Assembly: GCA_016223165.1 (NCBI GenBank)
Contig: JACRPO010000020.1
Location: 62,001-126,000 of the forward strand
Length of the DNA stretch: 64,000 bases
Origin: Burkholderiales bacterium
GTDB lineage: Bacteria > Pseudomonadota > Gammaproteobacteria > Burkholderiales > Burkholderiaceae_C
Direction: 5' to 3'
Part shown: one piece after another, positions 1 through 64,000 of the stretch
Position numbering within the stretch: position 1 is the stretch's first letter
Layout of the letters: every line of letters starts with the position of its first letter
Program-made: the position numbers and the translations under genes
Notes under the pieces: model-generated
The model's input: only the letters and a program-made list of their open reading frames with translations
Told to the model about the DNA's origin: nothing
The model's database searches: none

Positions 1-1
1 G

Positions 2-997
2 ACGAAGGGCGAGGCCTTCTACCGCGGCGAGGTGGCCGCGGCCCTTGCCGCGCACGCCCAGGCGCACGGCGGCGCGATGACCGCGGCCGACCTGGCGGCG
101 TACCGGCCCGAGTGGGTGGGCACGGTCTGCACACGCTACCGCGGCCACGAGCTGCACGAGATCCCGCCCAACGGGCAGGGCATCGCGGCGCTCATCGCGC
201 TCGGCATCCTCGAGCACTTCGACCTCGGCGCGCTGGCGGTGGACGGCGTGGCCAGCCAGCACCTGCAGATCGAGGCGATGAAGCTCGCCTTCGCCGACGT
301 CTACCGCCATGTCGGCGACGCGCGCACGATGACGCTGACGCCGGCGCAGATGCTCGACGCGGCCTACCTGAAGAGCCGCGCGGCGCTGATCGATGCGAAG
401 CGCGCGCAGGACTTCGGCCCCGGCCACGTGCCACGGGGCGGCACCATCTACCTCAGCGCCGCCGACGCGAGCGGCATGATGGTGAGCTTCATCCAGAGCA
501 ACTACATGGGCTTCGGCTCCGGCGTCGTCGTGCCGGGCTACGGCGTCAGCCTGCAGAACCGCGGCCACGGCTTCACGCTCGACGCCAGCCGCGCCAACGT
601 GGTCGGCCCCGGCAAGCGGCCGTTCCACACCATCATCCCGGCCTTTCTGATGAAGGACGGCGCGCCGGTCATGAGCTTCGGCGTCATGGGCGGCGACATG
701 CAGCCGCAGGGCCACCTGCAGACGCTGGTGCGCATGCTCGACTACCGCCAGCAGCCGCAGGCGGCCTGCGACGCGCCGCGCTGGCGTTTCAGCGGCGGCC
801 TCGTCAACGCCGAGCACGGTCTTGCCGAGGCCACGGTGAACGGGCTCCGCGCGCTCGGCCACCGCGTCGAGCCCTTCGCCGACAGCTACCAGGACTACGG
901 CGCCGGCCAGTTCATCTGGCGCCTCGGTGACCCGAAGGTCGAGGGCTATGCGGCGGCGAGCGACCCGCGCCGCGACGGGCAGGCCGCGGGCTTCTGA
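2..997 (+). CDS. ggt: Gamma-glutamyltransferase family protein (5' end missing)
   Basis: This is the C-terminal part of a gamma-glutamyltransferase (Ntn hydrolase), which cleaves and transfers the gamma-glutamyl group of glutathione-like substrates, usually in the periplasm. The reading frame is open to the first base of the window, so the start lies upstream. The small-subunit junction is visible at GGTIYLSAAD (about 437-466); its Thr is the expected autoprocessing site and nucleophile. It is followed by QSNYMGFGSG, and near the C-terminus by MGGDMQPQGHLQ, both typical of the family. The stop TGA is followed directly by the GTG of the next gene. Family assignment is firm; the physiological substrate is not shown. 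Confidence 0.9.
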   Translation, partial: TKGEAFYRGEVAAALAAHAQAHGGAMTAADLAAYRPEWVGTVCTRYRGHELHEIPPNGQGIAALIALGILEHFDLGALAVDGVASQHLQIEAMKLAFADVYRHVGDARTMTLTPAQMLDAAYLKSRAALIDAKRAQDFGPGHVPRGGTIYLSAADASGMMVSFIQSNYMGFGSGVVVPGYGVSLQNRGHGFTLDASRANVVGPGKRPFHTIIPAFLMKDGAPVMSFGVMGGDMQPQGHLQTLVRMLDYRQQPQAACDAPRWRFSGGLVNAEHGLAEATVNGLRALGHRVEPFADSYQDYGAGQFIWRLGDPKVEGYAAASDPRRDGQAAGF

Positions 998-1987
998 GTG
1001 TCCCCAGGGACGGGCGCGGAACTCCCGGGCCGGCGTGCGGGGCGGGCCGCGCGCGCCGTGCGCTTCGTGCACGGCCGCCTGAAGGGCGCCGCGCTGCCGC
1101 GGCACGGCCTCGGCACGGGCATCGCGCTCGCTGCCTTCGGCGCCGTCGCCTTCTCGGGCAAGGCGATCATCGTCAAGCTCGCCTACCGGCACGGCGTCGA
1201 CGCGGTGACGCTGCTGATGTACCGCATGCTCTTCGCGCTGCCGATGTTCGCGCTGCTCGCCTGGTGGGGCGGGCGCGGGCGCCCGGCGCTGAAGCGGCAC
1301 GACTGGGTGGCGGTGCTCGCCCTCGGCTTCTGCGGCTACTACCTCGCGAGCTTCCTCGACTTCGCCGGCCTGAAGTACGTGAGCGCGAGCCTCGAGCGCC
1401 TCGTGCTGTACCTCAACCCGACCCTCGTGCTGCTGCTCGGCTGGCTGCTCTTCCGGCGCGCGGTGAGCGCGCGCCAGATGGCCGCGATGGCCGTGAGCTA
1501 CGCCGGCATCGCGCTCGCGTTCGGGCACGAGCTGCGCTTCGAGGGCGCCGATGTCAAGGCGAGCATGACCGGCGCCGGACTCGTCTTCGCCAGCGCGCTC
1601 TCGTATGCGGTGTACCTCGTCTACAGCGGCCAGGTCGTGAACCGCATCGGCTCGCTGCGCCTCACCGGCGCGGCCACGAGCGTGGCCTGCGTGCTGTGCA
1701 TCGGGCAGTTCGCGCTGCTGCGCCCGCTCGCCGCCGCCGAGGTGGCCGAGCCGGTGCTCTGGCTGTCGCTGCTCAATGCCGTGGCCTGCACGTTCGTGCC
1801 GGTGCTGGCGGTGATGCTGGCCATCGAGCGTGTCGGCGCCGCGGTCACGGCGCAGACCGGCATGATCGGCCCGCTCGCGACCGTGGCGATGGGCGTGACG
1901 CTGCTCGGCGAGCCGCTCAACGCCTGGATCGTTGCCGGCACGGCGCTCGTGCTGGCCGGCGTGTGGCTGCTGGCGCGCAGCCGGTAG
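998..1987 (+). CDS. EamA/DMT-family membrane transporter
   Basis: Drug/metabolite transporter superfamily protein with two EamA repeats, roughly residues 40-175 and 185-325, and about ten hydrophobic segments. The signature stretch LLMYRMLFALPMF and the LNPTLVLLLGWLLF helix are typical of the first repeat; GEPLNAWIVAGTALVL is the matching helix of the second. Such proteins export or import small metabolites across the inner membrane; the substrate cannot be told. The GTG at 998 directly abuts the ggt stop, suggesting coupling, but the first 20 residues are Gly/Arg/Ala-rich and look non-conserved, so the GTG at 1058 is a reasonable alternative start. Confidence 0.85.
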   Translation: MSPGTGAELPGRRAGRAARAVRFVHGRLKGAALPRHGLGTGIALAAFGAVAFSGKAIIVKLAYRHGVDAVTLLMYRMLFALPMFALLAWWGGRGRPALKRHDWVAVLALGFCGYYLASFLDFAGLKYVSASLERLVLYLNPTLVLLLGWLLFRRAVSARQMAAMAVSYAGIALAFGHELRFEGADVKASMTGAGLVFASALSYAVYLVYSGQVVNRIGSLRLTGAATSVACVLCIGQFALLRPLAAAEVAEPVLWLSLLNAVACTFVPVLAVMLAIERVGAAVTAQTGMIGPLATVAMGVTLLGEPLNAWIVAGTALVLAGVWLLARSR

Positions 1988-2097
1988 CTGATAGCCCCAA
2001 AGACAGCCCGATAGATGGCCCGATAGCATCTGCGCCCGGCCCCACCCGGCCGCATCCGTTCGTCCGACACCCCGCACACCGACCGAGGAGAAAACAC

Positions 2098-2886
2098 ATG
2101 GATCTGGGCATTGCCGGCAAGTGGGCACTCGTGTGCGCCGCGAGCAAGGGCCTCGGCAAGGGCTGCGCCACGGCGCTGGTGCGCGAGGGCGTCAACGTCG
2201 TCATCACCGCGCGCGGCGCCGAGGCGCTCGAGGCCACCGCCGCCGAGCTGCGCAAGCTCAATGCGGCGGTGCAGGTGCGCGCGGTGGCCGGCGACATCAC
2301 GAGCGAGGCCGGCCGCAGCGTCGCGCTGGCCGCGGCGCCGCAGGTGGACATCCTCGTCAACAACGCCGGCGGCCCGCCGCCGGGCGACTTCCGCGACTGG
2401 CGGCGCGAGAACTGGCTGGCGGCGGTGGAGGCGAACATGATCACGCCCATCGAGCTGATCCGGCTCACCGTGGACGCCATGGCCGAGCGCGGCTTCGGGC
2501 GCGTCGTCAACATCACCTCGAGCGCCGTGAAGGCGCCGATCGATTTCCTCGGCCTGTCCAACGGCGCGCGCAGCGGCCTCACGGGTTTCGTCGCCGGCAC
2601 CGCCCGGCAGGCGCGGCTCGCCTCGCGCAACGTGACCATCAACAACCTGCTGCCAGGCTCGTTCGATACCGACCGGCTTCGCTCGGGCTTCAGCGCCGTG
2701 TCGGCCAAGTCGGGCCAGCCGCTCGAGGCGGTGATGGAGGCGCGCCGCAAGATGATCCCGGCGGCGCGCTTCGGCACGCCCGACGAGTTCGGCGCCTACT
2801 GCGCGTGGCTGTGCAGCCAGCAGGCGAGCTTCGTCACCGGGCAGAACCTGCTCACCGATGGCGGGCAGTATCCGGGCACGTACTGA
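2098..2886 (+). CDS. SDR-family oxidoreductase with a non-canonical active site
   Basis: Short-chain dehydrogenase/reductase fold of 262 aa. The Rossmann glycine motif (AASKGLGKG, residues 14-22), NNAG (88-91) and the catalytic-region serines (SS, 141-142) are present. Where FabG-like enzymes have YxxxK, this protein reads SNGAR: Ser154 in place of the catalytic Tyr and Arg158 in place of the Lys. It may still bind NAD(P)H but should not use standard SDR chemistry. A good ribosome site (GAGGAG, about 2085-2090) supports the ATG. It is convergent with the sugar dehydrogenase gene, only 19 bp away. A FabG-type product name would overstate what is known. Confidence 0.85.
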   Translation: MDLGIAGKWALVCAASKGLGKGCATALVREGVNVVITARGAEALEATAAELRKLNAAVQVRAVAGDITSEAGRSVALAAAPQVDILVNNAGGPPPGDFRDWRRENWLAAVEANMITPIELIRLTVDAMAERGFGRVVNITSSAVKAPIDFLGLSNGARSGLTGFVAGTARQARLASRNVTINNLLPGSFDTDRLRSGFSAVSAKSGQPLEAVMEARRKMIPAARFGTPDEFGAYCAWLCSQQASFVTGQNLLTDGGQYPGTY

Positions 2887-2905
2887 CCGACCGGGCCAAG
2901 GCCCG

Positions 2906-4192
2906 TCAGCGCACGATGCGCACGATGCGGCCGCTCGTGCTGTCGGTGAGCAGGTAGAGCCAGCCGTCGGGGCCTTGGCGCACGTCGCGGATGCGCTCGT
3001 TCAGGCCCGTGAAGAGCGCCTCCCGTGAGGCCACCGCATTGCCGTTGAGCGTCAGCCGCCACAGGGCCTTGCCGGCGAGCGCGCCGACGAAGAGGTTGCC
3101 CTTCCACTCGGGGAAGCGGTCGCCGGTGTAGAAGGCCATGCCGCTCGGCGCGATCGAGGTCGGCACCCACCACGTGAGCGGCGGCTCGAAGCCCGGCCCC
3201 GTGCTCGCGCCGCCCACCGGCGGACAGTTGCCCACCGGCGCGCCGTATTCGCAGCCGTAGCTCACGAGCGGCCAGCCGTAGTTGCGCCCGGGCAGCGTGC
3301 GGTTGACCTCGTCACCGCCCTGCGGGCCGTGCTCGCTCGTCCAGAGCTCGCCGGTGGCCGGATGCAGCGCCGCGCCCTGCGGGTTGCGGTGGCCGTACGA
3401 CCAGATGGTGGCCTGCGCGCCGGCGGTGCCGACGAAGGGGTTGTCGCCCGGCGCGCCGCCGTCGCTGGCGCGGATGCGCATCACCTTGCCGTGGCCGGCG
3501 GCGAGATCCTGCGCGCGGCCGCGCTCGCTGCTGATGGAGCGCTCGCCGAGCGTCACGAAGAGATGGCCGTCGCTGGCGAGCACGAGGCGGCCGCCGTAGT
3601 GGTTTTGCGTGCCGCTCACCTTGGGCGCCTGGCGGAAGAGCACTGTCCAGCCGCTCATCGCGCTGAAGCCGGCGTCGAGCACGCCGGTGCCCACCGCGGT
3701 GCCGTTGCGTCCGGCCTCGGCGCCGCTGCCGGCCTCGGCAAAGCTCAGGTAGATGCGGCGCGACGTCGCGAAGTCGCTCGCCACGGCCACGTCGAACAGG
3801 CCGCCCTGGCCGCCGCTGTCCACGGCCGGCATGCCGGCGATGGGCGCGGAGACCGCGGTGCCATCGGCCGAGACGCGCTTGAGCTGGCCGCCGCGTTCGG
3901 TGACGAGCATCGAGCCGTCGGGCAGGAAGGCCAGGCTCCACGGCGTGTTGAGGCCGGAGGCAAAGGTCTCGGCGCGCGGCGGCGCGCCCGGGCTCGGGGC
4001 CGGCGTCGGTGCGGGTGTCGGTGCGGGGGGTGGTGGTGCCGGCGTCGGCGCAGGGGCCGGAGCCGGCGAGGGCGAAGGGCTGGACGAGGAGCCGCCGTTG
4101 TCGCCGCCGCCGCAGGCGGCCAGCCACAACAGGAGCACGGCGACGCGCAGCGACGGCGAACGAGCGAGAGATGGCGGCGGCTTGGCTTTCAT
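2906..4192 (-). CDS. Lipoprotein PQQ-dependent sugar (glucose/sorbosone) dehydrogenase
   Basis: Six-bladed beta-propeller of the GSDH family (soluble quinoprotein glucose / aldose sugar dehydrogenase-like), predicted to oxidise sugars in the periplasm using PQQ. The 428-aa protein starts with a lipoprotein signal whose lipobox LAAC places the lipidated Cys at residue 27. A Ser/Pro/Ala-rich tether of about 45 residues follows, then propeller motifs: LNTPWSLAFLPDGSMLVTER, IWSYGHRNPQGAALHP, ELWTSEHGPQGGDEVN and GRNYGWPLVSYG. Upstream in-frame codons exist, but the ATG at 4192 gives a proper signal peptide and lies just after a promoter-like element. The kdgK gene upstream may be functionally related through aldonate metabolism; that is an inference. 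Confidence 0.88.
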   Translation of the reverse strand: MKAKPPPSLARSPSLRVAVLLLWLAACGGGDNGGSSSSPSPSPAPAPAPTPAPPPPAPTPAPTPAPSPGAPPRAETFASGLNTPWSLAFLPDGSMLVTERGGQLKRVSADGTAVSAPIAGMPAVDSGGQGGLFDVAVASDFATSRRIYLSFAEAGSGAEAGRNGTAVGTGVLDAGFSAMSGWTVLFRQAPKVSGTQNHYGGRLVLASDGHLFVTLGERSISSERGRAQDLAAGHGKVMRIRASDGGAPGDNPFVGTAGAQATIWSYGHRNPQGAALHPATGELWTSEHGPQGGDEVNRTLPGRNYGWPLVSYGCEYGAPVGNCPPVGGASTGPGFEPPLTWWVPTSIAPSGMAFYTGDRFPEWKGNLFVGALAGKALWRLTLNGNAVASREALFTGLNERIRDVRQGPDGWLYLLTDSTSGRIVRIVR

Positions 4193-4200
4193 GGCGGCGC

Positions 4201-4231
4201 AATGTAGGCGCCGCAACCGCCCTCGATGCAA
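4201..4231 (-). promoter_or_regulatory. Putative promoter of the lipoprotein sugar dehydrogenase
   Basis: Read on the minus strand there is TTGCAT (4231-4226), a 19-bp spacer and TACATT (4206-4201), with the start ATG only 8 bases after the -10 element. This spacing would give a nearly leaderless transcript. A direct repeat of TGCAAC (from 4227 and from 4237) overlaps the -35 region. The hexamers fit sigma-70 only loosely, so the call is tentative. Confidence 0.35.
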
Positions 4232-4342
4232 CGGTGTGCAACGCGCGTGAGTGATCACCCACCGCGCCGCCCGCGTCAGCTCACACGCTCACATCTTGGT
4301 CCACCGCAGGCAAGCCAGCTTGCCGCCTCCCGGACCGCGGGT

Positions 4343-4368
4343 CTGTCTCAGGCCCGGGCCTGAGACAG
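4343..4368. terminator. Perfect 26-bp palindrome over the kdgK stop codon
   Basis: CTGTCTCAGGCCC is followed immediately by its exact reverse complement, making a 26-bp loop-free palindrome. The kdgK stop codon (4348-4350) lies inside the left arm, so the arm also encodes the last residues of KdgK. It may act as a transcription terminator or as a binding site between kdgK and the downstream sugar dehydrogenase gene. There is no clear U-tract, so an operator role is equally possible. The rest of the 155-bp gap (4193-4347) holds the promoter described above. Confidence 0.5.
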
Positions 4369-5307
4369 CGCGGCCCGCACCTCGGCGGCGCGCGGAATCG
4401 GCGCCACCGCGCCGTAGCCCTGCGTCGACAGCGCCGCGGCGCAGGCGGCGTAGCGGCCCGCGTCGGGCAGCGCATCGCCGGCGACGAGGCGGGCGACGAA
4501 GGCGCCGCCGAAGGCGTCGCCGGCGCCGGTGGCGTCCACCGGCCGGCAGGGGAAGGGGGGGATGCGATGGCGCTGCGTCGCATCGGCCACTAGCGCCCCC
4601 TCGGCGCCGAGCTTCAGCGCCACGACCTTGGCACCCAGGCGCAGGCAATGGTCGACGAGCGCGTCGGGCTCGGCGAGGCCGGTGATCGCCTGCACGTCCT
4701 CGAGGCTCGGCAGGCAGATGTCGGCCAGGCGCATCACGTCCGTCATCACCGCGCGCGCGCGGTCCAGCGACCAGAGCTTGCGGCGCAGGTTGGTATCGAA
4801 ACTCACGCGCACGCCGGCCGCCCGGGCGCACTCGATGGCCGCGTAACCCGTGTCGCAGGCCTGCGCCGAGATGGCCAGCGAGATGCCCGACAGGTGCAGC
4901 ACGCGTGCTCGGGCGATGCGTTCGCGCGCCAGGTCGGCCGGCGCCATGCGGCTGGCGGCCGAGCCGGCGCGGAAGAAGTGGAACTGGTGCCCGCCTTGCC
5001 GGCCGGCGTCGTGGGTGACGAAGTAGATCGCGGTGAAGGCGTCGGGCTCGGTCTTCACGCCGCGGTGGTCCACGCCTTCGGCTTCCCACAGCTCGCGCAG
5101 CATGCGGCCGTAGGGGTCGTCGCCGAGCGCGCTGAGGTAGCCCACGCGCGCGCCCTGGCGCGCTGCGGCGATGGCGAAGTTCGAGGTGTCGCCGCCGAAG
5201 CCCTGCAGGTAGTGCCTGCCGTTGTCCTGCCCCGTCTGGTTGAACTCGACCATCGGTTCGCCGTAGGCGAGGATGCCGAGGTCATCGGGGTCGTCTGCTG
5301 CCGTCAT
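4348..5307 (-). CDS. kdgK: 2-dehydro-3-deoxygluconokinase (PfkB family)
   Basis: PfkB/ribokinase-family sugar kinase of 319 aa that most likely phosphorylates 2-keto-3-deoxygluconate in the Entner-Doudoroff/hexuronate route. Visible are the N-terminal substrate motif GGDTSNFA, the KDG-kinase-like FHFFRAGSAASRM, the FDTNLRRKLW segment, and the C-terminal anion-hole motif DATGAGDAFGG with Asp264 as expected catalytic base. The HFFR..SAAS pattern separates KDG kinases from other PfkB sugar kinases. The ATG at 5307 opens MTAADDPDD; longer upstream reading frame is a shadow of the next gene. The DUF2007 gene lies 50 bp upstream in the same direction. Confidence 0.85.
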   Translation of the reverse strand: MTAADDPDDLGILAYGEPMVEFNQTGQDNGRHYLQGFGGDTSNFAIAAARQGARVGYLSALGDDPYGRMLRELWEAEGVDHRGVKTEPDAFTAIYFVTHDAGRQGGHQFHFFRAGSAASRMAPADLARERIARARVLHLSGISLAISAQACDTGYAAIECARAAGVRVSFDTNLRRKLWSLDRARAVMTDVMRLADICLPSLEDVQAITGLAEPDALVDHCLRLGAKVVALKLGAEGALVADATQRHRIPPFPCRPVDATGAGDAFGGAFVARLVAGDALPDAGRYAACAAALSTQGYGAVAPIPRAAEVRAALSQARA

Positions 5308-5357
5308 CGGGTCCTTTCGTGTTCGTGGCTGTTCGAGCCGCTGCTGCGGCCGGGCTC

Positions 5358-5672
5358 TCAGTCCGGTGCCGCCGGGCAAGGCGAGCCGCAATTCCAACAC
5401 GCCTCGAACGGGCCCTCGATCACCTCGTGGCAGCCGGGGCAGGACCAGCGGCGCTCGGGCGGGTGCATCCAGCGCTCGAAGACGGCGCTCGCCTCGGCGT
5501 GGCGGCTGTCGTCGTCGAGCCAGACTTCGGGCAGCGCCTGGTCGGGCGGGATCTCGCCGGCGATGCCGCTGGCGTAGGCGCGCAGCACGCGCGCCTCGAA
5601 GCCGGCCGCGGTGAGCTGGTCGGCCCACAGCGTGGCGAGCGCGAGATTGGGGGCCTGCAGGAGACGCTTCAT
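5358..5672 (-). CDS. DUF2007-type small protein with C-terminal zinc ribbon
   Basis: 104-aa protein in two parts. The N-terminal MKRLLQAPNLALATLWADQL resembles DUF2007, a domain often labelled putative signal-transducing protein. The C-terminus is a rubredoxin-like zinc ribbon, CPGC-x(11)-CWNC. Genes of this kind are widespread in Burkholderiales but without an assigned role. It runs divergently from the DUF2784 gene with a 65-bp gap and is followed 50 bp later by kdgK. Biochemical function is unknown. Confidence 0.8.
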   Translation of the reverse strand: MKRLLQAPNLALATLWADQLTAAGFEARVLRAYASGIAGEIPPDQALPEVWLDDDSRHAEASAVFERWMHPPERRWSCPGCHEVIEGPFEACWNCGSPCPAAPD

Positions 5673-5737
5673 CGGTGGTCGCGAGCGGGGGCGGTTCGCC
5701 GCTGGCCGGCGGGCCGGCGCTGCGGCACGATGTTGCC

Positions 5738-6157
5738 ATGCCGCACGCCCTGCCGGCCTCGCTTTCCGCCCTTCACGCCGCCGCTCTCGCCGATGCCCTG
5801 CTCGTGCTGCACGGGCTCTTCATCGTCTGGGTGGTGCTGGGCGCGCTCGCCGTGTGGCGCTGGCCGCGGCTGGCGTGGTTGCACCTGCCGGCCGCCGCCT
5901 GGGGTGTGTGGATCGAGTGGTCGGGCCGCATCTGCCCGCTCACGCCGTTGGAGTGGCGGCTGCGCGCCGCGGCGGGGCAAGGCGGCGAGGGGCGCGCGAG
6001 CGGCTTCATCGAGCACTACCTCACCGCGGCGATCTACCCGGAAGGCCTGACGCGCGAGCTGCAGTGGGCACTCGGCGCGCTCGTGCTGCTCGTCAACCTG
6101 GCGCTCTACGGCATGGCCGTGCGGCGCCGGCGTGCAGGGCGCGCGCGCATCGCTTAA
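5738..6157 (+). CDS. DUF2784 membrane protein
   Basis: 139-aa integral membrane protein with about four hydrophobic segments: near residues 15-40 (LADALLVLHGLFIVWVVLGA), 45-62, a GRICPLTPLEW loop, and 110-130. The WSGRICPLTPLEWRLR motif followed by GFIEHYL is characteristic of DUF2784. No enzymatic residues are recognisable. The ATG at 5738 was chosen because it opens the conserved hydrophobic start; upstream codons overlap the divergent gene. Function unknown. Confidence 0.85.
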   Translation: MPHALPASLSALHAAALADALLVLHGLFIVWVVLGALAVWRWPRLAWLHLPAAAWGVWIEWSGRICPLTPLEWRLRAAAGQGGEGRASGFIEHYLTAAIYPEGLTRELQWALGALVLLVNLALYGMAVRRRRAGRARIA

Positions 6158-6282
6158 CCTCGCCGCCGCCCAGTCCATTGCGCGGCGCGCATCGCGCATC
6201 GCGTTCTCGAACGCTCGCCCCTTCCCGGGCCTGCGTTCGCTCCCTCCGTTTCGCTCGCACACCATCACACCGAGGAGGCCCC

Positions 6283-7269
6283 ATGTCCGTCAAAGCCATC
6301 CAGATCCGCGCCCACGGCGGCCCCGAGCAGATGCAGCTCGCCGACGTCGAGGTCGGCGCGCCCGGCCCGGGCGATATCCGCATCCGCCACGAGGCGAGCG
6401 GCCTCAACTTCATCGACGTCTACCAGCGCACCGGCCTGTACCCGCTGAAGCTGCCGCACACGCTCGGCATGGAAGGTGCCGGCATCGTCGAGGCAGTGGG
6501 CGAGGGCGTCACGCACCTGTCGGCGGGCGACCGCGCCGCCTATGCCAGCAACCCGCCGGGCAGCTACAGCCAGGCACGCGTGATGCCGGCCAAGAACGTG
6601 GTGAAGCTGCCCGACGGCATCGCCTTCGACACCGCGGCCGGCATGATGCTGAAGGGCCTCACGGCGCAGTACCTGCTCAAGAAGACGCGGCCGGTGGAGG
6701 GCCTGGAGAAGGGCGACTTCGTGCTCTTCCACGCCGCCGCCGGCGGGGTCGGCCTCATCGCCTGCCAGTGGGCGAAGGCGCTCGGGCTGCAGCTCATCGG
6801 CACCGCCGGCGGACCGGCCAAGTGCGCGCTCGCCAAGGAGCATGGCGCCGCGCATGCCATCGACTACAAGAGCGAGGACTTCGTCGCGCGCGTCAAGGAG
6901 ATCACCGGCGGCAAGGGCGTGAAAGTGGTCTACGACTCGATCGGCAAGGACACCTTCGAGAAGAGCCTCGACTGCCTGCGCCCCTTCGGCCTCATGGCCA
7001 GCTTCGGCAATTCGAGCGGGCCGGTGGCGCCGTTCTCGCCGCTCATCCTCGGGCCCAAGGGCTCGCTGTACGTGACGCGGCAGACCCTGTTCACGCACAT
7101 CGCCACGCGCGAGGCGACGCAGGCGATGGCCGACGACCTGTTCGCGGTGGTGCTGAGCGGCGCGGTGAAGATTCGCATCGACCAGCGTTACCCGATGGCC
7201 GAGGTGGCGCAGGCGCACCGTGAGCTCGAGGCGCGCAAGACGACGGGCAGCACGGTGCTGATGCCCTGA
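6283..7269 (+). CDS. qor: NADPH:quinone oxidoreductase (zeta-crystallin type MDR)
   Basis: 328-aa medium-chain dehydrogenase/reductase of the zinc-free quinone oxidoreductase class. It has the N-terminal GroES-like domain with GLNFIDVYQRTGLYP, and the nucleotide-binding AAAGGVGLIACQWAKALG motif. Metal-ligand cysteines of alcohol dehydrogenases are absent, as expected for QOR. It probably reduces quinones or small enones with NADPH in the cytoplasm. A strong ribosome site (GAGGAGG, 6272-6278) fixes the ATG. The 125 bp upstream is C/G-rich with short GCGCATC repeats and no convincing promoter. Confidence 0.9.
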   Translation: MSVKAIQIRAHGGPEQMQLADVEVGAPGPGDIRIRHEASGLNFIDVYQRTGLYPLKLPHTLGMEGAGIVEAVGEGVTHLSAGDRAAYASNPPGSYSQARVMPAKNVVKLPDGIAFDTAAGMMLKGLTAQYLLKKTRPVEGLEKGDFVLFHAAAGGVGLIACQWAKALGLQLIGTAGGPAKCALAKEHGAAHAIDYKSEDFVARVKEITGGKGVKVVYDSIGKDTFEKSLDCLRPFGLMASFGNSSGPVAPFSPLILGPKGSLYVTRQTLFTHIATREATQAMADDLFAVVLSGAVKIRIDQRYPMAEVAQAHRELEARKTTGSTVLMP

Positions 7270-7288
7270 TGCCTTGATGCCCTCGGCG

Positions 7289-7314
7289 CCCTCAGCAGCC
7301 TCGTGCTCTGAGGG
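7289..7314 (+). terminator. Terminator-like hairpin after qor
   Basis: CCCTCAG (7289-7295) pairs with CTGAGGG (7308-7314) across a 12-base loop, 20 bp after the qor stop. There is no U-tract, so intrinsic termination is uncertain. The remaining sequence to the next start at 7471 is GC-rich; a TACCAT hexamer at about 7438-7443 could serve as a -10 for the CHAT gene. Confidence 0.35.
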
Positions 7315-7470
7315 GAGCGCTGACGGCCCCGCCGCGGCACCTGCCCGAGGCCGCGCCGCGCGGGCGCCTTCGTGCGAGGCCACCCCTGTTCGCGGGCCCG
7401 GGGCGTGACGGCGGTGCCGGCTCGGCGCCACGCGCCGCTACCATGGCCCGCGCTGCGAGGGAGGTGCGTG

Positions 7471-10400
7471 ATGTGGGCGACGATTCGATTCGCCGAGGGG
7501 CTGCTGCGAAGCCTCGGCCTCGGCCTGGCAATGGGTCTTGTCCTCGGCGCCGCCTCGCCCGCCTGGGCGCAGGCCGAGCCCGATGGCGCGGCCGAGCCGT
7601 CCCTCGGTGCCCCGGAAGGGGAGCTCGAGCCGGTCGCCGGCGGGCGGCTCTCGCGAGACGAGGCGCGCCGGCTCCTCGAACAGCCGCTGCCTGCCGAATC
7701 CGACGCCCGTTACGCGCTGCTGCAGCAGCAGTACCGCGCCGCCTTGCGCCTGGACGACCGCGTGCGCCTCATCGAGGCGGCGCGCCAGCTCGTGGAGGTG
7801 GGCCGCGGCCGGCCGGGCGGCGAGGCCTGGATCCGCTTCTACCTGGCCGCCGAGTTCGCGTGGGGCAGTTCGGGCAAGGCGCTCGAAGCGGCCGAGCCCT
7901 TCATCGGCGACAGCAGCCTCTCACTCGTCACGCGTGCCACCGCGGCCCTGCGGCAGACCTACTTTGCCGCCCAGGGGGGCGACCGCGCCATCGTGGCGCG
8001 CCTGTGGTCACGGGCCGACGGGCTGGCCCGCCGTGCGCTGGAGCAGGCGGGCAGCGGGCCGGCGCAACTCCGGCTGGACCACCTGCAGGTGCGCGCCGAG
8101 ACGCAGCGCCTGGCCGGCGACCCGGCCGCCGCCGTGGCCTCGCTGCGCGAATCGATCGGCGTCGGCCGCCGCCACATCGAGGCCCTGCGTGCGGCGGGGC
8201 GCGGCCCCGGCGACACGGCGCTGAACGAAGCGCGCGGCATGCTCGACGGCAGCTTCGGCATCCTCATCTACGCGCTGGTGCAGAACGGCCGGCCGCAGGA
8301 GGCGCTCGAGATCGCTCGGGCCAACGTTGCGCAATGGCGCGCCGGCCAGTGGGGCGACTCGGTCGGCGCGCGCTGGCTCTACCGCTCGGCGGCCGGCCTT
8401 GTCGCGACGCAGCAGTACGAGGCCGCGCTGGCCGCCGCACGCGAGAGCGAGCAGGTGCTCGAGCGCGTCGGCGCCGGCACGGCCAGCCACACGCGCTGGC
8501 ATGCGCGGCTGGAGCTGCTGCGTGCGCTCATCGGCCTGCGCCGCTGGCAGGAGGCCGATGCTTCGTACGGCGAGTTCCTGGCCGCGATGCCCCCTGATGC
8601 GCTGGCGCGCACGCGCGCCTCGGACAACCGCCTGCTCACGCTGCTGGCGGCCAAGAACGGCCGCTTCGAGCAGGCCATCGATATCGCCGAGCGCCTGCAC
8701 CGCTATCGCATGCGGCTGTTCGGACCGAACCATCCGCAGACGCAGGAGGCCGCCGGCCTGCGCGCCGTGGTGCGCCTGCTGCGCGGCGAGATCTCGGCCG
8801 CGATGGCCGACTACGAGGTGCTCTTCGCCGCCACGCTGGACACGCCCGCCGGCTGGCTGGACCTCGATGCGCGCGGCGTGCGCGGCTACGTGCTCGGCAT
8901 CGCCTTCGACGAGTTCATGCACTTCGTGGCCACGCGTGCGCTGAAGGGCGAACAACTCGACCGCGACATCACCGACCGCGCCTTCCAGGTGGCCGACCGC
9001 CTGGGCCTGGGCGTGACGCAGCGCGCCATCACCGACAGCACGGCACGCGTGCTCGCCGCCACGCCGGCGCTGCGCGCCCTGCTCGAAGCCGAGCAGGTGC
9101 AAAGGCAGGCGGTGTCGGCGGCGTTCACGCAGCTGAACAGCGCGCTCGGCGACGAGGACGCACTGCGCCGCGAGACGCAGACCGAGGCCTTCAAGGCGAG
9201 GCCCGATCCCGAGCGCCGCGCGCATGCGGCGCGCCTGCGCCAGCAGCGCGAGCTCGTGAAGAAGCTGCAGGCCGATGCCGCCGCGGCGCGCACGGCCCTC
9301 GAGGAGCAGCGGCAGAAGGTCGCGCGCGAATTCCCGGACTACGCCGAGCTGGTGACGCCCACCATCGCCAGCCCGCGCGCGCTGCGCCGGCTGCTCGCGC
9401 CGCACGAGGCGATGCTCGTCGTGCAGCCGCAGGCGCAGGCCACGCTCGTGTGGCTGCTGCCGCCCGAGGGCCCGGTGAGCTTTGCCGCGAGCCCGCTCAC
9501 GCGCGAGGCGCTTGCGCTTCGGGTGGCGAGCCTGCGCGAGATGCTCGACATCGGTGCGGCGCCGGCCGGCAAGCGGCCGGCGCTGCAGGCGGCGGCGCTG
9601 CATGCGCTGTGGCGCGATCTCTTCGCCGGCGTGGAGCCGGCGCTGCGCGACGTGAAGAGCCTCATCGTGGCCACCAACGGCGCGCTGGCGGCGCTGCCGC
9701 TCGCGGCCCTCGTCACCGAGGCGCCCGCGCCGGGGGTGCCCACGGCCTGGCTGGTGCGGCGCATGTCGGTGTCGCAGCTGCCGGCGCCGGCTTCGCTGCA
9801 CGCGCTGCGGCGTGTGGCGCAGCCGCCGCTGGCGGTGCGCGCGCTGATCGGTTTCGGCGACCCGGTGTTCGACCTCAAGGCCGTGCCTGCGCCCGTGGCA
9901 GCGGGCGTGGCCGCGCCCGTGGCAGTGCCCGTGGCGGCAGCCGCGACGGCGCCGCTGCCGGGCGGCAGGCGCATCCGCAGCGCGGCCGAGGCCGGCCGCT
10001 ACGACGCCGAGACGGGGTTTCGCTATGCCGACATTCCGCCGCTGCCCGAGACGCGCCAGGAACTGCTGGCGGTGGCCGAGGCGCTCGGCGCCAGCCCCAC
10101 CGCCGACCTCGTGCTCGGCGACCGCGCCACGCGCCGCGCCGTGCTCGCCGCGCCGCTGGCCGACCGGCGCGTCGTCGCCTTTGCCACGCACGGCCTGATG
10201 CCGGGCGAGCTGCCCGGCGTCAGCAAGCCGGCGCTGGCGATGGCGGCGGAGCCCGACCCCAAGGAGTCGGCCCTGCTCGAGCTGGACGATGTGCTCGGCC
10301 TGCGGCTGAACGCGCAATGGGTGCTGCTCTCGGCCTGCAACACCGCGGCCGGCGAGCAGGAGGGCGCGGCGATGTCGGGGCTGGTGCGCGGCTTCTTCTT

Positions 10401-10650
10401 CGCCGGCGCGCGCTCGGTGCTGGCCACGCACTGGGCCGTGGAGACCGAGTCGGCGGCGGCGCTGAGCACGTCCACCTTCCGCCAGTTGCGCCAGGGTGAA
10501 CGGCAGGGGGAACGATCGGGCGAGGCCTCGCGCGCGGAAGCACTGCGCCGCGCGCAGCTGACGCTCATCGACGGCACGCAGGGCGGCGGCCGCTGGGCGC
10601 ACCCGTACTTCTGGGCGCCGTATGCGCTCTTCGGCGACCCGGCGCGCTGA
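7471..10650 (+). CDS. Exported TPR-CHAT domain protein (caspase-like fold)
   Basis: 1059-aa protein with a signal peptide ending near AWAQA. A helical TPR-like region of about 550 residues follows, then a predicted coiled coil (LRQQRELVKKLQADAAAA...) and a C-terminal CHAT domain of the separase/caspase-like clan CD. Both catalytic positions are present: His907 in FATHGLMPG and Cys956 in LLSACNTAAGE, followed by GLVRGFFFAGARSV. It should therefore be a competent cysteine peptidase acting outside the cytoplasm, with TPRs providing target or partner binding. A good GGGAGG ribosome site precedes the start; a GTG immediately before the ATG is an alternative. No CRISPR or effector genes accompany it. 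Confidence 0.88.
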   Translation: MWATIRFAEGLLRSLGLGLAMGLVLGAASPAWAQAEPDGAAEPSLGAPEGELEPVAGGRLSRDEARRLLEQPLPAESDARYALLQQQYRAALRLDDRVRLIEAARQLVEVGRGRPGGEAWIRFYLAAEFAWGSSGKALEAAEPFIGDSSLSLVTRATAALRQTYFAAQGGDRAIVARLWSRADGLARRALEQAGSGPAQLRLDHLQVRAETQRLAGDPAAAVASLRESIGVGRRHIEALRAAGRGPGDTALNEARGMLDGSFGILIYALVQNGRPQEALEIARANVAQWRAGQWGDSVGARWLYRSAAGLVATQQYEAALAAARESEQVLERVGAGTASHTRWHARLELLRALIGLRRWQEADASYGEFLAAMPPDALARTRASDNRLLTLLAAKNGRFEQAIDIAERLHRYRMRLFGPNHPQTQEAAGLRAVVRLLRGEISAAMADYEVLFAATLDTPAGWLDLDARGVRGYVLGIAFDEFMHFVATRALKGEQLDRDITDRAFQVADRLGLGVTQRAITDSTARVLAATPALRALLEAEQVQRQAVSAAFTQLNSALGDEDALRRETQTEAFKARPDPERRAHAARLRQQRELVKKLQADAAAARTALEEQRQKVAREFPDYAELVTPTIASPRALRRLLAPHEAMLVVQPQAQATLVWLLPPEGPVSFAASPLTREALALRVASLREMLDIGAAPAGKRPALQAAALHALWRDLFAGVEPALRDVKSLIVATNGALAALPLAALVTEAPAPGVPTAWLVRRMSVSQLPAPASLHALRRVAQPPLAVRALIGFGDPVFDLKAVPAPVAAGVAAPVAVPVAAAATAPLPGGRRIRSAAEAGRYDAETGFRYADIPPLPETRQELLAVAEALGASPTADLVLGDRATRRAVLAAPLADRRVVAFATHGLMPGELPGVSKPALAMAAEPDPKESALLELDDVLGLRLNAQWVLLSACNTAAGEQEGAAMSGLVRGFFFAGARSVLATHWAVETESAAALSTSTFRQLRQGERQGERSGEASRAEALRRAQLTLIDGTQGGGRWAHPYFWAPYALFGDPAR

Positions 10651-10683
10651 CCCGCACGCGGGCCGCGCGGCTGGCCGCTGCTG

Positions 10684-11505
10684 CTACTGTCCGCCGAACT
10701 TGTAGTCGGTCTTCGCCTTGGCGCGCAGCTCTTCCTGGTAGGCCTGCACCTTCGCCTGCTCCAGGCGCTGCTTGAGCTGGCCCTTCACGTCCTCGAAGGC
10801 GGGGAAGGGCGCATCGCGCGTGTCTTCGAGCTTGATGATGTGGAAGCCGAACTGGCTCTTCACCGGCGCCTCGGTCATCTCGCCCTTCTTCAGCGCGACG
10901 AGCGCCTTGCCGAACTCGGGCACGTAGCTGTCGGGCTTGGCGAAATCGAGGTCGCCGCCCTTCTCGCCCGAGCCGGTGTCCTTGCTGTGCTTCTTGGCCA
11001 GCTCGTCGAATTTCGCGCCACCCTTGAGCTGCACGATGAGCGCCTTGGCCTCTTCTTCCTTCTCGACGAGGATGTGGCGGGCGCGGTATTCGGTGCCGCT
11101 CGCCTGGGCCTTGAACTTGTTGTATTCGACGAGCGCCTGCTCGTCGGTGATCGGGTTCTTCTTCTGGTACTCGGCGAAGAGCTCGCGGATCAGGATGCTC
11201 TGGCGCGCCAGCTCCATCTGCTCGCGGTAGTCGGCGCTCGCGGCGATGCCCAAGCGCGTGGCTTCCTGCGCGAAGATCTCGCGCAGCACGACCTGGTCGC
11301 GCGCCTGCTGCATGACCTCGGGGCCGACCTGCTGGCCGGCGCGCTGCGCCTGCTTGACGAGCGCGTCCAGTCGCGCTTTCGGCACGGGCTTGCCGTTGAC
11401 GATGGCCAGGTTCTGCGCCATCACGCCCATGGGCACGAGCGCGGCGGCGGTGGCGATGACGGCGACGCGGAACACGGCGCGCACGGCGGTCGTTGTGGGC
11501 TTCAT
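10684..11505 (-). CDS. Periplasmic parvulin-type peptidyl-prolyl isomerase
   Basis: 273-aa PrsA/SurA-like foldase. It has an N-terminal signal peptide (to about VMAQN), a helical SurA-N-like chaperone region, and a parvulin rotamase domain from about residue 140: YRARHILVEKEEEA, FDELAKKHSKDTGS, GGDLDFAKPDSYVPEF and SQFGFHIIKLED. It isomerises Xaa-Pro bonds of exported proteins in the periplasm. The bolA gene lies just upstream on the same strand (96-bp gap), a pairing often seen in beta-proteobacteria. It is convergent with the CHAT gene, 33 bp apart. Confidence 0.92.
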   Translation of the reverse strand: MKPTTTAVRAVFRVAVIATAAALVPMGVMAQNLAIVNGKPVPKARLDALVKQAQRAGQQVGPEVMQQARDQVVLREIFAQEATRLGIAASADYREQMELARQSILIRELFAEYQKKNPITDEQALVEYNKFKAQASGTEYRARHILVEKEEEAKALIVQLKGGAKFDELAKKHSKDTGSGEKGGDLDFAKPDSYVPEFGKALVALKKGEMTEAPVKSQFGFHIIKLEDTRDAPFPAFEDVKGQLKQRLEQAKVQAYQEELRAKAKTDYKFGGQ

Positions 11506-11601
11506 GGGGAGTGCACTCTGCGTTGAGGGGCATTCGGCCGCTGTCTGCGCTCGCGGCCGGCCGGGGGGATGGATCTGGGAGGCTTCGGCCCGGATGGCAG
11601 C

Positions 11602-11865
11602 TCAGAGGACTTCGTCCGGCGTGCGGGCCACGATCGCAAGCGCATGCACACGCTGCGGGGCCAGAGGCCCGAGGGCATCATACACGAGGCGATGCCGCGC
11701 CACCCTCGTGAGGCCGGCGAAACGCGGGCTCGTGATGCGCACCGTGAAGTGGGCGCCTTCGCGCGCGCCGGCATGGCCGGCGTGCTGGTGGCTGTCGTCG
11801 GCCACCTCGATGCTCGTGGGTGCCAGCGCGGCGCGCAGGCGGGTCTCGATGTCGTCGGCAGTCAT
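11602..11865 (-). CDS. bolA: BolA family protein
   Basis: 87-aa BolA/IbaG-fold protein. The family core is clear: VADDSHQHAGHAG, HFTVRITSPRFAGLTRVARH and the RHRLVYDAL helix. BolA proteins partner with monothiol glutaredoxins in Fe-S trafficking and stress-linked regulation. The ATG at 11865 (MTADDIETRL) is preferred because BolA proteins normally begin at this helix; a longer frame upstream is not family-like. It probably forms an operon with the parvulin downstream. The 96 bp between them shows no marked element. Confidence 0.9.
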   Translation of the reverse strand: MTADDIETRLRAALAPTSIEVADDSHQHAGHAGAREGAHFTVRITSPRFAGLTRVARHRLVYDALGPLAPQRVHALAIVARTPDEVL

Positions 11866-11944
11866 CGGTGGTTCGTCGTTTTCACTTCCGGGCGATGCGG
11901 GCGTTCGCGAGCGTGCAGGAGCGTTCACGCTCGTTCACGAGCGT

Positions 11945-13477
11945 TCACGAGGAACAGGAAACCTCGAGCTGCGCGGCCCAGTCGGGCGGGAAGCCGGCGT
12001 CGGCCTCGTTGCCGGGCTGCTCGTCGAAGGGGTGCTCGAGCAGCGTGTGCAGGCGCTGCACCTCGCTGAAGTCGCCTTCGCGTGCGCGCCGGATCGCCGT
12101 CTCGGCGAGGTGGTTGCGCAGCACGAACTTCGGGTTGACGCGCTGCATGGCCGCGGCGCGTTCGGCGTCGGCGCGGCCCTCGGCGCGCAGGCGCTCGCCG
12201 TAGCGGGCGGCCCAGGCGTCGAAGGCGGCGCGGTCGATGAAGAGGTCGCGCACGCTCTCGTTGCCGGCGCTGTTGCCCGCACCGGGCTCGCTCGAGAACG
12301 ACGCCAGGCGCCGGAAGGTGATCGTGAAGTCGGTGTGGTCGGCGGCCATCAGGCGCAGCAGGCCGTCGCACAGCTCGCGGTCGCCTTCGCGTGCCTCGGC
12401 GAACCCCAGCTTGGCGCGCAGGCCGCCGAGCATGGCGTCGGCGAAGACCTCCTTGTAGGGCTCGATCGCGCCCAGCGCCATCTGCTGCACGTCTTGCGGC
12501 ACCTCCTGCGGCACGCCATCGCCGGTGCCGGCCTGGCCGGCCAGCAGCGGCAGCAGCGCATGCGCCAGCGCGTGCAGGTTCCAGAAGGCGACGCTCGGCT
12601 GGCGCGCGTAGGCATAACGCCCCTGCTCGTCGGTGTGATTGCAGACATGGCCCGGGTCGAAGGCGTCCATGAAGCCGAAGGGGCCGTAGTCGATCGTCAG
12701 GCCGAGCAGCGACATGTTGTCGGTGTTCATCACACCGTGGCAGAAGCCGACGTTCTGCCACTGCGCCATCAGCCGCGCCGTGCGCCGCGCCACCTCTTCG
12801 AGCAGCGCGGCGATGCGCTCGGCTTCGCCGGCGATGCCGGCGAGTTCGGGGAAGTGCTGCCCGATCGCCGCGTCGGCCAGCGCGCGCAGTGCCGCCACGT
12901 CGCGCGCCGTGTGCGTGAAGTGCTCGAAGTGCCCGAAGCGCAGGAAGCTCGGCGCCACGCGCGTGGCAACGGCCGCCGTCTCGATGGTTTCGCGCCGCAC
13001 CGGCAGGGCGCTGGCGGTGACGCACAGCGCCCGCGTCGTCGGGATGCCGAGCGCGTGCATGGCCTCCGAGCACAGGAACTCGCGGATCGACGAGCGCAGC
13101 ACGGCGCGCCCGTCGCCCATGCGCGAATAGGGCGTGAGGCCGCTGCCCTTGAGCTGCACTTCGAGCGGGCCGCCCGGCGCCTCGACCTCGCCGAGCAGCA
13201 GCGCGCGGCCGTCGCCGAGCTGCCCGGCCCAGACGCCGAACTGATGGCCGCTGTAGACGCTGGCCAGCGGCCGCATGCCGGGCCACAACGCGCCGCCGCT
13301 GAAGGCGGCCAGCGCCGCCGGCGAGTGCCACCAGTCGGCCGGCCAGCCGAGCAGCGCGGCGCAACCAGGGCTCACCACCACCCAATGCGGGTCGGGCAGC
13401 GGCTCGGACGGCAGCTCGGTGTAGAAACGCGAGCCGAGTTCGGCAAAGCGATGGCGCCAGCGCAGCGTGTCTTGCAT
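11945..13477 (-). CDS. selO: Protein adenylyltransferase SelO
   Basis: 510-aa SelO/YdiU pseudokinase that transfers AMP to Ser/Thr/Tyr of target proteins and is linked to oxidative stress. Recognisable family blocks are [75 protein letters not shown], and the C-terminal EVSCSS. That tail uses ordinary Cys codons where some relatives carry selenocysteine. The ATG at 13477 (MQDTLRW) suits the family; an upstream TTG extension is Pro-rich and unlikely. It diverges from livK across a 186-bp gap. That gap contains a TTGACC hexamer (13562-13567) but no convincing matching -10. Confidence 0.95.
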
Positions 13478-13663
13478 GGATCTCGGAGGCCTCGGGGGCC
13501 ACGAGGGCCCGTCCGCAGGCAGTGTAGGGGCCGGCGTCACCAAGGTGACGCCCCATCGGGGTTGACCCGCACGCGGCGCGGGGCATGCATGCGCTACTGT
13601 GCCCGCTGTCGTTCACCCGTTAGTCGCCTCTCGGTCACTCACCTCTCAAGCGGGAGTCCTGCC

Positions 13664-14923
13664 ATGACACTGCTGCGCCGCACCGTCCACACCCTCGCCA
13701 TCACCGCGCTGGCCGCAACGGCCGGCCTCGCCGCCGCGCCGGCCTGGGCGCAGAAGGGCGAGACCGTCAAGATCGCCTGGATCGACGGCATGTCGGGTCC
13801 GTTTGCCAACATCGGCAACAACATGATCCGCACCTTCCAGTTCCTCTCGGCGCGCGAGGCGAACAACGCCGCCGGCGTGAAGTTCGAGATCGTGCCCTTC
13901 GACAGCAAGGGCTCGCCGCAGGAGAGCCTGGTCGTGCTGAAGGCGGCCCTCGACCAGGGCATCCGCTATATCGCGCAGGGCAACAGCTCGGCCATCGCCG
14001 GCGCGCTGCTCGACGCCATCAACAAGCACAACGAGCGCAACCCGGGCAAGGAGGTGGTGTTCTTCAACTACGCTGCCGTCGACCCCGACCTCACGAACAG
14101 CAAGTGCAGCTTCTGGCACTTCCGCTTCGACGCCGACACGTCGATGAAGATGGAAGCGATGACGACCTTCATGAAGGACGACAAGTCCGTGAAGAAGGTC
14201 TACCTCATCAACCAGAACTACGCGCACGGCCAGCAGGTGGCCAAGTTCGCGAAGGAAGGGCTGGCACGCAAGCGCCCCGACGTGCAGATCGTCGGCGAGG
14301 ACCTGCACCCGATCGGCCAGGTGAAGGACTTCGCGCCCTACGTCGCCAAGGCCAAGGCCGCCGGCGCCGACACCGTCATCACCGGCAACTGGGGCAACGA
14401 CATGTCGCTGCTCATCAAGGCCGCCAAGGACGCCGGCTTCAGCGCCAACTTCTACACCTACTACGCCGGCGCGGCTGGCACGCCCACCGTCATCGGCAAC
14501 GCCATGGAGGGCAAGGTCAAGGTCGTGTACGGGTCGTACGCCAACCTGCCCGGCGACCACCAGAAGGTGCTGGCCGACTTCCGCAAGAAGTACAACGAGG
14601 ACTACTCGCTGTCGACGACCTACCACCTGTTCAAGCTGCTGCCGGCGGCCATGGCAAAGGCCAAGAGCACCGACCCGGTGAAGGTCGCCTTCGCGATGGA
14701 GGGCCTGACGGTCTCCAGCTTCAGCGGCGATGTCACCATGCGCAAGAGCGACCACCAGCTCCAGCAGACGCTGTACCAGGCCACCTGGCGCAAGAAGGAC
14801 GCGAAGAACAGCTTCGACGTCGAAGGCACCGGCATGACCTGGGTCGCCGAGCGCACGTTCGAGCCCTACGTCTCGAGCACGCCCACCACTTGCGACATGA
14901 AGCGGCCGGCCGGCGGCGGTTGA
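13664..14923 (+). CDS. livK: Branched-chain amino acid-type ABC transporter substrate-binding protein
   Basis: 419-aa periplasmic binding protein of the Leu/Ile/Val (peripla_BP_6) family, first gene of a livKHMGF locus. A Sec signal peptide ends at about APAWAQ; the mature protein starts KGETVKIAWIDGMSGPFANI. Further family features are the ligand-pocket segments AQGNSSAIAGALLDAI and DTVITGNWGNDMSLLI. The actual ligand is not determined: branched-chain amino acids, amides, urea or aromatic acids are all used by this class. A terminator-like hairpin separates it from livH and would favour high binding-protein expression. Confidence 0.9.
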   Translation: MTLLRRTVHTLAITALAATAGLAAAPAWAQKGETVKIAWIDGMSGPFANIGNNMIRTFQFLSAREANNAAGVKFEIVPFDSKGSPQESLVVLKAALDQGIRYIAQGNSSAIAGALLDAINKHNERNPGKEVVFFNYAAVDPDLTNSKCSFWHFRFDADTSMKMEAMTTFMKDDKSVKKVYLINQNYAHGQQVAKFAKEGLARKRPDVQIVGEDLHPIGQVKDFAPYVAKAKAAGADTVITGNWGNDMSLLIKAAKDAGFSANFYTYYAGAAGTPTVIGNAMEGKVKVVYGSYANLPGDHQKVLADFRKKYNEDYSLSTTYHLFKLLPAAMAKAKSTDPVKVAFAMEGLTVSSFSGDVTMRKSDHQLQQTLYQATWRKKDAKNSFDVEGTGMTWVAERTFEPYVSSTPTTCDMKRPAGGG

Positions 14924-14953
14924 GCGCGCCGGTTCCGGCTTCCTGCTTTCCAC

Positions 14954-15000
14954 GGCCCGCCAACGGGGCCCGCGCGAGCCGATCGGCGGGCCCTTTCTCT
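14954..15000 (+). terminator. Terminator/attenuator between livK and livH
   Basis: GGGCCCGC (14966-14973) pairs with GCGGGCCC (14986-14993) and is followed by TTTCTCT, a plausible intrinsic terminator. An upstream segment GGCCCGCC (14954-14961) can pair with the same downstream arm (14985-14992), so two mutually exclusive hairpins are possible. The position, 43 bp after the livK stop and 75 bp before livH, suggests partial termination that lowers membrane-component expression. Confidence 0.6.
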
Positions 15001-15068
15001 TTGCCCTCGACACAACAAGACCTGCTGCCCCGCGCCCGCGCCCGCGCCGCACCCATCCTCCGCCCACG

Positions 15069-16016
15069 ATGGAACTGGTCACCATCTCCCTCTTGAACGG
15101 CATCAGCTACGGCCTGCTGCTGTTCATGCTCAGCGCCGGCCTGACGCTGATCTTCAGCATGATGGGCGTGCTCAACTTCGCGCACGCGAGCTTCTACATG
15201 ATCGGTGCCTACGTCGCCTACAGCACGATGGCGTGGCTGGGCTACTGGGCGGCGCTGGTCGTGGCGCCGCTGGTCGCCTTCGCGCTCGGCGCCGCGTTCG
15301 AGCGGCTGTGCCTGCGGCGCGTGCACAAATTCGGCCACGTGCCCGAACTGCTCATCACCTTCGGCCTCTCGTTCCTCGCCTTCGAGGTCGTGCAGATCGT
15401 CTGGGGTCGCGCGGCGGTGGAATACCGCGTGCCGGCGGCGCTGGACGGGCCGCTCTTCACCATCTTCGACACGCACTTCCCGAAGTACCGCGCCTTCATG
15501 ATGGGCGTGGCCGTGGTCATGCTGCTGGCGCTGTGGCTGCTGCTGTCGCGCACCCGCATCGGCATGGTCATCCGCGCCGCGCTCACGCACCCGGAGATGA
15601 CCGAGGCGCTCGGCCACAACGTGCCGCGCGTGATGATGCTGGTGTTCGGCGGCGGCGCGGCGCTCGCGGGCCTCGCCGGCGTGATCGGCGGCAATGCCTA
15701 CGCCACCGAGCCGGGCATGGCCTCGGCCGTGGGCCCGATCATCTTCGTGGTGGTCGTCGTCGGTGGCATGGGCTCGCTCGCCGGGGCCTTCGTCGCCTCG
15801 CTCGTCATCGGCGTGCTGCAGACCTTCGCCGTGGCCGTGGACCAGTCGCTCGTCACGCTGGCGCAGGCGCTCGGCTGGTCGATCACGCCCAAGACCTTCG
15901 GCTACGCGGTGCTCGAGCTCAAGCTGTCGCAGGTGGCGCCGATCCTGCCCTACCTGCTGCTCGTGCTGATGCTGATCTTCAGGCCGCGCGGGCTGATGGG
16001 CACGCGCGAAGGATGA
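15069..16016 (+). CDS. livH: Branched-chain amino acid-type ABC permease LivH
   Basis: 315-aa inner-membrane permease with about eight transmembrane helices. Family motifs include GISYGLLLFMLSAGLTLIFS, MMGVLNFAHASFYMIGAY and GGMGSLAGAFVASLVIGVLQ. It pairs with LivM to form the translocation channel. The stop overlaps the livM start as ATGA (16013-16016), showing translational coupling. Its ATG lacks a strong Shine-Dalgarno sequence; it follows the hairpin region described above. Confidence 0.92.
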   Translation: MELVTISLLNGISYGLLLFMLSAGLTLIFSMMGVLNFAHASFYMIGAYVAYSTMAWLGYWAALVVAPLVAFALGAAFERLCLRRVHKFGHVPELLITFGLSFLAFEVVQIVWGRAAVEYRVPAALDGPLFTIFDTHFPKYRAFMMGVAVVMLLALWLLLSRTRIGMVIRAALTHPEMTEALGHNVPRVMMLVFGGGAALAGLAGVIGGNAYATEPGMASAVGPIIFVVVVVGGMGSLAGAFVASLVIGVLQTFAVAVDQSLVTLAQALGWSITPKTFGYAVLELKLSQVAPILPYLLLVLMLIFRPRGLMGTREG

Positions 16017-17305
16017 CTTCGGTGCATCGCGGCCGCGTCATCGTCTGGGGCCTCTTCGCGCTCGCGCTCGTCGTGGCGCCGATGGTGTTCAGGAGCGGCC
16101 TGGCGCTGTCGATGCTCACGCAGATGGGCTACATGATCGTCATCTGCCTCAGCTACAACCTGCTGCTCGGGCAGGGCGGCATGCTGAGCTTCGGCCATGC
16201 GGTGTACGTGGGCCTCGGTGCCTACGGCACCATCCATGCGCTCAATGCGGCCAGCGGCGGCGCCTTGCCGCTGCCGGTGAGCCTGCTGCCGCTGGTGGGC
16301 GGGCTGTCGGGCCTGTTCTTCGCCGCGCTGCTCGGCTTCGTGACGACGAAGAAGGCGGCCACACCCTTCGCGATGATCACGCTCGGCGTCGGCGAGCTCG
16401 TGTTCGCGATGTCGCTCATGTTCCCGGGCTTCTTCGGCGGCGAGGCCGGCATCAGCGGCAACCGCGTCGTCGGCAAGCCGGTGTGGGGCATCAGCTTCGG
16501 GCCGCAGGTGCAGGTCTACTACCTCGTCGCGGTGTACTGCTTCCTCAGCACGGCGGCGCTCTTCGCGCTCACGCGCACGCCGCTCGGGCGCATGCTCAAC
16601 GCCGTGCGCGACAACCCCGAGCGGGTCGAGTTCGTCGGCTACAACACGCAGATCGTGCGCTACCTGGCCTTCATGATCGCCGGCTTCTTCGCCGGCATCG
16701 GCGGCGGGCTGGCGGCGCTCAACTTCGAGACGGTGACGGCCGAGACGCTCTCGGGCCTGCGCAGCGGCGGCTACCTGCTCTTCACCTTCCTCGGCGGCGC
16801 CATGTTCTTCTTCGGCCCCATCATCGGCGCCGTGCTGCTGGTGCTGGCGCTGGTGCTCTTCTCCGAGGTCACGAAGGCCTGGCAGATCTACCTCGGCCTC
16901 GTCTTCATGGTCATGGTGATGTATGCGCCGGGCGGCATCGCGAGCCTGTTGATGATGAACCTGCGCGTCGCCTCGTTCAAACGCTTCGCGCGCATCGGCG
17001 CGTCGTACCTGGCGCTCGGCGGCACGCTGGCGGTGGCGCTGCTGGGCAGCGCCGCGATGGTCGAGATGGTCTATCACATCCAGCTCGACGCGGCGCTCGG
17101 CTCGACGATCAAGTTCCTCGGCGCCACGCTCGACACCCGCTCGGCCAACGCCTGGGTCGGCGCGGTCTTCGTCACGCTCACCGGCGCCGGCTTGTTCGAG
17201 GTGGCGCGGCGCGCCTACCGCGCCGACTGGCACGAGGTGCAGGTGCACATCGAGGCCGAGGTCAAGCGGCGCGAGGCGCGCGCGCCGGAGGTGGCCGCGT
17301 CATGA
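16013..17305 (+). CDS. livM: Branched-chain amino acid-type ABC permease LivM with C-terminal extension
   Basis: 430-aa permease. The first 320 or so residues carry the LivM core: YMIVICLSYNLLLGQGGMLS, GRMLNAVRDNPERVEFVGYN (EAA-like coupling loop) and SGLRSGGYLLFTFLGG. After MYAPGGIASLL there are about 110 additional residues with two further hydrophobic segments (SYLALGGTLAVALLGSAA; AWVGAVFVTLTGAGLF) and a charged tail. That is longer than a minimal LivM. Start and stop are both in ATGA overlaps with its neighbours. The extension may be clade-specific; its role is unknown. Confidence 0.9.
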   Translation: MTSVHRGRVIVWGLFALALVVAPMVFRSGLALSMLTQMGYMIVICLSYNLLLGQGGMLSFGHAVYVGLGAYGTIHALNAASGGALPLPVSLLPLVGGLSGLFFAALLGFVTTKKAATPFAMITLGVGELVFAMSLMFPGFFGGEAGISGNRVVGKPVWGISFGPQVQVYYLVAVYCFLSTAALFALTRTPLGRMLNAVRDNPERVEFVGYNTQIVRYLAFMIAGFFAGIGGGLAALNFETVTAETLSGLRSGGYLLFTFLGGAMFFFGPIIGAVLLVLALVLFSEVTKAWQIYLGLVFMVMVMYAPGGIASLLMMNLRVASFKRFARIGASYLALGGTLAVALLGSAAMVEMVYHIQLDAALGSTIKFLGATLDTRSANAWVGAVFVTLTGAGLFEVARRAYRADWHEVQVHIEAEVKRREARAPEVAAS

Positions 17306-18132
17306 GCAGCGACGACGGCGCCACGGCCACCACAGGCGGTACGCCCGTCGCTGCCGCGGGCGGCACGCCTATCCTGGAATTGCGCGACCTGCGCAAGAGC
17401 TTCGGCCGCACCGAGATCATCCGCGGCGCGAGCCTCGCGGTGCAACCCGGCGAACGCGTGGCCATCATCGGCCCCAACGGTGCCGGCAAGAGCACGCTGT
17501 TCAACCTCATCAGCGGCCGCTTCGCGCCCACCAGCGGCGAGGTGCTGCTGCGCGGCCAGCGCGTCAGCGGCTTGAAGCCCTTCCAGATCAACCGCCTCGG
17601 CCTTTCGCGCAGCTTCCAGGTGAGCAACCTGTTCACGCGCCTGTCGGTGTTCGAGAACGTGCGCTGCGCCGTGCTGTGGAGCATGGGCCACCGCTACGCG
17701 TTCTGGCGCTTCCTCGCCGACCTGAAGGATGCGAACGAGCGCACCGAGGAGGTGTTGCACATGATCCGCCTCGAGCTGCGGCGCGACGTGCTGGCCATGA
17801 ACCTCACCTACGCCGAGCAGCGCGCGCTCGAGATCGGCATCACCATCGCCGGCGGCGCCGAAGTGGTGCTGCTCGACGAGCCCACGGCCGGCATGAGCCG
17901 CAGCGAGACGGCGCGCTTCGTCGACCTCATCCGCGAGATCACGGTGGGCAAGACGCTGCTCACGGTCGAGCACGACATGGGCGTCGTCTTCGGCCTCGCC
18001 GACAAGATCGCCGTGCTCGTCTACGGCGAGGTCATCGCCTTCGACACGCCCGACAAGGTGCGCGCCGATGCGCGCGTGCAGGAGGCCTACCTGGGCGCGA
18101 CGCCGGCCGAGAACGGCGCGCCGGCGCATTGA
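17302..18132 (+). CDS. livG: Branched-chain amino acid-type ABC transporter ATPase LivG
   Basis: 276-aa cytoplasmic ATPase with Walker A GPNGAGKS, Q-loop region SRSFQVSNLF, Walker B VVLLDEPTAGM and switch His in VEHDMGVVF. The signature motif is degenerate, LTYAEQRALEIG instead of LSYGxQR, as in many LivG proteins. The first 22 residues are Gly/Ala/Thr-rich and non-conserved. It starts within an ATGA overlap with livM and ends 25 bp before livF, with which it should form the ATPase heterodimer. Confidence 0.93.
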   Translation: MSSDDGATATTGGTPVAAAGGTPILELRDLRKSFGRTEIIRGASLAVQPGERVAIIGPNGAGKSTLFNLISGRFAPTSGEVLLRGQRVSGLKPFQINRLGLSRSFQVSNLFTRLSVFENVRCAVLWSMGHRYAFWRFLADLKDANERTEEVLHMIRLELRRDVLAMNLTYAEQRALEIGITIAGGAEVVLLDEPTAGMSRSETARFVDLIREITVGKTLLTVEHDMGVVFGLADKIAVLVYGEVIAFDTPDKVRADARVQEAYLGATPAENGAPAH

Positions 18133-18157
18133 AAGCCGCCGCCGCCACGAGACCGCG

Positions 18158-18886
18158 ATGCTCGAACTGACCGACCTGCACGCCTACTACGGCAAGAGCC
18201 ATGTGCTGCACGGCGTGCACTTCAGCGTGCAGGCCGGCGAGATCGTGGCGCTGCTCGGGCGCAACGGCTCGGGCCGCTCGACCACGGTGAAGGCGATCAT
18301 GGGCCTCGTGCACGGCACCGGCCAGGTGCGCTTCAAGGGCCAGCCGATCCTCGGCTTGAAGCCCTTCGAGATCGCGCACCGCGGCATCGGCTACGTGCCC
18401 GAGAACCGCGACATCTTCCCCGAGCTCACCGTGCACCAGAACCTGATGCTCGGCGAGAAGGCCGGCGCCAAGGCGGTGGCGGGCGGGCTTGCGGGCCCGC
18501 CGGGCCAGACTCGCTGGAGCTTCGAGGACATGTACAAGATGTTCCCGCGCCTGCGGGAGCGCCAGCATACCGAGGCCGGCGTGCTCTCCGGCGGCGAGCA
18601 GCAGATGCTGACGCTGTGCCGCACGCTGATGGGCGAGCCCGAGCTCATCATGATCGACGAGCCCACCGAGGGCCTGGCGCCGAAAATCGTCGAGCTCGTC
18701 GCCGAGTACCTGCGCGAGCTCAAGCGGCGCGGCATGGCCGTGCTGCTGGTGGAGCAGAAGCTCACCATCGCGCTCGAAGTGGCCGACCGCTGCCTCGTGA
18801 TGGGGCACGGGCAGATCGTCTTCGAAGGCACGCCGGCGCAGCTGCGTGCCGACGCGGCGGTGCGCAAGGAGTGGCTGGAGGTGTAG
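18158..18886 (+). CDS. livF: Branched-chain amino acid-type ABC transporter ATPase LivF, Walker A Lys to Arg
   Basis: 242-aa partner ATPase of LivG. The LivF hallmarks are AYYGKSHVLHGV, GYVPENRDIFPELTV, the signature LSGGEQQMLTLCRTLMG and Walker B ELIMIDEPTEGLAP. The P-loop reads GRNGSGRST: Arg40 stands where Walker A normally has the phosphate-binding Lys. I have seen Arg at this site recalled for some beta-proteobacterial LivF proteins, so it is probably inherited and not an error. It would make the two ATP sites unequal. It is the last gene of the liv operon, convergent with the histidine kinase gene (62-bp gap with nothing notable). Confidence 0.92.
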   Translation: MLELTDLHAYYGKSHVLHGVHFSVQAGEIVALLGRNGSGRSTTVKAIMGLVHGTGQVRFKGQPILGLKPFEIAHRGIGYVPENRDIFPELTVHQNLMLGEKAGAKAVAGGLAGPPGQTRWSFEDMYKMFPRLRERQHTEAGVLSGGEQQMLTLCRTLMGEPELIMIDEPTEGLAPKIVELVAEYLRELKRRGMAVLLVEQKLTIALEVADRCLVMGHGQIVFEGTPAQLRADAAVRKEWLEV

Positions 18887-18948
18887 TTCCAGCTCTGGTG
18901 CGGGTCCGGTGAAGCAGGGACTGCAGGCCGGTTGGCCCACGTGGTTCG

Positions 18949-20790
18949 TCACTTCGCGCGCAGGAGCCACTCGCCGATCTCGCGTGCCCGCAGCGGCTTT
19001 TGCAGGATGTCGAGCGTCACGTGCGGCGGCACCTCGAGGCCGGACGGATCGATCTCCCCGGTGACGATCGCCGCCGGCCGCGCGCCGTAGCGCGCCTCCA
19101 GGCGCTCGATGGCCTGCAGCCCGTTCTCCGCGCCCGCGAGCCGCCAGTCGGCCAGGACCGCGTCGGGGGTGAGCCCGGCTGCGTCGAGCTGGGCGATGGC
19201 CGCGGCGGCGTCTTCGGCGACGATCGGGCGGCACGCCCAGTCCCGCAGCAGCGTGCGCATGGCCTCGCCCACTTCGGCATCGTCGTCGATGACGACGACG
19301 ACGGTGCCACGCAGGCCCGCCAGCGGCGCGGCGGAAGGCAATGCGTCTTCGCCGGCGGGCGCGCCCGGCGGCTCGCAGCGCGCGAGGCCGACCGCGAACG
19401 TGCTGCCCTGGCCGGGGGTCGAAGTCACCTCGATCGTGTGGCCGAGCAGGTCGCACATGCGCTTGACGATGGCCAGCCCGAGCCCGATCCCCTGCCGGCG
19501 GTTGCGCGCCGGGTTGCGCACCTGGTAGTACTCCTCGAAGATGCGGCCGCGGTCCGCGGCGTCGATGCCGATGCCGGTGTCGCGCACGGTGATCAGCGCC
19601 TCGTGCCCGGCGGCCGCCGCCTGCACCTCGATGCTTCCCGCTTCGGTGTACTTGACCGCGTTGTCGAGCAGGTTGCGCAGCACGCGCTCGAGCATCGCCG
19701 GGTCGGATCGCACCCAGACGTCGGAGGTCGTGCAGTGAAATGCGAGCCCCTTGTCCTGCGCGAGGGGGCGGAATTCGTCTTCGAGGCGGCGCATCAGGGC
19801 GCGCAGCGAGACGGGCCTGGGTTCGGGCGTGAGGCTGCCGGCGTCCAGGCGCGACAGGTCGAGCAGCCCGGTGAAGAGGCGGCCCAGCGAATCCGCCGAG
19901 CGTGCGGCCTGCCGCAACGTGCCGCCGATCTTTGCATCGTCGGTCGAGTGCACGGCATGGTCGAGCAGCAGCGAGAGCGAGTGCAGCGGCTGGCGCAGGT
20001 CGTGGCTGGCGGCGGCGAGGAAGCGCGACTTGGCCAGGTTGGCCTCCTCGGCGCGCGCGCGGGCGGCCTGCGCTTCGGTCTCGCGTTGCTGCAGCCGCTG
20101 CGCCAGCTCTTCGTTCTCGAAGCCGGCGCGCAAGGCGCGCTCGAGCAGTTGCGAGCCGTCGCGGGCGAAGACGATGAGGTAGTAGAGGAAGAAGACGATC
20201 AGCCCGGCCACCGGCAGGCGCAACGGCATCTCCGACAGCACCCATGCCAGCGCCAGCGGCGCCAGGAAGCAGGTCGCCATGCCGTAGAAGGCCCTCGGCA
20301 CGGTCACCGAGATCGCGATGCCGGCTGCGCACCACGCGCAGAGCACCATGGTCATCATCGCCCACTCGAGCGGCGGCACGCGGAAGAAGACGAGGGACGC
20401 CGAGCCGGCGACCGCGCCGCTCGCGATGGCCAGCAGGGTCAGCCAGCGCAGCGCGGCGCCGATGCGCGCGCCGCCCGGAGGCCGCGCCAGCAGCGCGGCG
20501 CTCAGCAGCGCGCGCACGATCCATACGGCCACTGCCGCGCCGGCCCAGCCCCAGGCCACAGAGGCACCGGCGTGTGGCGCCATCATGTAGGCGATGAAAC
20601 CGGACACGAACATCACGCCCAGCGGCACCCGCACGACCTGGCGGTTGAACAGCCGCAGGCGTTCGGTGTCGATCGCGAGACGCGCCGACTCGACGCGGGG
20701 GGTGGCGAGCCCGGCCGGCTCGGCCGCCACGACCGCTCCAGTCGACAAGGGCGACAAGGGCGACAAGGGCGACAAGGGTGCGGTCGTCAC
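18949..20790 (-). CDS. Membrane hybrid histidine kinase with receiver domain
   Basis: 613-aa sensor kinase. The N-terminus has a (Pro-Leu-Ser)n tract (residues 5-16), followed by about six transmembrane helices between residues 52 and 210 with little periplasmic domain, and a coiled-coil linker. Then come HisKA with phospho-His263 in AASHDLRQPLHSL, HATPase_c (N box NLLDNAVKYTEAGS, G boxes DTGIGI and GIGLGLAIVKR), and a C-terminal receiver with Asp548 in LADWRLAG. It starts with GTG overlapping the oxidoreductase stop (GTGA). It is the third gene of an operon with a LuxR-type regulator, the likely phosphorylation target. The signal is unknown. Confidence 0.9.
   Translation of the reverse strand: MTTAPLSPLSPLSPLSTGAVVAAEPAGLATPRVESARLAIDTERLRLFNRQVVRVPLGVMFVSGFIAYMMAPHAGASVAWGWAGAAVAVWIVRALLSAALLARPPGGARIGAALRWLTLLAIASGAVAGSASLVFFRVPPLEWAMMTMVLCAWCAAGIAISVTVPRAFYGMATCFLAPLALAWVLSEMPLRLPVAGLIVFFLYYLIVFARDGSQLLERALRAGFENEELAQRLQQRETEAQAARARAEEANLAKSRFLAAASHDLRQPLHSLSLLLDHAVHSTDDAKIGGTLRQAARSADSLGRLFTGLLDLSRLDAGSLTPEPRPVSLRALMRRLEDEFRPLAQDKGLAFHCTTSDVWVRSDPAMLERVLRNLLDNAVKYTEAGSIEVQAAAAGHEALITVRDTGIGIDAADRGRIFEEYYQVRNPARNRRQGIGLGLAIVKRMCDLLGHTIEVTSTPGQGSTFAVGLARCEPPGAPAGEDALPSAAPLAGLRGTVVVVIDDDAEVGEAMRTLLRDWACRPIVAEDAAAAIAQLDAAGLTPDAVLADWRLAGAENGLQAIERLEARYGARPAAIVTGEIDPSGLEVPPHVTLDILQKPLRAREIGEWLLRAK
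20744..20779. repeat. Four 9-bp tandem units (GACAAGGGC)
   Basis: Four copies of a 9-bp unit, the last with one base change, lie inside the start of the histidine kinase gene and encode Leu-Ser-Pro repeats on the minus strand. The unit is a multiple of three, so copy changes would lengthen the N-terminus without a frameshift. Confidence 0.9.
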
Positions 20791-22136
20791 GTCGAGTCGG
20801 CCGAGAAGCGCATGATCTGATCTTCCATGTCGTCCTGCGTCGGGAAACGACTGCGGTCATAACAGCCGATCGGCAGCACGGCCGTGCGCGTGCAGCACAG
20901 GCTGCACCAGGTGCAGGGCTTGGCGGGCTTCTTGTACTCCTTGATGAGCGCCAGCAGGTTCGGGTTGGCCAGCAGCGGGCGCCCGATGGCGATCAAGTCG
21001 CACTCGCCCCGCCCGAGCGCGCCCTCCATCACTTCGCGCTCCTGGAAGCCGCCGTTGGCGATCACGGGCAGCCCGACGTGCTCGCGAAAAGCCCGCGCGT
21101 AACCGGCGTTCGCGGCCGGCACGTACCGCCATCCCACGCCGAGCAGCACCTTCGCGATGGGCGCCGGAATCAGGTTGAGCAGCGTGGCGCGGATCTGCGC
21201 CTTGGCGCTCAGGTGGCGCACCGAGTTGGCAAAGAGCCGCAAGCCCTCGGCCGGATAGTCGCCCGGGCTGCCCTTCGGGTTGACGAAGCCGAAGCCGCTG
21301 TCGATGTGCAGGTAGTCGACCGCGAGCTCCTTCAACCATCGGCCGTATTGCAGCGTGGTGGAAAGCGTGTTGCCGACGAAGTAGTCGCGCGGCGGCCACA
21401 CCGGCGGCCAGCGCAGGTTGGGAAACGGCAGCCAGTTGTGGTCGACCGCCGACAGGCGCACGCCGAAGAGGAAGTCGCGGCCGACGGCCTGGCGCACGGC
21501 AATCGCCACCTCACGCAGCAGCCGGAAGCGGTTCTCGACCGAGCCGCCGTAGGCGTCGGCCCTGCGGTTGGTGGCGGGGTTCAGGAACTGGTGGATGAGG
21601 TAGCCCTTGGACGCCGTGACCTCGAGCCCGTCGGCGCCGGCCGCGCGCACCCGGCGCGCTGCGGCGGCGAAGTTGCCGACCTCGGCGGCGATCTCGTCGA
21701 GCGACATCGGCGAGGTGCGGTTGCGATAGCCGTAGTAGCCGTCGATCACGGCCGAAGCGGATTTGCCGTCTTCCTCCTGCGACAGCAGGCTCGCCTGCGT
21801 GTGCCCGCCGGGGTCGCCGAGCTGGACGATGTAGCGGCAGCCCTGGGCCTGCACCGCGCGCACCCCTTCGGCGAGCGGCGCGATGAAGCGGTCGTCGCTC
21901 AGCTTCGGGTACTCGAGCGGCGAGACGCGCTTGGCGTCGACATCGATGGTGGCGGAGATGATGCCGCCGACGTGGAACTCGGGCCTGGCGAAGCGGCGCT
22001 CGAAGTTCTTCCACACCGGCGCCACCGTGCCGTCGTAGTAGGCCATGCGCCCGCCGAGCGACGAGCGCAGCACGCGGCTGCGGAAGGTGACGCCGTTGAT
22101 CGCGAACTCGTCGAAGAGGTCCGGCGTGTAAGTCAT
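20787..22136 (-). CDS. Old-yellow-enzyme family NADH:flavin oxidoreductase with Cys motif
   Basis: 449-aa FMN-dependent TIM-barrel oxidoreductase. Family motifs include VQLGDPGGHTQ, NPATNRRADAYGGSVENRFR, HIDSGFGFVNP and DLIAIGRPLLANPNL. The C-terminus carries Cys408, 411, 414, 415 and 425, close to the C-x2-C-x3-C...C motif that binds 4Fe-4S in 2,4-dienoyl-CoA reductase. The protein ends there and lacks the FAD/NAD(P)H module of those larger enzymes. Usual barrel His residues near HTQ are present. It starts as ATGA with the response regulator stop and overlaps the kinase start. Substrate unknown; signalling neighbours suggest a redox-sensing or regulated enone reductase. Confidence 0.85.
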   Translation of the reverse strand: MTYTPDLFDEFAINGVTFRSRVLRSSLGGRMAYYDGTVAPVWKNFERRFARPEFHVGGIISATIDVDAKRVSPLEYPKLSDDRFIAPLAEGVRAVQAQGCRYIVQLGDPGGHTQASLLSQEEDGKSASAVIDGYYGYRNRTSPMSLDEIAAEVGNFAAAARRVRAAGADGLEVTASKGYLIHQFLNPATNRRADAYGGSVENRFRLLREVAIAVRQAVGRDFLFGVRLSAVDHNWLPFPNLRWPPVWPPRDYFVGNTLSTTLQYGRWLKELAVDYLHIDSGFGFVNPKGSPGDYPAEGLRLFANSVRHLSAKAQIRATLLNLIPAPIAKVLLGVGWRYVPAANAGYARAFREHVGLPVIANGGFQEREVMEGALGRGECDLIAIGRPLLANPNLLALIKEYKKPAKPCTWCSLCCTRTAVLPIGCYDRSRFPTQDDMEDQIMRFSADST

Positions 22137-22825
22137 GGTGCCTCCAGCGCCGCCGCGGCCTGGGCCTCGAAGACGCGGCACAGCGCATCGGTGCGGTTGC
22201 GTGCGCCCATGGCGCGGTAGACCATCGAGAGGTGCACCTTCACCGTGCCCTCGGCGATGCCGAGCTGGCGCGAGATGAGCTTGACCGGCACGCCGCGCAC
22301 GGCCAGCGCCAGCACCTGGCGCTGGCGCGGCGAGAGCTCGCTGCGCAGGAACTGCGGCAGTTCGTCGCGCGCCAGCGCCGAGTCGCCTTCGGCATCGGCG
22401 CCGCGTGTCACCTCGTGGCTGAGCAGGAACTCGGCCGGCAGATAGATCCGGTGGCGCAGCACGACGCGCAGCGCGGCTTCGATCTCCTCGAGCCGGTACG
22501 ACTTGGGCACGAACCCCGCTGCGCCGGCCTCGATGACCTCGCGCACGCGCTGCGAAGAGGTCTCGGCGGACTGCATGCACACCGGCGTGGCTTCGAAGTG
22601 CGCCTTCACCGCGCGCAGCGCCGCCAGGCCCGACAGGTCGGGCAGGTGATAGTCGAGCAGGACGAGGTCGACGCCCTGGGCCGGCAGCGCGCAGGCCGAG
22701 GCCACGTCGCGCACGGCGTGAAAGCTGAACGGTGCGTCCGGCTCGATCTCGCGCGCCAGGCGTTCGAGCAGGCGGTGGGTGCCGTTCCAGACGATCTCGT
22801 GGTCGTCGATCAGCAAGACGTTCAC
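22133..22825 (-). CDS. LuxR/NarL-family response regulator
   Basis: 230-aa two-component regulator. The receiver domain spans residues 1-125 with acidic pocket Asp7/Asp8, phospho-acceptor Asp58 in LLDYHLPD and the conserved Lys in FVPKSYR. The C-terminal LuxR helix-turn-helix (about 165-225) reads LSPRQRQVLALAVRG...LGIAEGTVKVHL. The GTG at 22825 is chosen because GGAGG lies just upstream and the receiver starts there (VNVLLIDDHE). It is the first gene of an operon with the OYE-family enzyme and hybrid kinase. The 300-bp region to the divergent gene at 23126 has a CCTGCCGGCAGG palindrome (22994-23005) and no obvious promoter. Confidence 0.9.
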   Translation of the reverse strand: MNVLLIDDHEIVWNGTHRLLERLAREIEPDAPFSFHAVRDVASACALPAQGVDLVLLDYHLPDLSGLAALRAVKAHFEATPVCMQSAETSSQRVREVIEAGAAGFVPKSYRLEEIEAALRVVLRHRIYLPAEFLLSHEVTRGADAEGDSALARDELPQFLRSELSPRQRQVLALAVRGVPVKLISRQLGIAEGTVKVHLSMVYRAMGARNRTDALCRVFEAQAAAALEAP

Positions 22826-23125
22826 AAGCACCTCCAACGCGCCAGGGCTCGCGCACCGGTGCTGCGAGGCTAACGCAACGCGTGCGCGCAAGCGAGGCGC
22901 GGGCGCCTAAGCCGTCGGCCTATGCGCACCGCAGACCCGCTCATCCATCGCGACTACGACCTCGAACAGGCCGTGCGTGCAATGGCGCCCGGGCCTGCCG
23001 GCAGGAAGACTGCGCCCCATGCGATCGAGACCGGTTGCATCGGGCAGGCAGCGACCCTCGGGTGCCCCGCCAGCCGCCCGCCATCACGCCAGGGCACCTG
23101 TTCCAGGATCCCAGCGGAGGACGAA

Positions 23126-23626
23126 ATGAAGGCGAATCAGTTCACGATGACGATGGCGGCGGTGCTGGCGATGTTCGGCACGGCCCAGGCCAACCCCGGC
23201 TGCGAAACGCCGCTGACGCGCGCCCAGGTGGCGGCCGAGACCGTGGCCGCCCGCGACGACGGCCGCTTCCAGGCCATGACCGGCGAGGACAGCGGCTCGT
23301 TCTGGCTCTCGCGCCAGGCGACGGCGACGTCGCTGACGCGCGCCGAGGTCGTAGCGCAGATGCGCGAGGGCGGCGGGCAGGCCCGGGCGATGACCGGCGA
23401 GGACAGCGGCTCGTTCCAGCTCGCGCGCCAGACGACGCCGAGTGCACGCACGCGCGCCGTGGTGCTGGCCGAGGTGACGGAGGCGCGCCGCGCCGGTGAC
23501 CTCGCCGCGCTGACCGGCGAGGACAGCGGTTCGGTGCACCTGGCGCGCCAGGACGCCGGACGCGGCGACAGCGTGCTGTTCGCGTGCCGCGTGCCCGACG
23601 AGCGCATCGCCGCGCGCGTGCGCTAA
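23126..23626 (+). CDS. Exported protein with three TGEDSGS repeats (DUF4148-like)
   Basis: 166-aa secreted or periplasmic protein with a signal peptide ending near AQANPGC. The body is three repeats, residues 30-64, 70-102 and 108-142, each following the plan TRAxVxAxxxxARxxGxxxAMTGEDSGSxxLARQ. The repeat resembles the DUF4148 theme of Burkholderiales (Lys/Thr-Arg-Ala-x-Val ... Glu-Asp), but three copies in one protein and the nearly invariant TGEDSGS are distinctive. A GGAGG ribosome site at 23116-23120 fixes the start. Function unknown; such small proteins are often stress-induced. Confidence 0.75.
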   Translation: MKANQFTMTMAAVLAMFGTAQANPGCETPLTRAQVAAETVAARDDGRFQAMTGEDSGSFWLSRQATATSLTRAEVVAQMREGGGQARAMTGEDSGSFQLARQTTPSARTRAVVLAEVTEARRAGDLAALTGEDSGSVHLARQDAGRGDSVLFACRVPDERIAARVR

Positions 23627-23639
23627 CTGCCTCTGATGC

Positions 23640-23659
23640 TGCCGGCCGAGAGGCCGGCA
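23640..23659 (+). terminator. GAGA-tetraloop hairpin between two small exported-protein genes
   Basis: TGCCGGCC and GGCCGGCA form a perfect 8-bp stem closed by the stable GNRA loop GAGA. It lies 14 bp after the repeat-protein stop and 20 bp before the next start codon. There is no U-tract, so it may protect the upstream mRNA end or attenuate transcription into the next gene. Confidence 0.5.
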
Positions 23660-23678
23660 TCCATTCCAGGAGAACGAC

Positions 23679-24290
23679 ATGAACTTCCGCACCCCCATCC
23701 GTGCCGCCCTCGTGGCCTCTTGCGTGGTCCTGACGACGCTGCCCCCGGCGGCGTTCGCGCAACCCGACCCCTCGCTCGCCGAAGTGCCGCTGCCGCGGCT
23801 GCAGGCGATGGTCCTGCCGTGCGACATGAAGGCGCCCGCCGCGCCGGCGCACAGCGCCGCCGCAGCCTTCTGCGCCGCGGCTGCCGACGAGTTGCGCCGG
23901 CGCGCCTTCGACGGCAGCCAGGAGCGGCTGCTCGCCTGGTGGGGCCAGGCGCGCGCCGCCATGCGTGCCGCGCCGGCAGCGCCACAAGCCACCCGCCCTG
24001 CGGCGCCGCAGGCCACGCGCCCGGCGGCATCTGCCATCCAGCCCGTGAGCCTCGCCACGCCGGCGCAGTTGAAGGCCGCCTACCTGCACTGCAACCTCCT
24101 CGCCGAGACGACGCTGCTCGACTTCGGCACGGCCGCCCGTTGCTCCCTGATCTACGAGGACCTGAAGCGGCGCGTCTTCGACGGAGACTTCCAGCGGCTG
24201 CTCGCCTGGTCGCTCGAGCAGCGAGCCGCGGCGGCATCCGCATCCGCGGCGATGGCGCGATCGAGCGAGGGCGCGCAAGCCGCGCGCTGA
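23679..24290 (+). CDS. Exported protein with two Cys-pair/FDG...LLAW repeats
   Basis: 203-aa protein with a signal peptide ending near AAFAQP. It contains two copies of an approximately 45-residue motif in exactly the same register, 90 residues apart. The first has Cys48 and Cys65 followed by RRRAFDGSQERLLAW (73-87). The second has Cys138 and Cys155 followed by KRRVFDGDFQRLLAW (163-177). Equal Cys spacing suggests one disulfide per repeat in the periplasm. An Ala/Pro/Thr linker with a short repeat (PAAPQATR) joins them. An AGGAGAA ribosome site precedes the ATG. I do not recognise a named domain; function unknown. Confidence 0.75.
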   Translation: MNFRTPIRAALVASCVVLTTLPPAAFAQPDPSLAEVPLPRLQAMVLPCDMKAPAAPAHSAAAAFCAAAADELRRRAFDGSQERLLAWWGQARAAMRAAPAAPQATRPAAPQATRPAASAIQPVSLATPAQLKAAYLHCNLLAETTLLDFGTAARCSLIYEDLKRRVFDGDFQRLLAWSLEQRAAAASASAAMARSSEGAQAAR

Positions 24291-24373
24291 GCGAAGCCCG
24301 CGGGCGCGGTGCTGGCCGCGCCGCTGTGCGACCTGGGCATGAGCGATGCCCGCGGCGCGGTGCCGGCCGCGCC
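24289..24373 (+). repeat. Imperfect 33-34 bp direct repeat upstream of the RibD-like gene
   Basis: The segments 24289-24322 and 24341-24373 match over 33-34 bases (starting GAGCGAAGCCCGCGG and GAGCGATGCCCGCGG) with two substitutions and one indel. They are start-to-start 52 bp apart in the 169-bp gap before the reductase gene. They could be a duplication scar or paired regulator sites. The rest of the gap shows no clear promoter. Confidence 0.7.
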
Positions 24374-24459
24374 ACCCTGCGGGCTTGGCCCTCGATGGGC
24401 GCGGGCGCCGCCGGCGGTGTATACGCTCGCCTTCGTCTTCGTCGCGCAGGGAGTGCTGG

Positions 24460-25521
24460 ATGTCGAACGGCCCGATCGCGGGCTGGCCCGGGCTGTGGGC
24501 CGCCGCGTTGCATCAGGTGGCTCTGCGCCGGTCCGGCGGGTTCGGTGGGTCCGGCGGGTCCGGTGGGGGCCGCTCCGCCGGGCCCGGGCATGCGGCGGGC
24601 CCGCTCGCATCCGCGCCCGGCGAGCCCGGTGCGCACGGCGCGAACGGCGTGAACGGCGGCGATCATCTATCGAGCGGCGCCGTGGGCGCATGGCGTCGGC
24701 CGCCGCCGGGGCGGGACGACGAGAGCGCCGAACTCTTCGACCTCTACGAGCCGCTCGTGGCGCGCACGCCCTCGTCGCCGCCCTGGCTCATCGCGCACCT
24801 CGGCCAGAGCCTGGACGGCTTCATCGCCACGCACAACGGCGATTCGCGCTTCGTCACCGGGCCGCAGGACTTGGACCACATGCACCGGCTGCGCGCGCTG
24901 AGCGACGCGGTCATCGTCGGCGCCGGCACGGTGGTCGTCGACGACCCTTTGCTGACGACGCGGCGCGTGCCCGGCACGCACCCGACCCGGGTCGTGCTCG
25001 ACCCGATGCAGCGCGTGCCGGTCGCGGCGCGCGTGCTGCAGGACCGCGATGCGCCGACGCTGTGGCTGTGCGACGAGCGCTGGCACGACCCGACGCTGGC
25101 GCCGCGCGTGGCGGCGCGCGTGCTCGCCGTGCCGGGCCTGGCCGGCAGCGACGGCGTGTTCGACGCGCAGGTCGTGCGCCACGTGCTGGTGGCGCAGGGG
25201 CTGCGCGTGCTCTTCATCGAAGGCGGTGGCGTCACCGTCTCGCGCTTCCTGGCGCAGGGGCTGCTGGACCGCCTGCACCTGGCGCTGGCGCCGGTGCTGA
25301 TCGGCGAAGGCCGGCGCGGCGTGCGCCTGCCCGCCAGCAGCTGCCTGGCCGATTGCCTGCGCCCCGGCGGCCGCATCGTCCGCCTGGGCGGGGACGTGCT
25401 GTGGGACTTCGACCTCTCGCCCTCGCCCTCGGGCTCGGCCTCAGGCGCGGGCCGGCGGCACGGCGACGAGCTCGACGTGGCCGACGCGCAGGTGCGAGCG
25501 TTCGAGGGCGGCGGTGCGTAG
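24460..25521 (+). CDS. RibD C-terminal/DHFR-fold reductase
   Basis: 353-aa protein whose residues about 110-320 form a RibD-C (dihydrofolate-reductase-like) NADPH-dependent reductase. Motifs are LIAHLGQSLDGFIATHNGDS, SDAVIVGAGTVVVDDPLLTT, LFIEGGGVTVSRFLAQGLLD and LAPVLIGEGRRG. Relatives reduce pyrimidine ribitol or pterin intermediates. There is no deaminase domain, so it is not a full RibD. The first 100 residues are Gly/Ser-rich (GGFGGSGGSGGG) and low-complexity. It opens the unusual 24.4-32.3 kb cluster. Its last 27 codons overlap, on the opposite strand, the end of the methyltransferase gene. I infer a role in reducing a pterin-like intermediate; the substrate is not shown. Confidence 0.8.
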   Translation: MSNGPIAGWPGLWAAALHQVALRRSGGFGGSGGSGGGRSAGPGHAAGPLASAPGEPGAHGANGVNGGDHLSSGAVGAWRRPPPGRDDESAELFDLYEPLVARTPSSPPWLIAHLGQSLDGFIATHNGDSRFVTGPQDLDHMHRLRALSDAVIVGAGTVVVDDPLLTTRRVPGTHPTRVVLDPMQRVPVAARVLQDRDAPTLWLCDERWHDPTLAPRVAARVLAVPGLAGSDGVFDAQVVRHVLVAQGLRVLFIEGGGVTVSRFLAQGLLDRLHLALAPVLIGEGRRGVRLPASSCLADCLRPGGRIVRLGGDVLWDFDLSPSPSGSASGAGRRHGDELDVADAQVRAFEGGGA

Positions 25522-26352
25522 GCGGCGCCAGGCTTGCGTGCCAGGCGCGGCCTGCGGATCCTGCTCGAGCGCCGCCGCGGCCATGCCTGCGATCAACGCC
25601 GCCTGCAGCGGGCCCCCTTGCAGCAGCCAGTCGCTGCGCGCCGCCTCGACGGCATAGCCGGCATCGGCGAGCAACGCGCGCGCGACCTCCGGGGCCGCCG
25701 CACCCAGCGCCGGCCCGAAGCCCTTGTCGCGGCCCTGGTGGCGGGCGAACGACTGCGCCACGTCGGCGTCGCCGGGGTGTGCGGGAGCCCACTCGATGCG
25801 CCCGTCGACGGCGAGCGCGAAAGAGAGCCGCGCCGACACGCGCCGCGCGCGACCGATCAGCTCCGCGAGCCAGGCGTGCGAGACGAGGTCGATGAGCGCC
25901 GTCGCGCAGAGCAGGTCGGTCGCATCGAAGGGGAGGGTGTCGAGCCCCTGCGCGAGATCGAGGCGACGGCGTTCGATGCGGGCCGTGAAACCTGTGCCGG
26001 CGAGGTGCCAGGTGCCGGCGCGCGACTCGAACCGGTGCCCTTCGCGGCGCGCCCACGCCGCCATCGCGTCGGGCAGCGCCTGCAGCAGGGACTCGTCGTG
26101 GTCGCACAGGCGCCAATGCTGTTCGCCGCCCAGGCGAGGAGCGAGAAAGCGCAGCGAGGCACCGGTGCCGCAGCCGAGGTCCAGCACCTGCATCGGTGGC
26201 AGCTGCAGCGACGGTGATGGTGCGGCGCGCGCTTCGTCGCCGCGCAGCGCGGCGAGCCAGCGCTCCTCGCCGATCGCCGCGACCGCCGCCTCGCGCGCCA
26301 GCCGGTCGCTCGGCTCACGCAGCTGCAGCCAGGACGCGGCGAAGGGCTTCAT
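25441..26352 (-). CDS. Class I SAM-dependent methyltransferase
   Basis: 303-aa Rossmann-fold methyltransferase. Motif I is VLDLGCGTGASLRFLAPRLG (about residues 60-79), followed by the acidic LCDHDESLLQAL and a motif IV-like DLLCATALIDLVSHAWLAEL. The acceptor is unknown. The start ATG overlaps the stop of the upstream glycosyltransferase gene (ATGA, 26349-26352), so the two are coupled. The 3' end runs 81 bp into the convergent reductase gene. Its place between a glycosyltransferase and a reductase suggests methylation of the same small molecule; that is inference. Confidence 0.85.
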   Translation of the reverse strand: MKPFAASWLQLREPSDRLAREAAVAAIGEERWLAALRGDEARAAPSPSLQLPPMQVLDLGCGTGASLRFLAPRLGGEQHWRLCDHDESLLQALPDAMAAWARREGHRFESRAGTWHLAGTGFTARIERRRLDLAQGLDTLPFDATDLLCATALIDLVSHAWLAELIGRARRVSARLSFALAVDGRIEWAPAHPGDADVAQSFARHQGRDKGFGPALGAAAPEVARALLADAGYAVEAARSDWLLQGGPLQAALIAGMAAAALEQDPQAAPGTQAWRRLRTAALERSHLRVGHVELVAVPPARA

Positions 26353-27539
26353 GGCGCCGGCGCTGCGGCGACCGACTGCAGCACCTGTTCCCAACGCGCG
26401 CCTGCGGCCGCCCAGGAGGGCAGCCGCGCGCGCGCCGCGAGGGCGGCCTGCGCGAGCAGCGCCCGCCGTGCCGGCTCGGCCAGCAGCGGCGCGAGCGCCG
26501 CGCGCAGCGCCGCCGCATCGCCCGGCGGCACCAGCACGCCGGCACCACCGGCATCGCCGACACCGGCCGCATCGCGGACACCGGCGGCCTCGCCGACACC
26601 GCCCGCACCGCCACCGAGCAAGGACCGTGCGGCGCCGGTGTCGGTGCCGACCACCGGCAAGCCGTGCGCGAGCGCCTCGGCGAGCACCATGCCGTAGCCC
26701 TCGAAGAGCGACGGCAGCACGAAGAGGTCGGCGCGCGCGTAGTGCCCCGGCAGCGCCGTCGCCTCGGCGGCGCCATGCCAGTGCACGCGCTCGTCGAGGC
26801 CGAGCCTGTGTGCAGCGGCGCGCGCGGCCGCGGCGGTGGCCGGGTCCATGGTCAGGCTGCCGACGTTGTGCAGCACCCACGGCAGCTCGCGCAGCGGCGC
26901 CAGCGCCTCGAGCAGCACGAGATGACCCTTGCGCGCGGTGACCGAGGCGACGCACAGCAGCTGCACCGGGCCCTCCGCGGCGCGCCGCCGCAGCGGCAGC
27001 GCCGGCAGGTCGCAGCCGGGTTCGATGGTCGTGACGCGCGCCGTCGCCATCTCGAGGCGCTGCAGCAGGCGCGCCGTGGCCTCGCTGGTGACGACGACGT
27101 GGCGCGTCGCGGCCAGGGCGCGCCGTTCGTCGCGGATCAGCGCCGCGGCCTGCGCCGCGCCGAGGCCGGTCTCCAGGCCGAGCGGGTGATGCACCAGCGC
27201 CACCCAGCGCAGACGGCGCGCGTGGCGCATGGCCGTCTCGGGCAGGGCGCCGAAGGCGAGGCCATCGGCGATGACCGGCACATCGTCGGGCAATGCCGCC
27301 ACGGCGGCCTCGGCCTGCGCGAGGGTGGCGGCATCGGGCGCGGGCCAGGCGCCGGGCAGCGACAGCGCCTGGACCGGCCAGCCGCGGCCGCGCAGCTCCT
27401 GCACGACGCGGCGGTCGTAGCGGTAGCCGCCGCTCGGCGTATCGAGGTCGCCCGGCAGCAGGAGCACGCAGCGGTTCGCTGGCGCGCCTTCGCGCCGAAG
27501 CGCTCCGGTATTCGCCTTGGGAGCAGCCCTGCGGCTCAT
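26349..27539 (-). CDS. GT4-family glycosyltransferase with repetitive loop insertion
   Basis: 396-aa GT-B glycosyltransferase. The N-terminal half starts CVLLLPGDLDTPSGGYRYDR and includes WVALVHHPLGLETG. The C-terminal donor domain has VASVTARKGHLVLLEAL, HWHGAAEATALPGHYARADL and the GT4 EX7E-like SLFEGYGMVLAEALAHGLPV. Between the donor loop and VLVPPGDAAALRAAL sits an inserted Gly/Ala/Val/Asp repeat of about 20 residues coded by three 18-bp units. It starts 25 bp after the PTPS-like gene stop and overlaps the methyltransferase start. Sugar donor and acceptor are unknown; in this setting a pterin-like acceptor is plausible. Confidence 0.85.
   Translation of the reverse strand: MSRRAAPKANTGALRREGAPANRCVLLLPGDLDTPSGGYRYDRRVVQELRGRGWPVQALSLPGAWPAPDAATLAQAEAAVAALPDDVPVIADGLAFGALPETAMRHARRLRWVALVHHPLGLETGLGAAQAAALIRDERRALAATRHVVVTSEATARLLQRLEMATARVTTIEPGCDLPALPLRRRAAEGPVQLLCVASVTARKGHLVLLEALAPLRELPWVLHNVGSLTMDPATAAAARAAAHRLGLDERVHWHGAAEATALPGHYARADLFVLPSLFEGYGMVLAEALAHGLPVVGTDTGAARSLLGGGAGGVGEAAGVRDAAGVGDAGGAGVLVPPGDAAALRAALAPLLAEPARRALLAQAALAARARLPSWAAAGARWEQVLQSVAAAPAP
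26545..26598. repeat. Three 18-bp tandem units in the glycosyltransferase gene
   Basis: Units 26545-26562, 26563-26580 and 26581-26598 share the pattern CCGGC(A/C)..TCGC(C/G)GACA; a fourth copy (26599-26616) is decayed. On the minus strand they encode the (Gly-Val-x-Asp/Glu-Ala-Ala/Gly) repeats inserted in the donor domain. The unit keeps the frame. Confidence 0.8.
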
Positions 27540-27564
27540 GGATCGGCCGATTCGAGGTCAGCGG

Positions 27565-27984
27565 TCAGCGCAAGGCGGCCTCGTAGCTGGCCCAGGCCAC
27601 GTGCGACTCGTGCAGCGTGATGCGCAGGCCGTACAGGCCCTCCCGGCCGTCCAGGCCCGACGCGCCTGCGCCCAGCTCGCCGGCGGCGATGCGCGCCGCG
27701 AGGCGGTCGAAGATGACGCGGGCCATGTACTCCGTCGTCGTGTTGCGGCCGGCGAACGCGGGCTCCTCGTCCAGGTTGCGGAAGTTCAGTGCCTCGAGCA
27801 CCGACTTCAGCACCTGCGAGGCGAGGCCGATGTCGACCACCACGCCGTCGTCGTCGAGCTCGCGGCGCATGAAGGCGGCATCGACGACGTAGGTGGCGCC
27901 GTGCAGGCGCTGCGCCGGGCCGAAGACCGCGCCGGCGAAGCTGTGCGCAATCATGAAGTGGTCGCGGACGTTGACGGTGTACAT
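27565..27984 (-). CDS. PTPS/QueD-fold protein lacking canonical catalytic residues
   Basis: 139-aa member of the 6-pyruvoyl-tetrahydropterin / 6-carboxytetrahydropterin synthase superfamily. The fold signature is present: [10 protein letters not shown] (zinc-ligand His14), LHGATY (His28), VVDIG, and [12 protein letters not shown] with the substrate-anchoring Glu. Key residues differ from QueD/PTPS. The third zinc His of HGH is Ala30, the catalytic Cys four residues before HGH is Ala24, and the Asp-His pair of LDHxxLN reads Asn67-Phe68. It is therefore probably not a standard QueD, and no queC/E/F genes are near. It sits between an MDR dehydrogenase (85-bp gap) and a glycosyltransferase. I infer pterin-like substrate binding with altered chemistry. 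Confidence 0.85.
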
Positions 27985-28069
27985 GCGGGCGCCTGCTTTC
28001 GGTGGATCGTTGAGAAGTCGCTTGGGTGTCGGAGGTCCGGAGTTCGAACGACTCTCGACCTGCGAGCCA

Positions 28070-29065
28070 CTACGCCGCTGGATAGTCGATGCGCTGGCAC
28101 AGCGTGCCCGATGCACCGCCTGCGAGACGTGCCAGCACCTCGGGCAGCGCGGCGAAGGGCGCGCTGTCGGTGACGAGCGCATCGAGCACCGGGTCGGCGA
28201 GCAGCGAAAGCGCCAGCGCCATGCGCCGGCGGTGGCTCCAGCGGCTGCGCTGCGCCGCCGCGACATGGCCGACCTGCGTGCTCTTCAACGTCAGGCGGCG
28301 CGAGTGGAACGCTTCGCCCAGCGGCACCGGCACGGCCCGGCTGCCGTACCAGCTCATCTCGAGCACGGTGGCCTCGAAGGCGGCGAGGCGCAGCGCCGTC
28401 GCCAACCCCTCGGCGCTGCCGCTGGCGTGCAGCACAAGATCGGCTTCGGGCGTGGCGGCGGCCGGCTCGGCGAAGCGCGCGCCGAGCGCCTCGACGACCG
28501 CGCGCCGCTCGCGCCGCAGGTCGATCACCTCGACCTCCGTGCCGGGCAGGCGCGCGGCGAGCCAGGCCGCGAGCAGGCCGACGACGCCGGCACCGACGAC
28601 GGCGATGCGGTCGCCGACGCGCGGCGCCGCATCCCACAGCGCATTGACGGCGGTCTCCATGTTCGCCGCCAGCACGGCGCGCGCGGCGGGGACGTGCGCC
28701 GGCACCTCGTGCACGGCATCGGCCGGCACGACGTAGCGGCTCTGGTGCGGGTGCAGGCAGAAGACGGTGCGGCCGAGCCAATCCGCCGATCCGGCCGCGC
28801 CGGCCTCGACGATGCCGACGCTGCAGTAGCCGTACTTCACCGGCGCCGGAAAGTCGCCGGCCTGGAACGGCGCGCGCATGCGGGCGGCCTCGCCGGCCGG
28901 CACCTCGCCGCGAAAGACGAGCGCCTCGGTGCCGCGGCTGACGGCGCTATGCAGCGCGCGCACGAGCACCTCGCCTGGGCCTGGTGCATGCAGCGGCTCG
29001 CTGCGGATCTCGGCGCGGCCCGGTTCGACGAGCCAGCAGGCTTCGGCGTGGTCTGCGTTGCGCAT
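28070..29065 (-). CDS. Zinc-ligand-poor MDR-family dehydrogenase
   Basis: 331-aa medium-chain dehydrogenase/reductase. The GroES-like domain reads [19 protein letters not shown], where alcohol dehydrogenases have the zinc ligand Cys. The second metal-site motif GHE is replaced by [10 protein letters not shown]. The nucleotide-binding motif is [18 protein letters not shown], and the acidic IDLRRERR suggests NAD(H) preference. The SRGTE signature resembles BchC-like proteins, not classical zinc alcohol dehydrogenases. The gene heads the minus-strand run of PTPS-like, glycosyltransferase and methyltransferase genes. It starts only 30 bp from the divergent CDP-alcohol transferase fusion gene. Confidence 0.82.
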
Positions 29066-29095
29066 GGAGTAGGAGGGACCGCAGAATCATCGCAC

Positions 29096-31609
29096 GTGAG
29101 CACATCCCTTCCGACGACAGCGCGGCCCGCGCTGGTCCTGGCCCTGGCCCTGGCGCTGGCGCTGCATGCCGCGGCGGCAGTGGGCGTGGCCTTCGCCACG
29201 GGATGGGGCGCCGGCTACGTGGCCAAGGCCGTCGGCGCGATGAGCGTGGCGCTGTGGCTGGTGGCGCGCGGCTTCGCCCGAACCGCGTCAATGACGGCGG
29301 TGATGATGGCGGGGACGGCGGCGGAGAGGGCGGCGCAGACGGCGGCGGCAGCGGCCCCGATGCCGTCGCAGCTCGGGCCGGCCAACCGCGTCACGCTCGT
29401 GCGCCTGGCGCTCGCCATGCTGCTCGCCGCGGCGATCGGCGAGCTCGGCGACCCGGCGGCGGTGCCGCCGTGGCTGCCGTGGGCGATGGTGGGCGTGGTC
29501 AGCGTGGCGGCGCTGCTCGACGCCGTCGACGGCCCGCTGGCGCGCCGCTCGAAGGGGGCCACGGCCTTCGGCGCGCGCTTCGACATGGAGAGCGACGCCT
29601 GGTTCACGCTCGTGCTGAGCGCCCTCGTCTGGCAGTTCGACCGCGCCGGCGCATGGGTGCTGGCCTCGGGGCTGATGCGCTATGCCTTCGTCGTCGGCGC
29701 CTGGGGCTGGCCGTGGCTGGCGAAGCCGCTTGCGCCCAGCCGTCGCCGACAGGCCGTGTGCGTGGCGCAGATCGTGCTGCTGATCGTCGCGCTGGCACCG
29801 GTCGGCCCGCGCGAGTGGTCGACGGCGATCTCCCTCCTCGGCCTCGTGCTGCTGGCGGCCTCGTTCGCCGCGGACCTCCGGCAGCTCGCACGGGCGCATG
29901 CGGCACCGGCGCGCGAGCCCGTCGTCGGTCCGCGGGCCGTGGCACGGGCGGGCGGGCGGGATGCGCCGGGCTGGTGGGTGCGCTTCGTGGCGGCCGGCTT
30001 CGTGCTCAACACGCTCTTCACTTTCGAGAGCCGGCAGGGCGGCATCGGCGTGCACTGGAGTCCGCGCCTGAGCTTCGACCTCTGCCTGGGCGTGCTGGCG
30101 CTGATGGCCTGGGTGGCCTGGCGCGGGCTGCCGGGCCGGCGTGCGCTGCGGGGCCTGGCCGGGGCGTGCACGGCGCTGGCGCTCGTGCGCTATGTCGATG
30201 TCACCGTGCCCGCCTTCTTCGGCCGCCCGGTCAACCTGTACTGGGATGCGCCGCATGCGTGGCAGCTGCTGCGGCTCGCCTGGGCCACGTGGCCGGCGTG
30301 GCAGGTGGTGGGCGCGCTGGTCGCGGTGCTGTCGGCGCTGGGGGCCGTCATCACCGTCTCGCGCTGGGCGGTGGCAACGATGGCCGGCTGCCTGCTCGCG
30401 CGGCCGGCGCGGCCGTGGCTGGCGGCGGGTGGCGTGCTGCTCGGCGCGAGCTTCGCGGCCTATCCGTTCGTCGGCGTCGACACGCGCTGGTTCTTCTCGC
30501 TGCCGATCACGCCGACGCTCGTGCACCAGGCACGCCTGCTCGGCCAGGCGCTCTCGCGCGAGCGCACCGAGGCGCGGCTGACTCCGAGCCCCGACTTCGC
30601 GGGCAACCTCGGCGGCCTGCGCGGCGCCGACGTGCTGCTGCTGTTCGCCGAGTCGTACGGCGCCGCCACGCTCGACCGGCCGGCGCAGGCGGCGGCGCTG
30701 GCCGCGGCGCGCGAGCGCCTGGCGCAGGCGGTGCAGCGCGGCGGCCGCCAGGTGGTTTCTGCGCGCGTGCGCTCGCCCACCTTCGGCGGCGGCTCGTGGC
30801 TCGCGCATGCGGCATTGCTGGCCGGGGTCGATACGCAGGACCCGAGCGACTACGAGCTCCTGCTCACGACCCGGCGGCCGACGCTGGTGTCGCACTTCGC
30901 GCGCCACGGCTGGCGCACGGTGGGCTGGATGCCGGGCATGCAGCGGCCGTGGCCGGAAGTGGCCTTCTACGGCTTCGCGCGCTATGCCGACGCGCACGGC
31001 GTCGGCTACGACGGCCCGGCCTTTGGCTACTGGCGCATCCCGGACCAGGCGTCGATGGCGCTGCTGCATGCGCAGGAGCTGGCGCCGTCCGCGCCGCGCA
31101 CCCTTCGCGCGCCTCGCTTCGTCGTCTTCCCGACGCTCGAGACGCATGCGCCGTTCCACCCGCGCGCGCCGTACCAGAAGGAGTGGGAGCGGCTGCTCAC
31201 GCGCGTGCCCTACACGCCTGCGCAGCTGGCCGAAGCGCTCGCCCCCAAGGAGCCGCCCGGCGGCTGGGGGCCCGCCTATGCCAGCGCCGTCGCGCACACC
31301 TTCGAGTGGCTCGGCGACTACCTCGCCGAACGCGCCTCGCAAGACCTCGTCACGATCGTCATCGGCGACCACCAGCCGCTCGCGGCCGTGGCGGGCGCCG
31401 GTGCGTCATGGGACGTGCCCGTGCACGTCATCAGCCCCGACGAGGCGCTGCTGCAGCGCCTGCGCGAGGCGGGTTTCGTCTCAGGCCTCGTGCCCGGGCC
31501 GCGCACGCTCGGCGCCATGCACGAGCTCACCGGCCTCTTCGTGCGTGCCTTCGACCTGCCACGCGTAGATGTCGCCGGACCCGGCCCCCGCCGGCAGGGC
31601 AGCCCCTGA
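29096..31609 (+). CDS. Fusion of CDP-alcohol phosphatidyltransferase and sulfatase-like membrane domains
   Basis: 837-aa polytopic membrane protein. Residues about 92-260 form a CDP-alcohol phosphatidyltransferase with the complete motif Asp145-Gly-x2-Ala149-Arg150-x8-Gly159-x3-Asp163-x3-Asp167. Several transmembrane helices follow (about 300-480), then a C-terminal alkaline-phosphatase/sulfatase-superfamily domain. Metal-site candidates there are Glu519 in LLLFAESYG and Asp758-His759 in IVIGDHQP; Thr562 in SPTFGGGSW is the likely nucleophile, as in LtaS/phosphoethanolamine transferases. It could make a phospho-alcohol lipid and transfer or hydrolyse its head group. The start is GTG with AGGAGGG 18 bp upstream, a long spacing. 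The 3' end overlaps the convergent fkbM-like gene by 129 bp. Confidence 0.82.
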   Translation: MSTSLPTTARPALVLALALALALHAAAAVGVAFATGWGAGYVAKAVGAMSVALWLVARGFARTASMTAVMMAGTAAERAAQTAAAAAPMPSQLGPANRVTLVRLALAMLLAAAIGELGDPAAVPPWLPWAMVGVVSVAALLDAVDGPLARRSKGATAFGARFDMESDAWFTLVLSALVWQFDRAGAWVLASGLMRYAFVVGAWGWPWLAKPLAPSRRRQAVCVAQIVLLIVALAPVGPREWSTAISLLGLVLLAASFAADLRQLARAHAAPAREPVVGPRAVARAGGRDAPGWWVRFVAAGFVLNTLFTFESRQGGIGVHWSPRLSFDLCLGVLALMAWVAWRGLPGRRALRGLAGACTALALVRYVDVTVPAFFGRPVNLYWDAPHAWQLLRLAWATWPAWQVVGALVAVLSALGAVITVSRWAVATMAGCLLARPARPWLAAGGVLLGASFAAYPFVGVDTRWFFSLPITPTLVHQARLLGQALSRERTEARLTPSPDFAGNLGGLRGADVLLLFAESYGAATLDRPAQAAALAAARERLAQAVQRGGRQVVSARVRSPTFGGGSWLAHAALLAGVDTQDPSDYELLLTTRRPTLVSHFARHGWRTVGWMPGMQRPWPEVAFYGFARYADAHGVGYDGPAFGYWRIPDQASMALLHAQELAPSAPRTLRAPRFVVFPTLETHAPFHPRAPYQKEWERLLTRVPYTPAQLAEALAPKEPPGGWGPAYASAVAHTFEWLGDYLAERASQDLVTIVIGDHQPLAAVAGAGASWDVPVHVISPDEALLQRLREAGFVSGLVPGPRTLGAMHELTGLFVRAFDLPRVDVAGPGPRRQGSP

Positions 31610-32347
31610 GGCCACCCAGCGGCGCATCTCGTCGGCGCCCTGCGCGCGCGGCTGCAGCCACGCGAAGCGCTCGCCGGCGCAGGCACGGTAGCGGTAGCGG
31701 CCGAGCGCCTCCAGGCGATCGATGCAGGCCAGCGTCGCTTCGGGCAGCGCGGCGATGTACTCGAACGACAGCGCCGGCAGCGGCTGCGTCAGGCCGTCGA
31801 GCACCGCGCGCTCGAAGCCCTCGACGTCGATCTTCACGAAGTGCGGCCGGCCGTGGTGCGCGATCAGCGCGTCGAGCGTCGTCACCGGCACGCGCAGGCT
31901 GCCGGTCCAGCGCACGCGGCGAAAGGCGGGCGTCGCGCCGACGCGTCGGGCCCAGTCGGCCGACAAGGTGGCGACGGTGGGCGTGCGCGGGCTCACGAGC
32001 AGCTCGGCCTCGCCCTCGGCGGCGCCGAGGGCGAGCGGCAGCACGGTCACCGCGTCGTCATGCGCGAAGAGCCGATGCAGCACGCGCAGGCAGTCGGGCT
32101 GCGGCTCCACCGCCACCACGCGCGCGCCCAGCCGCCGCCAGGCCAGCGTGCGGTTGCCGACATGCGCGCCGATGTCGAAAGCGAGCCCGCCGCGCGGCAC
32201 GAGCGGCCGGTAGAACGCGAGCAGCCGCGCGCGACGCCCGGGGATGCCGTGGTAGATCCACAGCGAACGCAGCAGCCCGAGGGCTCGGCTCACTCGGCTC
32301 ACTTGGTTCACACGGTTCACTCGGTTCACGCAGTTCAGCACAGACAT
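31481..32347 (-). CDS. FkbM-family SAM methyltransferase
   Basis: 288-aa FkbM-type O-methyltransferase. The SAM motif is AFDIGAHVGNRTLAWRRLG, followed by VVAVEPQPDCLRVL and the FkbM hallmark HFVKIDVEGFERAVLDGL. The protein would normally end near SGDIYA, but the frame runs on for about 27 codons (WQVEGTHEEAGELVHGAERA...) antisense to the conserved end of the fusion gene. The N-terminus contains a (Val-Asn/Ser-Arg)n repeat from six 9-bp DNA units. The substrate is unknown; FkbM enzymes often methylate sugars in polysaccharides or natural products. Confidence 0.87.
   Translation of the reverse strand: MSVLNCVNRVNRVNQVSRVSRALGLLRSLWIYHGIPGRRARLLAFYRPLVPRGGLAFDIGAHVGNRTLAWRRLGARVVAVEPQPDCLRVLHRLFAHDDAVTVLPLALGAAEGEAELLVSPRTPTVATLSADWARRVGATPAFRRVRWTGSLRVPVTTLDALIAHHGRPHFVKIDVEGFERAVLDGLTQPLPALSFEYIAALPEATLACIDRLEALGRYRYRACAGERFAWLQPRAQGADEMRRWVASGAALPAGAGSGDIYAWQVEGTHEEAGELVHGAERARPGHEA
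32286..32339. repeat. Six 9-bp tandem units at the fkbM-like 5' end
   Basis: Degenerate copies of CGGTTCACT/CGGCTCACT run head to tail from 32286 to 32339 and encode the Val-Asn-Arg/Val-Ser-Arg tripeptides of the methyltransferase N-terminus. The 9-bp unit keeps the frame. Confidence 0.85.
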
Positions 32348-32476
32348 GCAGGCGCTTCCCTCCCGGCAGGCATGCGTGCAGTATGCGGGGCGTATCGGGC
32401 GCCCGGCCGGGCTTTCCCGGGGGATGCGCGGCGTCGCCTTGTCGCCGCTGGGACAAACCCGCGGGTTGCGGCCTCC

Positions 32477-32501
32477 TAGAATCAGAATCGAACGATCGTT
32501 C
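32477..32501 (+). promoter_or_regulatory. Putative -10 and TetR-type operator ahead of the acyl-CoA operon
   Basis: A TAGAAT -10-like hexamer (32477-32482) is followed 7 bp later by the perfect palindrome GAACGATCGTTC (32490-32501), which would cover the transcription start. The operon's first ATG is at 32535. Palindromes of this form are typical of TetR-family repressors controlling fatty-acid or branched-chain degradation in beta-proteobacteria. No matching -35 is obvious and no regulator gene lies in the window. The rest of the 187-bp divergent gap contains nothing I can name. Confidence 0.5.
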
Positions 32502-32534
32502 TCTTTTGCCTTTCGACCCGCCTGAGGAGACGCC

Positions 32535-34643
<2,109 letters not shown>

Positions 34644-34680
34644 TGGCGATGGCGGGGATGGCGAGACCGGGAGCCGGCGC

Positions 34681-36186
34681 GTGCTGAAGCGCATCCTGCT
34701 CGGTGTGGCGGCGCTGCTGGGCGCGCTCGTGATCGCACTCCTGGTGGGCACCGTCAGCAGCCGGTCGCGGCAGATGGTGGTGCCACCGCTGCCGGTGCTG
34801 GCTGTGGACAAGGAGGCCGCGGCGGCGTCGCTGGCCGTGGCGATCCGCGCGAAGACGGTGAGCGGCTTGCTCGACCCCGCCGGCACCGGGCGCGAATTCG
34901 AAGCCCTGCACGAGCATCTGCGCCAGCGCTACCCGCTCGTGCACACCCGCCTCGAGCGCGAGGTGGTCGGCGCGCACAGCCTGCTCTACACGTGGAAGGG
35001 CAGCGACCCGGCCTTGAAGCCGATCGCGCTGGCGCCGCACCAGGACGTCGTGCCCATCGCGCCCGGCACCGAAACGCTGTGGAAGCACCCGCCGTTCGAC
35101 GGCGTCGTCACCGGCGGCGAGGTCTGGGGCCGAGGCGCGTGGGACGACAAGGCCAACCTGGTCTCGCAGTTCGAGGCCGTGGAGACTTTGCTGAAGGCGG
35201 GCTTCCAGCCGCGCCGCACCGTCTACCTGATCCTCGGGCACGACGAGGAGGTGGGCGGTGCGCAGGGCGCGGCCAAGGTGGCGGCGCTCTTCAAGCAGCG
35301 CAACGTCAGGCTCGAGACCTTCCTCACCGAAGGGCTCGTCGTCACGCAGGGCATCCTGCCCGGCGTGGCGGCGCCGATCGCGCTCATCGGCGTGGCGGAG
35401 AAGGGCTACGTGTCGCTGCGCCTGTCGGCGCAGGCGCCACCCGGTCACTCGTCGATGCCGCCGGCGCCCGGCCAGAGCGCGATCGGCATGCTGAGCGCGG
35501 CGCTGGTGCGGCTGGACCAGAACCCGCTGCCCGGCGGCATCCGCGGTGTGGCGAGCGACATGTTCGGTGCCGTCGCGCCCGAGATGAGCGGTTTCCAGCG
35601 CGTGGCGCTCGCGAACGTGTGGCTCTTCCGCCCGCTGCTCGAACGCATGCTGTCCGCGCAGCCGAGCACGAATGCGCTGATGCGCACGACCACGGCGCTC
35701 ACGATCGCGCAGGCCGGCAACAAGGAAAACGTGCTGCCGGGCCGCGCCGATGCGGTGGTCAATTTCCGCATCCTGCCCGGCGATACGGTCGCGGGCGTCG
35801 TCGCGCATGTCAAGCGCGTGGTCGCCGACGAGCGCGTGGCGGTGGAGCCGCTGGGCGAGGGCGGCGAGGCCTCGCCGGTGTCCTCGTCGTCGGGCCCGGG
35901 CTATCAGCACATCGAGCGCGCGATCCGCGAGGTCTTCGCCGGCGCGCTGGTGGCGCCCGGGCTGATGCTCGCCGGCACCGATGCCAAGCACTTCGTCGGC
36001 CTGGCCGACCAGATCTACCGCTTCACGCCCGTGCGTGCCGGCCCGGCCGACCTGAGCCGACCGCATGGCACCGACGAACGACTGTCGGTGGACAACCTCG
36101 CGGAGATGATCCGCTTCTATCACCGCCTGCTGCAACTGGCAGCGGGCACGCCAACGACGTCGCAGCCCGAAGGAAAGCAGCCATGA
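34681..36186 (+). CDS. Membrane-anchored M20-family metallopeptidase
   Basis: 501-aa carboxypeptidase S-like M20 peptidase. An N-terminal hydrophobic helix ([19 protein letters not shown]) should anchor it, with the catalytic part outside. Dinuclear metal ligands are visible in [10 protein letters not shown] (His and Asp), [23 protein letters not shown] (Glu pair) and the C-terminal [10 protein letters not shown]. The insert [18 protein letters not shown] marks the dimerisation domain. It starts with GTG and ends in an ATGA overlap with the thiolase gene. M20 enzymes hydrolyse peptides or N-acyl amino acids; the latter would release fatty acids and fit the operon. Confidence 0.88.
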
Positions 36187-37358
36187 GCCAAGCCGTCATC
36201 GTCTCCACCGCACGCACGCCCCTGGCCAAGAGCTGGAAGGGCGGCTTCAACATGACGCATGGCGCCACGCTCGGCGGCTTTGCGGTGAAGGCCGCGGTCG
36301 AGCGCGCGGGCATCGACCCCGGCGCCATCGAGGACGTGCTGATGGGATGCGCCAACCCCGAGGGCGCCACCGGCATGAACATCGCGCGCCAGATCGCGCT
36401 CGCCGCGGGCCTGCCCATCACGGTGAGCGGTGCCACCGTCAACCGCTTCTGCTCCAGCGGCCTGCAGACGATCGCCATGGCCAGCCAGCGCATCCTCGCC
36501 GGCGAGGGCGATGCCTATATCGCCGGTGGCGTCGAGAGCATCTCATGCGTGCAGCAGGAGATGAACCGGCACATGGCGATCGACCCGGTGCTCGAGCGCG
36601 CCAAGCCCGGCATCTACTGGAACATGCTGCAGACGGCCGAGAACGTGGCCAAGCGCTACGCGATCCCGAAGGAGCGCATGGACCGCTACGGCGCCGAGAG
36701 CCAGCAGCGCGCCTGCGCAGCGCAGGAGAAGGGCCTCTTCAACGACGAGATGGTGACAGTGACGACGATCGCCGGCGTGGCCGACGCGACGATGGGGCTC
36801 ATCAGCAAGCAGGTCACCGTGAAGGCCGACGAAGGCCTGCGCCCGGGCACCACCTACGACGGCATCAAGGACATCCGCTCGGCGGTGCCGGGCGGCGTGG
36901 TGACGGCCGGCAACGCGAGCCAGTTCTCCGACGGCGCCGGCGCCTGCGTGGTGGTGCACGAGAAATATGCGCAGCAGAAGGGGCTGAAGCCGATCGGCCG
37001 CTTCCTCGGCTTCGCGGTGGCGGGCTGCGAACCCGACGAGATGGGCATCGGCCCGGTGTTCGCGGTGCCCAAGGTGCTCTCGCGCCTGGGCCTCAAGGTG
37101 AGCGACATCGACCTGTGGGAACTGAACGAGGCCTTCGCCGTGCAGGTGCTCTATTGCGCCGACAAGCTCGGCATCCCGATGGACCGCCTCAACGTCAACG
37201 GCGGCGCGATTGCCATCGGCCATCCCTATGGCGTGAGCGGCCAGCGCCTCACCGGCCATGCGCTCATCGAAGGCAAGCGCCGCGGCGCCAAGCGCGTGTG
37301 CGTGACCATGTGCGTGGGCGGTGGCATGGGTGCGGCCGGCATCTTCGAAGTGCTCTGA
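36183..37358 (+). CDS. Acetyl-CoA C-acyltransferase (thiolase)
   Basis: 391-aa thiolase for the last step of beta-oxidation or its reverse. All catalytic blocks are present: nucleophile Cys90 in [11 protein letters not shown], His in [14 protein letters not shown] and the second Cys in [17 protein letters not shown] is also conserved. It is translationally coupled to the peptidase by ATGA. With the hydratase/dehydrogenase two genes upstream it completes an oxidation module. Substrate chain length cannot be told from the sequence. Confidence 0.94.
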
Positions 37359-37373
37359 AGCCGTGCCGGCCCG

Positions 37374-38300
37374 ATGATGGAAGCACTGCGCACCCCCGAC
37401 GAGCGCTTTGCCGGCCTGCCGGGCTGGGGCTTCGCACCGCATTATCTGGAGCACGCCGGGGCTGACGGCGCTGACGGCACAGACAGCGCGCTGCGCATGC
37501 ACTACGTCGACGAAGGCCCGCGCGACGCCGCCGTCACCGCGCTGTGCCTGCATGGCGAGCCGAGCTGGGCCTACCTCTACCGCAAGATGCTGCCCGTGTT
37601 CACGGGCGCCGGCCTGCGCGTGGTGGCGCCGGACTTCTTCGGTTTCGGGCGCAGCGACAAGCCGGTGGACGATGGCTGGTACAGCTTCGAGCGACATCGC
37701 GATTCGCTGCGTGTGTTCGTCGAGGCGCTGGACCTGAAGAACATCCTGCTCGTCTGCCAGGACTGGGGCGGGCTCATCGGGTTGACACTGCCGATGGCCT
37801 TCGAATCCTCGATGCCGCAGCGCTTCACGCGGCTGCTGGTCATGAACACCGGCCTCGGCACGGGCACGGTCACCGAGGGCTTCAAGGCCTGGCGCGCCTA
37901 CTGCAACGCCAACCCCGACATGGCCATCGGCAAGCTGATGAAGCGCGGCTGCGCCGTCCTCACCGACGCCGAGGCGGCGGCCTACGATGCCCCGTTCCCC
38001 GACGCACGCCACAAGGCAGGCGTGCGCGCCTTCCCGAACCTCGTGCCCGACCGCGACGATGCGCCGGGCGCGGCGCTCAGCCGCGACGCAGCGCGCTTCT
38101 GGAGCCAGCGCTGGCAAGGCGAGAGCTTCATGGCCATCGGCATGCAGGACCCGGTGCTGGGCCCGCCGGCGATGCGGTCGCTGCACAAGCTCATCCGCGG
38201 CTGCCCGCCGCCGCTGGAAGTGGCCGAAGCCGGCCACTTCGTGCAGGAGTGGGGCGGGCCCGTCGCGCAGGCGGCGCTGGCGCACTTCAAGCTCGCCTGA
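37374..38300 (+). CDS. Haloalkane dehalogenase-like alpha/beta hydrolase (HLD-I type)
   Basis: 308-aa alpha/beta hydrolase with the haloalkane dehalogenase active site. The nucleophile is Asp130 in VCQDWGG, with the halide-binding Trp131 beside it. The oxyanion/halide motif is LHGEPSWAYLYRKM, the acid Asp259 is in IGMQDPVLGP, and His288 is in AEAGHFVQEW. The GEPSW...YRKM pattern is typical of the DhlA-like HLD-I subfamily. HLDs convert haloalkanes to alcohols and halide. An N-terminal GADGADGTD tract comes from a short DNA repeat. It lies 15 bp after the thiolase inside the acyl-CoA operon. Activity on natural halogenated substrates is plausible but unproven. Confidence 0.85.
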   Translation: MMEALRTPDERFAGLPGWGFAPHYLEHAGADGADGTDSALRMHYVDEGPRDAAVTALCLHGEPSWAYLYRKMLPVFTGAGLRVVAPDFFGFGRSDKPVDDGWYSFERHRDSLRVFVEALDLKNILLVCQDWGGLIGLTLPMAFESSMPQRFTRLLVMNTGLGTGTVTEGFKAWRAYCNANPDMAIGKLMKRGCAVLTDAEAAAYDAPFPDARHKAGVRAFPNLVPDRDDAPGAALSRDAARFWSQRWQGESFMAIGMQDPVLGPPAMRSLHKLIRGCPPPLEVAEAGHFVQEWGGPVAQAALAHFKLA

Positions 38301-38322
38301 AGCACGGCGCACGCAGACCCCG

Positions 38323-40170
38323 ATGCGCGAGACCGTCGACTTCCTGCTGCGCGATTGGCTGCGTGTCGCCGAGCTCACCGCGCGGCCGCGCTTCGCCGAG
38401 CATTCGGCCGAGACCTTCGCGCAGGTGCTCGACACCTGCGAGCGCATCGCGCGCGAGAAGTACGCGCCGTTCAACCGCCTCGTCGACATCGAGGAGCCGC
38501 GCGTGGCTTCCGGTCCCGACGGCGAGCGCGTCATCCTGCCCCAGGCCACGCACGACGCCTGGGCCGCCTATGCCGAGAGCGGCATGCTCGCCGCCGCTCA
38601 GGACTACGAGCTCGGCGGCATGCAGCTGCCCTATGCGGTGGAGGCGGCCGCCGATGCCTTCTTCGCCAAGGCCTCGGTGAGCATCGGCGGCGGCCTGCTG
38701 ACGCGCGGCAACGCGGGCCTCCTGATGGCGCATGGCACCGAGCGCCAGAAGCAGGTGTTCGCGGCCACCGAGTTCAGCGGCCGCTGGTCGGGCACGATGT
38801 GCCTTTCGGAGCCGCAGGCGGGCTCGAGCCTTTCGGACATCCTCACACGCGCCGAGCCCGACATCGACGCGTCGGGCACGGATTTCGAGAGCGACCCGCT
38901 CGGCCCGCGCTACCGCCTGCGCGGCAACAAGATGTGGATCTCGGCCGGCGAGCACGAGCTCACCGAGAACATCATCCACCTCGTGCTGGCGAAGATCCCG
39001 CGCGAAGATGGCACGCTGGTGCCGGGCACGCGCGGCATTTCGCTCTTCATCGTGCCGAAGAAGATGGTGAGTGCCGAGGGGCGGCTGACCGGCGAGCGCA
39101 ACGACGTGGCGCTGGCCGGCCTCAACCACAAGTGCGGCTGGCGCGGCACGATCAACACGCTGCTCAACTTCGGCGAGGGCAAATTCAAGCCCGGCGGCAG
39201 GGCCGGCGCCGTCGGCTACCTCGTCGGCCGGCCCGGCGAGGGCCTGCGCTGCATGTTCCACATGATGAACGAGGCGCGCATCGGCGTCGGCCTCGCCGCG
39301 ACGATGCTGGGCATGGCCGGCTACGAGGCTTCGCTCGAGTATGCGAAGAACCGCCCGCAGGGCCGACCGATCGGCCCGGCGGGCAAGGATCCCTCGTTGC
39401 CGCAGGTGCGCCTCATCGAGCACGCCGACATCAAGCGCATGCTGCTCGCCCAGAAGAGCTACGCCGAGGGCGCGCTGGCGCTCGAGCTCTACTGCGCCCG
39501 CCTCGTCGACGAGGCGCACACCGGCGAGGCCGCGGCAGCCAAGGAAGCGGCCTTGCTGCTCGAAGTGCTGACGCCCATCGCCAAGAGCTGGCCGAGCGAG
39601 TGGTGCCTGGAGGCCAACTCGCTGGCCATCCAGGTGCTGGGTGGCTACGGCTATACGCGCGACTTCCCGGTCGAGCAGTACTGGCGCGACAACCGCCTGA
39701 ACATGATCCACGAGGGCACGCACGGCATCCAGGCGCTTGATCTGCTCGGCCGCAAGGTGGTGATGGACGGTGGTGCCGGTCTCAAGCTGCTGGCCACGCG
39801 CGTGAGCGGCACCATCGAGCGCGCCGGGCACGTCGACGGGCTGGCCGAGGCGGCCAACGCGCTCGCCGCGGCGCTGCAGAAGGTGGGCGCGGCCACTAAA
39901 GCAGCCTGGGCCACCGGCAACCCCGAGGAGGCGCTGGCCAACGCGACGCCGTACCTGCAGGCCTTCGGCCATCTCGTGCTGGCATGGATCTGGCTCGAGG
40001 TGGCGCTCGCCGCCGCCGCGGCAGGCGAGCAGCGGCCGGCGCTCAAGCAAGGCAAGCTGGCCGCCATGCGCTACTTCTATGCTTACGAGCTGCCGCGCAT
40101 CGACGCCTGGCTGGGCGTGGTGGCGCGACGCGAGCCGCTCGTGCGCGAGATGCGCGAAGAGTGGTTCTGA
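38323..40170 (+). CDS. Acyl-CoA dehydrogenase (long form)
   Basis: 615-aa flavin acyl-CoA dehydrogenase. FAD/substrate motifs are MCLSEPQAGSSLSDI, KMWISAGEHELTENIIHLVL and QVLGGYGYTRDFPVEQYWRD. The expected catalytic Glu lies in NMIHEGTHGIQALDLLGRK. A C-terminal helical extension of about 130 residues distinguishes this long bacterial class (AcdA/FadE-like) from 380-residue mitochondrial types. It performs the first oxidation of acyl-CoA to enoyl-CoA with electrons going to ETF. The ATG at 38323 (MRETVDFLLRDWL) lies 22 bp after the dehalogenase stop. Confidence 0.93.
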   Translation: MRETVDFLLRDWLRVAELTARPRFAEHSAETFAQVLDTCERIAREKYAPFNRLVDIEEPRVASGPDGERVILPQATHDAWAAYAESGMLAAAQDYELGGMQLPYAVEAAADAFFAKASVSIGGGLLTRGNAGLLMAHGTERQKQVFAATEFSGRWSGTMCLSEPQAGSSLSDILTRAEPDIDASGTDFESDPLGPRYRLRGNKMWISAGEHELTENIIHLVLAKIPREDGTLVPGTRGISLFIVPKKMVSAEGRLTGERNDVALAGLNHKCGWRGTINTLLNFGEGKFKPGGRAGAVGYLVGRPGEGLRCMFHMMNEARIGVGLAATMLGMAGYEASLEYAKNRPQGRPIGPAGKDPSLPQVRLIEHADIKRMLLAQKSYAEGALALELYCARLVDEAHTGEAAAAKEAALLLEVLTPIAKSWPSEWCLEANSLAIQVLGGYGYTRDFPVEQYWRDNRLNMIHEGTHGIQALDLLGRKVVMDGGAGLKLLATRVSGTIERAGHVDGLAEAANALAAALQKVGAATKAAWATGNPEEALANATPYLQAFGHLVLAWIWLEVALAAAAAGEQRPALKQGKLAAMRYFYAYELPRIDAWLGVVARREPLVREMREEWF

Positions 40171-40231
40171 ACCTGCACCGGCCGCGGCCCTGACCGTTCG
40201 GCCTTTCCATCGTCCTTCGAGGAGACCCCGC

Positions 40232-41020
40232 ATGAGCACCCCGGTGCACCAACTGTTCGACCTCACGGGCCAGGTGGCGCTCGTCACCGGCGGCTCGCGC
40301 GGCCTCGGGCTGCAGATCGCCGAGGCGCTCGGCGAGGCGGGCGCGAAGATCATGCTCACGTCGCGCAAGGCGGCCGACCTCGAGGTGGCCGCCGCCGACC
40401 TCGCCGAGCGCGGCATCGATGCGCGCTGGATCGCCGCCGATGCCAGCGACCCGGCCGGCGTGAAGAAGGTGGTCGACGAGACGCTGCAGCGCCTGGGCCG
40501 CATCGACATCCTCGTCAACAACGCCGGCGCCACCTGGGGCGCGCCGGCCGAGGACTATCCCCTCGAGGCCTGGGACAAGGTGATGAACCTGAACATCCGC
40601 AGCATGTTCCTGTTCTCGCAGGCGGTGGGCAGGGTCTGCATGATCCCCGCGAAGAAGGGCCGCATCATCAACGTCGCCAGCATCGCGGGCCTCGGCGGCA
40701 GCATGAACGTCGAATTCATCGCCTACGGCACGAGCAAGGGCGCGGCCGTCAACTTCACGCGCACGCTGGCCGGCGAGTGGGGCGAGCACGGCATCACCGT
40801 CAACGCGCTGGCACCGGGCTTCTTCCCGAGCAAGATGACCAAGGGCACGCTCGAGACGATCGGCGTCGACAAGCTGCGCGCCAATGCGCCGCTGCGCCGC
40901 ATCGGCGACGACGACGACCTGAAGGGTGCGGCGCTGCTCTTCGCCAGCGCCGCGGGCAAGCACATCACCGGGCAGATCCTCGCCGTCGACGGTGGCGTGT
41001 CCTGCGTGCACGGCGCCTGA
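40232..41020 (+). CDS. SDR-family oxidoreductase (FabG-like)
   Basis: 262-aa classical short-chain dehydrogenase with an intact site: LVTGGSRGLGLQ cofactor motif, NNAGATWG, Ser in VASIAGLGG and Tyr-x3-Lys in AYGTSKGAAVN. The Thr-Gly-Gly-Ser-Arg start suggests NADP(H). In an acyl-CoA operon it may oxidise or reduce 3-hydroxyacyl or related alcohols. A GAGGAG ribosome site lies 8 bp before the ATG. It is followed after 6 bp by the thioesterase gene. Confidence 0.92.
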   Translation: MSTPVHQLFDLTGQVALVTGGSRGLGLQIAEALGEAGAKIMLTSRKAADLEVAAADLAERGIDARWIAADASDPAGVKKVVDETLQRLGRIDILVNNAGATWGAPAEDYPLEAWDKVMNLNIRSMFLFSQAVGRVCMIPAKKGRIINVASIAGLGGSMNVEFIAYGTSKGAAVNFTRTLAGEWGEHGITVNALAPGFFPSKMTKGTLETIGVDKLRANAPLRRIGDDDDLKGAALLFASAAGKHITGQILAVDGGVSCVHGA

Positions 41021-41026
41021 TGCCGC

Positions 41027-41596
41027 ATGCCCAACCCCATGCCGCGTCGCATGCGCCAGGGGCCGCTGCACTTTCCGGCCCGCATCCCCTTCGTCGAGGA
41101 GATGGGGCTCGAGCTCTGGCACGCCGGCGACGGCACCAGCGAGCTGCGCGTCGACCTCGACGAGGCGCACCTGAACAGCTGGGAGGTGGCGCACGGCGGC
41201 GTGCTGATGACGCTGCTCGACGTGGCCATGGCACAGGCCGCGCGCACGATGCATCGCGACGGCGAGAAGTTCGGGCCGAGCGTGGCCACCATCGAGATGA
41301 AGACCACCTTCATGCACCCGGCCGAGGGCCCGCTCAAGGCGCGCGGCAAGCTGCTGCACCGCACGCCTTCGCTCGCCTTCTGCGAGGCGAGCGTCTTCGA
41401 CGGCGAGAACCGGATGTGCGCGCACGGCACCGGCACCTTCAAGTACTTGCGCGCGCTGGGGCAGCGTCGGTCGCATGAGCGTTCGCATGAGGCGAGCGCG
41501 GCGGCACAGGCCACGTCGACGACAGCGGCAACCGCCCCCGAGGCCGCCGGCGCCGCGCCGGCGGCGGACACTCCGCCCACAGGATCACGCCCATGA
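41027..41596 (+). CDS. PaaI-family hotdog acyl-CoA thioesterase
   Basis: 189-aa hotdog-fold protein. The core reads LNSWEVAHGGVLMTLLDVAM, with the HGG turn and the conserved Asp of the PaaI/YdiI type, then SVATIEMKTTFMHPAEGPLKA. The last 40 residues form an Ala/Thr/Pro/Glu tail without fold signature. It should hydrolyse acyl-CoA thioesters. The stop overlaps the next start (ATGA, 41593-41596). Confidence 0.9.
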   Translation: MPNPMPRRMRQGPLHFPARIPFVEEMGLELWHAGDGTSELRVDLDEAHLNSWEVAHGGVLMTLLDVAMAQAARTMHRDGEKFGPSVATIEMKTTFMHPAEGPLKARGKLLHRTPSLAFCEASVFDGENRMCAHGTGTFKYLRALGQRRSHERSHEASAAAQATSTTAATAPEAAGAAPAADTPPTGSRP

Positions 41597-42606
41597 AGAA
41601 CCAACGCATCGTGCTCGCCTCGCGCCCCGCGGCCGAGGCCGCCGTCGCCAACTTCCGCCTCGAGACGGTGGACACACCGCCGCTCGCCGAGGGCCAGGTG
41701 CTGGTGCGCAACCACTGGCTGAGCCTGGATCCGTACATGCGCGGGCGCATGAACGACGTCAAGAGCTACGCGCCGCCGGTGGCGGTGGGCGCGGTGATGG
41801 TCGGCGGCACCGCGGGCGAGGTGCTGGAGTCGCGCCACCCGGGGTTCAGCGCCGGCGACACGGTGGTGGCGCAAGGCGGCTGGCAGGAGGCCTCGGTGCT
41901 CGACGCGACGCACAAGGGGGTGCTGCGCAAGGTCGACGATTCGCGCGTGCCGCTGTCGGCCTACCTCGGCGCCGTCGGCATGCCCGGCGTCACCGCCTGG
42001 GTCGGGCTCGTGCACTTCATCGAGCCCAAGGCCGGCGAGACCATCGTCGTCGACGCGGCCAGCGGTGCGGTGGGCGGTATCGTCGGCCAGCTCGCCAAGG
42101 CACGCGGCTGCCGCGCCGTGGGCCTGGCCGGCGGGCCGGACAAGTGCGCCTACGTGAAGGAGGAGCTCGGCTTCGACGCCTGCATCGACCACAAGGCGCA
42201 CCGCGACTTCGCCTCGCTCGCCGCGGCGCTGGACGCGGCGGCGCCGGGCGGCGTCGACGGCCTGTTCGAGAACGTCGGCGGCCTCATCCTCGACGTCGTG
42301 CTCTCGCGCATGAACGCCTTCGGCCGCATCGCGCTGTGCGGCATGATCGCCGGCTACGACGGCCAGCCGATGGCGATCACGAACCCACGCCTGCTGCTCA
42401 CGCAGCGCCTCAAGCTGCAGGGCTTCATCGTCGGCGAGCACATGCCCCTGTGGCCGCAGGCGCTGAAGGAGCTGGGCGAGGGCGTGGGCAGCGGCCGCCT
42501 CAAGTACCGCGAGACGATCGCCCAGGGCCTCGCCGCGGCGCCCGAGGCCTTCCTCGGCCTGCTGAAGGGGCGCAACTTCGGTAAGCAGCTGGTGAAGCTG
42601 ACCTGA
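41593..42606 (+). CDS. NADP-dependent MDR oxidoreductase (CurA/leukotriene-reductase type)
   Basis: 337-aa zinc-free medium-chain reductase that reduces alkenals or enones with NADPH. Typical motifs are HWLSLDPYMRGRMNDVKSYA, VDAASGAVGGIVGQLAKARG and GLFENVGGLILDVVLSRM. The DPYMRGRM block is a hallmark of the LTB4 12-dehydrogenase/CurA group. It is coupled to the thioesterase by ATGA, and the next gene follows after 22 bp. Confidence 0.92.
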   Translation: MKNQRIVLASRPAAEAAVANFRLETVDTPPLAEGQVLVRNHWLSLDPYMRGRMNDVKSYAPPVAVGAVMVGGTAGEVLESRHPGFSAGDTVVAQGGWQEASVLDATHKGVLRKVDDSRVPLSAYLGAVGMPGVTAWVGLVHFIEPKAGETIVVDAASGAVGGIVGQLAKARGCRAVGLAGGPDKCAYVKEELGFDACIDHKAHRDFASLAAALDAAAPGGVDGLFENVGGLILDVVLSRMNAFGRIALCGMIAGYDGQPMAITNPRLLLTQRLKLQGFIVGEHMPLWPQALKELGEGVGSGRLKYRETIAQGLAAAPEAFLGLLKGRNFGKQLVKLT

Positions 42607-42628
42607 GAGCGCGCGCGCCGCGTATGCC

Positions 42629-43093
42629 ATGCAGTGGACCTGGGCGCGCTTCTCCGAGCTCGGCGTGGGCGATCTGCACGACGCGCTGGTGTTGCGTGCA
42701 CGCGTCTTCGTCGTCGAGCAGGCCTGCGCCTTCCAGGATCCGGATGCGCTCGACCGTGCCTGCTGGCACTTGCTGGGGCGCGACGCGGCGGGCGCGCTGG
42801 CGGGCTACCTGCGTGTCGTCGATGCCGGGGGCGGGCAAGCCGGGCAAGCAGGGATGGGCGAACCGGTGATCGGCCGCGTCGTCACCGCCCCCGAGCTGCG
42901 CGGCACCGGCGTCGGGCGCGCCCTCTTTGCCGAGGGCCTCGTGCGCTGCCGCGCCGCCTGGCCCGGGCGCGGCATCCGCCTCAATGCGCAGGCGCGCCTC
43001 GAACGTTTCTACGGCGAATTCGGCTTCCGGCGTGCCGGCGAGGACTTTCTCGAAGACGGCATCGCCCATGTACCGATGTGGAGAGCACCATGA
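42629..43093 (+). CDS. ElaA-like GNAT acetyltransferase
   Basis: 154-aa GCN5-related acyltransferase. It starts with the ElaA-type LHDALVLRARVFVVEQACAF and has the acetyl-CoA loop APELRGTGVGRALFAEGL and the C-terminal RLERFYGEFGFRRAGEDFLE. The acceptor is unknown. A Gly/Gln repeat (GGGQAGQAGMG) sits in a surface loop. The stop overlaps the next start as ATGA. Confidence 0.88.
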   Translation: MQWTWARFSELGVGDLHDALVLRARVFVVEQACAFQDPDALDRACWHLLGRDAAGALAGYLRVVDAGGGQAGQAGMGEPVIGRVVTAPELRGTGVGRALFAEGLVRCRAAWPGRGIRLNAQARLERFYGEFGFRRAGEDFLEDGIAHVPMWRAP

Positions 43094-44766
43094 ATGCAGC
43101 AGTCACCACCCACGAAGTGTTCAACCAGGCCGAGCCTCTGGCCGACGTGAACCTGTTGCGCATCAACCGCCCGCTCGCCGACGCGTTGCGCGTGCTGGCG
43201 CCGGGGCTCGAGACCGCGCGCCTGGATGCACTCGGCGCCGAGGTGGGCAGCGCGGCGATGCAGCGGCACGCCCGCCTGGCCAACGAGCACGGCCCCGTGC
43301 TGCACGCGCACGACCTCGTCGGCCGCCGCATCGACCAGGTCGAGTTCCATCCGAGCTACCACGCGCTGCTCGGCAGCGCGCTGCGCCACGGCCTGCACGG
43401 CACGCCCTGGGCGGGCGGGCCGCTGGCGCATGTCGAGCGCGCCGCCGGCTTCATGCTCTTCACCGAGGCCGAGCCCTCGGTGCTGTGCCCCGTGTCGATG
43501 ACCTACGCGGTGACGCCCGCGCTGCGCGCCAACGCCGCCCTGCAGGCCGAGTGGGGCCCGCGGCTGGCGGGGCGCGAGTACGACGAGCGTTTCGTGCCCG
43601 GCAGCCGCAAGCGCGCGGTGACGATGGGCATGGGCATGACCGAGAAGCAGGGGGGCTCGGACGTGCGTGCCAACACCACGCGTGCCACCTTCGACGGCGA
43701 GGACGGCTGGGGCCGGCGCTACCGCGTCACCGGGCACAAGTGGTTCATGTCGGCGCCGATGTGCGATGCCTTCCTCGTGCTGGCGCAGGCGCCCGGCGGG
43801 CTCTCGTGCTTCTTCCTGCCGCGCTGGCTGCCGGACGGGTGCGGAAACGGGACCGTGAACACGCTCTTCGTGCAGCGGCTGAAGCACAAGCTCGGCAACC
43901 AGGCCAACGCCAGCAGCGAGGTCGAGTTCCTGAAGGCCGCCGCCTGGCTGGTGGGCGAAGAGGGGCGCGGCGTGCCGCAGATCCTGGCCATGGGCGCGCT
44001 GACGCGGCTCGACTGTGCGCTCGGCACCGCCGGGCTCATGCGGCAGGCGTTGTCGATCGCGCTGCACCACACGGCGCAGCGGCACGCCTTCGGCAAGCCG
44101 CTGGTGGCGCAACCGCTGATGAAGAACGTGCTCGCCGACCTGGCGCTGGAGAGCGAGGCGGCGACGCTGCTCGCGCTGCGGCTGGCGCTGGCCGTCGACC
44201 GCACGGAGACGGGCGGCGCCGACGCGCATGAACAAGTGATGCGCCGGGTGCTCACGCCGGTGGCCAAGTTCTGGGTCTGCAAGCGCGGCAGCTACTTCGC
44301 GCAGGAGGCCATGGAGTGCCTGGGCGGCAACGGCTATGTCGAGGCGGCCGGCGAGGGCGTGATGGCGCGCATCTACCGCGAGATGCCGGTCAACAGCATC
44401 TGGGAGGGTGCCGGCAACATCATGGCGCTCGACCTGCAGCGGGCACTGCGCGGCGCCGACGTCGCCCCGGCGCTCGAGCACGAGTTGCGCGACGCGCGCG
44501 GCGCCCATGCCGCGCTCGACCGTGCCGCCGCGCGCGTGCTGGCGGCCATCGGCGGCGGCGTGCCGGAGGCGCAATCGCGCATCCTCGCGCGCGACACGGC
44601 GCTCGTGCTGCAGGCGGCGCTGCTGCGGCGCATCTCGCCGCCGGCGGTGTTCGAGGCCTTCTGCGCCTCGCGGCTGGCCGCCTCGAGCGATGTCTTCGGC
44701 GCGCTCGACGAGCGTGCCGACCTCGACCCCATCATCGAGCGGGCGATACCCGTGGAGCTGGCGTGA
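43090..44766 (+). CDS. AidB-like acyl-CoA dehydrogenase
   Basis: 558-aa acyl-CoA dehydrogenase of the AidB branch. The start TTHEVFNQAEPLADVNL, the flavin motif GMGMTEKQGGSDVRANTTR, and the end YREMPVNSIWEGAGNIMALD are characteristic. E. coli AidB is linked to the alkylation response and binds DNA; many homologues are simply isovaleryl-CoA dehydrogenase-like. Membership of this operon favours a metabolic role. It is coupled to the acetyltransferase gene by ATGA. Confidence 0.9.
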   Translation: MNAAVTTHEVFNQAEPLADVNLLRINRPLADALRVLAPGLETARLDALGAEVGSAAMQRHARLANEHGPVLHAHDLVGRRIDQVEFHPSYHALLGSALRHGLHGTPWAGGPLAHVERAAGFMLFTEAEPSVLCPVSMTYAVTPALRANAALQAEWGPRLAGREYDERFVPGSRKRAVTMGMGMTEKQGGSDVRANTTRATFDGEDGWGRRYRVTGHKWFMSAPMCDAFLVLAQAPGGLSCFFLPRWLPDGCGNGTVNTLFVQRLKHKLGNQANASSEVEFLKAAAWLVGEEGRGVPQILAMGALTRLDCALGTAGLMRQALSIALHHTAQRHAFGKPLVAQPLMKNVLADLALESEAATLLALRLALAVDRTETGGADAHEQVMRRVLTPVAKFWVCKRGSYFAQEAMECLGGNGYVEAAGEGVMARIYREMPVNSIWEGAGNIMALDLQRALRGADVAPALEHELRDARGAHAALDRAAARVLAAIGGGVPEAQSRILARDTALVLQAALLRRISPPAVFEAFCASRLAASSDVFGALDERADLDPIIERAIPVELA

Positions 44767-44828
44767 GCCGATCGTGCGAAGCCAGTGAGCAAAGAGCAAG
44801 AAGACAGTGAGCAATCAGTGAGCCCGAC

Positions 44829-45817
44829 GTGAGCCTCGAATCCAGCCCGCCCCTCCCGCCCGTCTTGCCCATCCTGCACCAGTTCGCCGCGTCGCCGTTC
44901 TCGGAGAAGATGCGCCTCGTCTTCGGCTTCAAGCGTTTGCGCTGGGCCGCGGTGGAGGTGCCGATCATCATGCCCAAGCCCGACGTGGTGGCGCTGACCG
45001 GGGGCTACCGCAAGACGCCGTTCCTGCAGCTGGGTGCCGACATCTATTGCGATTCGGCGCTGGCGGCCAAGGTGATCGAGCGCCTCGCGCCCACGCCGAC
45101 GCTGTATCCGGAAAGTGCGCCGTTGGCCGAGCAGGTCGCGCAGTGGGCCGACAGCACGCTCTTCTGGGCCGCCGTGGTCTGGGGGGCGCAGCCGGGGGCG
45201 ATCGCGGTGACGATGGACGGCCTGCCGCCCGAGGCGTTGAAGGCCCTTGCCGTGGACCGCGCTGCGCTCACCGCGGGCATGAAGCGCCTCTCCGTGGGCG
45301 AGGCGCGCATCCAGGTGCAGCGCCACTGCGCCGCATTCGCGCGCCAGCTCGGCGATGGCCGCCGCTTCCTCTTTGGCGCCGAGGCCTCGATCGCCGATTT
45401 CTCCGTCGCGCATGGCCTGTGGTTCATCCGCCGCGCCACGCCGGTGGCCGGCATCCTGGAGCCGTTCGTGGCCTTGAACGCCTGGCTCGACCGCATGTTG
45501 GCCTTCGGGCACGGGCAACGCGAGAGCATGACCAGCTCCGAGGCGATCGCCGTTGCCGCAAGCGCCGCCGCATCCGGGCCGCATGCGCAGGCCGCGGTGT
45601 TGGCCGGCCAGGGCTTGGAGGCCGGTATGCCCGTGACCGTGGCCGCCACCGACTACGGCACCGAGCCGGTCGCCGGCACCTTGGTGGGGCTCAGCGACGA
45701 GGAGATCGTCGTGCGCCGCAGCGACGAACGGGCCGGCACCGTGCATGTGCACTTCCCGCGCGCCGGTTTCCAGGTGCGCGAAGTCAGGGAAGCCAAGGCC
45801 CTCAAGGAGCCCGTGCA

Positions 45818-45821
<4 letters not shown>
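44829..45821 (+). CDS. Glutathione S-transferase family protein with extra C-terminal domain
   Basis: 330-aa protein. Residues about 12-90 resemble a thioredoxin-like GST N-domain (LHQFAASPFSEKMRLVFGFK; KTPFLQLGADIYCDSALAAKV), and 95-240 the helical C-domain with EASIADFSVAHGLWF. After about residue 260 there is an additional domain of 60-70 residues, probably beta-rich (GMPVTVAATDYGTEPVAGTL; VHVHFPRAGFQVREV), that ordinary GSTs lack. The start is GTG, and the 62 bp before it contain short CAGTGAGCA repeats. It ends in an ATGA overlap with the next SDR gene. The substrate is unknown. Confidence 0.85.
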
Positions 45822-48836
<3,015 letters not shown>

Positions 48837-48850
48837 CAATGCACCGCCGC

Positions 48851-48890
48851 GGCCGGCGCCCCGTGGTCCCGTGAGAAGGGGTGCCCGGCC
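48851..48890 (+). terminator. Hairpin between ligA and def
   Basis: GGCCGGCGCCCC (48851-48862) can pair with GGGGTGCCCGGCC (48878-48890), allowing one G-U pair and one bulged C, across a 15-base loop. It lies 14 bp after the ligA stop. There is no U-tract; it may terminate or stabilise the transcript. Confidence 0.4.
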
Positions 48891-48921
48891 AGGGAGCGGC
48901 GGAGCGTTGGGAGGAAAAAAG

Positions 48922-49458
48922 ATGGCCGTGCGCGAGATCCTGAAGATGGGCGACCCGCGCCTGCTGCGCGTGGCGCAGCCGGTGCGCCAGTTCGACACCC
49001 CCGAGCTGCACGCCCTGGTCGCCGACATGTTCGACACCATGGCGGCGGCGAGCGGCGCCGGCCTGGCGGCGCCGCAGGTCGGCGTCGACCTGCAGCTCGT
49101 GATCTTCGGCTTCGAGAAGAACGAGCGCTACCCGCAGGCGCCGGCCGTGCCGCCGACGGTGCTCGTCAATCCGCTCGTCACCCCGCTCGCCGACGAGATG
49201 GTCGAGGGCTGGGAGGGCTGCCTCTCGGTGCCCGGCTTGCGCGGCGTGGTGCCGCGCTACGCGCGCGTGCGCTACCGCGGCTGGGACGCGAAGGGCGGAC
49301 TGATCGAACGCGAGGTCGACGGCTTCCACGCGCGCGTCGTGCAGCACGAGTGCGACCATCTCGTCGGCCGGCTGTACCCGACGCGCATGACCGACCTGAC
49401 GAAGCTCGGCTTCACGAGCGTGCTGTTTCCGGACCTGCAGGACACGCCCGACGAGTGA
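48922..49458 (+). CDS. def: Peptide deformylase
   Basis: 178-aa metalloenzyme that removes the formyl group from nascent proteins. All three family motifs are present: [22 protein letters not shown] with the metal-ligand Cys, and [12 protein letters not shown] with the two His ligands and catalytic Glu. The GGAGG at 48910-48914 fixes the ATG. The N-terminus reads [18 protein letters not shown] as expected. Confidence 0.96.
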
Positions 49459-49459
49459 G

Positions 49460-49521
49460 CCGGCAGTGAGGCGGCGGTGAGGCGGCGGTGAGCCTGCCGG
49501 GCGGCGCGACCTGTGCGCCGC
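49460..49521. terminator. Hairpins and GCGGCGGTGAG repeats between convergent def and crotonase genes
   Basis: CCGGCAG (49460-49466) pairs with CTGCCGG (49494-49500). Next to it GCGGCGC (49501-49507) pairs with GCGCCGC (49515-49521) over a 7-base loop. Two direct copies of GCGGCGGTGAG lie in the first loop. In a convergent 93-bp gap these are reasonable bidirectional termination structures, without U-tracts. Confidence 0.4.
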
Positions 49522-49551
49522 GCGACCCAGCCGCGCCCGGCCTCGCGCCTC

Positions 49552-50511
49552 TCAGCGCGGCGGCGAGGACTTCAACTGCTGCTCGAGCTCGGCGATCAGG
49601 CGTCGCGCCTCGTCGCCCTCGGGGATGGCGCGGCCGCTGTCGCGCCACTCGACGGCGCTCTTGAAGCCGTGCGCCTGCGCCTGGCGGCGGAACCACAGGC
49701 CCTCGGGGTTGTGGCGCGTGATGCCGTCGAAGAGGGTGGCGAACATCTGCGTCTGCTCCAGCCCCATCGTCAGCATGGCCTGGTTGACCACCATCTTGTG
49801 CATCGCCAGGTGCGAGCGCGGCACGCCGGCGATGCGGCGCGCGAGCGCCAGCGTCGCCTCCTCGAGCTGCGCGGCGGGCGCGGCCAGGGTCGCGAGGCCC
49901 CAATCGGCGGCCGTGCGGCCGTCGATCATGTCGCCCGTGAACATCAGCTGCTTGGCGCGCATGGGCCCGAGGCGGTAGGTCCACATCGCCGTCGTCGGGC
50001 AGCCCCAGACGCGCACCGGCGGGTAGCCGATCTTCGCGTCTTCGGCCATCACCAGCAGGTCGCAGCACATCGCGATGTCGCTGCCGCCGGCGAGCGCGAC
50101 GCCGTGCACCATCGCAATCGTCGGCTTGCGGCAACGCCACAGCGACATGAAGTCCTCGGTGTAGCGCTTCATCTCGGCGTAGTCCTCGGTCGGCTCCCAG
50201 GGCTGCTTGTCCTGCTGGCAGGGATGCTCGGCGCGGCCGGCGCCGAAGTCCTGCAGGTCGTAGCCGGCGCAGAAGGCGCGGCCGGCACCGCCGAGCACGA
50301 CGACGTGCACCTCGTCGTCGGCCTCGGCCTGCTGCACCGCGCGGCGGATCTCCGCGGGCACCTGCTGGTTGATGGCGTTGAGCCGCTCGGGCCGCTGGAG
50401 CGTGAGGCGGGCGATGCGCGGTTCGCCGGGCTGCCGTTGCAGGCTCAGGGTGGAGAAGTGCGCGGGCGAGGTCATTGGCGGGTTCATGGGCGCGATCATG
50501 GGCGCGATCAT
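49552..50511 (-). CDS. Crotonase-fold protein (enoyl-CoA hydratase/isomerase family)
   Basis: 319-aa crotonase-superfamily protein. The oxyanion-hole segments are AGRAFCAGYDLQDFGAG and HGVALAGGSDIAMCCDLLVM. The two glutamates of true enoyl-CoA hydratases are not kept: the first is Asp in GGSDIAM, and the second falls in IGYPPVRVWGCPTTAMW without an acidic residue. It may be an isomerase, hydrolase or other crotonase. The insert PWEPTEDYAEMKRYTEDFM is also atypical. The ATG at 50511 follows an AGGAG site; four in-frame ATGs (MIAPMIAPMNPPM) come from a 12-bp DNA repeat. The 173-bp divergent gap to 50685 shows nothing clear. Confidence 0.85.
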   Translation of the reverse strand: MIAPMIAPMNPPMTSPAHFSTLSLQRQPGEPRIARLTLQRPERLNAINQQVPAEIRRAVQQAEADDEVHVVVLGGAGRAFCAGYDLQDFGAGRAEHPCQQDKQPWEPTEDYAEMKRYTEDFMSLWRCRKPTIAMVHGVALAGGSDIAMCCDLLVMAEDAKIGYPPVRVWGCPTTAMWTYRLGPMRAKQLMFTGDMIDGRTAADWGLATLAAPAAQLEEATLALARRIAGVPRSHLAMHKMVVNQAMLTMGLEQTQMFATLFDGITRHNPEGLWFRRQAQAHGFKSAVEWRDSGRAIPEGDEARRLIAELEQQLKSSPPR

Positions 50512-50684
50512 CGGTGTTCTCCTTCGAGGTTCGGCATCCCGGTCCTTTCGCGGCGCGAGCATCGACCCGGCGTGGCCATGGGCATCCGCGTGGAAACACT
50601 GCTTTACACGCGCTGCCTCGCATTCCCCCCTCTTGAGGAGCGGCATCGGTCATCGTCGCATCATCGGCAGACGTTGCACCGGAC

Positions 50685-52739
50685 ATGATGGAAACACGCT
50701 CCTCGACCATTGCGCGCGCCGCCGCAGCGCGGCCCGAGTCCCGCGCGCGCGGGTTCGCAATGCTGATGCTCGGGCTCGCCGCCGGCACCGTGCTGTGGGC
50801 CTTGGGCTCGGCGGCGCGCGCCACGGAGAGCGATGTGGAGCCCGACCCCCCGGGGCGCGTCGGCCGCATCGTCGAGATGCACGGCAACGTCTCGCGCTAC
50901 GACCACGACGAAGACCGCTGGAGCGATGCCGAGCGCAACCGCCCGTTGACGACCGGCGACCGCCTCTCCACCGCCGGCGGCGCGCGCGTCGAGTTGCGCA
51001 TCGGCTCGACGGCGCTGCGCCTGGGCGGCGGCACCGAGCTCGAGATCGTGCGCCTGGACGACCAGCGGCTCGCCTTCGAACTGCACAGCGGCTCGCTCGC
51101 GCTGCGCGTGCGCACGCGCGAGCAGGCCGCCGAGATCGAGGTGACGACGCGCGAGGCGCGCCTGCTGCCGATGCGGGCCGGCCACTACCGCATCGACCGC
51201 GACAACGGCGCCACGTGGGCCGGCAGCTGGCGCGGCGACCTGCGCGTCGACGACGCGCGGCGGCTCACGGCCGGCACCGGCCAGCGCCTGGAGCTCTCGC
51301 GCGATGCGCGCACGAACGAGCTGCGGCATGTCTGGCGCGGCCTGCCCGCCGACGACTTCGCTTCCTGGGCCGTTGGCGACGACCAGCGCGACGAGCGCAC
51401 GGCGCGTTCGGACCACGTCTCGCCGGAGATGACCGGCGCCGAGGACCTCGACCGCTGGGGCGCCTGGGACCGCCACCCCGAGTACGGCAGCATCTGGTAT
51501 CCGCACGAGGTGCGCAGCGACTGGGCGCCTTACCGCTACGGCCGCTGGGTCTGGGTGCGGCCCTGGGGCTGGACCTGGGTCGACGAGGCGCCCTGGGGCT
51601 TTGCGCCGTTCCACTACGGCCGCTGGGTCTACTGGCGCAGCCGCTGGTGCTGGGCGCCGGGCGGCTACGTTCATCGGCCCGTGTACGCGCCGGCGCTCGT
51701 GGCCTGGGTGGGCGGCCCGAGCTTCAGCGTCTCGGTCAACATCGGCGGTCCGGCCATCGGCTGGGTGCCGCTGGCGCCGCGCGAGCGCTACGTGCCTTAC
51801 TACCGCGCGACACCGGTCTACATCGACCGCGTCAACACCCACCCGCGCTTCGGGCCGCCGGGCCAGCCGGGGCATCGGCCGACGGTGCCCACCGGCCCCA
51901 TCGCCTACAGCAACCAGGGCGTGCCCGGCGCGGTGACGGTGGTGCCGCGCGACGTGTTGACGCGGCGCGAGCCGGTGGCGCGGGCGGCGATCAACGTGCC
52001 CGAGGTGCAGCGCGCGCCCTTGGTGGCGGCACCACCGCCGGTGGTGGCCACGCCGCCGCGCGCCGTCTCGCGCGACCCGCGTGCCGACGACGGCCGCCCG
52101 GGGCGTGGCGGCCCTGAAGGCCGCATCGTGCCGCCGGCACCCGGCATGCGCGTCGAGACGCCACGCCGCGAGTCGGCGCCGCCGGTGGTCACGGCCCCGC
52201 CGGCGGCGACAGCGCCGCCAGCGGCGACGCCGCCCCGAGCAGTCACCGTGCCGCCGGTGGTGACGGCGCCGCGACAGGACAGCGGCGCGCCGCGCGACCG
52301 GCGCGATGGTCGAGATGGCTCCGACGGCCGCGATCGCCGCGATCGCCGCGAGCCGAGCGCCCCCCGCGATGGGCGCGATCCGCGCGAGGGGCGCGGCAGC
52401 GATGCGGCGCGGCAAGTGCCGCCGGCAGCGGCAGTCCGCCCCGTGCAGCCGCCGCAGCCTGCGCAGCCAGCCGCGCAGACGCCGGCGGCGCCGCCCGTGC
52501 CTCGCGTTCAGCCTGTACAGCCGGCACCGACGCCGCCGGTGCAGCGAGCACCCGCACCACAGCCGGCGCCGAGCGCGGCACCATCTACCCGCCCGGTGCC
52601 GCCGCCGGTCGCCGCACCGCCGGCGCAGCGCGGCCCGCAGCCGCAGCCGCAGCCGCAAGCTCAGCGCGGCGAAGACGACCGCAAGCGCACGACCCCGGCA
52701 CCACGCCACGGTGACCGCGAGCGCGAAGCTTCGCGCTGA
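50685..52739 (+). CDS. FecR/DUF6600-type exported protein with long Pro-rich tail
   Basis: 684-aa envelope protein. A signal or anchor segment (MLMLGLAAGTVLWALGSAARA) is followed by a FecR-like beta domain (about 55-215: GRIVEMHGNVSRYDHDEDRW; GDRLSTAGGARVELRIG). Then comes a Trp/Tyr-rich DUF6600 region (about 255-385: DRHPEYGSIWYPHEV; GRWVWVRPWGWTWVDEAPWG; GRWVYWRSRWCWAPGGYV). The last 270 residues are low-complexity Pro/Arg/Ala/Val, probably disordered in the periplasm. No enzymatic motif is seen. Start is the first of two tandem ATGs. Confidence 0.85.
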   Translation: MMETRSSTIARAAAARPESRARGFAMLMLGLAAGTVLWALGSAARATESDVEPDPPGRVGRIVEMHGNVSRYDHDEDRWSDAERNRPLTTGDRLSTAGGARVELRIGSTALRLGGGTELEIVRLDDQRLAFELHSGSLALRVRTREQAAEIEVTTREARLLPMRAGHYRIDRDNGATWAGSWRGDLRVDDARRLTAGTGQRLELSRDARTNELRHVWRGLPADDFASWAVGDDQRDERTARSDHVSPEMTGAEDLDRWGAWDRHPEYGSIWYPHEVRSDWAPYRYGRWVWVRPWGWTWVDEAPWGFAPFHYGRWVYWRSRWCWAPGGYVHRPVYAPALVAWVGGPSFSVSVNIGGPAIGWVPLAPRERYVPYYRATPVYIDRVNTHPRFGPPGQPGHRPTVPTGPIAYSNQGVPGAVTVVPRDVLTRREPVARAAINVPEVQRAPLVAAPPPVVATPPRAVSRDPRADDGRPGRGGPEGRIVPPAPGMRVETPRRESAPPVVTAPPAATAPPAATPPRAVTVPPVVTAPRQDSGAPRDRRDGRDGSDGRDRRDRREPSAPRDGRDPREGRGSDAARQVPPAAAVRPVQPPQPAQPAAQTPAAPPVPRVQPVQPAPTPPVQRAPAPQPAPSAAPSTRPVPPPVAAPPAQRGPQPQPQPQAQRGEDDRKRTTPAPRHGDREREASR

Positions 52740-52770
52740 ATCCGCACTGCGCGCCCTGCGGCCCGGGCCT

Positions 52771-52808
52771 GCAACCCGGGTTGCCAGGGAAACACTGCGC
52801 TAGCGCAG
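52771..52808. terminator. Two palindromes between convergent genes
   Basis: GCAACCCGGGTTGC (52771-52784) and CTGCGCTAGCGCAG (52795-52808) are perfect 14-bp palindromes in the 60-bp convergent gap. The second covers the stop codon of the esterase gene. They may work as a bidirectional terminator; no U-tracts are seen. Confidence 0.4.
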
Positions 52809-53558
52809 CAGCGGTTTCAGCGCCGGCCAGATGTTGTCGAGGATGCGCGGGTGCGCCTCGGCCTTGGGGTGGATGCGGTCGGGCTGGAACAGCGTCTCCG
52901 CCTCGGGCCCGTCGGCCACGCCGGCGAGCATGAAAGGCACGAGCGCCGCACCTTCGGCGCGCGCCACCTTCGGGAACAGCGCCATGAAGCTCTCGCCGTA
53001 GCTGCGGCCGTAGTTCGGCGGCACGGCCATGCCGGCCACCAGCACGCGCGCGCCGGCCGCCTTGCTCCGGCGCGCCATCTCCAGCAGGTTGGCCTCGGTC
53101 ATGGCGAGCGGCAGGCCGCGCAGCGCATCGTTGCCGCCGAGCTCGAGCACCACCACCTGCGGCCTGTGCTCGCGCAGCAGCGCCGGCAGGCGAGAGCGCC
53201 CACCCGAGGTGGTGTCGCCGCTGATGCTGGCGTTCACGACCTTGAAATCGACACGCTCCTGCGCGAGGCGCTTCTGCAGCAGGGCCACCCAGCCCTGGCC
53301 GCGCGCGAGGCCGTACTCGGCCGAGAGGCTGTCACCCACGACGAGCAGCGTCTTGCCGGCCGCCGTGCGCGGCACCGCCGCGGAAGCCGGCGGCGTTGCC
53401 CCCTGGGCGCGGGCGGGCGTGCCAGCCGCGAGCCAGAGCGCCGGCGCAAGCAGGCTACAGTGCAGCGCCGCTGCCGCCGCCGCCGTGTGCAGCCAGCGCC
53501 GCCTTGCGGCAGAAGAACAAACGATGCCAGCCCTCTCCGAAGTCCGCGAACCCATCAT
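52800..53558 (-). CDS. tesA: SGNH-family arylesterase / TesA-like lysophospholipase
   Basis: SGNH hydrolase exported by a signal peptide (LHCSLLAPALWLAAGTPARAQ). Block I is LLVVGDSLSAEYGLARGQGW with the nucleophile Ser. Block II Gly is in SISGDTTSGG, block III is ELGGNDALRG, and block V Asp-x-x-His is in DRIHPKAEAHP. E. coli TesA hydrolyses acyl thioesters and lysophospholipids in the periplasm. It is divergent from ybbA, as in E. coli. No start codon lies in the gap between the genes: the nearest ATGs are at 53555/53558, inside the ybbA coding region, so the 5' ends overlap by about 35 bp. Start therefore uncertain. Confidence 0.88.
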   Translation of the reverse strand: MMGSRTSERAGIVCSSAARRRWLHTAAAAAALHCSLLAPALWLAAGTPARAQGATPPASAAVPRTAAGKTLLVVGDSLSAEYGLARGQGWVALLQKRLAQERVDFKVVNASISGDTTSGGRSRLPALLREHRPQVVVLELGGNDALRGLPLAMTEANLLEMARRSKAAGARVLVAGMAVPPNYGRSYGESFMALFPKVARAEGAALVPFMLAGVADGPEAETLFQPDRIHPKAEAHPRILDNIWPALKPLLR

Positions 53559-54273
53559 CGCCGTGCGTGCGGTCACCAAGCAGGTGGCCGACGCCACCGG
53601 GACGCTGACCATTCTCCACGAGATCGACTTCGAGCTCGCGCCGCGCGAGAGCGTGGCCATCGTCGGCGCCTCGGGCTCGGGCAAGAGCACGCTGCTGTCG
53701 ATCATCGCCGGGCTCGACGTGCCCAGCCGCGGCACCGTCTTCCTCGCCGGGCAGGACCTCTTCCGGCTCGACGAGGATGCGCGCGCCGAGCTGCGTGCGC
53801 GCAATGTCGGCTTCGTCTTCCAGAGCTTCCAGCTGCTGGGCAACCTGACGGCGATCGAGAACGTGATGCTGCCGCTGGAGCTGATGGGCCGGCGCGACGC
53901 GCGCGCCGCCGCCGCCGAGATGCTCGGCCGCGTCGGCCTCGCCGAGCGGCTCGCGCACTACCCGAAGGTGCTCTCGGGCGGCGAGCAGCAGCGCGTGGCG
54001 CTGGCGCGCGCCTTCGTCGTGCATCCGCAGGTGCTGCTGGCCGACGAGCCGACCGGCAGCCTCGACTACGCCACCGGCGAGCGCGTGATGGAGCTGATGT
54101 TCGAGATGAACCGCGAGCTCGGCACGACCCTCGTGCTCGTCACGCACGACCGCGGCATCGCCACGCGTTGCGACCGGCAGCTGCGTATCGAGGCCGGGCG
54201 CATCGCCGGAGATACGGCGCGCGCGAAGGACGCCGGTGCGGCTTCTGCCGCGGCCGTCACGCCGGGCGCCTGA
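53524..54273 (+). CDS. ybbA: ABC transporter ATP-binding protein (YbbA/LolD-like)
   Basis: 249-aa ATPase of the MacB/LolD class. Walker A is GASGSGKST, the Q-loop is [20 protein letters not shown], the signature [15 protein letters not shown], Walker [12 protein letters not shown] and the switch VTHDRGIA. Its divergent position to tesA matches the E. coli tesA-ybbA arrangement. The usual permease partner (YbbP) does not follow: the next gene is an opposite-strand hydrolase 37 bp away. It therefore looks orphaned here, or pairs with a permease encoded elsewhere. Confidence 0.9.
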
Positions 54274-54310
54274 ACGGCATGGGCCGCACTGGCCCTGCAC
54301 TGCCCCAGCA

Positions 54311-55273
54311 CTAGCCGAGCCCGAGGAACGCCCGCACGGGCTTCACCGTGCGCGCCGGGTCTTCCTCGTGCGGCACGTGGCCGAGGTCGTCGAAGATGAC
54401 GAGCCTGCTGCCCGGGATGACGCGGCCGAAATGCTCGCCCACCGTGAGCGGGATCAGGCGGTCGCGCCGTCCCCAGAGGATGAGCGTGGGCGTGCGGATG
54501 GTCGCGATGCGTTCGGCGCCCTCGCCGGGGCGCCACTCGCGCAGCCGCTCCATCAGCGCGCGCCGGTTGCCCTCGCGCAGCGTGAGCTCGAAGTAGCGGT
54601 CCACGAGTTCGGTCGTGATGCGCGAAGGATCGCCGTACGAAGTGGCCAGCCCCTCGGCGACGATGGCGCGCGGCAGCACCCACTCGAGGGCCTGGTTGAG
54701 CACCGGCACGCGCGCCAGCCGCCAGCCGAGCGGGTAGCTTTCAGGCACGAACGGCGGCCCGCCGGCGTCGACGAGCACGAGCTGGTGCACGCGTTCGGGC
54801 GCCAGCACGGCGACGCGCCAGGCGACATCGCCGCCGAGCGAGTTGCCGCCGATGACGAAGCGGCGGATCTTCAGGTGGTCGGCGAGGTCGAGCACGAAGC
54901 GCGCATAGGCGTCGCCGCCGTAGCCCCCTGCGGCGTAGCGCCCGGTGAAGGGGCCGGTGAGGCCGAAGGCGGGCAGGTCGAAGGTGATGACGCGGCGCTG
55001 CGACTTCAGCGCCTTCACCCAACCCTCCCAGGTGTGCAGGCTGGCCGAAGTGCCGTGCACGAGCACGATGGGCAGCGCATCGGCGCGCGGGCCCTCGTCG
55101 CGCAGGTGCACGATCTGGCCCTGCACGTCGACGAAGTCCGAGGGCGGCACGGCCCAGCGCGCGACGAGCGAATTGACGGGCCGGTCGGGGGCGCGCGACA
55201 TCGCCAGCGCGATGGCGGTGAGCACCATCAGCACGCCGAACCCGCGCAGCAACCACGACAGCATGCGCGGCAT
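54311..55273 (-). CDS. Membrane-anchored alpha/beta-fold hydrolase
   Basis: 320-aa hydrolase with an N-terminal hydrophobic anchor (LLRGFGVLMVLTAIALAM). Active-site elements are the oxyanion motif LVHGTSASLHTWEGW, the nucleophile Ser in GGNSLGGDVAW, Asp in LILWGRRDRLIPL and His in LGHVPHEEDPA. The order fits esterases, epoxide hydrolase-like and dehalogenase-like serine hydrolases; with Ser as nucleophile it is an esterase or lipase type. The ATG at 55264 is an alternative start. The 115-bp gap to dnaE contains direct repeats of CAGGGCTCGC (about 55338-55358). Confidence 0.87.
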   Translation of the reverse strand: MPRMLSWLLRGFGVLMVLTAIALAMSRAPDRPVNSLVARWAVPPSDFVDVQGQIVHLRDEGPRADALPIVLVHGTSASLHTWEGWVKALKSQRRVITFDLPAFGLTGPFTGRYAAGGYGGDAYARFVLDLADHLKIRRFVIGGNSLGGDVAWRVAVLAPERVHQLVLVDAGGPPFVPESYPLGWRLARVPVLNQALEWVLPRAIVAEGLATSYGDPSRITTELVDRYFELTLREGNRRALMERLREWRPGEGAERIATIRTPTLILWGRRDRLIPLTVGEHFGRVIPGSRLVIFDDLGHVPHEEDPARTVKPVRAFLGLG

Positions 55274-55388
55274 TCTAGGCAGGCCCGCACGGGCCCTGCC
55301 ACAGGCCCCGCCACGGGCACGCCGCAGGGGTCGAGACAGGGCTCGCGGCAGGGCTCGCCGCAGAGGTGGCCGCAGGCCGCTGCCTACA

Positions 55389-58300
55389 ATGACCTTCATG
55401 CTTCTCGAGAACCCCACGGCGGGTGCGTCGCCGGCCGCGCCGGGCTTCGTCCACCTGCGCCTGCACAGCGAATATTCGGTCGTCGACGGCACGCTGCGCA
55501 TCGACGACGCCGCCCGGGCGGCGCAGGCCGAACGCATGCCGGCGCTGGCCATCACCGACCTCAACAACGTCTTCGGCGCCGTCAAGTTCTACAACGCCTG
55601 CCGCGGCCGGGGCATCAAGCCCATCATCGGCGTCGACGTGTGGATGGAGCCGCTGTCTCTCGTCTCGCCGCCTGCCGGCTTCGTGCAAAGCAGCGACAAG
55701 GCGGCCAGCCGCCTGCTGCTGCTCGTGCAGGACGAGCGCGGCTGGCACAACCTCAGCGAGCTGCTGGCGCGCGCCTGGGTGAGCAATGCGCAGCGCACGG
55801 TGGCCTGGGTGAAATGGCCGTGGCTCGAGGAGCTCGGCGCCGGCCTCATCGCGCTCTCGGGCGGCGACCTCGGTGCCATCGGCTCGGCGCTGCTGGCCGG
55901 CGACGAGGCGCGGGCGCGCGCCGTGGCGGCCGAACTGGCGCGGGTCTTCCCCGGCCGCTTCTACATCGAGCTGCAGCGCGCCGGCCAGCCGCAGCAGGAG
56001 GCGCATGTGCGCGCCGCCGTGCCGCTGGCCGCCTCGATGCAGCTGCCGGTGGTGGCCACGCACCCGGTGCAGTTCCTCGAGCCCGACGACTACGAGGCGC
56101 ACGAGGCGCGCGTCTGCATCGCCGAGGGCGAGACGCTGGCCAACCCGCGGCGCATCAAGCGCTTCACGCCCGAGCAGCACTTCAAGAGCGCGGCGGCGAT
56201 GGCGAGCCTGTTCGCCGACGTGCCGAGCGCGCTCGCCAACAGCGTGCGCATCGCCATGCGCTGCAACCTGCGCCTCACGCTCGGCAAGCCGCGGCTGCCG
56301 GACTTCCCGACACCGCTCGAGAACGGCGTGCCGATGCCGATCGACCGCTATTTCCGCCAAGCCTCGCAAGACGGGTTGGAGAAGCGGCTCGCGGCGCTGT
56401 ACCCCGAACCGGCGCAGCGCGAGCGCGAGCGGCCGCGCTACCAGGAGCGGCTGGAGTTCGAGCTCGCGACGATCGAGAAGATGGGCTTCGCCGGCTACTT
56501 CCTCATCGTCAGCGACTTCATCGTCTGGGCCAAGGAGCATGGCTGCCCGGTGGGGCCGGGGCGCGGCTCGGGCGCGGGCTCGCTGGTGGCCTACGCGCTG
56601 TTCATCACCGACCTCGACCCGCTCGCCTACAAGCTGCTCTTCGAGCGCTTCCTCAACCCCGAGCGCGTGTCGATGCCCGACTTCGACATCGACTTCTGCC
56701 AGGCCAACCGCGACCGCGTCATCGACTACGTCAAGGACAAGTACGGCCGCGACGCGGTGAGCCAGATCGCCACCTTCGGCACCATGGCCGCCAAGGCGGC
56801 GCTGCGCGACGTGGGGCGCGTGCTCGGCATGGGCTACGGGCATGTGGACAGCATCGCCAAGCTGATCCCGGCGCCGCCGGGCAAGACGGTGACGCTGGCC
56901 AAGGTGCCGGCGGACTACGACCCCGAACGCGACCCGACGATCTACGCCCGCCGCGAGGCCCCCGAGCTCGCGCAGCGCGAGGCCGCCGAGGAGGAGGTGC
57001 GCGAGCTGCTGGCGCTGGCCACGCGCGTCGAAGGCATCGTGCGCAACGTCGGCATGCATGCCGGCGGCGTGCTCATCGCGCCGGGCAAGATCACCGACTT
57101 CTGCCCGCTCTATCAGCAGCCGGGCAGCGACAGCGCGGTGAGCCAGTTCGACAAGGACGATGTCGAGGCCATCGGCCTCGTGAAGTTCGACTTCCTCGGC
57201 CTCGCGACACTGACGATCCTCGAGCTCGCGAAGGAGTTCATCCGCCGCAAGCCCGGCGAGGAGGAGTTCGCGTTCGAACGCGTCACCTTCGACGATGCGC
57301 AGGTCTACCGGCTCTTCGCCGAGGGCCGCACCGAGGCGATCTTCCAGTTCGAATCGCGCGGCATGCAGGGCATGCTGCGCGAGGCCAGGCCGACACGGCT
57401 GGAAGACCTGATCGCGCTGAACGCGATGTTCCGCCCGGGCCCGATGGAGAACATCCCGAGCTTCTGCCGGCGCAAGAACGGGCAGGAGCCGATCGAGTAC
57501 CCGCACCCGCTGCTGGCCCCCGTGCTCGAGGAGACCTACGGCATCTTCGTCTACCAGGAACAGGTGATGCAGGCGGCGCAGATCCTCGGCCGCTACTCGC
57601 TCGGCGGCGCCGACCTGCTGCGCCGCGCGATGGGCAAGAAGAAGGCCGAGGAGATGGCGCAGCAGCGCGCCATCTTCCGCAACGGCGCGTCGGGCAATGA
57701 CATCGGGCAGGCCAAGGCCGACGAGGTCTTCGACCTGATGGAGAAGTTCGCGGGCTACGGCTTCAACAAGAGCCATGCCGCGGCGTACTCGGTGCTGGCC
57801 TACCACACGGCCTGGCTGAAGGTGAAGCACCCGGCGGAGTTCTATGCCGCCAACATGACGATCGAGGCCGACAACACCGACAAGCTGCGCGTGTTGCTGG
57901 CCGATGCGAAGGGCTTCGGCGTCGCCTTCGATGCGCCGGACATCAACCGCGGCACCTTCCGCTTCGAGCCGAAGGGCGTCGGCCCCGCCGACAAGCGCGT
58001 GCGCTACGGGCTCGGCGCCGTGAAGGGCACGGGGCAGGGCGCCATCGAGGCCATCGTCGCCGCGCGCGAAGGCGAGGGCGAGCGGGCCGGCGAGGGCGGC
58101 GGGCCCTTCCGCAGCCTCTTCGACTTCTGCCTGCGCGTCGACCGCCAGCGCGTCAACAAGCGCGTCGTCGAGGCGCTCATCAAGGCGGGCGCCTTCGACG
58201 CCCTGCACCCTGAGCGGGCCGATGGACGCGCTGCGCTGCTGGCCAGCGTGAGCCTTGCCTTCGACTGGGCCGAGACGCAGGCGGCCAACGTGTTGCAGGT

Positions 58301-59036
58301 GGGCCTGTTCGACTTCGCCGACGGCGGCGACAGCCACGGCAGCAGCACGCAGGAGCCGGGCCTCGTGCATGCCGCGCCCTGGGGCGTGCGCGAGCGGCTG
58401 ATGCAGGAGAAGGCGGCGCTCGGCTTCTATCTCAGCGGGCACCTGTTCGATGCCTGGGCCGACGAGGTGCGACGCTTCGTGCGTCAGCCGATCGGCGACC
58501 TCGTCGACAGCCGCGAGCCGCAGCTGCTGGCCGGCATCGTGAGCGACCCGCGCACCGTGAACGGCCAGCGCGGGCGCGTCGTCATCTTCAAGCTCGACGA
58601 TGGCAGCGAGGCCATCGAGGCGGTGGCCGCCGAGGAGCTGTTCGAGGGCCAGCGCGAGCTCGCGCAGGAGGACCAGCTGCTCATCGCGCAGGGCCGCCTG
58701 CAACCCGACCGGTTCACCGGCGGCCTGCGCCTCAACGTCGCGCAGGTGTGGGACCTGCCGGCGGCGCGCGCGCGTTTCGCGCGCCACCTGGCCGTGGAAG
58801 TGAACGGGGGCATGCCGCCGGTCGGCGACGTGCTGAAGCTGTGGCCCTCGCGCCGCGTCGAGACCGAACACGGCGCCGTGCGCCAGGGCCTGCCGGTGCG
58901 GCTGCGCCTGAAGCGCCGCCAAGCGATGGCCGAAATCGACCTCGGCGACGAGGCGCGCTTCTGGCCCTGCGACGAGGCGCTGGTGCGCTGGCGCAGCATT
59001 GCCGAGGGCGGTGACGCGACGGTTGTGTACGAGTGA
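55389..59036 (+). CDS. dnaE: DNA polymerase III alpha subunit
   Basis: 1215-aa replicative polymerase catalytic subunit. The PHP domain starts FVHLRLHSEYSVVDGTLRID, and the polymerase core includes GPGRGSGAGSLVAYAL and the catalytic aspartates in MPDFDIDFC (Asp431, 433, 435). RMGKKKAEEM-like finger residues (RRAMGKKKAEEMAQQR) and NKSHAAAYSVLAYHTAWLK follow, then HhH, OB-fold and a C-terminal tau/clamp-binding region. Length matches DnaE1. A TACAAT -10-like hexamer (55385-55390) overlaps the first ATG, so ATG 55398 may be the true, leaderless start. Upstream is the divergent hydrolase. Confidence 0.97.
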   Translation: MTFMLLENPTAGASPAAPGFVHLRLHSEYSVVDGTLRIDDAARAAQAERMPALAITDLNNVFGAVKFYNACRGRGIKPIIGVDVWMEPLSLVSPPAGFVQSSDKAASRLLLLVQDERGWHNLSELLARAWVSNAQRTVAWVKWPWLEELGAGLIALSGGDLGAIGSALLAGDEARARAVAAELARVFPGRFYIELQRAGQPQQEAHVRAAVPLAASMQLPVVATHPVQFLEPDDYEAHEARVCIAEGETLANPRRIKRFTPEQHFKSAAAMASLFADVPSALANSVRIAMRCNLRLTLGKPRLPDFPTPLENGVPMPIDRYFRQASQDGLEKRLAALYPEPAQRERERPRYQERLEFELATIEKMGFAGYFLIVSDFIVWAKEHGCPVGPGRGSGAGSLVAYALFITDLDPLAYKLLFERFLNPERVSMPDFDIDFCQANRDRVIDYVKDKYGRDAVSQIATFGTMAAKAALRDVGRVLGMGYGHVDSIAKLIPAPPGKTVTLAKVPADYDPERDPTIYARREAPELAQREAAEEEVRELLALATRVEGIVRNVGMHAGGVLIAPGKITDFCPLYQQPGSDSAVSQFDKDDVEAIGLVKFDFLGLATLTILELAKEFIRRKPGEEEFAFERVTFDDAQVYRLFAEGRTEAIFQFESRGMQGMLREARPTRLEDLIALNAMFRPGPMENIPSFCRRKNGQEPIEYPHPLLAPVLEETYGIFVYQEQVMQAAQILGRYSLGGADLLRRAMGKKKAEEMAQQRAIFRNGASGNDIGQAKADEVFDLMEKFAGYGFNKSHAAAYSVLAYHTAWLKVKHPAEFYAANMTIEADNTDKLRVLLADAKGFGVAFDAPDINRGTFRFEPKGVGPADKRVRYGLGAVKGTGQGAIEAIVAAREGEGERAGEGGGPFRSLFDFCLRVDRQRVNKRVVEALIKAGAFDALHPERADGRAALLASVSLAFDWAETQAANVLQVGLFDFADGGDSHGSSTQEPGLVHAAPWGVRERLMQEKAALGFYLSGHLFDAWADEVRRFVRQPIGDLVDSREPQLLAGIVSDPRTVNGQRGRVVIFKLDDGSEAIEAVAAEELFEGQRELAQEDQLLIAQGRLQPDRFTGGLRLNVAQVWDLPAARARFARHLAVEVNGGMPPVGDVLKLWPSRRVETEHGAVRQGLPVRLRLKRRQAMAEIDLGDEARFWPCDEALVRWRSIAEGGDATVVYE

Positions 59037-59047
59037 AACGAAGTGCC

Positions 59048-59070
59048 GATGCCGCCATCGCGGCGGCATC
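59048..59070 (+). terminator. Terminator-like hairpin after dnaE
   Basis: GATGCCGCC (59048-59056) pairs perfectly with GGCGGCATC (59062-59070) over a 5-base loop, 11 bp after the dnaE stop. A weak GTTGTTG stretch follows. It fills most of the 73-bp gap to the next gene. Confidence 0.6.
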
Positions 59071-59109
59071 ATGCGGCGTTGTTGCGTGATCTGCCTTGAA
59101 GGAGGTGTC

Positions 59110-59574
59110 ATGAACCGCCCACCTATTCGAAACCTCGCCATTGCCGGCCTCGCCGGCCTCGCTGTTGTCTCCGCATCCGCCCTGGAGATCCAGCTGCCGC
59201 CGCCACCGCCCATCGTGCTGCCCGGCCTGCCCGGCCGCGTGGACGTGAGCCGGCTGCCGCTGCCGCAGGTGGTGCTCCCGAGCCCGGTCATCATCGCGCC
59301 GCCGTCCCTGCCGGCGCCGCGGCCGGGCGTGGTGGTGGTGGCGCCGCCGCGCCCGCAGCCGGTGTACATGTGGGTGCCACCGGGGCACCGGCAGAACTGG
59401 GGCCGGCATTGCCACCGCTACAAGGCCTGCGGCGTGCCCGTGTACTTCGTGCGCGACGAGTGGTACGACCGCCACGTGCACCGCGGTGCCAAGCATCGCG
59501 ACGACGATGGGGACGACCGCCGCGGCCACGGGCACGGCAAGGGCGGCGGCAAGGGCAAGGGCAAGGGCGACTGA
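59110..59574 (+). CDS. Small exported Pro-rich protein with His/Gly/Lys-rich tail
   Basis: 154-aa protein. A signal peptide (LAIAGLAGLAVVSASA) leads into a Pro-rich segment (IQLPPPPPIVLPGLPG), a compact part with HCHRYKACGVPVYFVRDEWY, and a basic Gly/Lys/His tail (GHGKGGGKGKGKG). An excellent ribosome site (AAGGAGGT) precedes the ATG by 4 bases. The His and acidic clusters might bind metal or an envelope polymer. I recognise no named domain; similar small proteins are common and uncharacterised in Burkholderiales. Confidence 0.7.
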   Translation: MNRPPIRNLAIAGLAGLAVVSASALEIQLPPPPPIVLPGLPGRVDVSRLPLPQVVLPSPVIIAPPSLPAPRPGVVVVAPPRPQPVYMWVPPGHRQNWGRHCHRYKACGVPVYFVRDEWYDRHVHRGAKHRDDDGDDRRGHGHGKGGGKGKGKGD

Positions 59575-59637
59575 GGCGTCGAGCCCCCCGGGTTGTGGCT
59601 CTGTCGCCCCTGCCGTGCGCGGCCACAATCCGCGTTC

Positions 59638-60930
59638 ATGCACGAAACACCGCTCACCGGCCTGGTCCTCAGCGGCGGCGGCGCCCGCGCCGCCTACCAG
59701 GTGGGCGTTCTCAGGGCCCTGGCCAAGTTGCGGCGCGAGGTGCTCGGGCCACGCGCCCGCATGAGCAACCCGTTCGGGGTCATCTGCGGCACCTCGGCCG
59801 GTGCCATCAACGCCGCCGCGCTGGCCGCGCATGCCGACCGCTTCGAGGCCGCCGTCGAGGTCATCGCCAAGGTCTGGCAGAACTTCTCGGCCGACCAGGT
59901 GTACCGCGCCGACTCGCTCGGCGTCATCCGCAGCGGCGCGCAGTGGCTGACGATGCTCTCGGTGGGCTGGCTCATCGCCCGCTGGCGCAAGGCGCGCCCG
60001 CGTTCGCTGCTCGACAACGAACCGCTCGCCGAATTGCTGCAGCGCCTGGTGCCGCTGGAGCGCATCCCGTTCGTGCAGGAGCAGCGGCAGCTGCACGCGC
60101 TGGCCGTCACCGCCTCCAGCTACACGAGCGGCGAGCACTACACCTTCTACAGCATGCTGCGGCCGGTGGAGACTTGGGTCCGCTCGCAGCGCGTCGCCGT
60201 GCCCTCGGAGATCACGCACAAGCACCTGCTCGCCTCGGCGGCGATCCCGTTCGTCTTTCCGGCCCAGCACCTCGACGTACCGGGCGATCCGGGCTGGTTC
60301 GGCGACGGCTCGATGCGCAACACGGCGCCACTGTCGGCGGCCATCCACCTGGGCGCCGAGCGGCTGCTCATCATCGGTGCCGGGCGCATGCAGGAGCCGC
60401 GCGGGCGGCAGATCCTGCAGACGGGCTATCCCAACCTGGCGCAGATCGCCGGCCATGCGCTCTCGAGCATCTTCCTCGACGCACTGGCGGTGGACGTGGA
60501 ACGCATGAAGCGCATCAACCGCACGCTGGCGCTGCTGCCCGAGTCGGCGCTCGCCGACACGCCGCTCAGGCCGGTGGAGGCGCTGGTGATCGCGCCGTCG
60601 AAGCGCCTGGACGACATTGCCGCCAAGCACTTGTCGAGCCTGCCCGGCCCGGTGCGCGGCCTGCTGCGCGGCGCGGGTGTCGGCGGCGAAGGCCAGACGG
60701 CGCGCGGCACGGCGCTGGCGAGCTACCTGCTCTTCGAAGAGCCGTTCACGCGCGAGCTGATGGCGCTCGGCGAGGAAGACACGCTCTCGCGGCGCGACGA
60801 GGTGATGCAGTTCTTCGGCTGGGAGGCGGCGCAGCGCGCGCAGCGGCTGCTGCGCGAGGCGGCGCGGGCGGGGCGCGAGATGGTGGACTTCGACATCTCG
60901 CGCCCGATGCCCGACCTCGAGCTGCCCTGA
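59638..60930 (+). CDS. Patatin-like phospholipase
   Basis: 430-aa patatin-fold lipid acyl hydrolase using a Ser-Asp dyad. The oxyanion loop is VLSGGGARAAYQVGVLRAL, the nucleophile Ser53 is in CGTSAGAIN, and the Asp223 is in FGDGSMRNTAPLS. There is no signal peptide, so it acts in the cytoplasm or at the inner membrane. A CACAAT -10-like hexamer (59624-59629) lies only 8 bases before the ATG, suggesting a leaderless message. The C-terminal third (residues 300-430) is helical and of unknown role. Confidence 0.9.
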   Translation: MHETPLTGLVLSGGGARAAYQVGVLRALAKLRREVLGPRARMSNPFGVICGTSAGAINAAALAAHADRFEAAVEVIAKVWQNFSADQVYRADSLGVIRSGAQWLTMLSVGWLIARWRKARPRSLLDNEPLAELLQRLVPLERIPFVQEQRQLHALAVTASSYTSGEHYTFYSMLRPVETWVRSQRVAVPSEITHKHLLASAAIPFVFPAQHLDVPGDPGWFGDGSMRNTAPLSAAIHLGAERLLIIGAGRMQEPRGRQILQTGYPNLAQIAGHALSSIFLDALAVDVERMKRINRTLALLPESALADTPLRPVEALVIAPSKRLDDIAAKHLSSLPGPVRGLLRGAGVGGEGQTARGTALASYLLFEEPFTRELMALGEEDTLSRRDEVMQFFGWEAAQRAQRLLREAARAGREMVDFDISRPMPDLELP

Positions 60931-60974
60931 CCGCCTGAGCGCCTGGGCGCCTGAGCAGCCGCGCACCGGCCGAA

Positions 60975-61024
60975 GTGGGCCGGCGTGGGCCGGCGTGGGC
61001 CGGCATGCGCCGGCATGCGCCGGC
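60975..61024. repeat. Five 10-bp tandem units between patatin and comEA-like genes
   Basis: Three copies of GTGGGCCGGC followed by two of ATGCGCCGGC fill the middle of a 126-bp convergent intergenic region. Transcribed from either side they form GC-rich self-complementary GCCGGC stems, so they may act in termination. A 10-bp unit is unusual among the otherwise 9- and 18-bp repeats in this window. Confidence 0.9.
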
Positions 61025-61056
61025 GCGGCGGACCTGCCGCGGCGCGCGGCGCTCGC

Positions 61057-61452
61057 TCAGGACTCGACCTTCTCCTTGCGCGCCGCCTTGCGCGCGGGCT
61101 TGGCGCCGGCCTCGCTGCCCGCCGCCGCTTCACCCGCGGCCTTGCGCTGGCGCGCCTGCTTGGGCGCGGCGGGCGGCATCTGGCTGGCGTCGAACGACGC
61201 GCCGCCCACGGTGAGGCCGGCCTTCGAGAGCTTGCCGGCGCTGGCGGGGCCGACGCCCGGCACGCGCTGGACCATGTCGGCCCAGTCCTTGAACTCGCCG
61301 GCCTCGCGGGCCTTCAGGATCTTGGCCGAGAGGCCGGGGCCGACGCCGCTGACGGTCTCGAGCTCGGCGCGCGTGGCGCGGTTGATGTCGACGGCCGCGA
61401 AGGCGTTCAGCGCGAGGGCGGCGAGCACGGCGACGATGAGTTGGCGGAACAT
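61057..61452 (-). CDS. ComEA-like helix-hairpin-helix protein
   Basis: 131-aa exported protein. A signal peptide (MFRQLIVAVLAALALNAFA) precedes a ComEA-type HhH domain: AVDINRATRAELETVSGVGP, LSAKILKAREAGEFKDWADM and VPGVGPASAGKLSKAG. The two HhH motifs bind DNA, and such proteins hold incoming DNA in the periplasm during natural transformation. The C-terminus is Lys/Ala-rich (QARQRKAAGEA...ARKAARKEK) and could add DNA affinity. The 217 bp upstream to 61669 contains nothing I can identify. Confidence 0.88.
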   Translation of the reverse strand: MFRQLIVAVLAALALNAFAAVDINRATRAELETVSGVGPGLSAKILKAREAGEFKDWADMVQRVPGVGPASAGKLSKAGLTVGGASFDASQMPPAAPKQARQRKAAGEAAAGSEAGAKPARKAARKEKVES

Positions 61453-61669
61453 GATGAGGATCTCCTAGGCAGTGAAGGTGGAGTGGATCGGATCGACCTG
61501 GCCCGACGACCTCGCGCATCGCTGGATGCATCGAGGCGCCGGGTTGAGAGGCATTCTTCGTGGCGGCCCCGCGCTGCACATTCCCCCGCGGGCAGGTCTG
61601 CCGGGTGCCCCCCGCTGGGGTAGGCGCCGGGCGCCGGCGCGATCCCCCGCCAGGGTGTCGGCGCCCGTG

Positions 61670-62773
61670 TCAGGGCTCGGCGGGGCGCGTGGTGACCGTT
61701 TCCGGAGCGCAGCGCGGGGTGGGGATTTCGCGCTCCGTGCGCGCAAGCGCCTCGTGCACGGCCGCAAGCACCTCGGCGCGCGCCGGCCAGCGGCCGCGGC
61801 CCCCGAGCAAGCGCACGTTCGGGCCCCAGGCACCCCAGCGGCCCGGCTCGGTCGGGCCGAGCACCGAAAGCAGCGGCGTGCCCACCGCCGCGGCCATGTG
61901 GCCGGGGCCGGTGTCGTTGCTGATCATCAGCGCCGCGTCGGCCAACAGCGCCGCGTAAGTGCCGAGGCCCACGCCTTCGAGGCGGTGCACCGGCGCGAAG
62001 TCGCTGCGCGCCAGGGCCTCCTCGCCCGGCCCGGGGCAGATCAGCAGCTCGCGGCCCTGCGCGCGCGAGAGGGCGGCGAGCTCGTCGCGCACGAAGGCGC
62101 CGAACTCCGGCCAGCGCTTGTCGAGCTTCTCGAAGGTGCCGCCGGCGAAGGGGCAGACGACGATGTAGCCGCTGCCGATGCCGTGCGCGCGGCGCAGCGC
62201 GGCGGCGGCTTCGCGGTGGCCGGGCGCCAGCGCCAGCCCCAGGCGCTGCGGCAGCGGCGCTGCGGCGCCGAGCAGGGCGTCGCCGACCTGCCAGTACACC
62301 GTGAGCTCGTGCCGGTCGCGCCCGCGCGGCAGGGCGCGCGCGAGCAGGAAGCTGCGGCCCTCGTGCGCATGCCCGAGCGCACGGCAACCGGCGAGGCGGA
62401 ACTCGAGCGCGCTGGAGAACGAGTAGGGCAGGCACAACGCATCGATGCGCGCGCGCCCACGGTGGTCGGGCAGGGCGGCTGCTGCGGTGGGGCCTGCGGT
62501 CGCGCGGCTCGCGGCGGCGGTTTCGTCGTGGAGACGCCGAAGCAGGCGCACGCGTTCACCGAACGTCCTGGGCAACACGTGCACCGGCCAGCCGTGCCCG
62601 GCGAGCAGGTCGCTGGCCCAGCCCTTGCCCACGAGATGCAACTCGTGACCGGCATCGGACAGCCGCTGCAGCATCGGCAGGCCGAGCAGCACGTCGCCGA
62701 CCCAGTTGCGCAGGCGCACCACCAGGGGGCCGGCGGCCGGGCGCGGTGGGACGGGCTGGAGGTCGGCAGTCAC
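61670..62773 (-). CDS. GT9-family (heptosyltransferase-like) glycosyltransferase
   Basis: 367-aa GT-B enzyme of family 9, as in LPS core heptosyltransferases. Motifs are VVRLRNWVGDVLLGLPMLQR at the N-terminus, YIVVCPFAGGTFEKLDKRWP with the donor-site Lys/Trp, and ALMISNDTGPGHMAAAVGTP near the C-terminus. The GTG at 62773 is the first start giving a family-like N-terminus. It diverges from the DUF4254/waaC pair with 170 bp between; all three probably serve LPS core assembly. Sugar specificity is not defined. Confidence 0.87.
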   Translation of the reverse strand: MTADLQPVPPRPAAGPLVVRLRNWVGDVLLGLPMLQRLSDAGHELHLVGKGWASDLLAGHGWPVHVLPRTFGERVRLLRRLHDETAAASRATAGPTAAAALPDHRGRARIDALCLPYSFSSALEFRLAGCRALGHAHEGRSFLLARALPRGRDRHELTVYWQVGDALLGAAAPLPQRLGLALAPGHREAAAALRRAHGIGSGYIVVCPFAGGTFEKLDKRWPEFGAFVRDELAALSRAQGRELLICPGPGEEALARSDFAPVHRLEGVGLGTYAALLADAALMISNDTGPGHMAAAVGTPLLSVLGPTEPGRWGAWGPNVRLLGGRGRWPARAEVLAAVHEALARTEREIPTPRCAPETVTTRPAEP

Positions 62774-62943
62774 CAGGCGCGGCCCATAATGCGCGCCGAT
62801 TCTGCCAGCCCATTCCCTCGGGGCGCGGCGGCCCTGGACGGCTCGCCCGGGCGTCCGAAGTCCGACGGCCCGCCGACCGAACCCGCCCGTACACGCCCGT
62901 CCACAGCGACGTCCGCACTGCCCCACCCGACCCGCATGCTCGC

Positions 62944-63606
62944 ATGACCCTGCCGTACCTCAGCGCCGCCGCCGTGGTCGCCCTGCACGACCGTCTCATC
63001 GCCACGCCCGGCTGGCTTGCGCAGGAGCCGGCCGCGCCGGACGAGGACCTGTGGCGCTGGGTGCAGACCAACCATCTGTGCAACTGCCGCCTGTGGGCCG
63101 AGGAAGACCTGGCGCGGCGCACCACGGTGGCCGAGGCGGAGATCGCGGCCAACAAGCGCGCCATCGACCGCCACAACCAGGCGCGCAACGACGCCACCGA
63201 GCGCGTCGACGAGATCCTGCTGGTGGCGCTCGGTCTCGTCGACGCCGCCTCGGCGCGCACCGACGCGCCACGCGCGACGGTGGCGCCCGGAGCGCGCCTG
63301 AACAGCGAGACCGCCGGCAGCATGATCGACCGCCTGTCGATCCTGGCGCTGAAAGTGCACGCCATGCGCGCGCAGACCGAGCGCCGCGACGTCGACGAGG
63401 CGCATCGCGAGGCGAGCCGCGGCAAGCTCGCGCGCCTGGAGCAGCAGCGTGCCGACCTCGGCAGCTGCCTCGACGCGCTGCTCGCCGACGCGGCGGCCGG
63501 CCGCGCCTACTTCAAGGTCTACCGGCAGTTCAAGATGTACAACGACCCGCGCTTCAACCCCGCACTCGTGGCCGAGCGCGCCGGCGGTTCAAGTCGCCAA
63601 GCATGA
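62944..63606 (+). CDS. DUF4254 protein
   Basis: 220-aa soluble, mostly helical protein of DUF4254. Conserved stretches are LWRWVQTNHLCNCRLWAEED, AANKRAIDRHNQARNDATER, NSETAGSMIDRLSILALKVH and YRQFKMYNDPRFNP. DUF4254 genes are regularly found beside glycosyltransferases, as here, 31 bp upstream of waaC. No catalytic motif is evident. Function unknown, probably in surface polysaccharide synthesis. Confidence 0.88.
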   Translation: MTLPYLSAAAVVALHDRLIATPGWLAQEPAAPDEDLWRWVQTNHLCNCRLWAEEDLARRTTVAEAEIAANKRAIDRHNQARNDATERVDEILLVALGLVDAASARTDAPRATVAPGARLNSETAGSMIDRLSILALKVHAMRAQTERRDVDEAHREASRGKLARLEQQRADLGSCLDALLADAAAGRAYFKVYRQFKMYNDPRFNPALVAERAGGSSRQA

Positions 63607-63637
63607 AGCGGGCCGAGAGCAGCACAGGAAAGAGGCG

Positions 63638-64000
63638 ATGCGCCTGCTGATCGTCAAGACCTCGTCGATGGGCGACGTCGTGCATGCGCTGCCGGTGGTG
63701 GCCGACGTGCTGCGCCATCATCCCGGCGCCACCATCGAGTGGCTGGTCGAGGCCGCCTACGCCGCCATCCCGCAGCTGCATCCGGGCGTGCAGCGGGTGC
63801 TGTCGGTCTCGTGGCGCAAGTGGCGGCGCGCGCTGCTCGCCGGCGCCACCTGGCAGGCGATGCGCGAGCTGCGCGGCGAACTGCAGCGCGAGCCCTACGA
63901 TCTCGTGCTCGACCTGCAGGGGCTCTTGAAGAGCGCCCTCTGGGCGCGCCAGGCGCGCGGGCCGGTGGCCGGCTACGACCGCAAGAGCGCGCGCGAGCCC
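63638..64000 (+). CDS. waaC: LPS heptosyltransferase I (3' end beyond the window)
   Basis: First 121 codons of a GT9 heptosyltransferase that adds the first heptose to Kdo of the LPS inner core. The start MRLLIVKTSSMGDVVHALPV and IEWLVEAAYAAIPQLHPGV and LVLDLQGLLKSALWAR are characteristic of WaaC. A GAGG ribosome site lies just before the ATG. The C-terminal donor-binding half lies outside the window. Confidence 0.9.
   Translation, partial: MRLLIVKTSSMGDVVHALPVVADVLRHHPGATIEWLVEAAYAAIPQLHPGVQRVLSVSWRKWRRALLAGATWQAMRELRGELQREPYDLVLDLQGLLKSALWARQARGPVAGYDRKSAREP

Follow-up and report, generated by a model that had tools for sequence, protein, structure and literature searches.

A conserved gene cassette around an altered PTPS-fold protein and its possible branching from early riboflavin synthesis

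What might a bacterium make with a PTPS-fold protein encoded next to a reductase, a dehydrogenase, a glycosyltransferase, methyltransferases, and a CDP-alcohol phosphatidyltransferase? This question is raised by a seven-gene island (positions 24460-32347) in the window, the stretch of 64,000 nucleotides of a Burkholderiales bacterium analyzed here. The original prediction proposed that these genes form a unit outside any described pathway, yielding a methylated, glycosylated, reduced pterin-like product that is perhaps lipid linked.

Gene content of the island

All seven reading frames are open, and the predicted layout was recovered in full: the GT4 and MT genes overlap by 4 nt (ATGA), while tail-to-tail overlaps of 81 nt and 129 nt interlock the RibD_C and MT genes and the CDP-alcohol fusion and FkbM genes, respectively. 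Genes flanking the island in the window bear no relation to it. The features are as follows (the GTG start of the fusion gene is our choice).

24460..25521, + strand: stand-alone RibD_C reductase (DHFR-like); Pfam RibD_C, 124 bits
25441..26352, - strand: class I SAM methyltransferase (MT); Methyltransf_25, 26 bits
26349..27539, - strand: GT4 glycosyltransferase; Glyco_trans_1_4, 88 bits
27565..27984, - strand: PTPS-fold protein of the SCO6650 family; Pfam PTPS, 86 bits
28070..29065, - strand: zinc-poor, BchC-like MDR dehydrogenase; TIGR01202 bchC, 48 bits (cut-off 291)
29096..31609, + strand: CDP-alcohol phosphatidyltransferase fused to a sulfatase-like part; CDP-OH_P_transf, 48 bits
31481..32347, - strand: FkbM-type methyltransferase, accessory; Methyltransf_21, 66 bits, and fkbM_fam, 96 bits

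Regarding the domain labels, RibD_C, GT4, PTPS, CDP-OH_P_transf, and FkbM passed the Pfam cut-offs, and the matches of MT (just under its cut-off of 27 bits) and of the zinc-type MDR (ADH_zinc_N, 24 bits against 31.8) stayed below them. The only Pfam matches of the MDR protein to pass were AlaDh_PNT_C (30 bits) and NAD_binding_8 (24 bits), and SRGTE and KYGY take the place of the Cys and His ligand motifs of zinc MDRs, so the label "zinc-poor" holds. The fusion protein contains the full motif DxxDGxxAR-x8-GxxxDxxxD, the CDP-alcohol phosphatidyltransferase signature. Its sulfatase label is indirect: it has no Pfam sulfatase match of its own, and a homologue of its C-terminal half, in locus L053, matches PF00884 at 35 bits.

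Conservation of the cassette across bacteria

The genes are a real biosynthetic cassette whose order is largely preserved between distant phyla. The order MDR>PTPS>GT4>MT was found in 95 of 102 loci (81/86 loci and 14/16 class-survey genomes) spread over Proteobacteria of several classes, Actinomycetota, and one acidobacterium, 80 of the 102 being the best, and hence the nearest, of at least 575 matches; the family profiles were built on those best 80 loci and six earlier ones. With presence defined as a profile match anywhere within the fetched stretch, and with the same best 80 of at least 575 matches included, MDR and GT4 were each present in 101 of the 102 loci, MT's own family in 98, the CDP-alcohol phosphotransferase in 87, RibD_C in 72, GTP cyclohydrolase II (GCH II) in 57, the sulfatase-like part in 30, YceI in 27, and FkbM in 23. 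RibD_C was therefore missing from 30 fetched stretches and GCH II from 45, partly owing to contig ends, and YceI was not found in 75. RibD_C and the CDP-alcohol enzyme each occurred in 13/16 class-survey genomes. FkbM and the sulfatase-like part are therefore not constant members of the cassette. The CDP-alcohol/sulfatase-like fusion is a local variation on genes that are otherwise separate. Where YceI occurred, it lay within 600 nt of the CDP-alcohol gene on the same strand in 23/27 loci. A Pfam scan of nine genes of L132 and one gene of L134 revealed no photolyase linkage.

Carriers of the cassette include three ∼1-Mb genomes of the window's own class with 28-31% GC, and because the order is much the same from Streptomyces to these small, AT-rich genomes, the cassette probably makes something useful. 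Within the genus its distribution is patchy, with a strong match in 5 of 60 genomes, the window's own genome counted.

A divergent form occurs in Actinomycetota, for which 24 matches were obtained and 13 fetched. In 10/10 fetched divergent loci (L199-L208), RibD_C>MDR>PTPS>GT4>MT form a single directional run; in L205 this run is headed by GCH II, so that gene order equals the order of the steps proposed below. A FolB-family gene adjoins the cassette in all 10, being the only FolB found in 9/10 of these genomes, and both FolB proteins scored (2/2) passed the dihydroneopterin aldolase cut-off. PHP, AlaX-like, and DUF192 genes are likewise retained in 8/10 divergent loci, however, so the position of FolB may reflect nothing more than synteny; among the identified recurrent genes of the main-form clusters, FolB was absent.

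Properties of the PTPS-fold protein and its partner enzymes

The T-fold PTPS domain is present, as judged by Pfam and by a predicted model (pLDDT 92) resembling PTPS structures. By both sequence and fold, SCO6650 of Streptomyces coelicolor (PDB 3D7J), a PTPS homologue, belongs to the same family: the family profile matches 3D7J at 236 bits, and the model superposes on it with TM scores of 0.91/0.94 at 65% identity. The earlier statement that no pathway is described stands as far as the open-licence literature goes, where we found, as a weak negative, no paper on the whole cluster and no described product; however, the PTPS-like family does have this solved structure. The PDB record treats a single protein, and the cross-phylum cassette is an addition of the present analysis. 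The Bandarian group reportedly found SCO6650 to lack both zinc and PTPS activity, and SCO6655 is said by the same group to yield a formylated intermediate owing to a Met. Many Streptomyces loci carry GCH II five genes behind the PTPS gene, a spacing that by numbering fits SCO6655.

The prediction of an altered PTPS was borne out by profile alignment with the Caenorhabditis elegans enzyme (2g64), in which the catalytic Cys is replaced by the Ala of GPAQ, HGH by HGA, and the DH of DHRNLD by N-Y/F; the protein has thus lost its catalytic Cys, its catalytic His, and one zinc ligand. Across all 115 PTPS-like proteins, Ala24 occupies the catalytic-Cys position, and zinc ligands H14 and H28 as well as Glu85 and Glu126 are retained. 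The third zinc position holds Ala in 104/115, Thr in 1/115, and His in 10/115, the last in L199-L208 only. PTPS, PTPS-III, QueD, and QueD2 share the T-fold with the cassette protein, which differs from them in lacking the Cys, the His, and, outside L199-L208, one zinc ligand.

The window RibD_C protein has the RibD_C fold and matches no other Pfam family; it scores under the equivalog cut-offs of the ArfC/RibD_C reductases compared (TIGR00227, 122 bits against 150), and since Pfam finds no deaminase domain in it, it is not a bifunctional RibD. Among solved structures, its family profile best matches 2,5-diamino-6-ribosylamino-pyrimidinone 5'-phosphate reductase (6p8c) and the related 2azn, with weak matches to structures named dihydrofolate reductase. 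The cluster RibD_C proteins form two unlike sets, with 25-29% and 42-57% identity to that of the window.

Relatives carry three additional genes absent from the island, namely, those for GCH II, a creatininase-family hydrolase, and YceI; the GCH II and creatininase copies of the window's own genome lie on other contigs. Nine cluster GCH II proteins fell into three groups, one intermixed with noncluster paralogues, and together with the two RibD_C sets this suggests that enzymes of the same function were recruited more than once. All creatininase-linked GCH II proteins (42/42) are noncanonical at one or the other of two sites (Tyr switch or HS[E]C), whereas both sites are canonical in 13/15 without a linked creatininase. 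This rule was formed post hoc, spans about three lineages, and has two exceptions: L123, for which a creatininase elsewhere in genome G357 could account, and L122, left unexplained by an unlinked creatininase, as genome G452 has none. A stricter rule, that a Met switch means creatininase, fails on proteobacterial and acidobacterial clusters that combine Tyr with creatininase. Scored against ArfB (cut-off 180), the four linked creatininases examined gave 20-39 bits or no match, and against MftE (cut-off 172) they gave 105-135 bits; their identification as ArfB was rejected. BrbF, also of the creatininase family, deformylates this riboflavin-branch intermediate (PMC9478397).

Proposed pathway and competing explanations

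Gene content, order, co-conservation, and residue losses are what the analysis shows directly. The cassette probably starts from an early vitamin B2 intermediate and converts it into a pterin-like molecule that bears sugar and methyl groups and is linked to the cell envelope. The specific pathway that we tentatively favor, at slightly below an even chance, branches off the first riboflavin-synthesis steps and ends in a glycosylated, methylated, lipid-linked dihydropterin. GCH II, in trans here and in-cluster in many relatives, would form the diaminopyrimidine ribosyl phosphate, from which, where GCH II is altered, the linked creatininase-family protein may strip a formyl group as a putative formamidase; the stand-alone RibD_C would then reduce the ribosyl chain to ribityl, giving 2,5-diamino-6-ribitylamino-pyrimidinone phosphate. 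The GCH II and RibD_C chemistry is that of known families, and the 2-amino-4-oxo (pterin-type) ring edge would be kept because there is no deaminase. We infer that MDR oxidizes one of the side-chain alcohols, the simplest choice being C2' to the ketone. The PTPS-fold protein would then bind this product and form the ring through the 5-amino group, so that a dihydropterin arises with no need of GTP cyclohydrolase I. GT4 would attach a sugar and MT a methyl group, presumably before the CDP-alcohol enzyme couples the decorated product to phospholipid. The product first guessed is still the best guess, with a changed precursor: given GCH II and the deaminase-less RibD_C in relatives, a riboflavin-branch diaminopyrimidine is more likely than a GTP cyclohydrolase I product.

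We count in favor of this pathway the gene order, the L205 run, repeated recruitment, the GCH II sites and their creatininase, Glu85/Glu126, FolB, and YceI near the CDP-alcohol gene. Against it stand the chemical detour of RibD_C reduction followed by MDR oxidation, the loss of catalytic residues from the PTPS-like protein, the absence of GCH II and creatininase from the window island, the low ArfB scores of the linked creatininases, the many loci in which GCH II, RibD_C, or YceI was not found, the possible synteny of FolB, and the post hoc nature of the GCH II residue correlation. A full second pterin route is rather unlikely; here the PTPS-fold protein would be a metal-free cyclase that, with GCH II, RibD_C, and MDR, yields a dihydropterin, and this, once glycosylated, methylated, and joined to phospholipid, would serve as a cofactor bound to the envelope. 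In the actinobacteria with FolB next to the cassette, such a route might even supply folate.

The missing residues also count in favor of an open-ring product, with Ala for Cys in 115/115 proteins and the third zinc His missing in 105/115: the PTPS-fold protein would only bind or carry a 2,5-diamino-pyrimidine (ribityl or formylamino), supplied by GCH II, creatininase, and RibD_C and then glycosylated, methylated, and anchored with no pterin ring. We give this perhaps one chance in a handful, as FolB adjoins the divergent actinobacterial cassettes and a dehydrogenase occurs in all but one of the 102 loci, the best 80 of at least 575 matches included.

The route to cyanobacterial pterin glycosides (tetrahydrobiopterin glucosyltransferase) begins with GTP cyclohydrolase I and uses an active PTPS. 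It shares a GT4 enzyme and a PTPS homologue with the cassette, which differs in having GCH II, RibD_C, MDR, and CDP-alcohol enzymes. The adjoining GT4 and PTPS genes, and the DHFR-like fold of RibD_C with its weak dihydrofolate reductase matches, would suit decoration of an ordinary GTP cyclohydrolase I pterin with RibD_C as dihydropterin reductase. This is improbable, considering that the recurrent cyclohydrolase is GCH II (57/102 loci, the same best 80 included), probably recruited more than once, and that the best solved relatives of RibD_C are pyrimidinone phosphate reductases.

The riboflavin/archaeal route (RibA, BrbF or ArfB, RibD or ArfC) likewise combines GCH II, a creatininase-family hydrolase, and RibD_C, which co-occur in many clusters; the cassette adds sugar, methyl, and lipid enzymes. 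GCH II and RibD_C would fit a lumazine, flavin, or deazaflavin analogue. Such a product is very unlikely, however: the window RibD_C lacks the deaminase domain, and neither lumazine nor riboflavin synthase is among the identified recurrent families. Duplication of the riboflavin pathway was rejected because deaminase and lumazine or riboflavin synthase do not recur among those families. Chance neighbors, or a PTPS gene of queuosine synthesis, have next to no probability in spite of the patchy occurrence in the genus (5/60, own genome counted), considering the cross-phylum order and co-occurrence found by the neighborhood check that the original prediction had named as able to refute it, the unrelated flanking genes, the QueD NCBIfam score of 42.6 bits (cut-off 89.25), and the absence of queC/E/F families among the identified recurrent neighbors, the last two of which led us to reject queuosine synthesis.

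If the favored pathway is true, it would represent a riboflavin-branch entry to pterin-like molecules, would give a role to the orphan solved structure 3D7J, and would suggest a new class of lipid-linked cofactor. Moreover, carriers such as Streptomyces, Halomonas, and Variovorax are cultivated, which makes the cassette directly testable.

Gene content and borders of the island

Seven intact genes occupy the island, encoding a RibD_C protein, a SAM methyltransferase (MT), a GT4 glycosyltransferase, a PTPS-like protein, a zinc-poor dehydrogenase (MDR), a CDP-alcohol phosphatidyltransferase (CDP-OH)/sulfatase-like fusion, and an FkbM methyltransferase. Among the domains named in the original prediction, RibD_C, GT4, PTPS, CDP-OH, and FkbM scored above the Pfam cut-off in the window proteins, whereas the methyltransferase domain of MT and the zinc-type dehydrogenase domain of MDR fell below it; no deaminase domain was found by Pfam in the RibD_C protein. 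The ATGA coupling of GT4 and MT is present as an overlap in the window sequence, and the interlocked gene ends are indeed tail-to-tail overlaps of 81 nt (RibD_C/MT) and 129 nt (CDP-OH/FkbM). The features are as follows.

24460-32347, island of seven intact genes
29096-31609, CDP-OH and sulfatase-like halves fused, with no YceI between
22922-23626, DUF4148 protein with a threefold internal repeat around TGEDSGSF/V
20743-20775, 24535-24567, 26535-26591, and 32285-32329, short in-frame low-complexity repeats (LSPLSPLSP, GGSGGSGG, AAGVRDAAGVGDAGG, VNRVNRVNQVSRVSR) in several window proteins

A scan of seven ORFs on the flanks gave, among others, a sensor kinase, a response regulator, an M20 peptidase, a hydrolase, and a protein of beta-oxidation, so that the island seems to end at 24460 and 32347. 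The CDP-OH protein retains a complete CDP-alcohol motif. In two same-genus loci (L009 and L010), a YceI gene sits between CDP-OH and the sulfatase-like gene, and the window fusion probably reflects gene loss with fusion. Members of the YceI family bind amphiphilic lipids; YceI lies within 600 nt of CDP-OH on the same strand in 23 of the 27 loci carrying it (exceptions, L070, L084, L122, and L123).

Across the whole window genome, the cluster PTPS was the sole PTPS match and no FolB (PF02152) match was found. GTP cyclohydrolase II (GCH II) and a creatininase-family hydrolase, both absent from the island, are encoded elsewhere, and the genome has three more RibD_C genes, including one close to a GCH II gene on contig 5.

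Distribution and co-conservation of the cassette

The PTPS-like protein was matched in 7/100 near genomes, including one of the same order, and strongly in 5/60 genomes of the genus (own genome included in both); another congener, G041, gave a weak match and lacked the other cassette genes. Of the other four loci from the genus, three have all seven genes together and one lies at a contig end; the same-order locus reads RibD_C-MDR-PTPS-GT4-MT. A scan of named genomes returned the best 80 of at least 575 relatives, and these 80 covered Beta-, Gamma-, and Alphaproteobacteria, Streptomyces, Micromonospora, Actinoplanes, other actinobacteria, and one acidobacterium. Together with the window and five near-genome loci (86 in total), they bore out the predicted conservation as a unit, with an unbroken MDR>PTPS>GT4>MT> in 81/86, preceded by CDP-OH< in 69 and often followed there by LPG-synthase-TM>, RibD_C<, GCH II>, and creatininase<; L087 is rearranged. 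The class survey (17/369 genomes positive, own included) agreed, with PTPS>GT4> in all 16 other genomes, the four-gene run in 14/16, and RibD_C and CDP-OH in 13/16. Flanking ORFs outside the named families, taken from seven reference loci, matched, as we read the hits, in at most 14/84 loci once antisense shadows of cluster genes were excluded.

Across 102 loci, and in a set of 60 thinned to <85% PTPS identity, the counts were, respectively, MDR 101 and 59, GT4 101 and 59, MT 98 and 56, CDP-OH 87 and 48, RibD_C 72 and 48, GCH II 57 and just 23, and creatininase 44 and 20; LPG-TM (63), sulfatase-like (30), YceI (27), and FkbM (23) were counted in the 102. Three ∼1-Mb genomes of one family (28 to 31% GC; L132 to L134) retained CDP-OH< MDR> PTPS> GT4> MT> LPG-TM> RibD_C< at low similarity. 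YceI follows CDP-OH in all three, accompanied in L132 by an O-methyltransferase and a UPF0176/rhodanese gene, and one of these genomes (G241) has two RibD_C genes, one inside the cluster. In an MDR+PTPS+GT4 tree of 100 loci (quick method, SH-aLRT), the 34 actinobacterial loci grouped together, and the window grouped with L011 (same genus) and L020 (Rubrivivax).

In a survey of the phylum centered on a Streptomyces, 24/396 genomes were positive (that Streptomyces included), and 13 loci were fetched. Two of these, L209 and L210, show the main form (no RibD_C in the fetched stretch of L209), and L198 has MDR, PTPS, and GT4. The other ten (L199 to L208) share RibD_C>MDR>PTPS>GT4> followed by a different methyltransferase, with GCH II heading the run in L205 (GCH II, RibD_C, MDR, PTPS, GT4, MT). 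A FolB-family gene and a PlsC-type acyltransferase adjoin the cassette on the opposite strand in 10/10; both FolB proteins tested passed the folB equivalog cut-off, and the adjacent FolB was the sole FolB match in 9/10 genomes. General synteny may explain this adjacency, since PHP, AlaX-like, and DUF192 genes are likewise retained in 8/10 loci.

The PTPS-like protein, GCH II, and creatininase

PDB 3D7J (Streptomyces coelicolor SCO6650) is a solved member of the family to which the PTPS-like protein belongs. At the position we take as the catalytic Cys, all 115 sequences carry Ala; at the site of the third zinc His, 104 have Ala, 1 has Thr, and just the 10 of L199 to L208 have His. Having all three zinc His without the catalytic Cys, this group appears, on sequence, to stand between PTPS enzymes and the main group, as an intermediate in either direction. 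His14, His28, Glu85, and Glu126 are invariant (115/115), and the retained residues include those holding the 2-amino-4-oxo ring in PTPS proteins. For the RibD_C family, the best matches of solved structure were 2,5-diamino-pyrimidinone phosphate reductases.

When nine GCH II proteins from clusters were compared with the remaining GCH II of the same genomes, they fell into three groups: Streptomyces/Saccharopolyspora (support 89/96, not starred), Proteobacteria plus the acidobacterium (100/99), and Micromonosporaceae, mixed with noncluster paralogues (98/94). Outside the cluster, the Streptomyces genome of L159 and L171 carries another GCH II-RibD_C pair, the two genes placed divergently (G467:C19:24610-26520); the GCH II of this pair groups with the copies found within Micromonosporaceae clusters. 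At the Tyr switch, Streptomyces has Met and Saccharopolyspora Gln, and the Glu of HSECLTGD is Ala or Ser in Proteobacteria and the acidobacterium. Each of the 42 GCH II sharing a locus with creatininase departs from the canonical residue at one of these sites; among the 15 without it, 13 are canonical at both, and no creatininase match was found anywhere in two genomes of the canonical type (G471 and G472). SCO6655, which we take from its numbering to be the cluster GCH II, reportedly makes a formylated intermediate because of its Met. GCH II variants, 3D7J, and BrbF are already known. As shown in PMC9478397, BrbF, a creatininase-family protein, deformylates the formylated GCH II intermediate. 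A role for the linked creatininase as deformylase partner of the altered GCH II would fit these observations, but by score the four linked proteins tested are not the formamidase ArfB.

Proposed pathway

Searches limited to an open-licence library found no paper on the cross-phylum cassette, the CDP-OH/YceI/FolB links, or the pathway order, and are only weak evidence that none exists. The genes present suggest 2,5-diamino-6-ribitylamino-4-pyrimidinone 5'-phosphate as the intermediate. MDR would oxidize its C2'-OH (a position guessed from the chemistry) to a ketone, the same kind that the Amadori rearrangement of GTP cyclohydrolase I gives, and the ketone would close onto the 5-amino group to form a dihydropterin, a closure that the PTPS-fold pocket, lacking catalytic residues, could guide. 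GT4 and MT would then decorate this product, and the presence of CDP-OH, joined in some relatives by YceI or the acyltransferase, suggests an envelope lipid as the putative end product.
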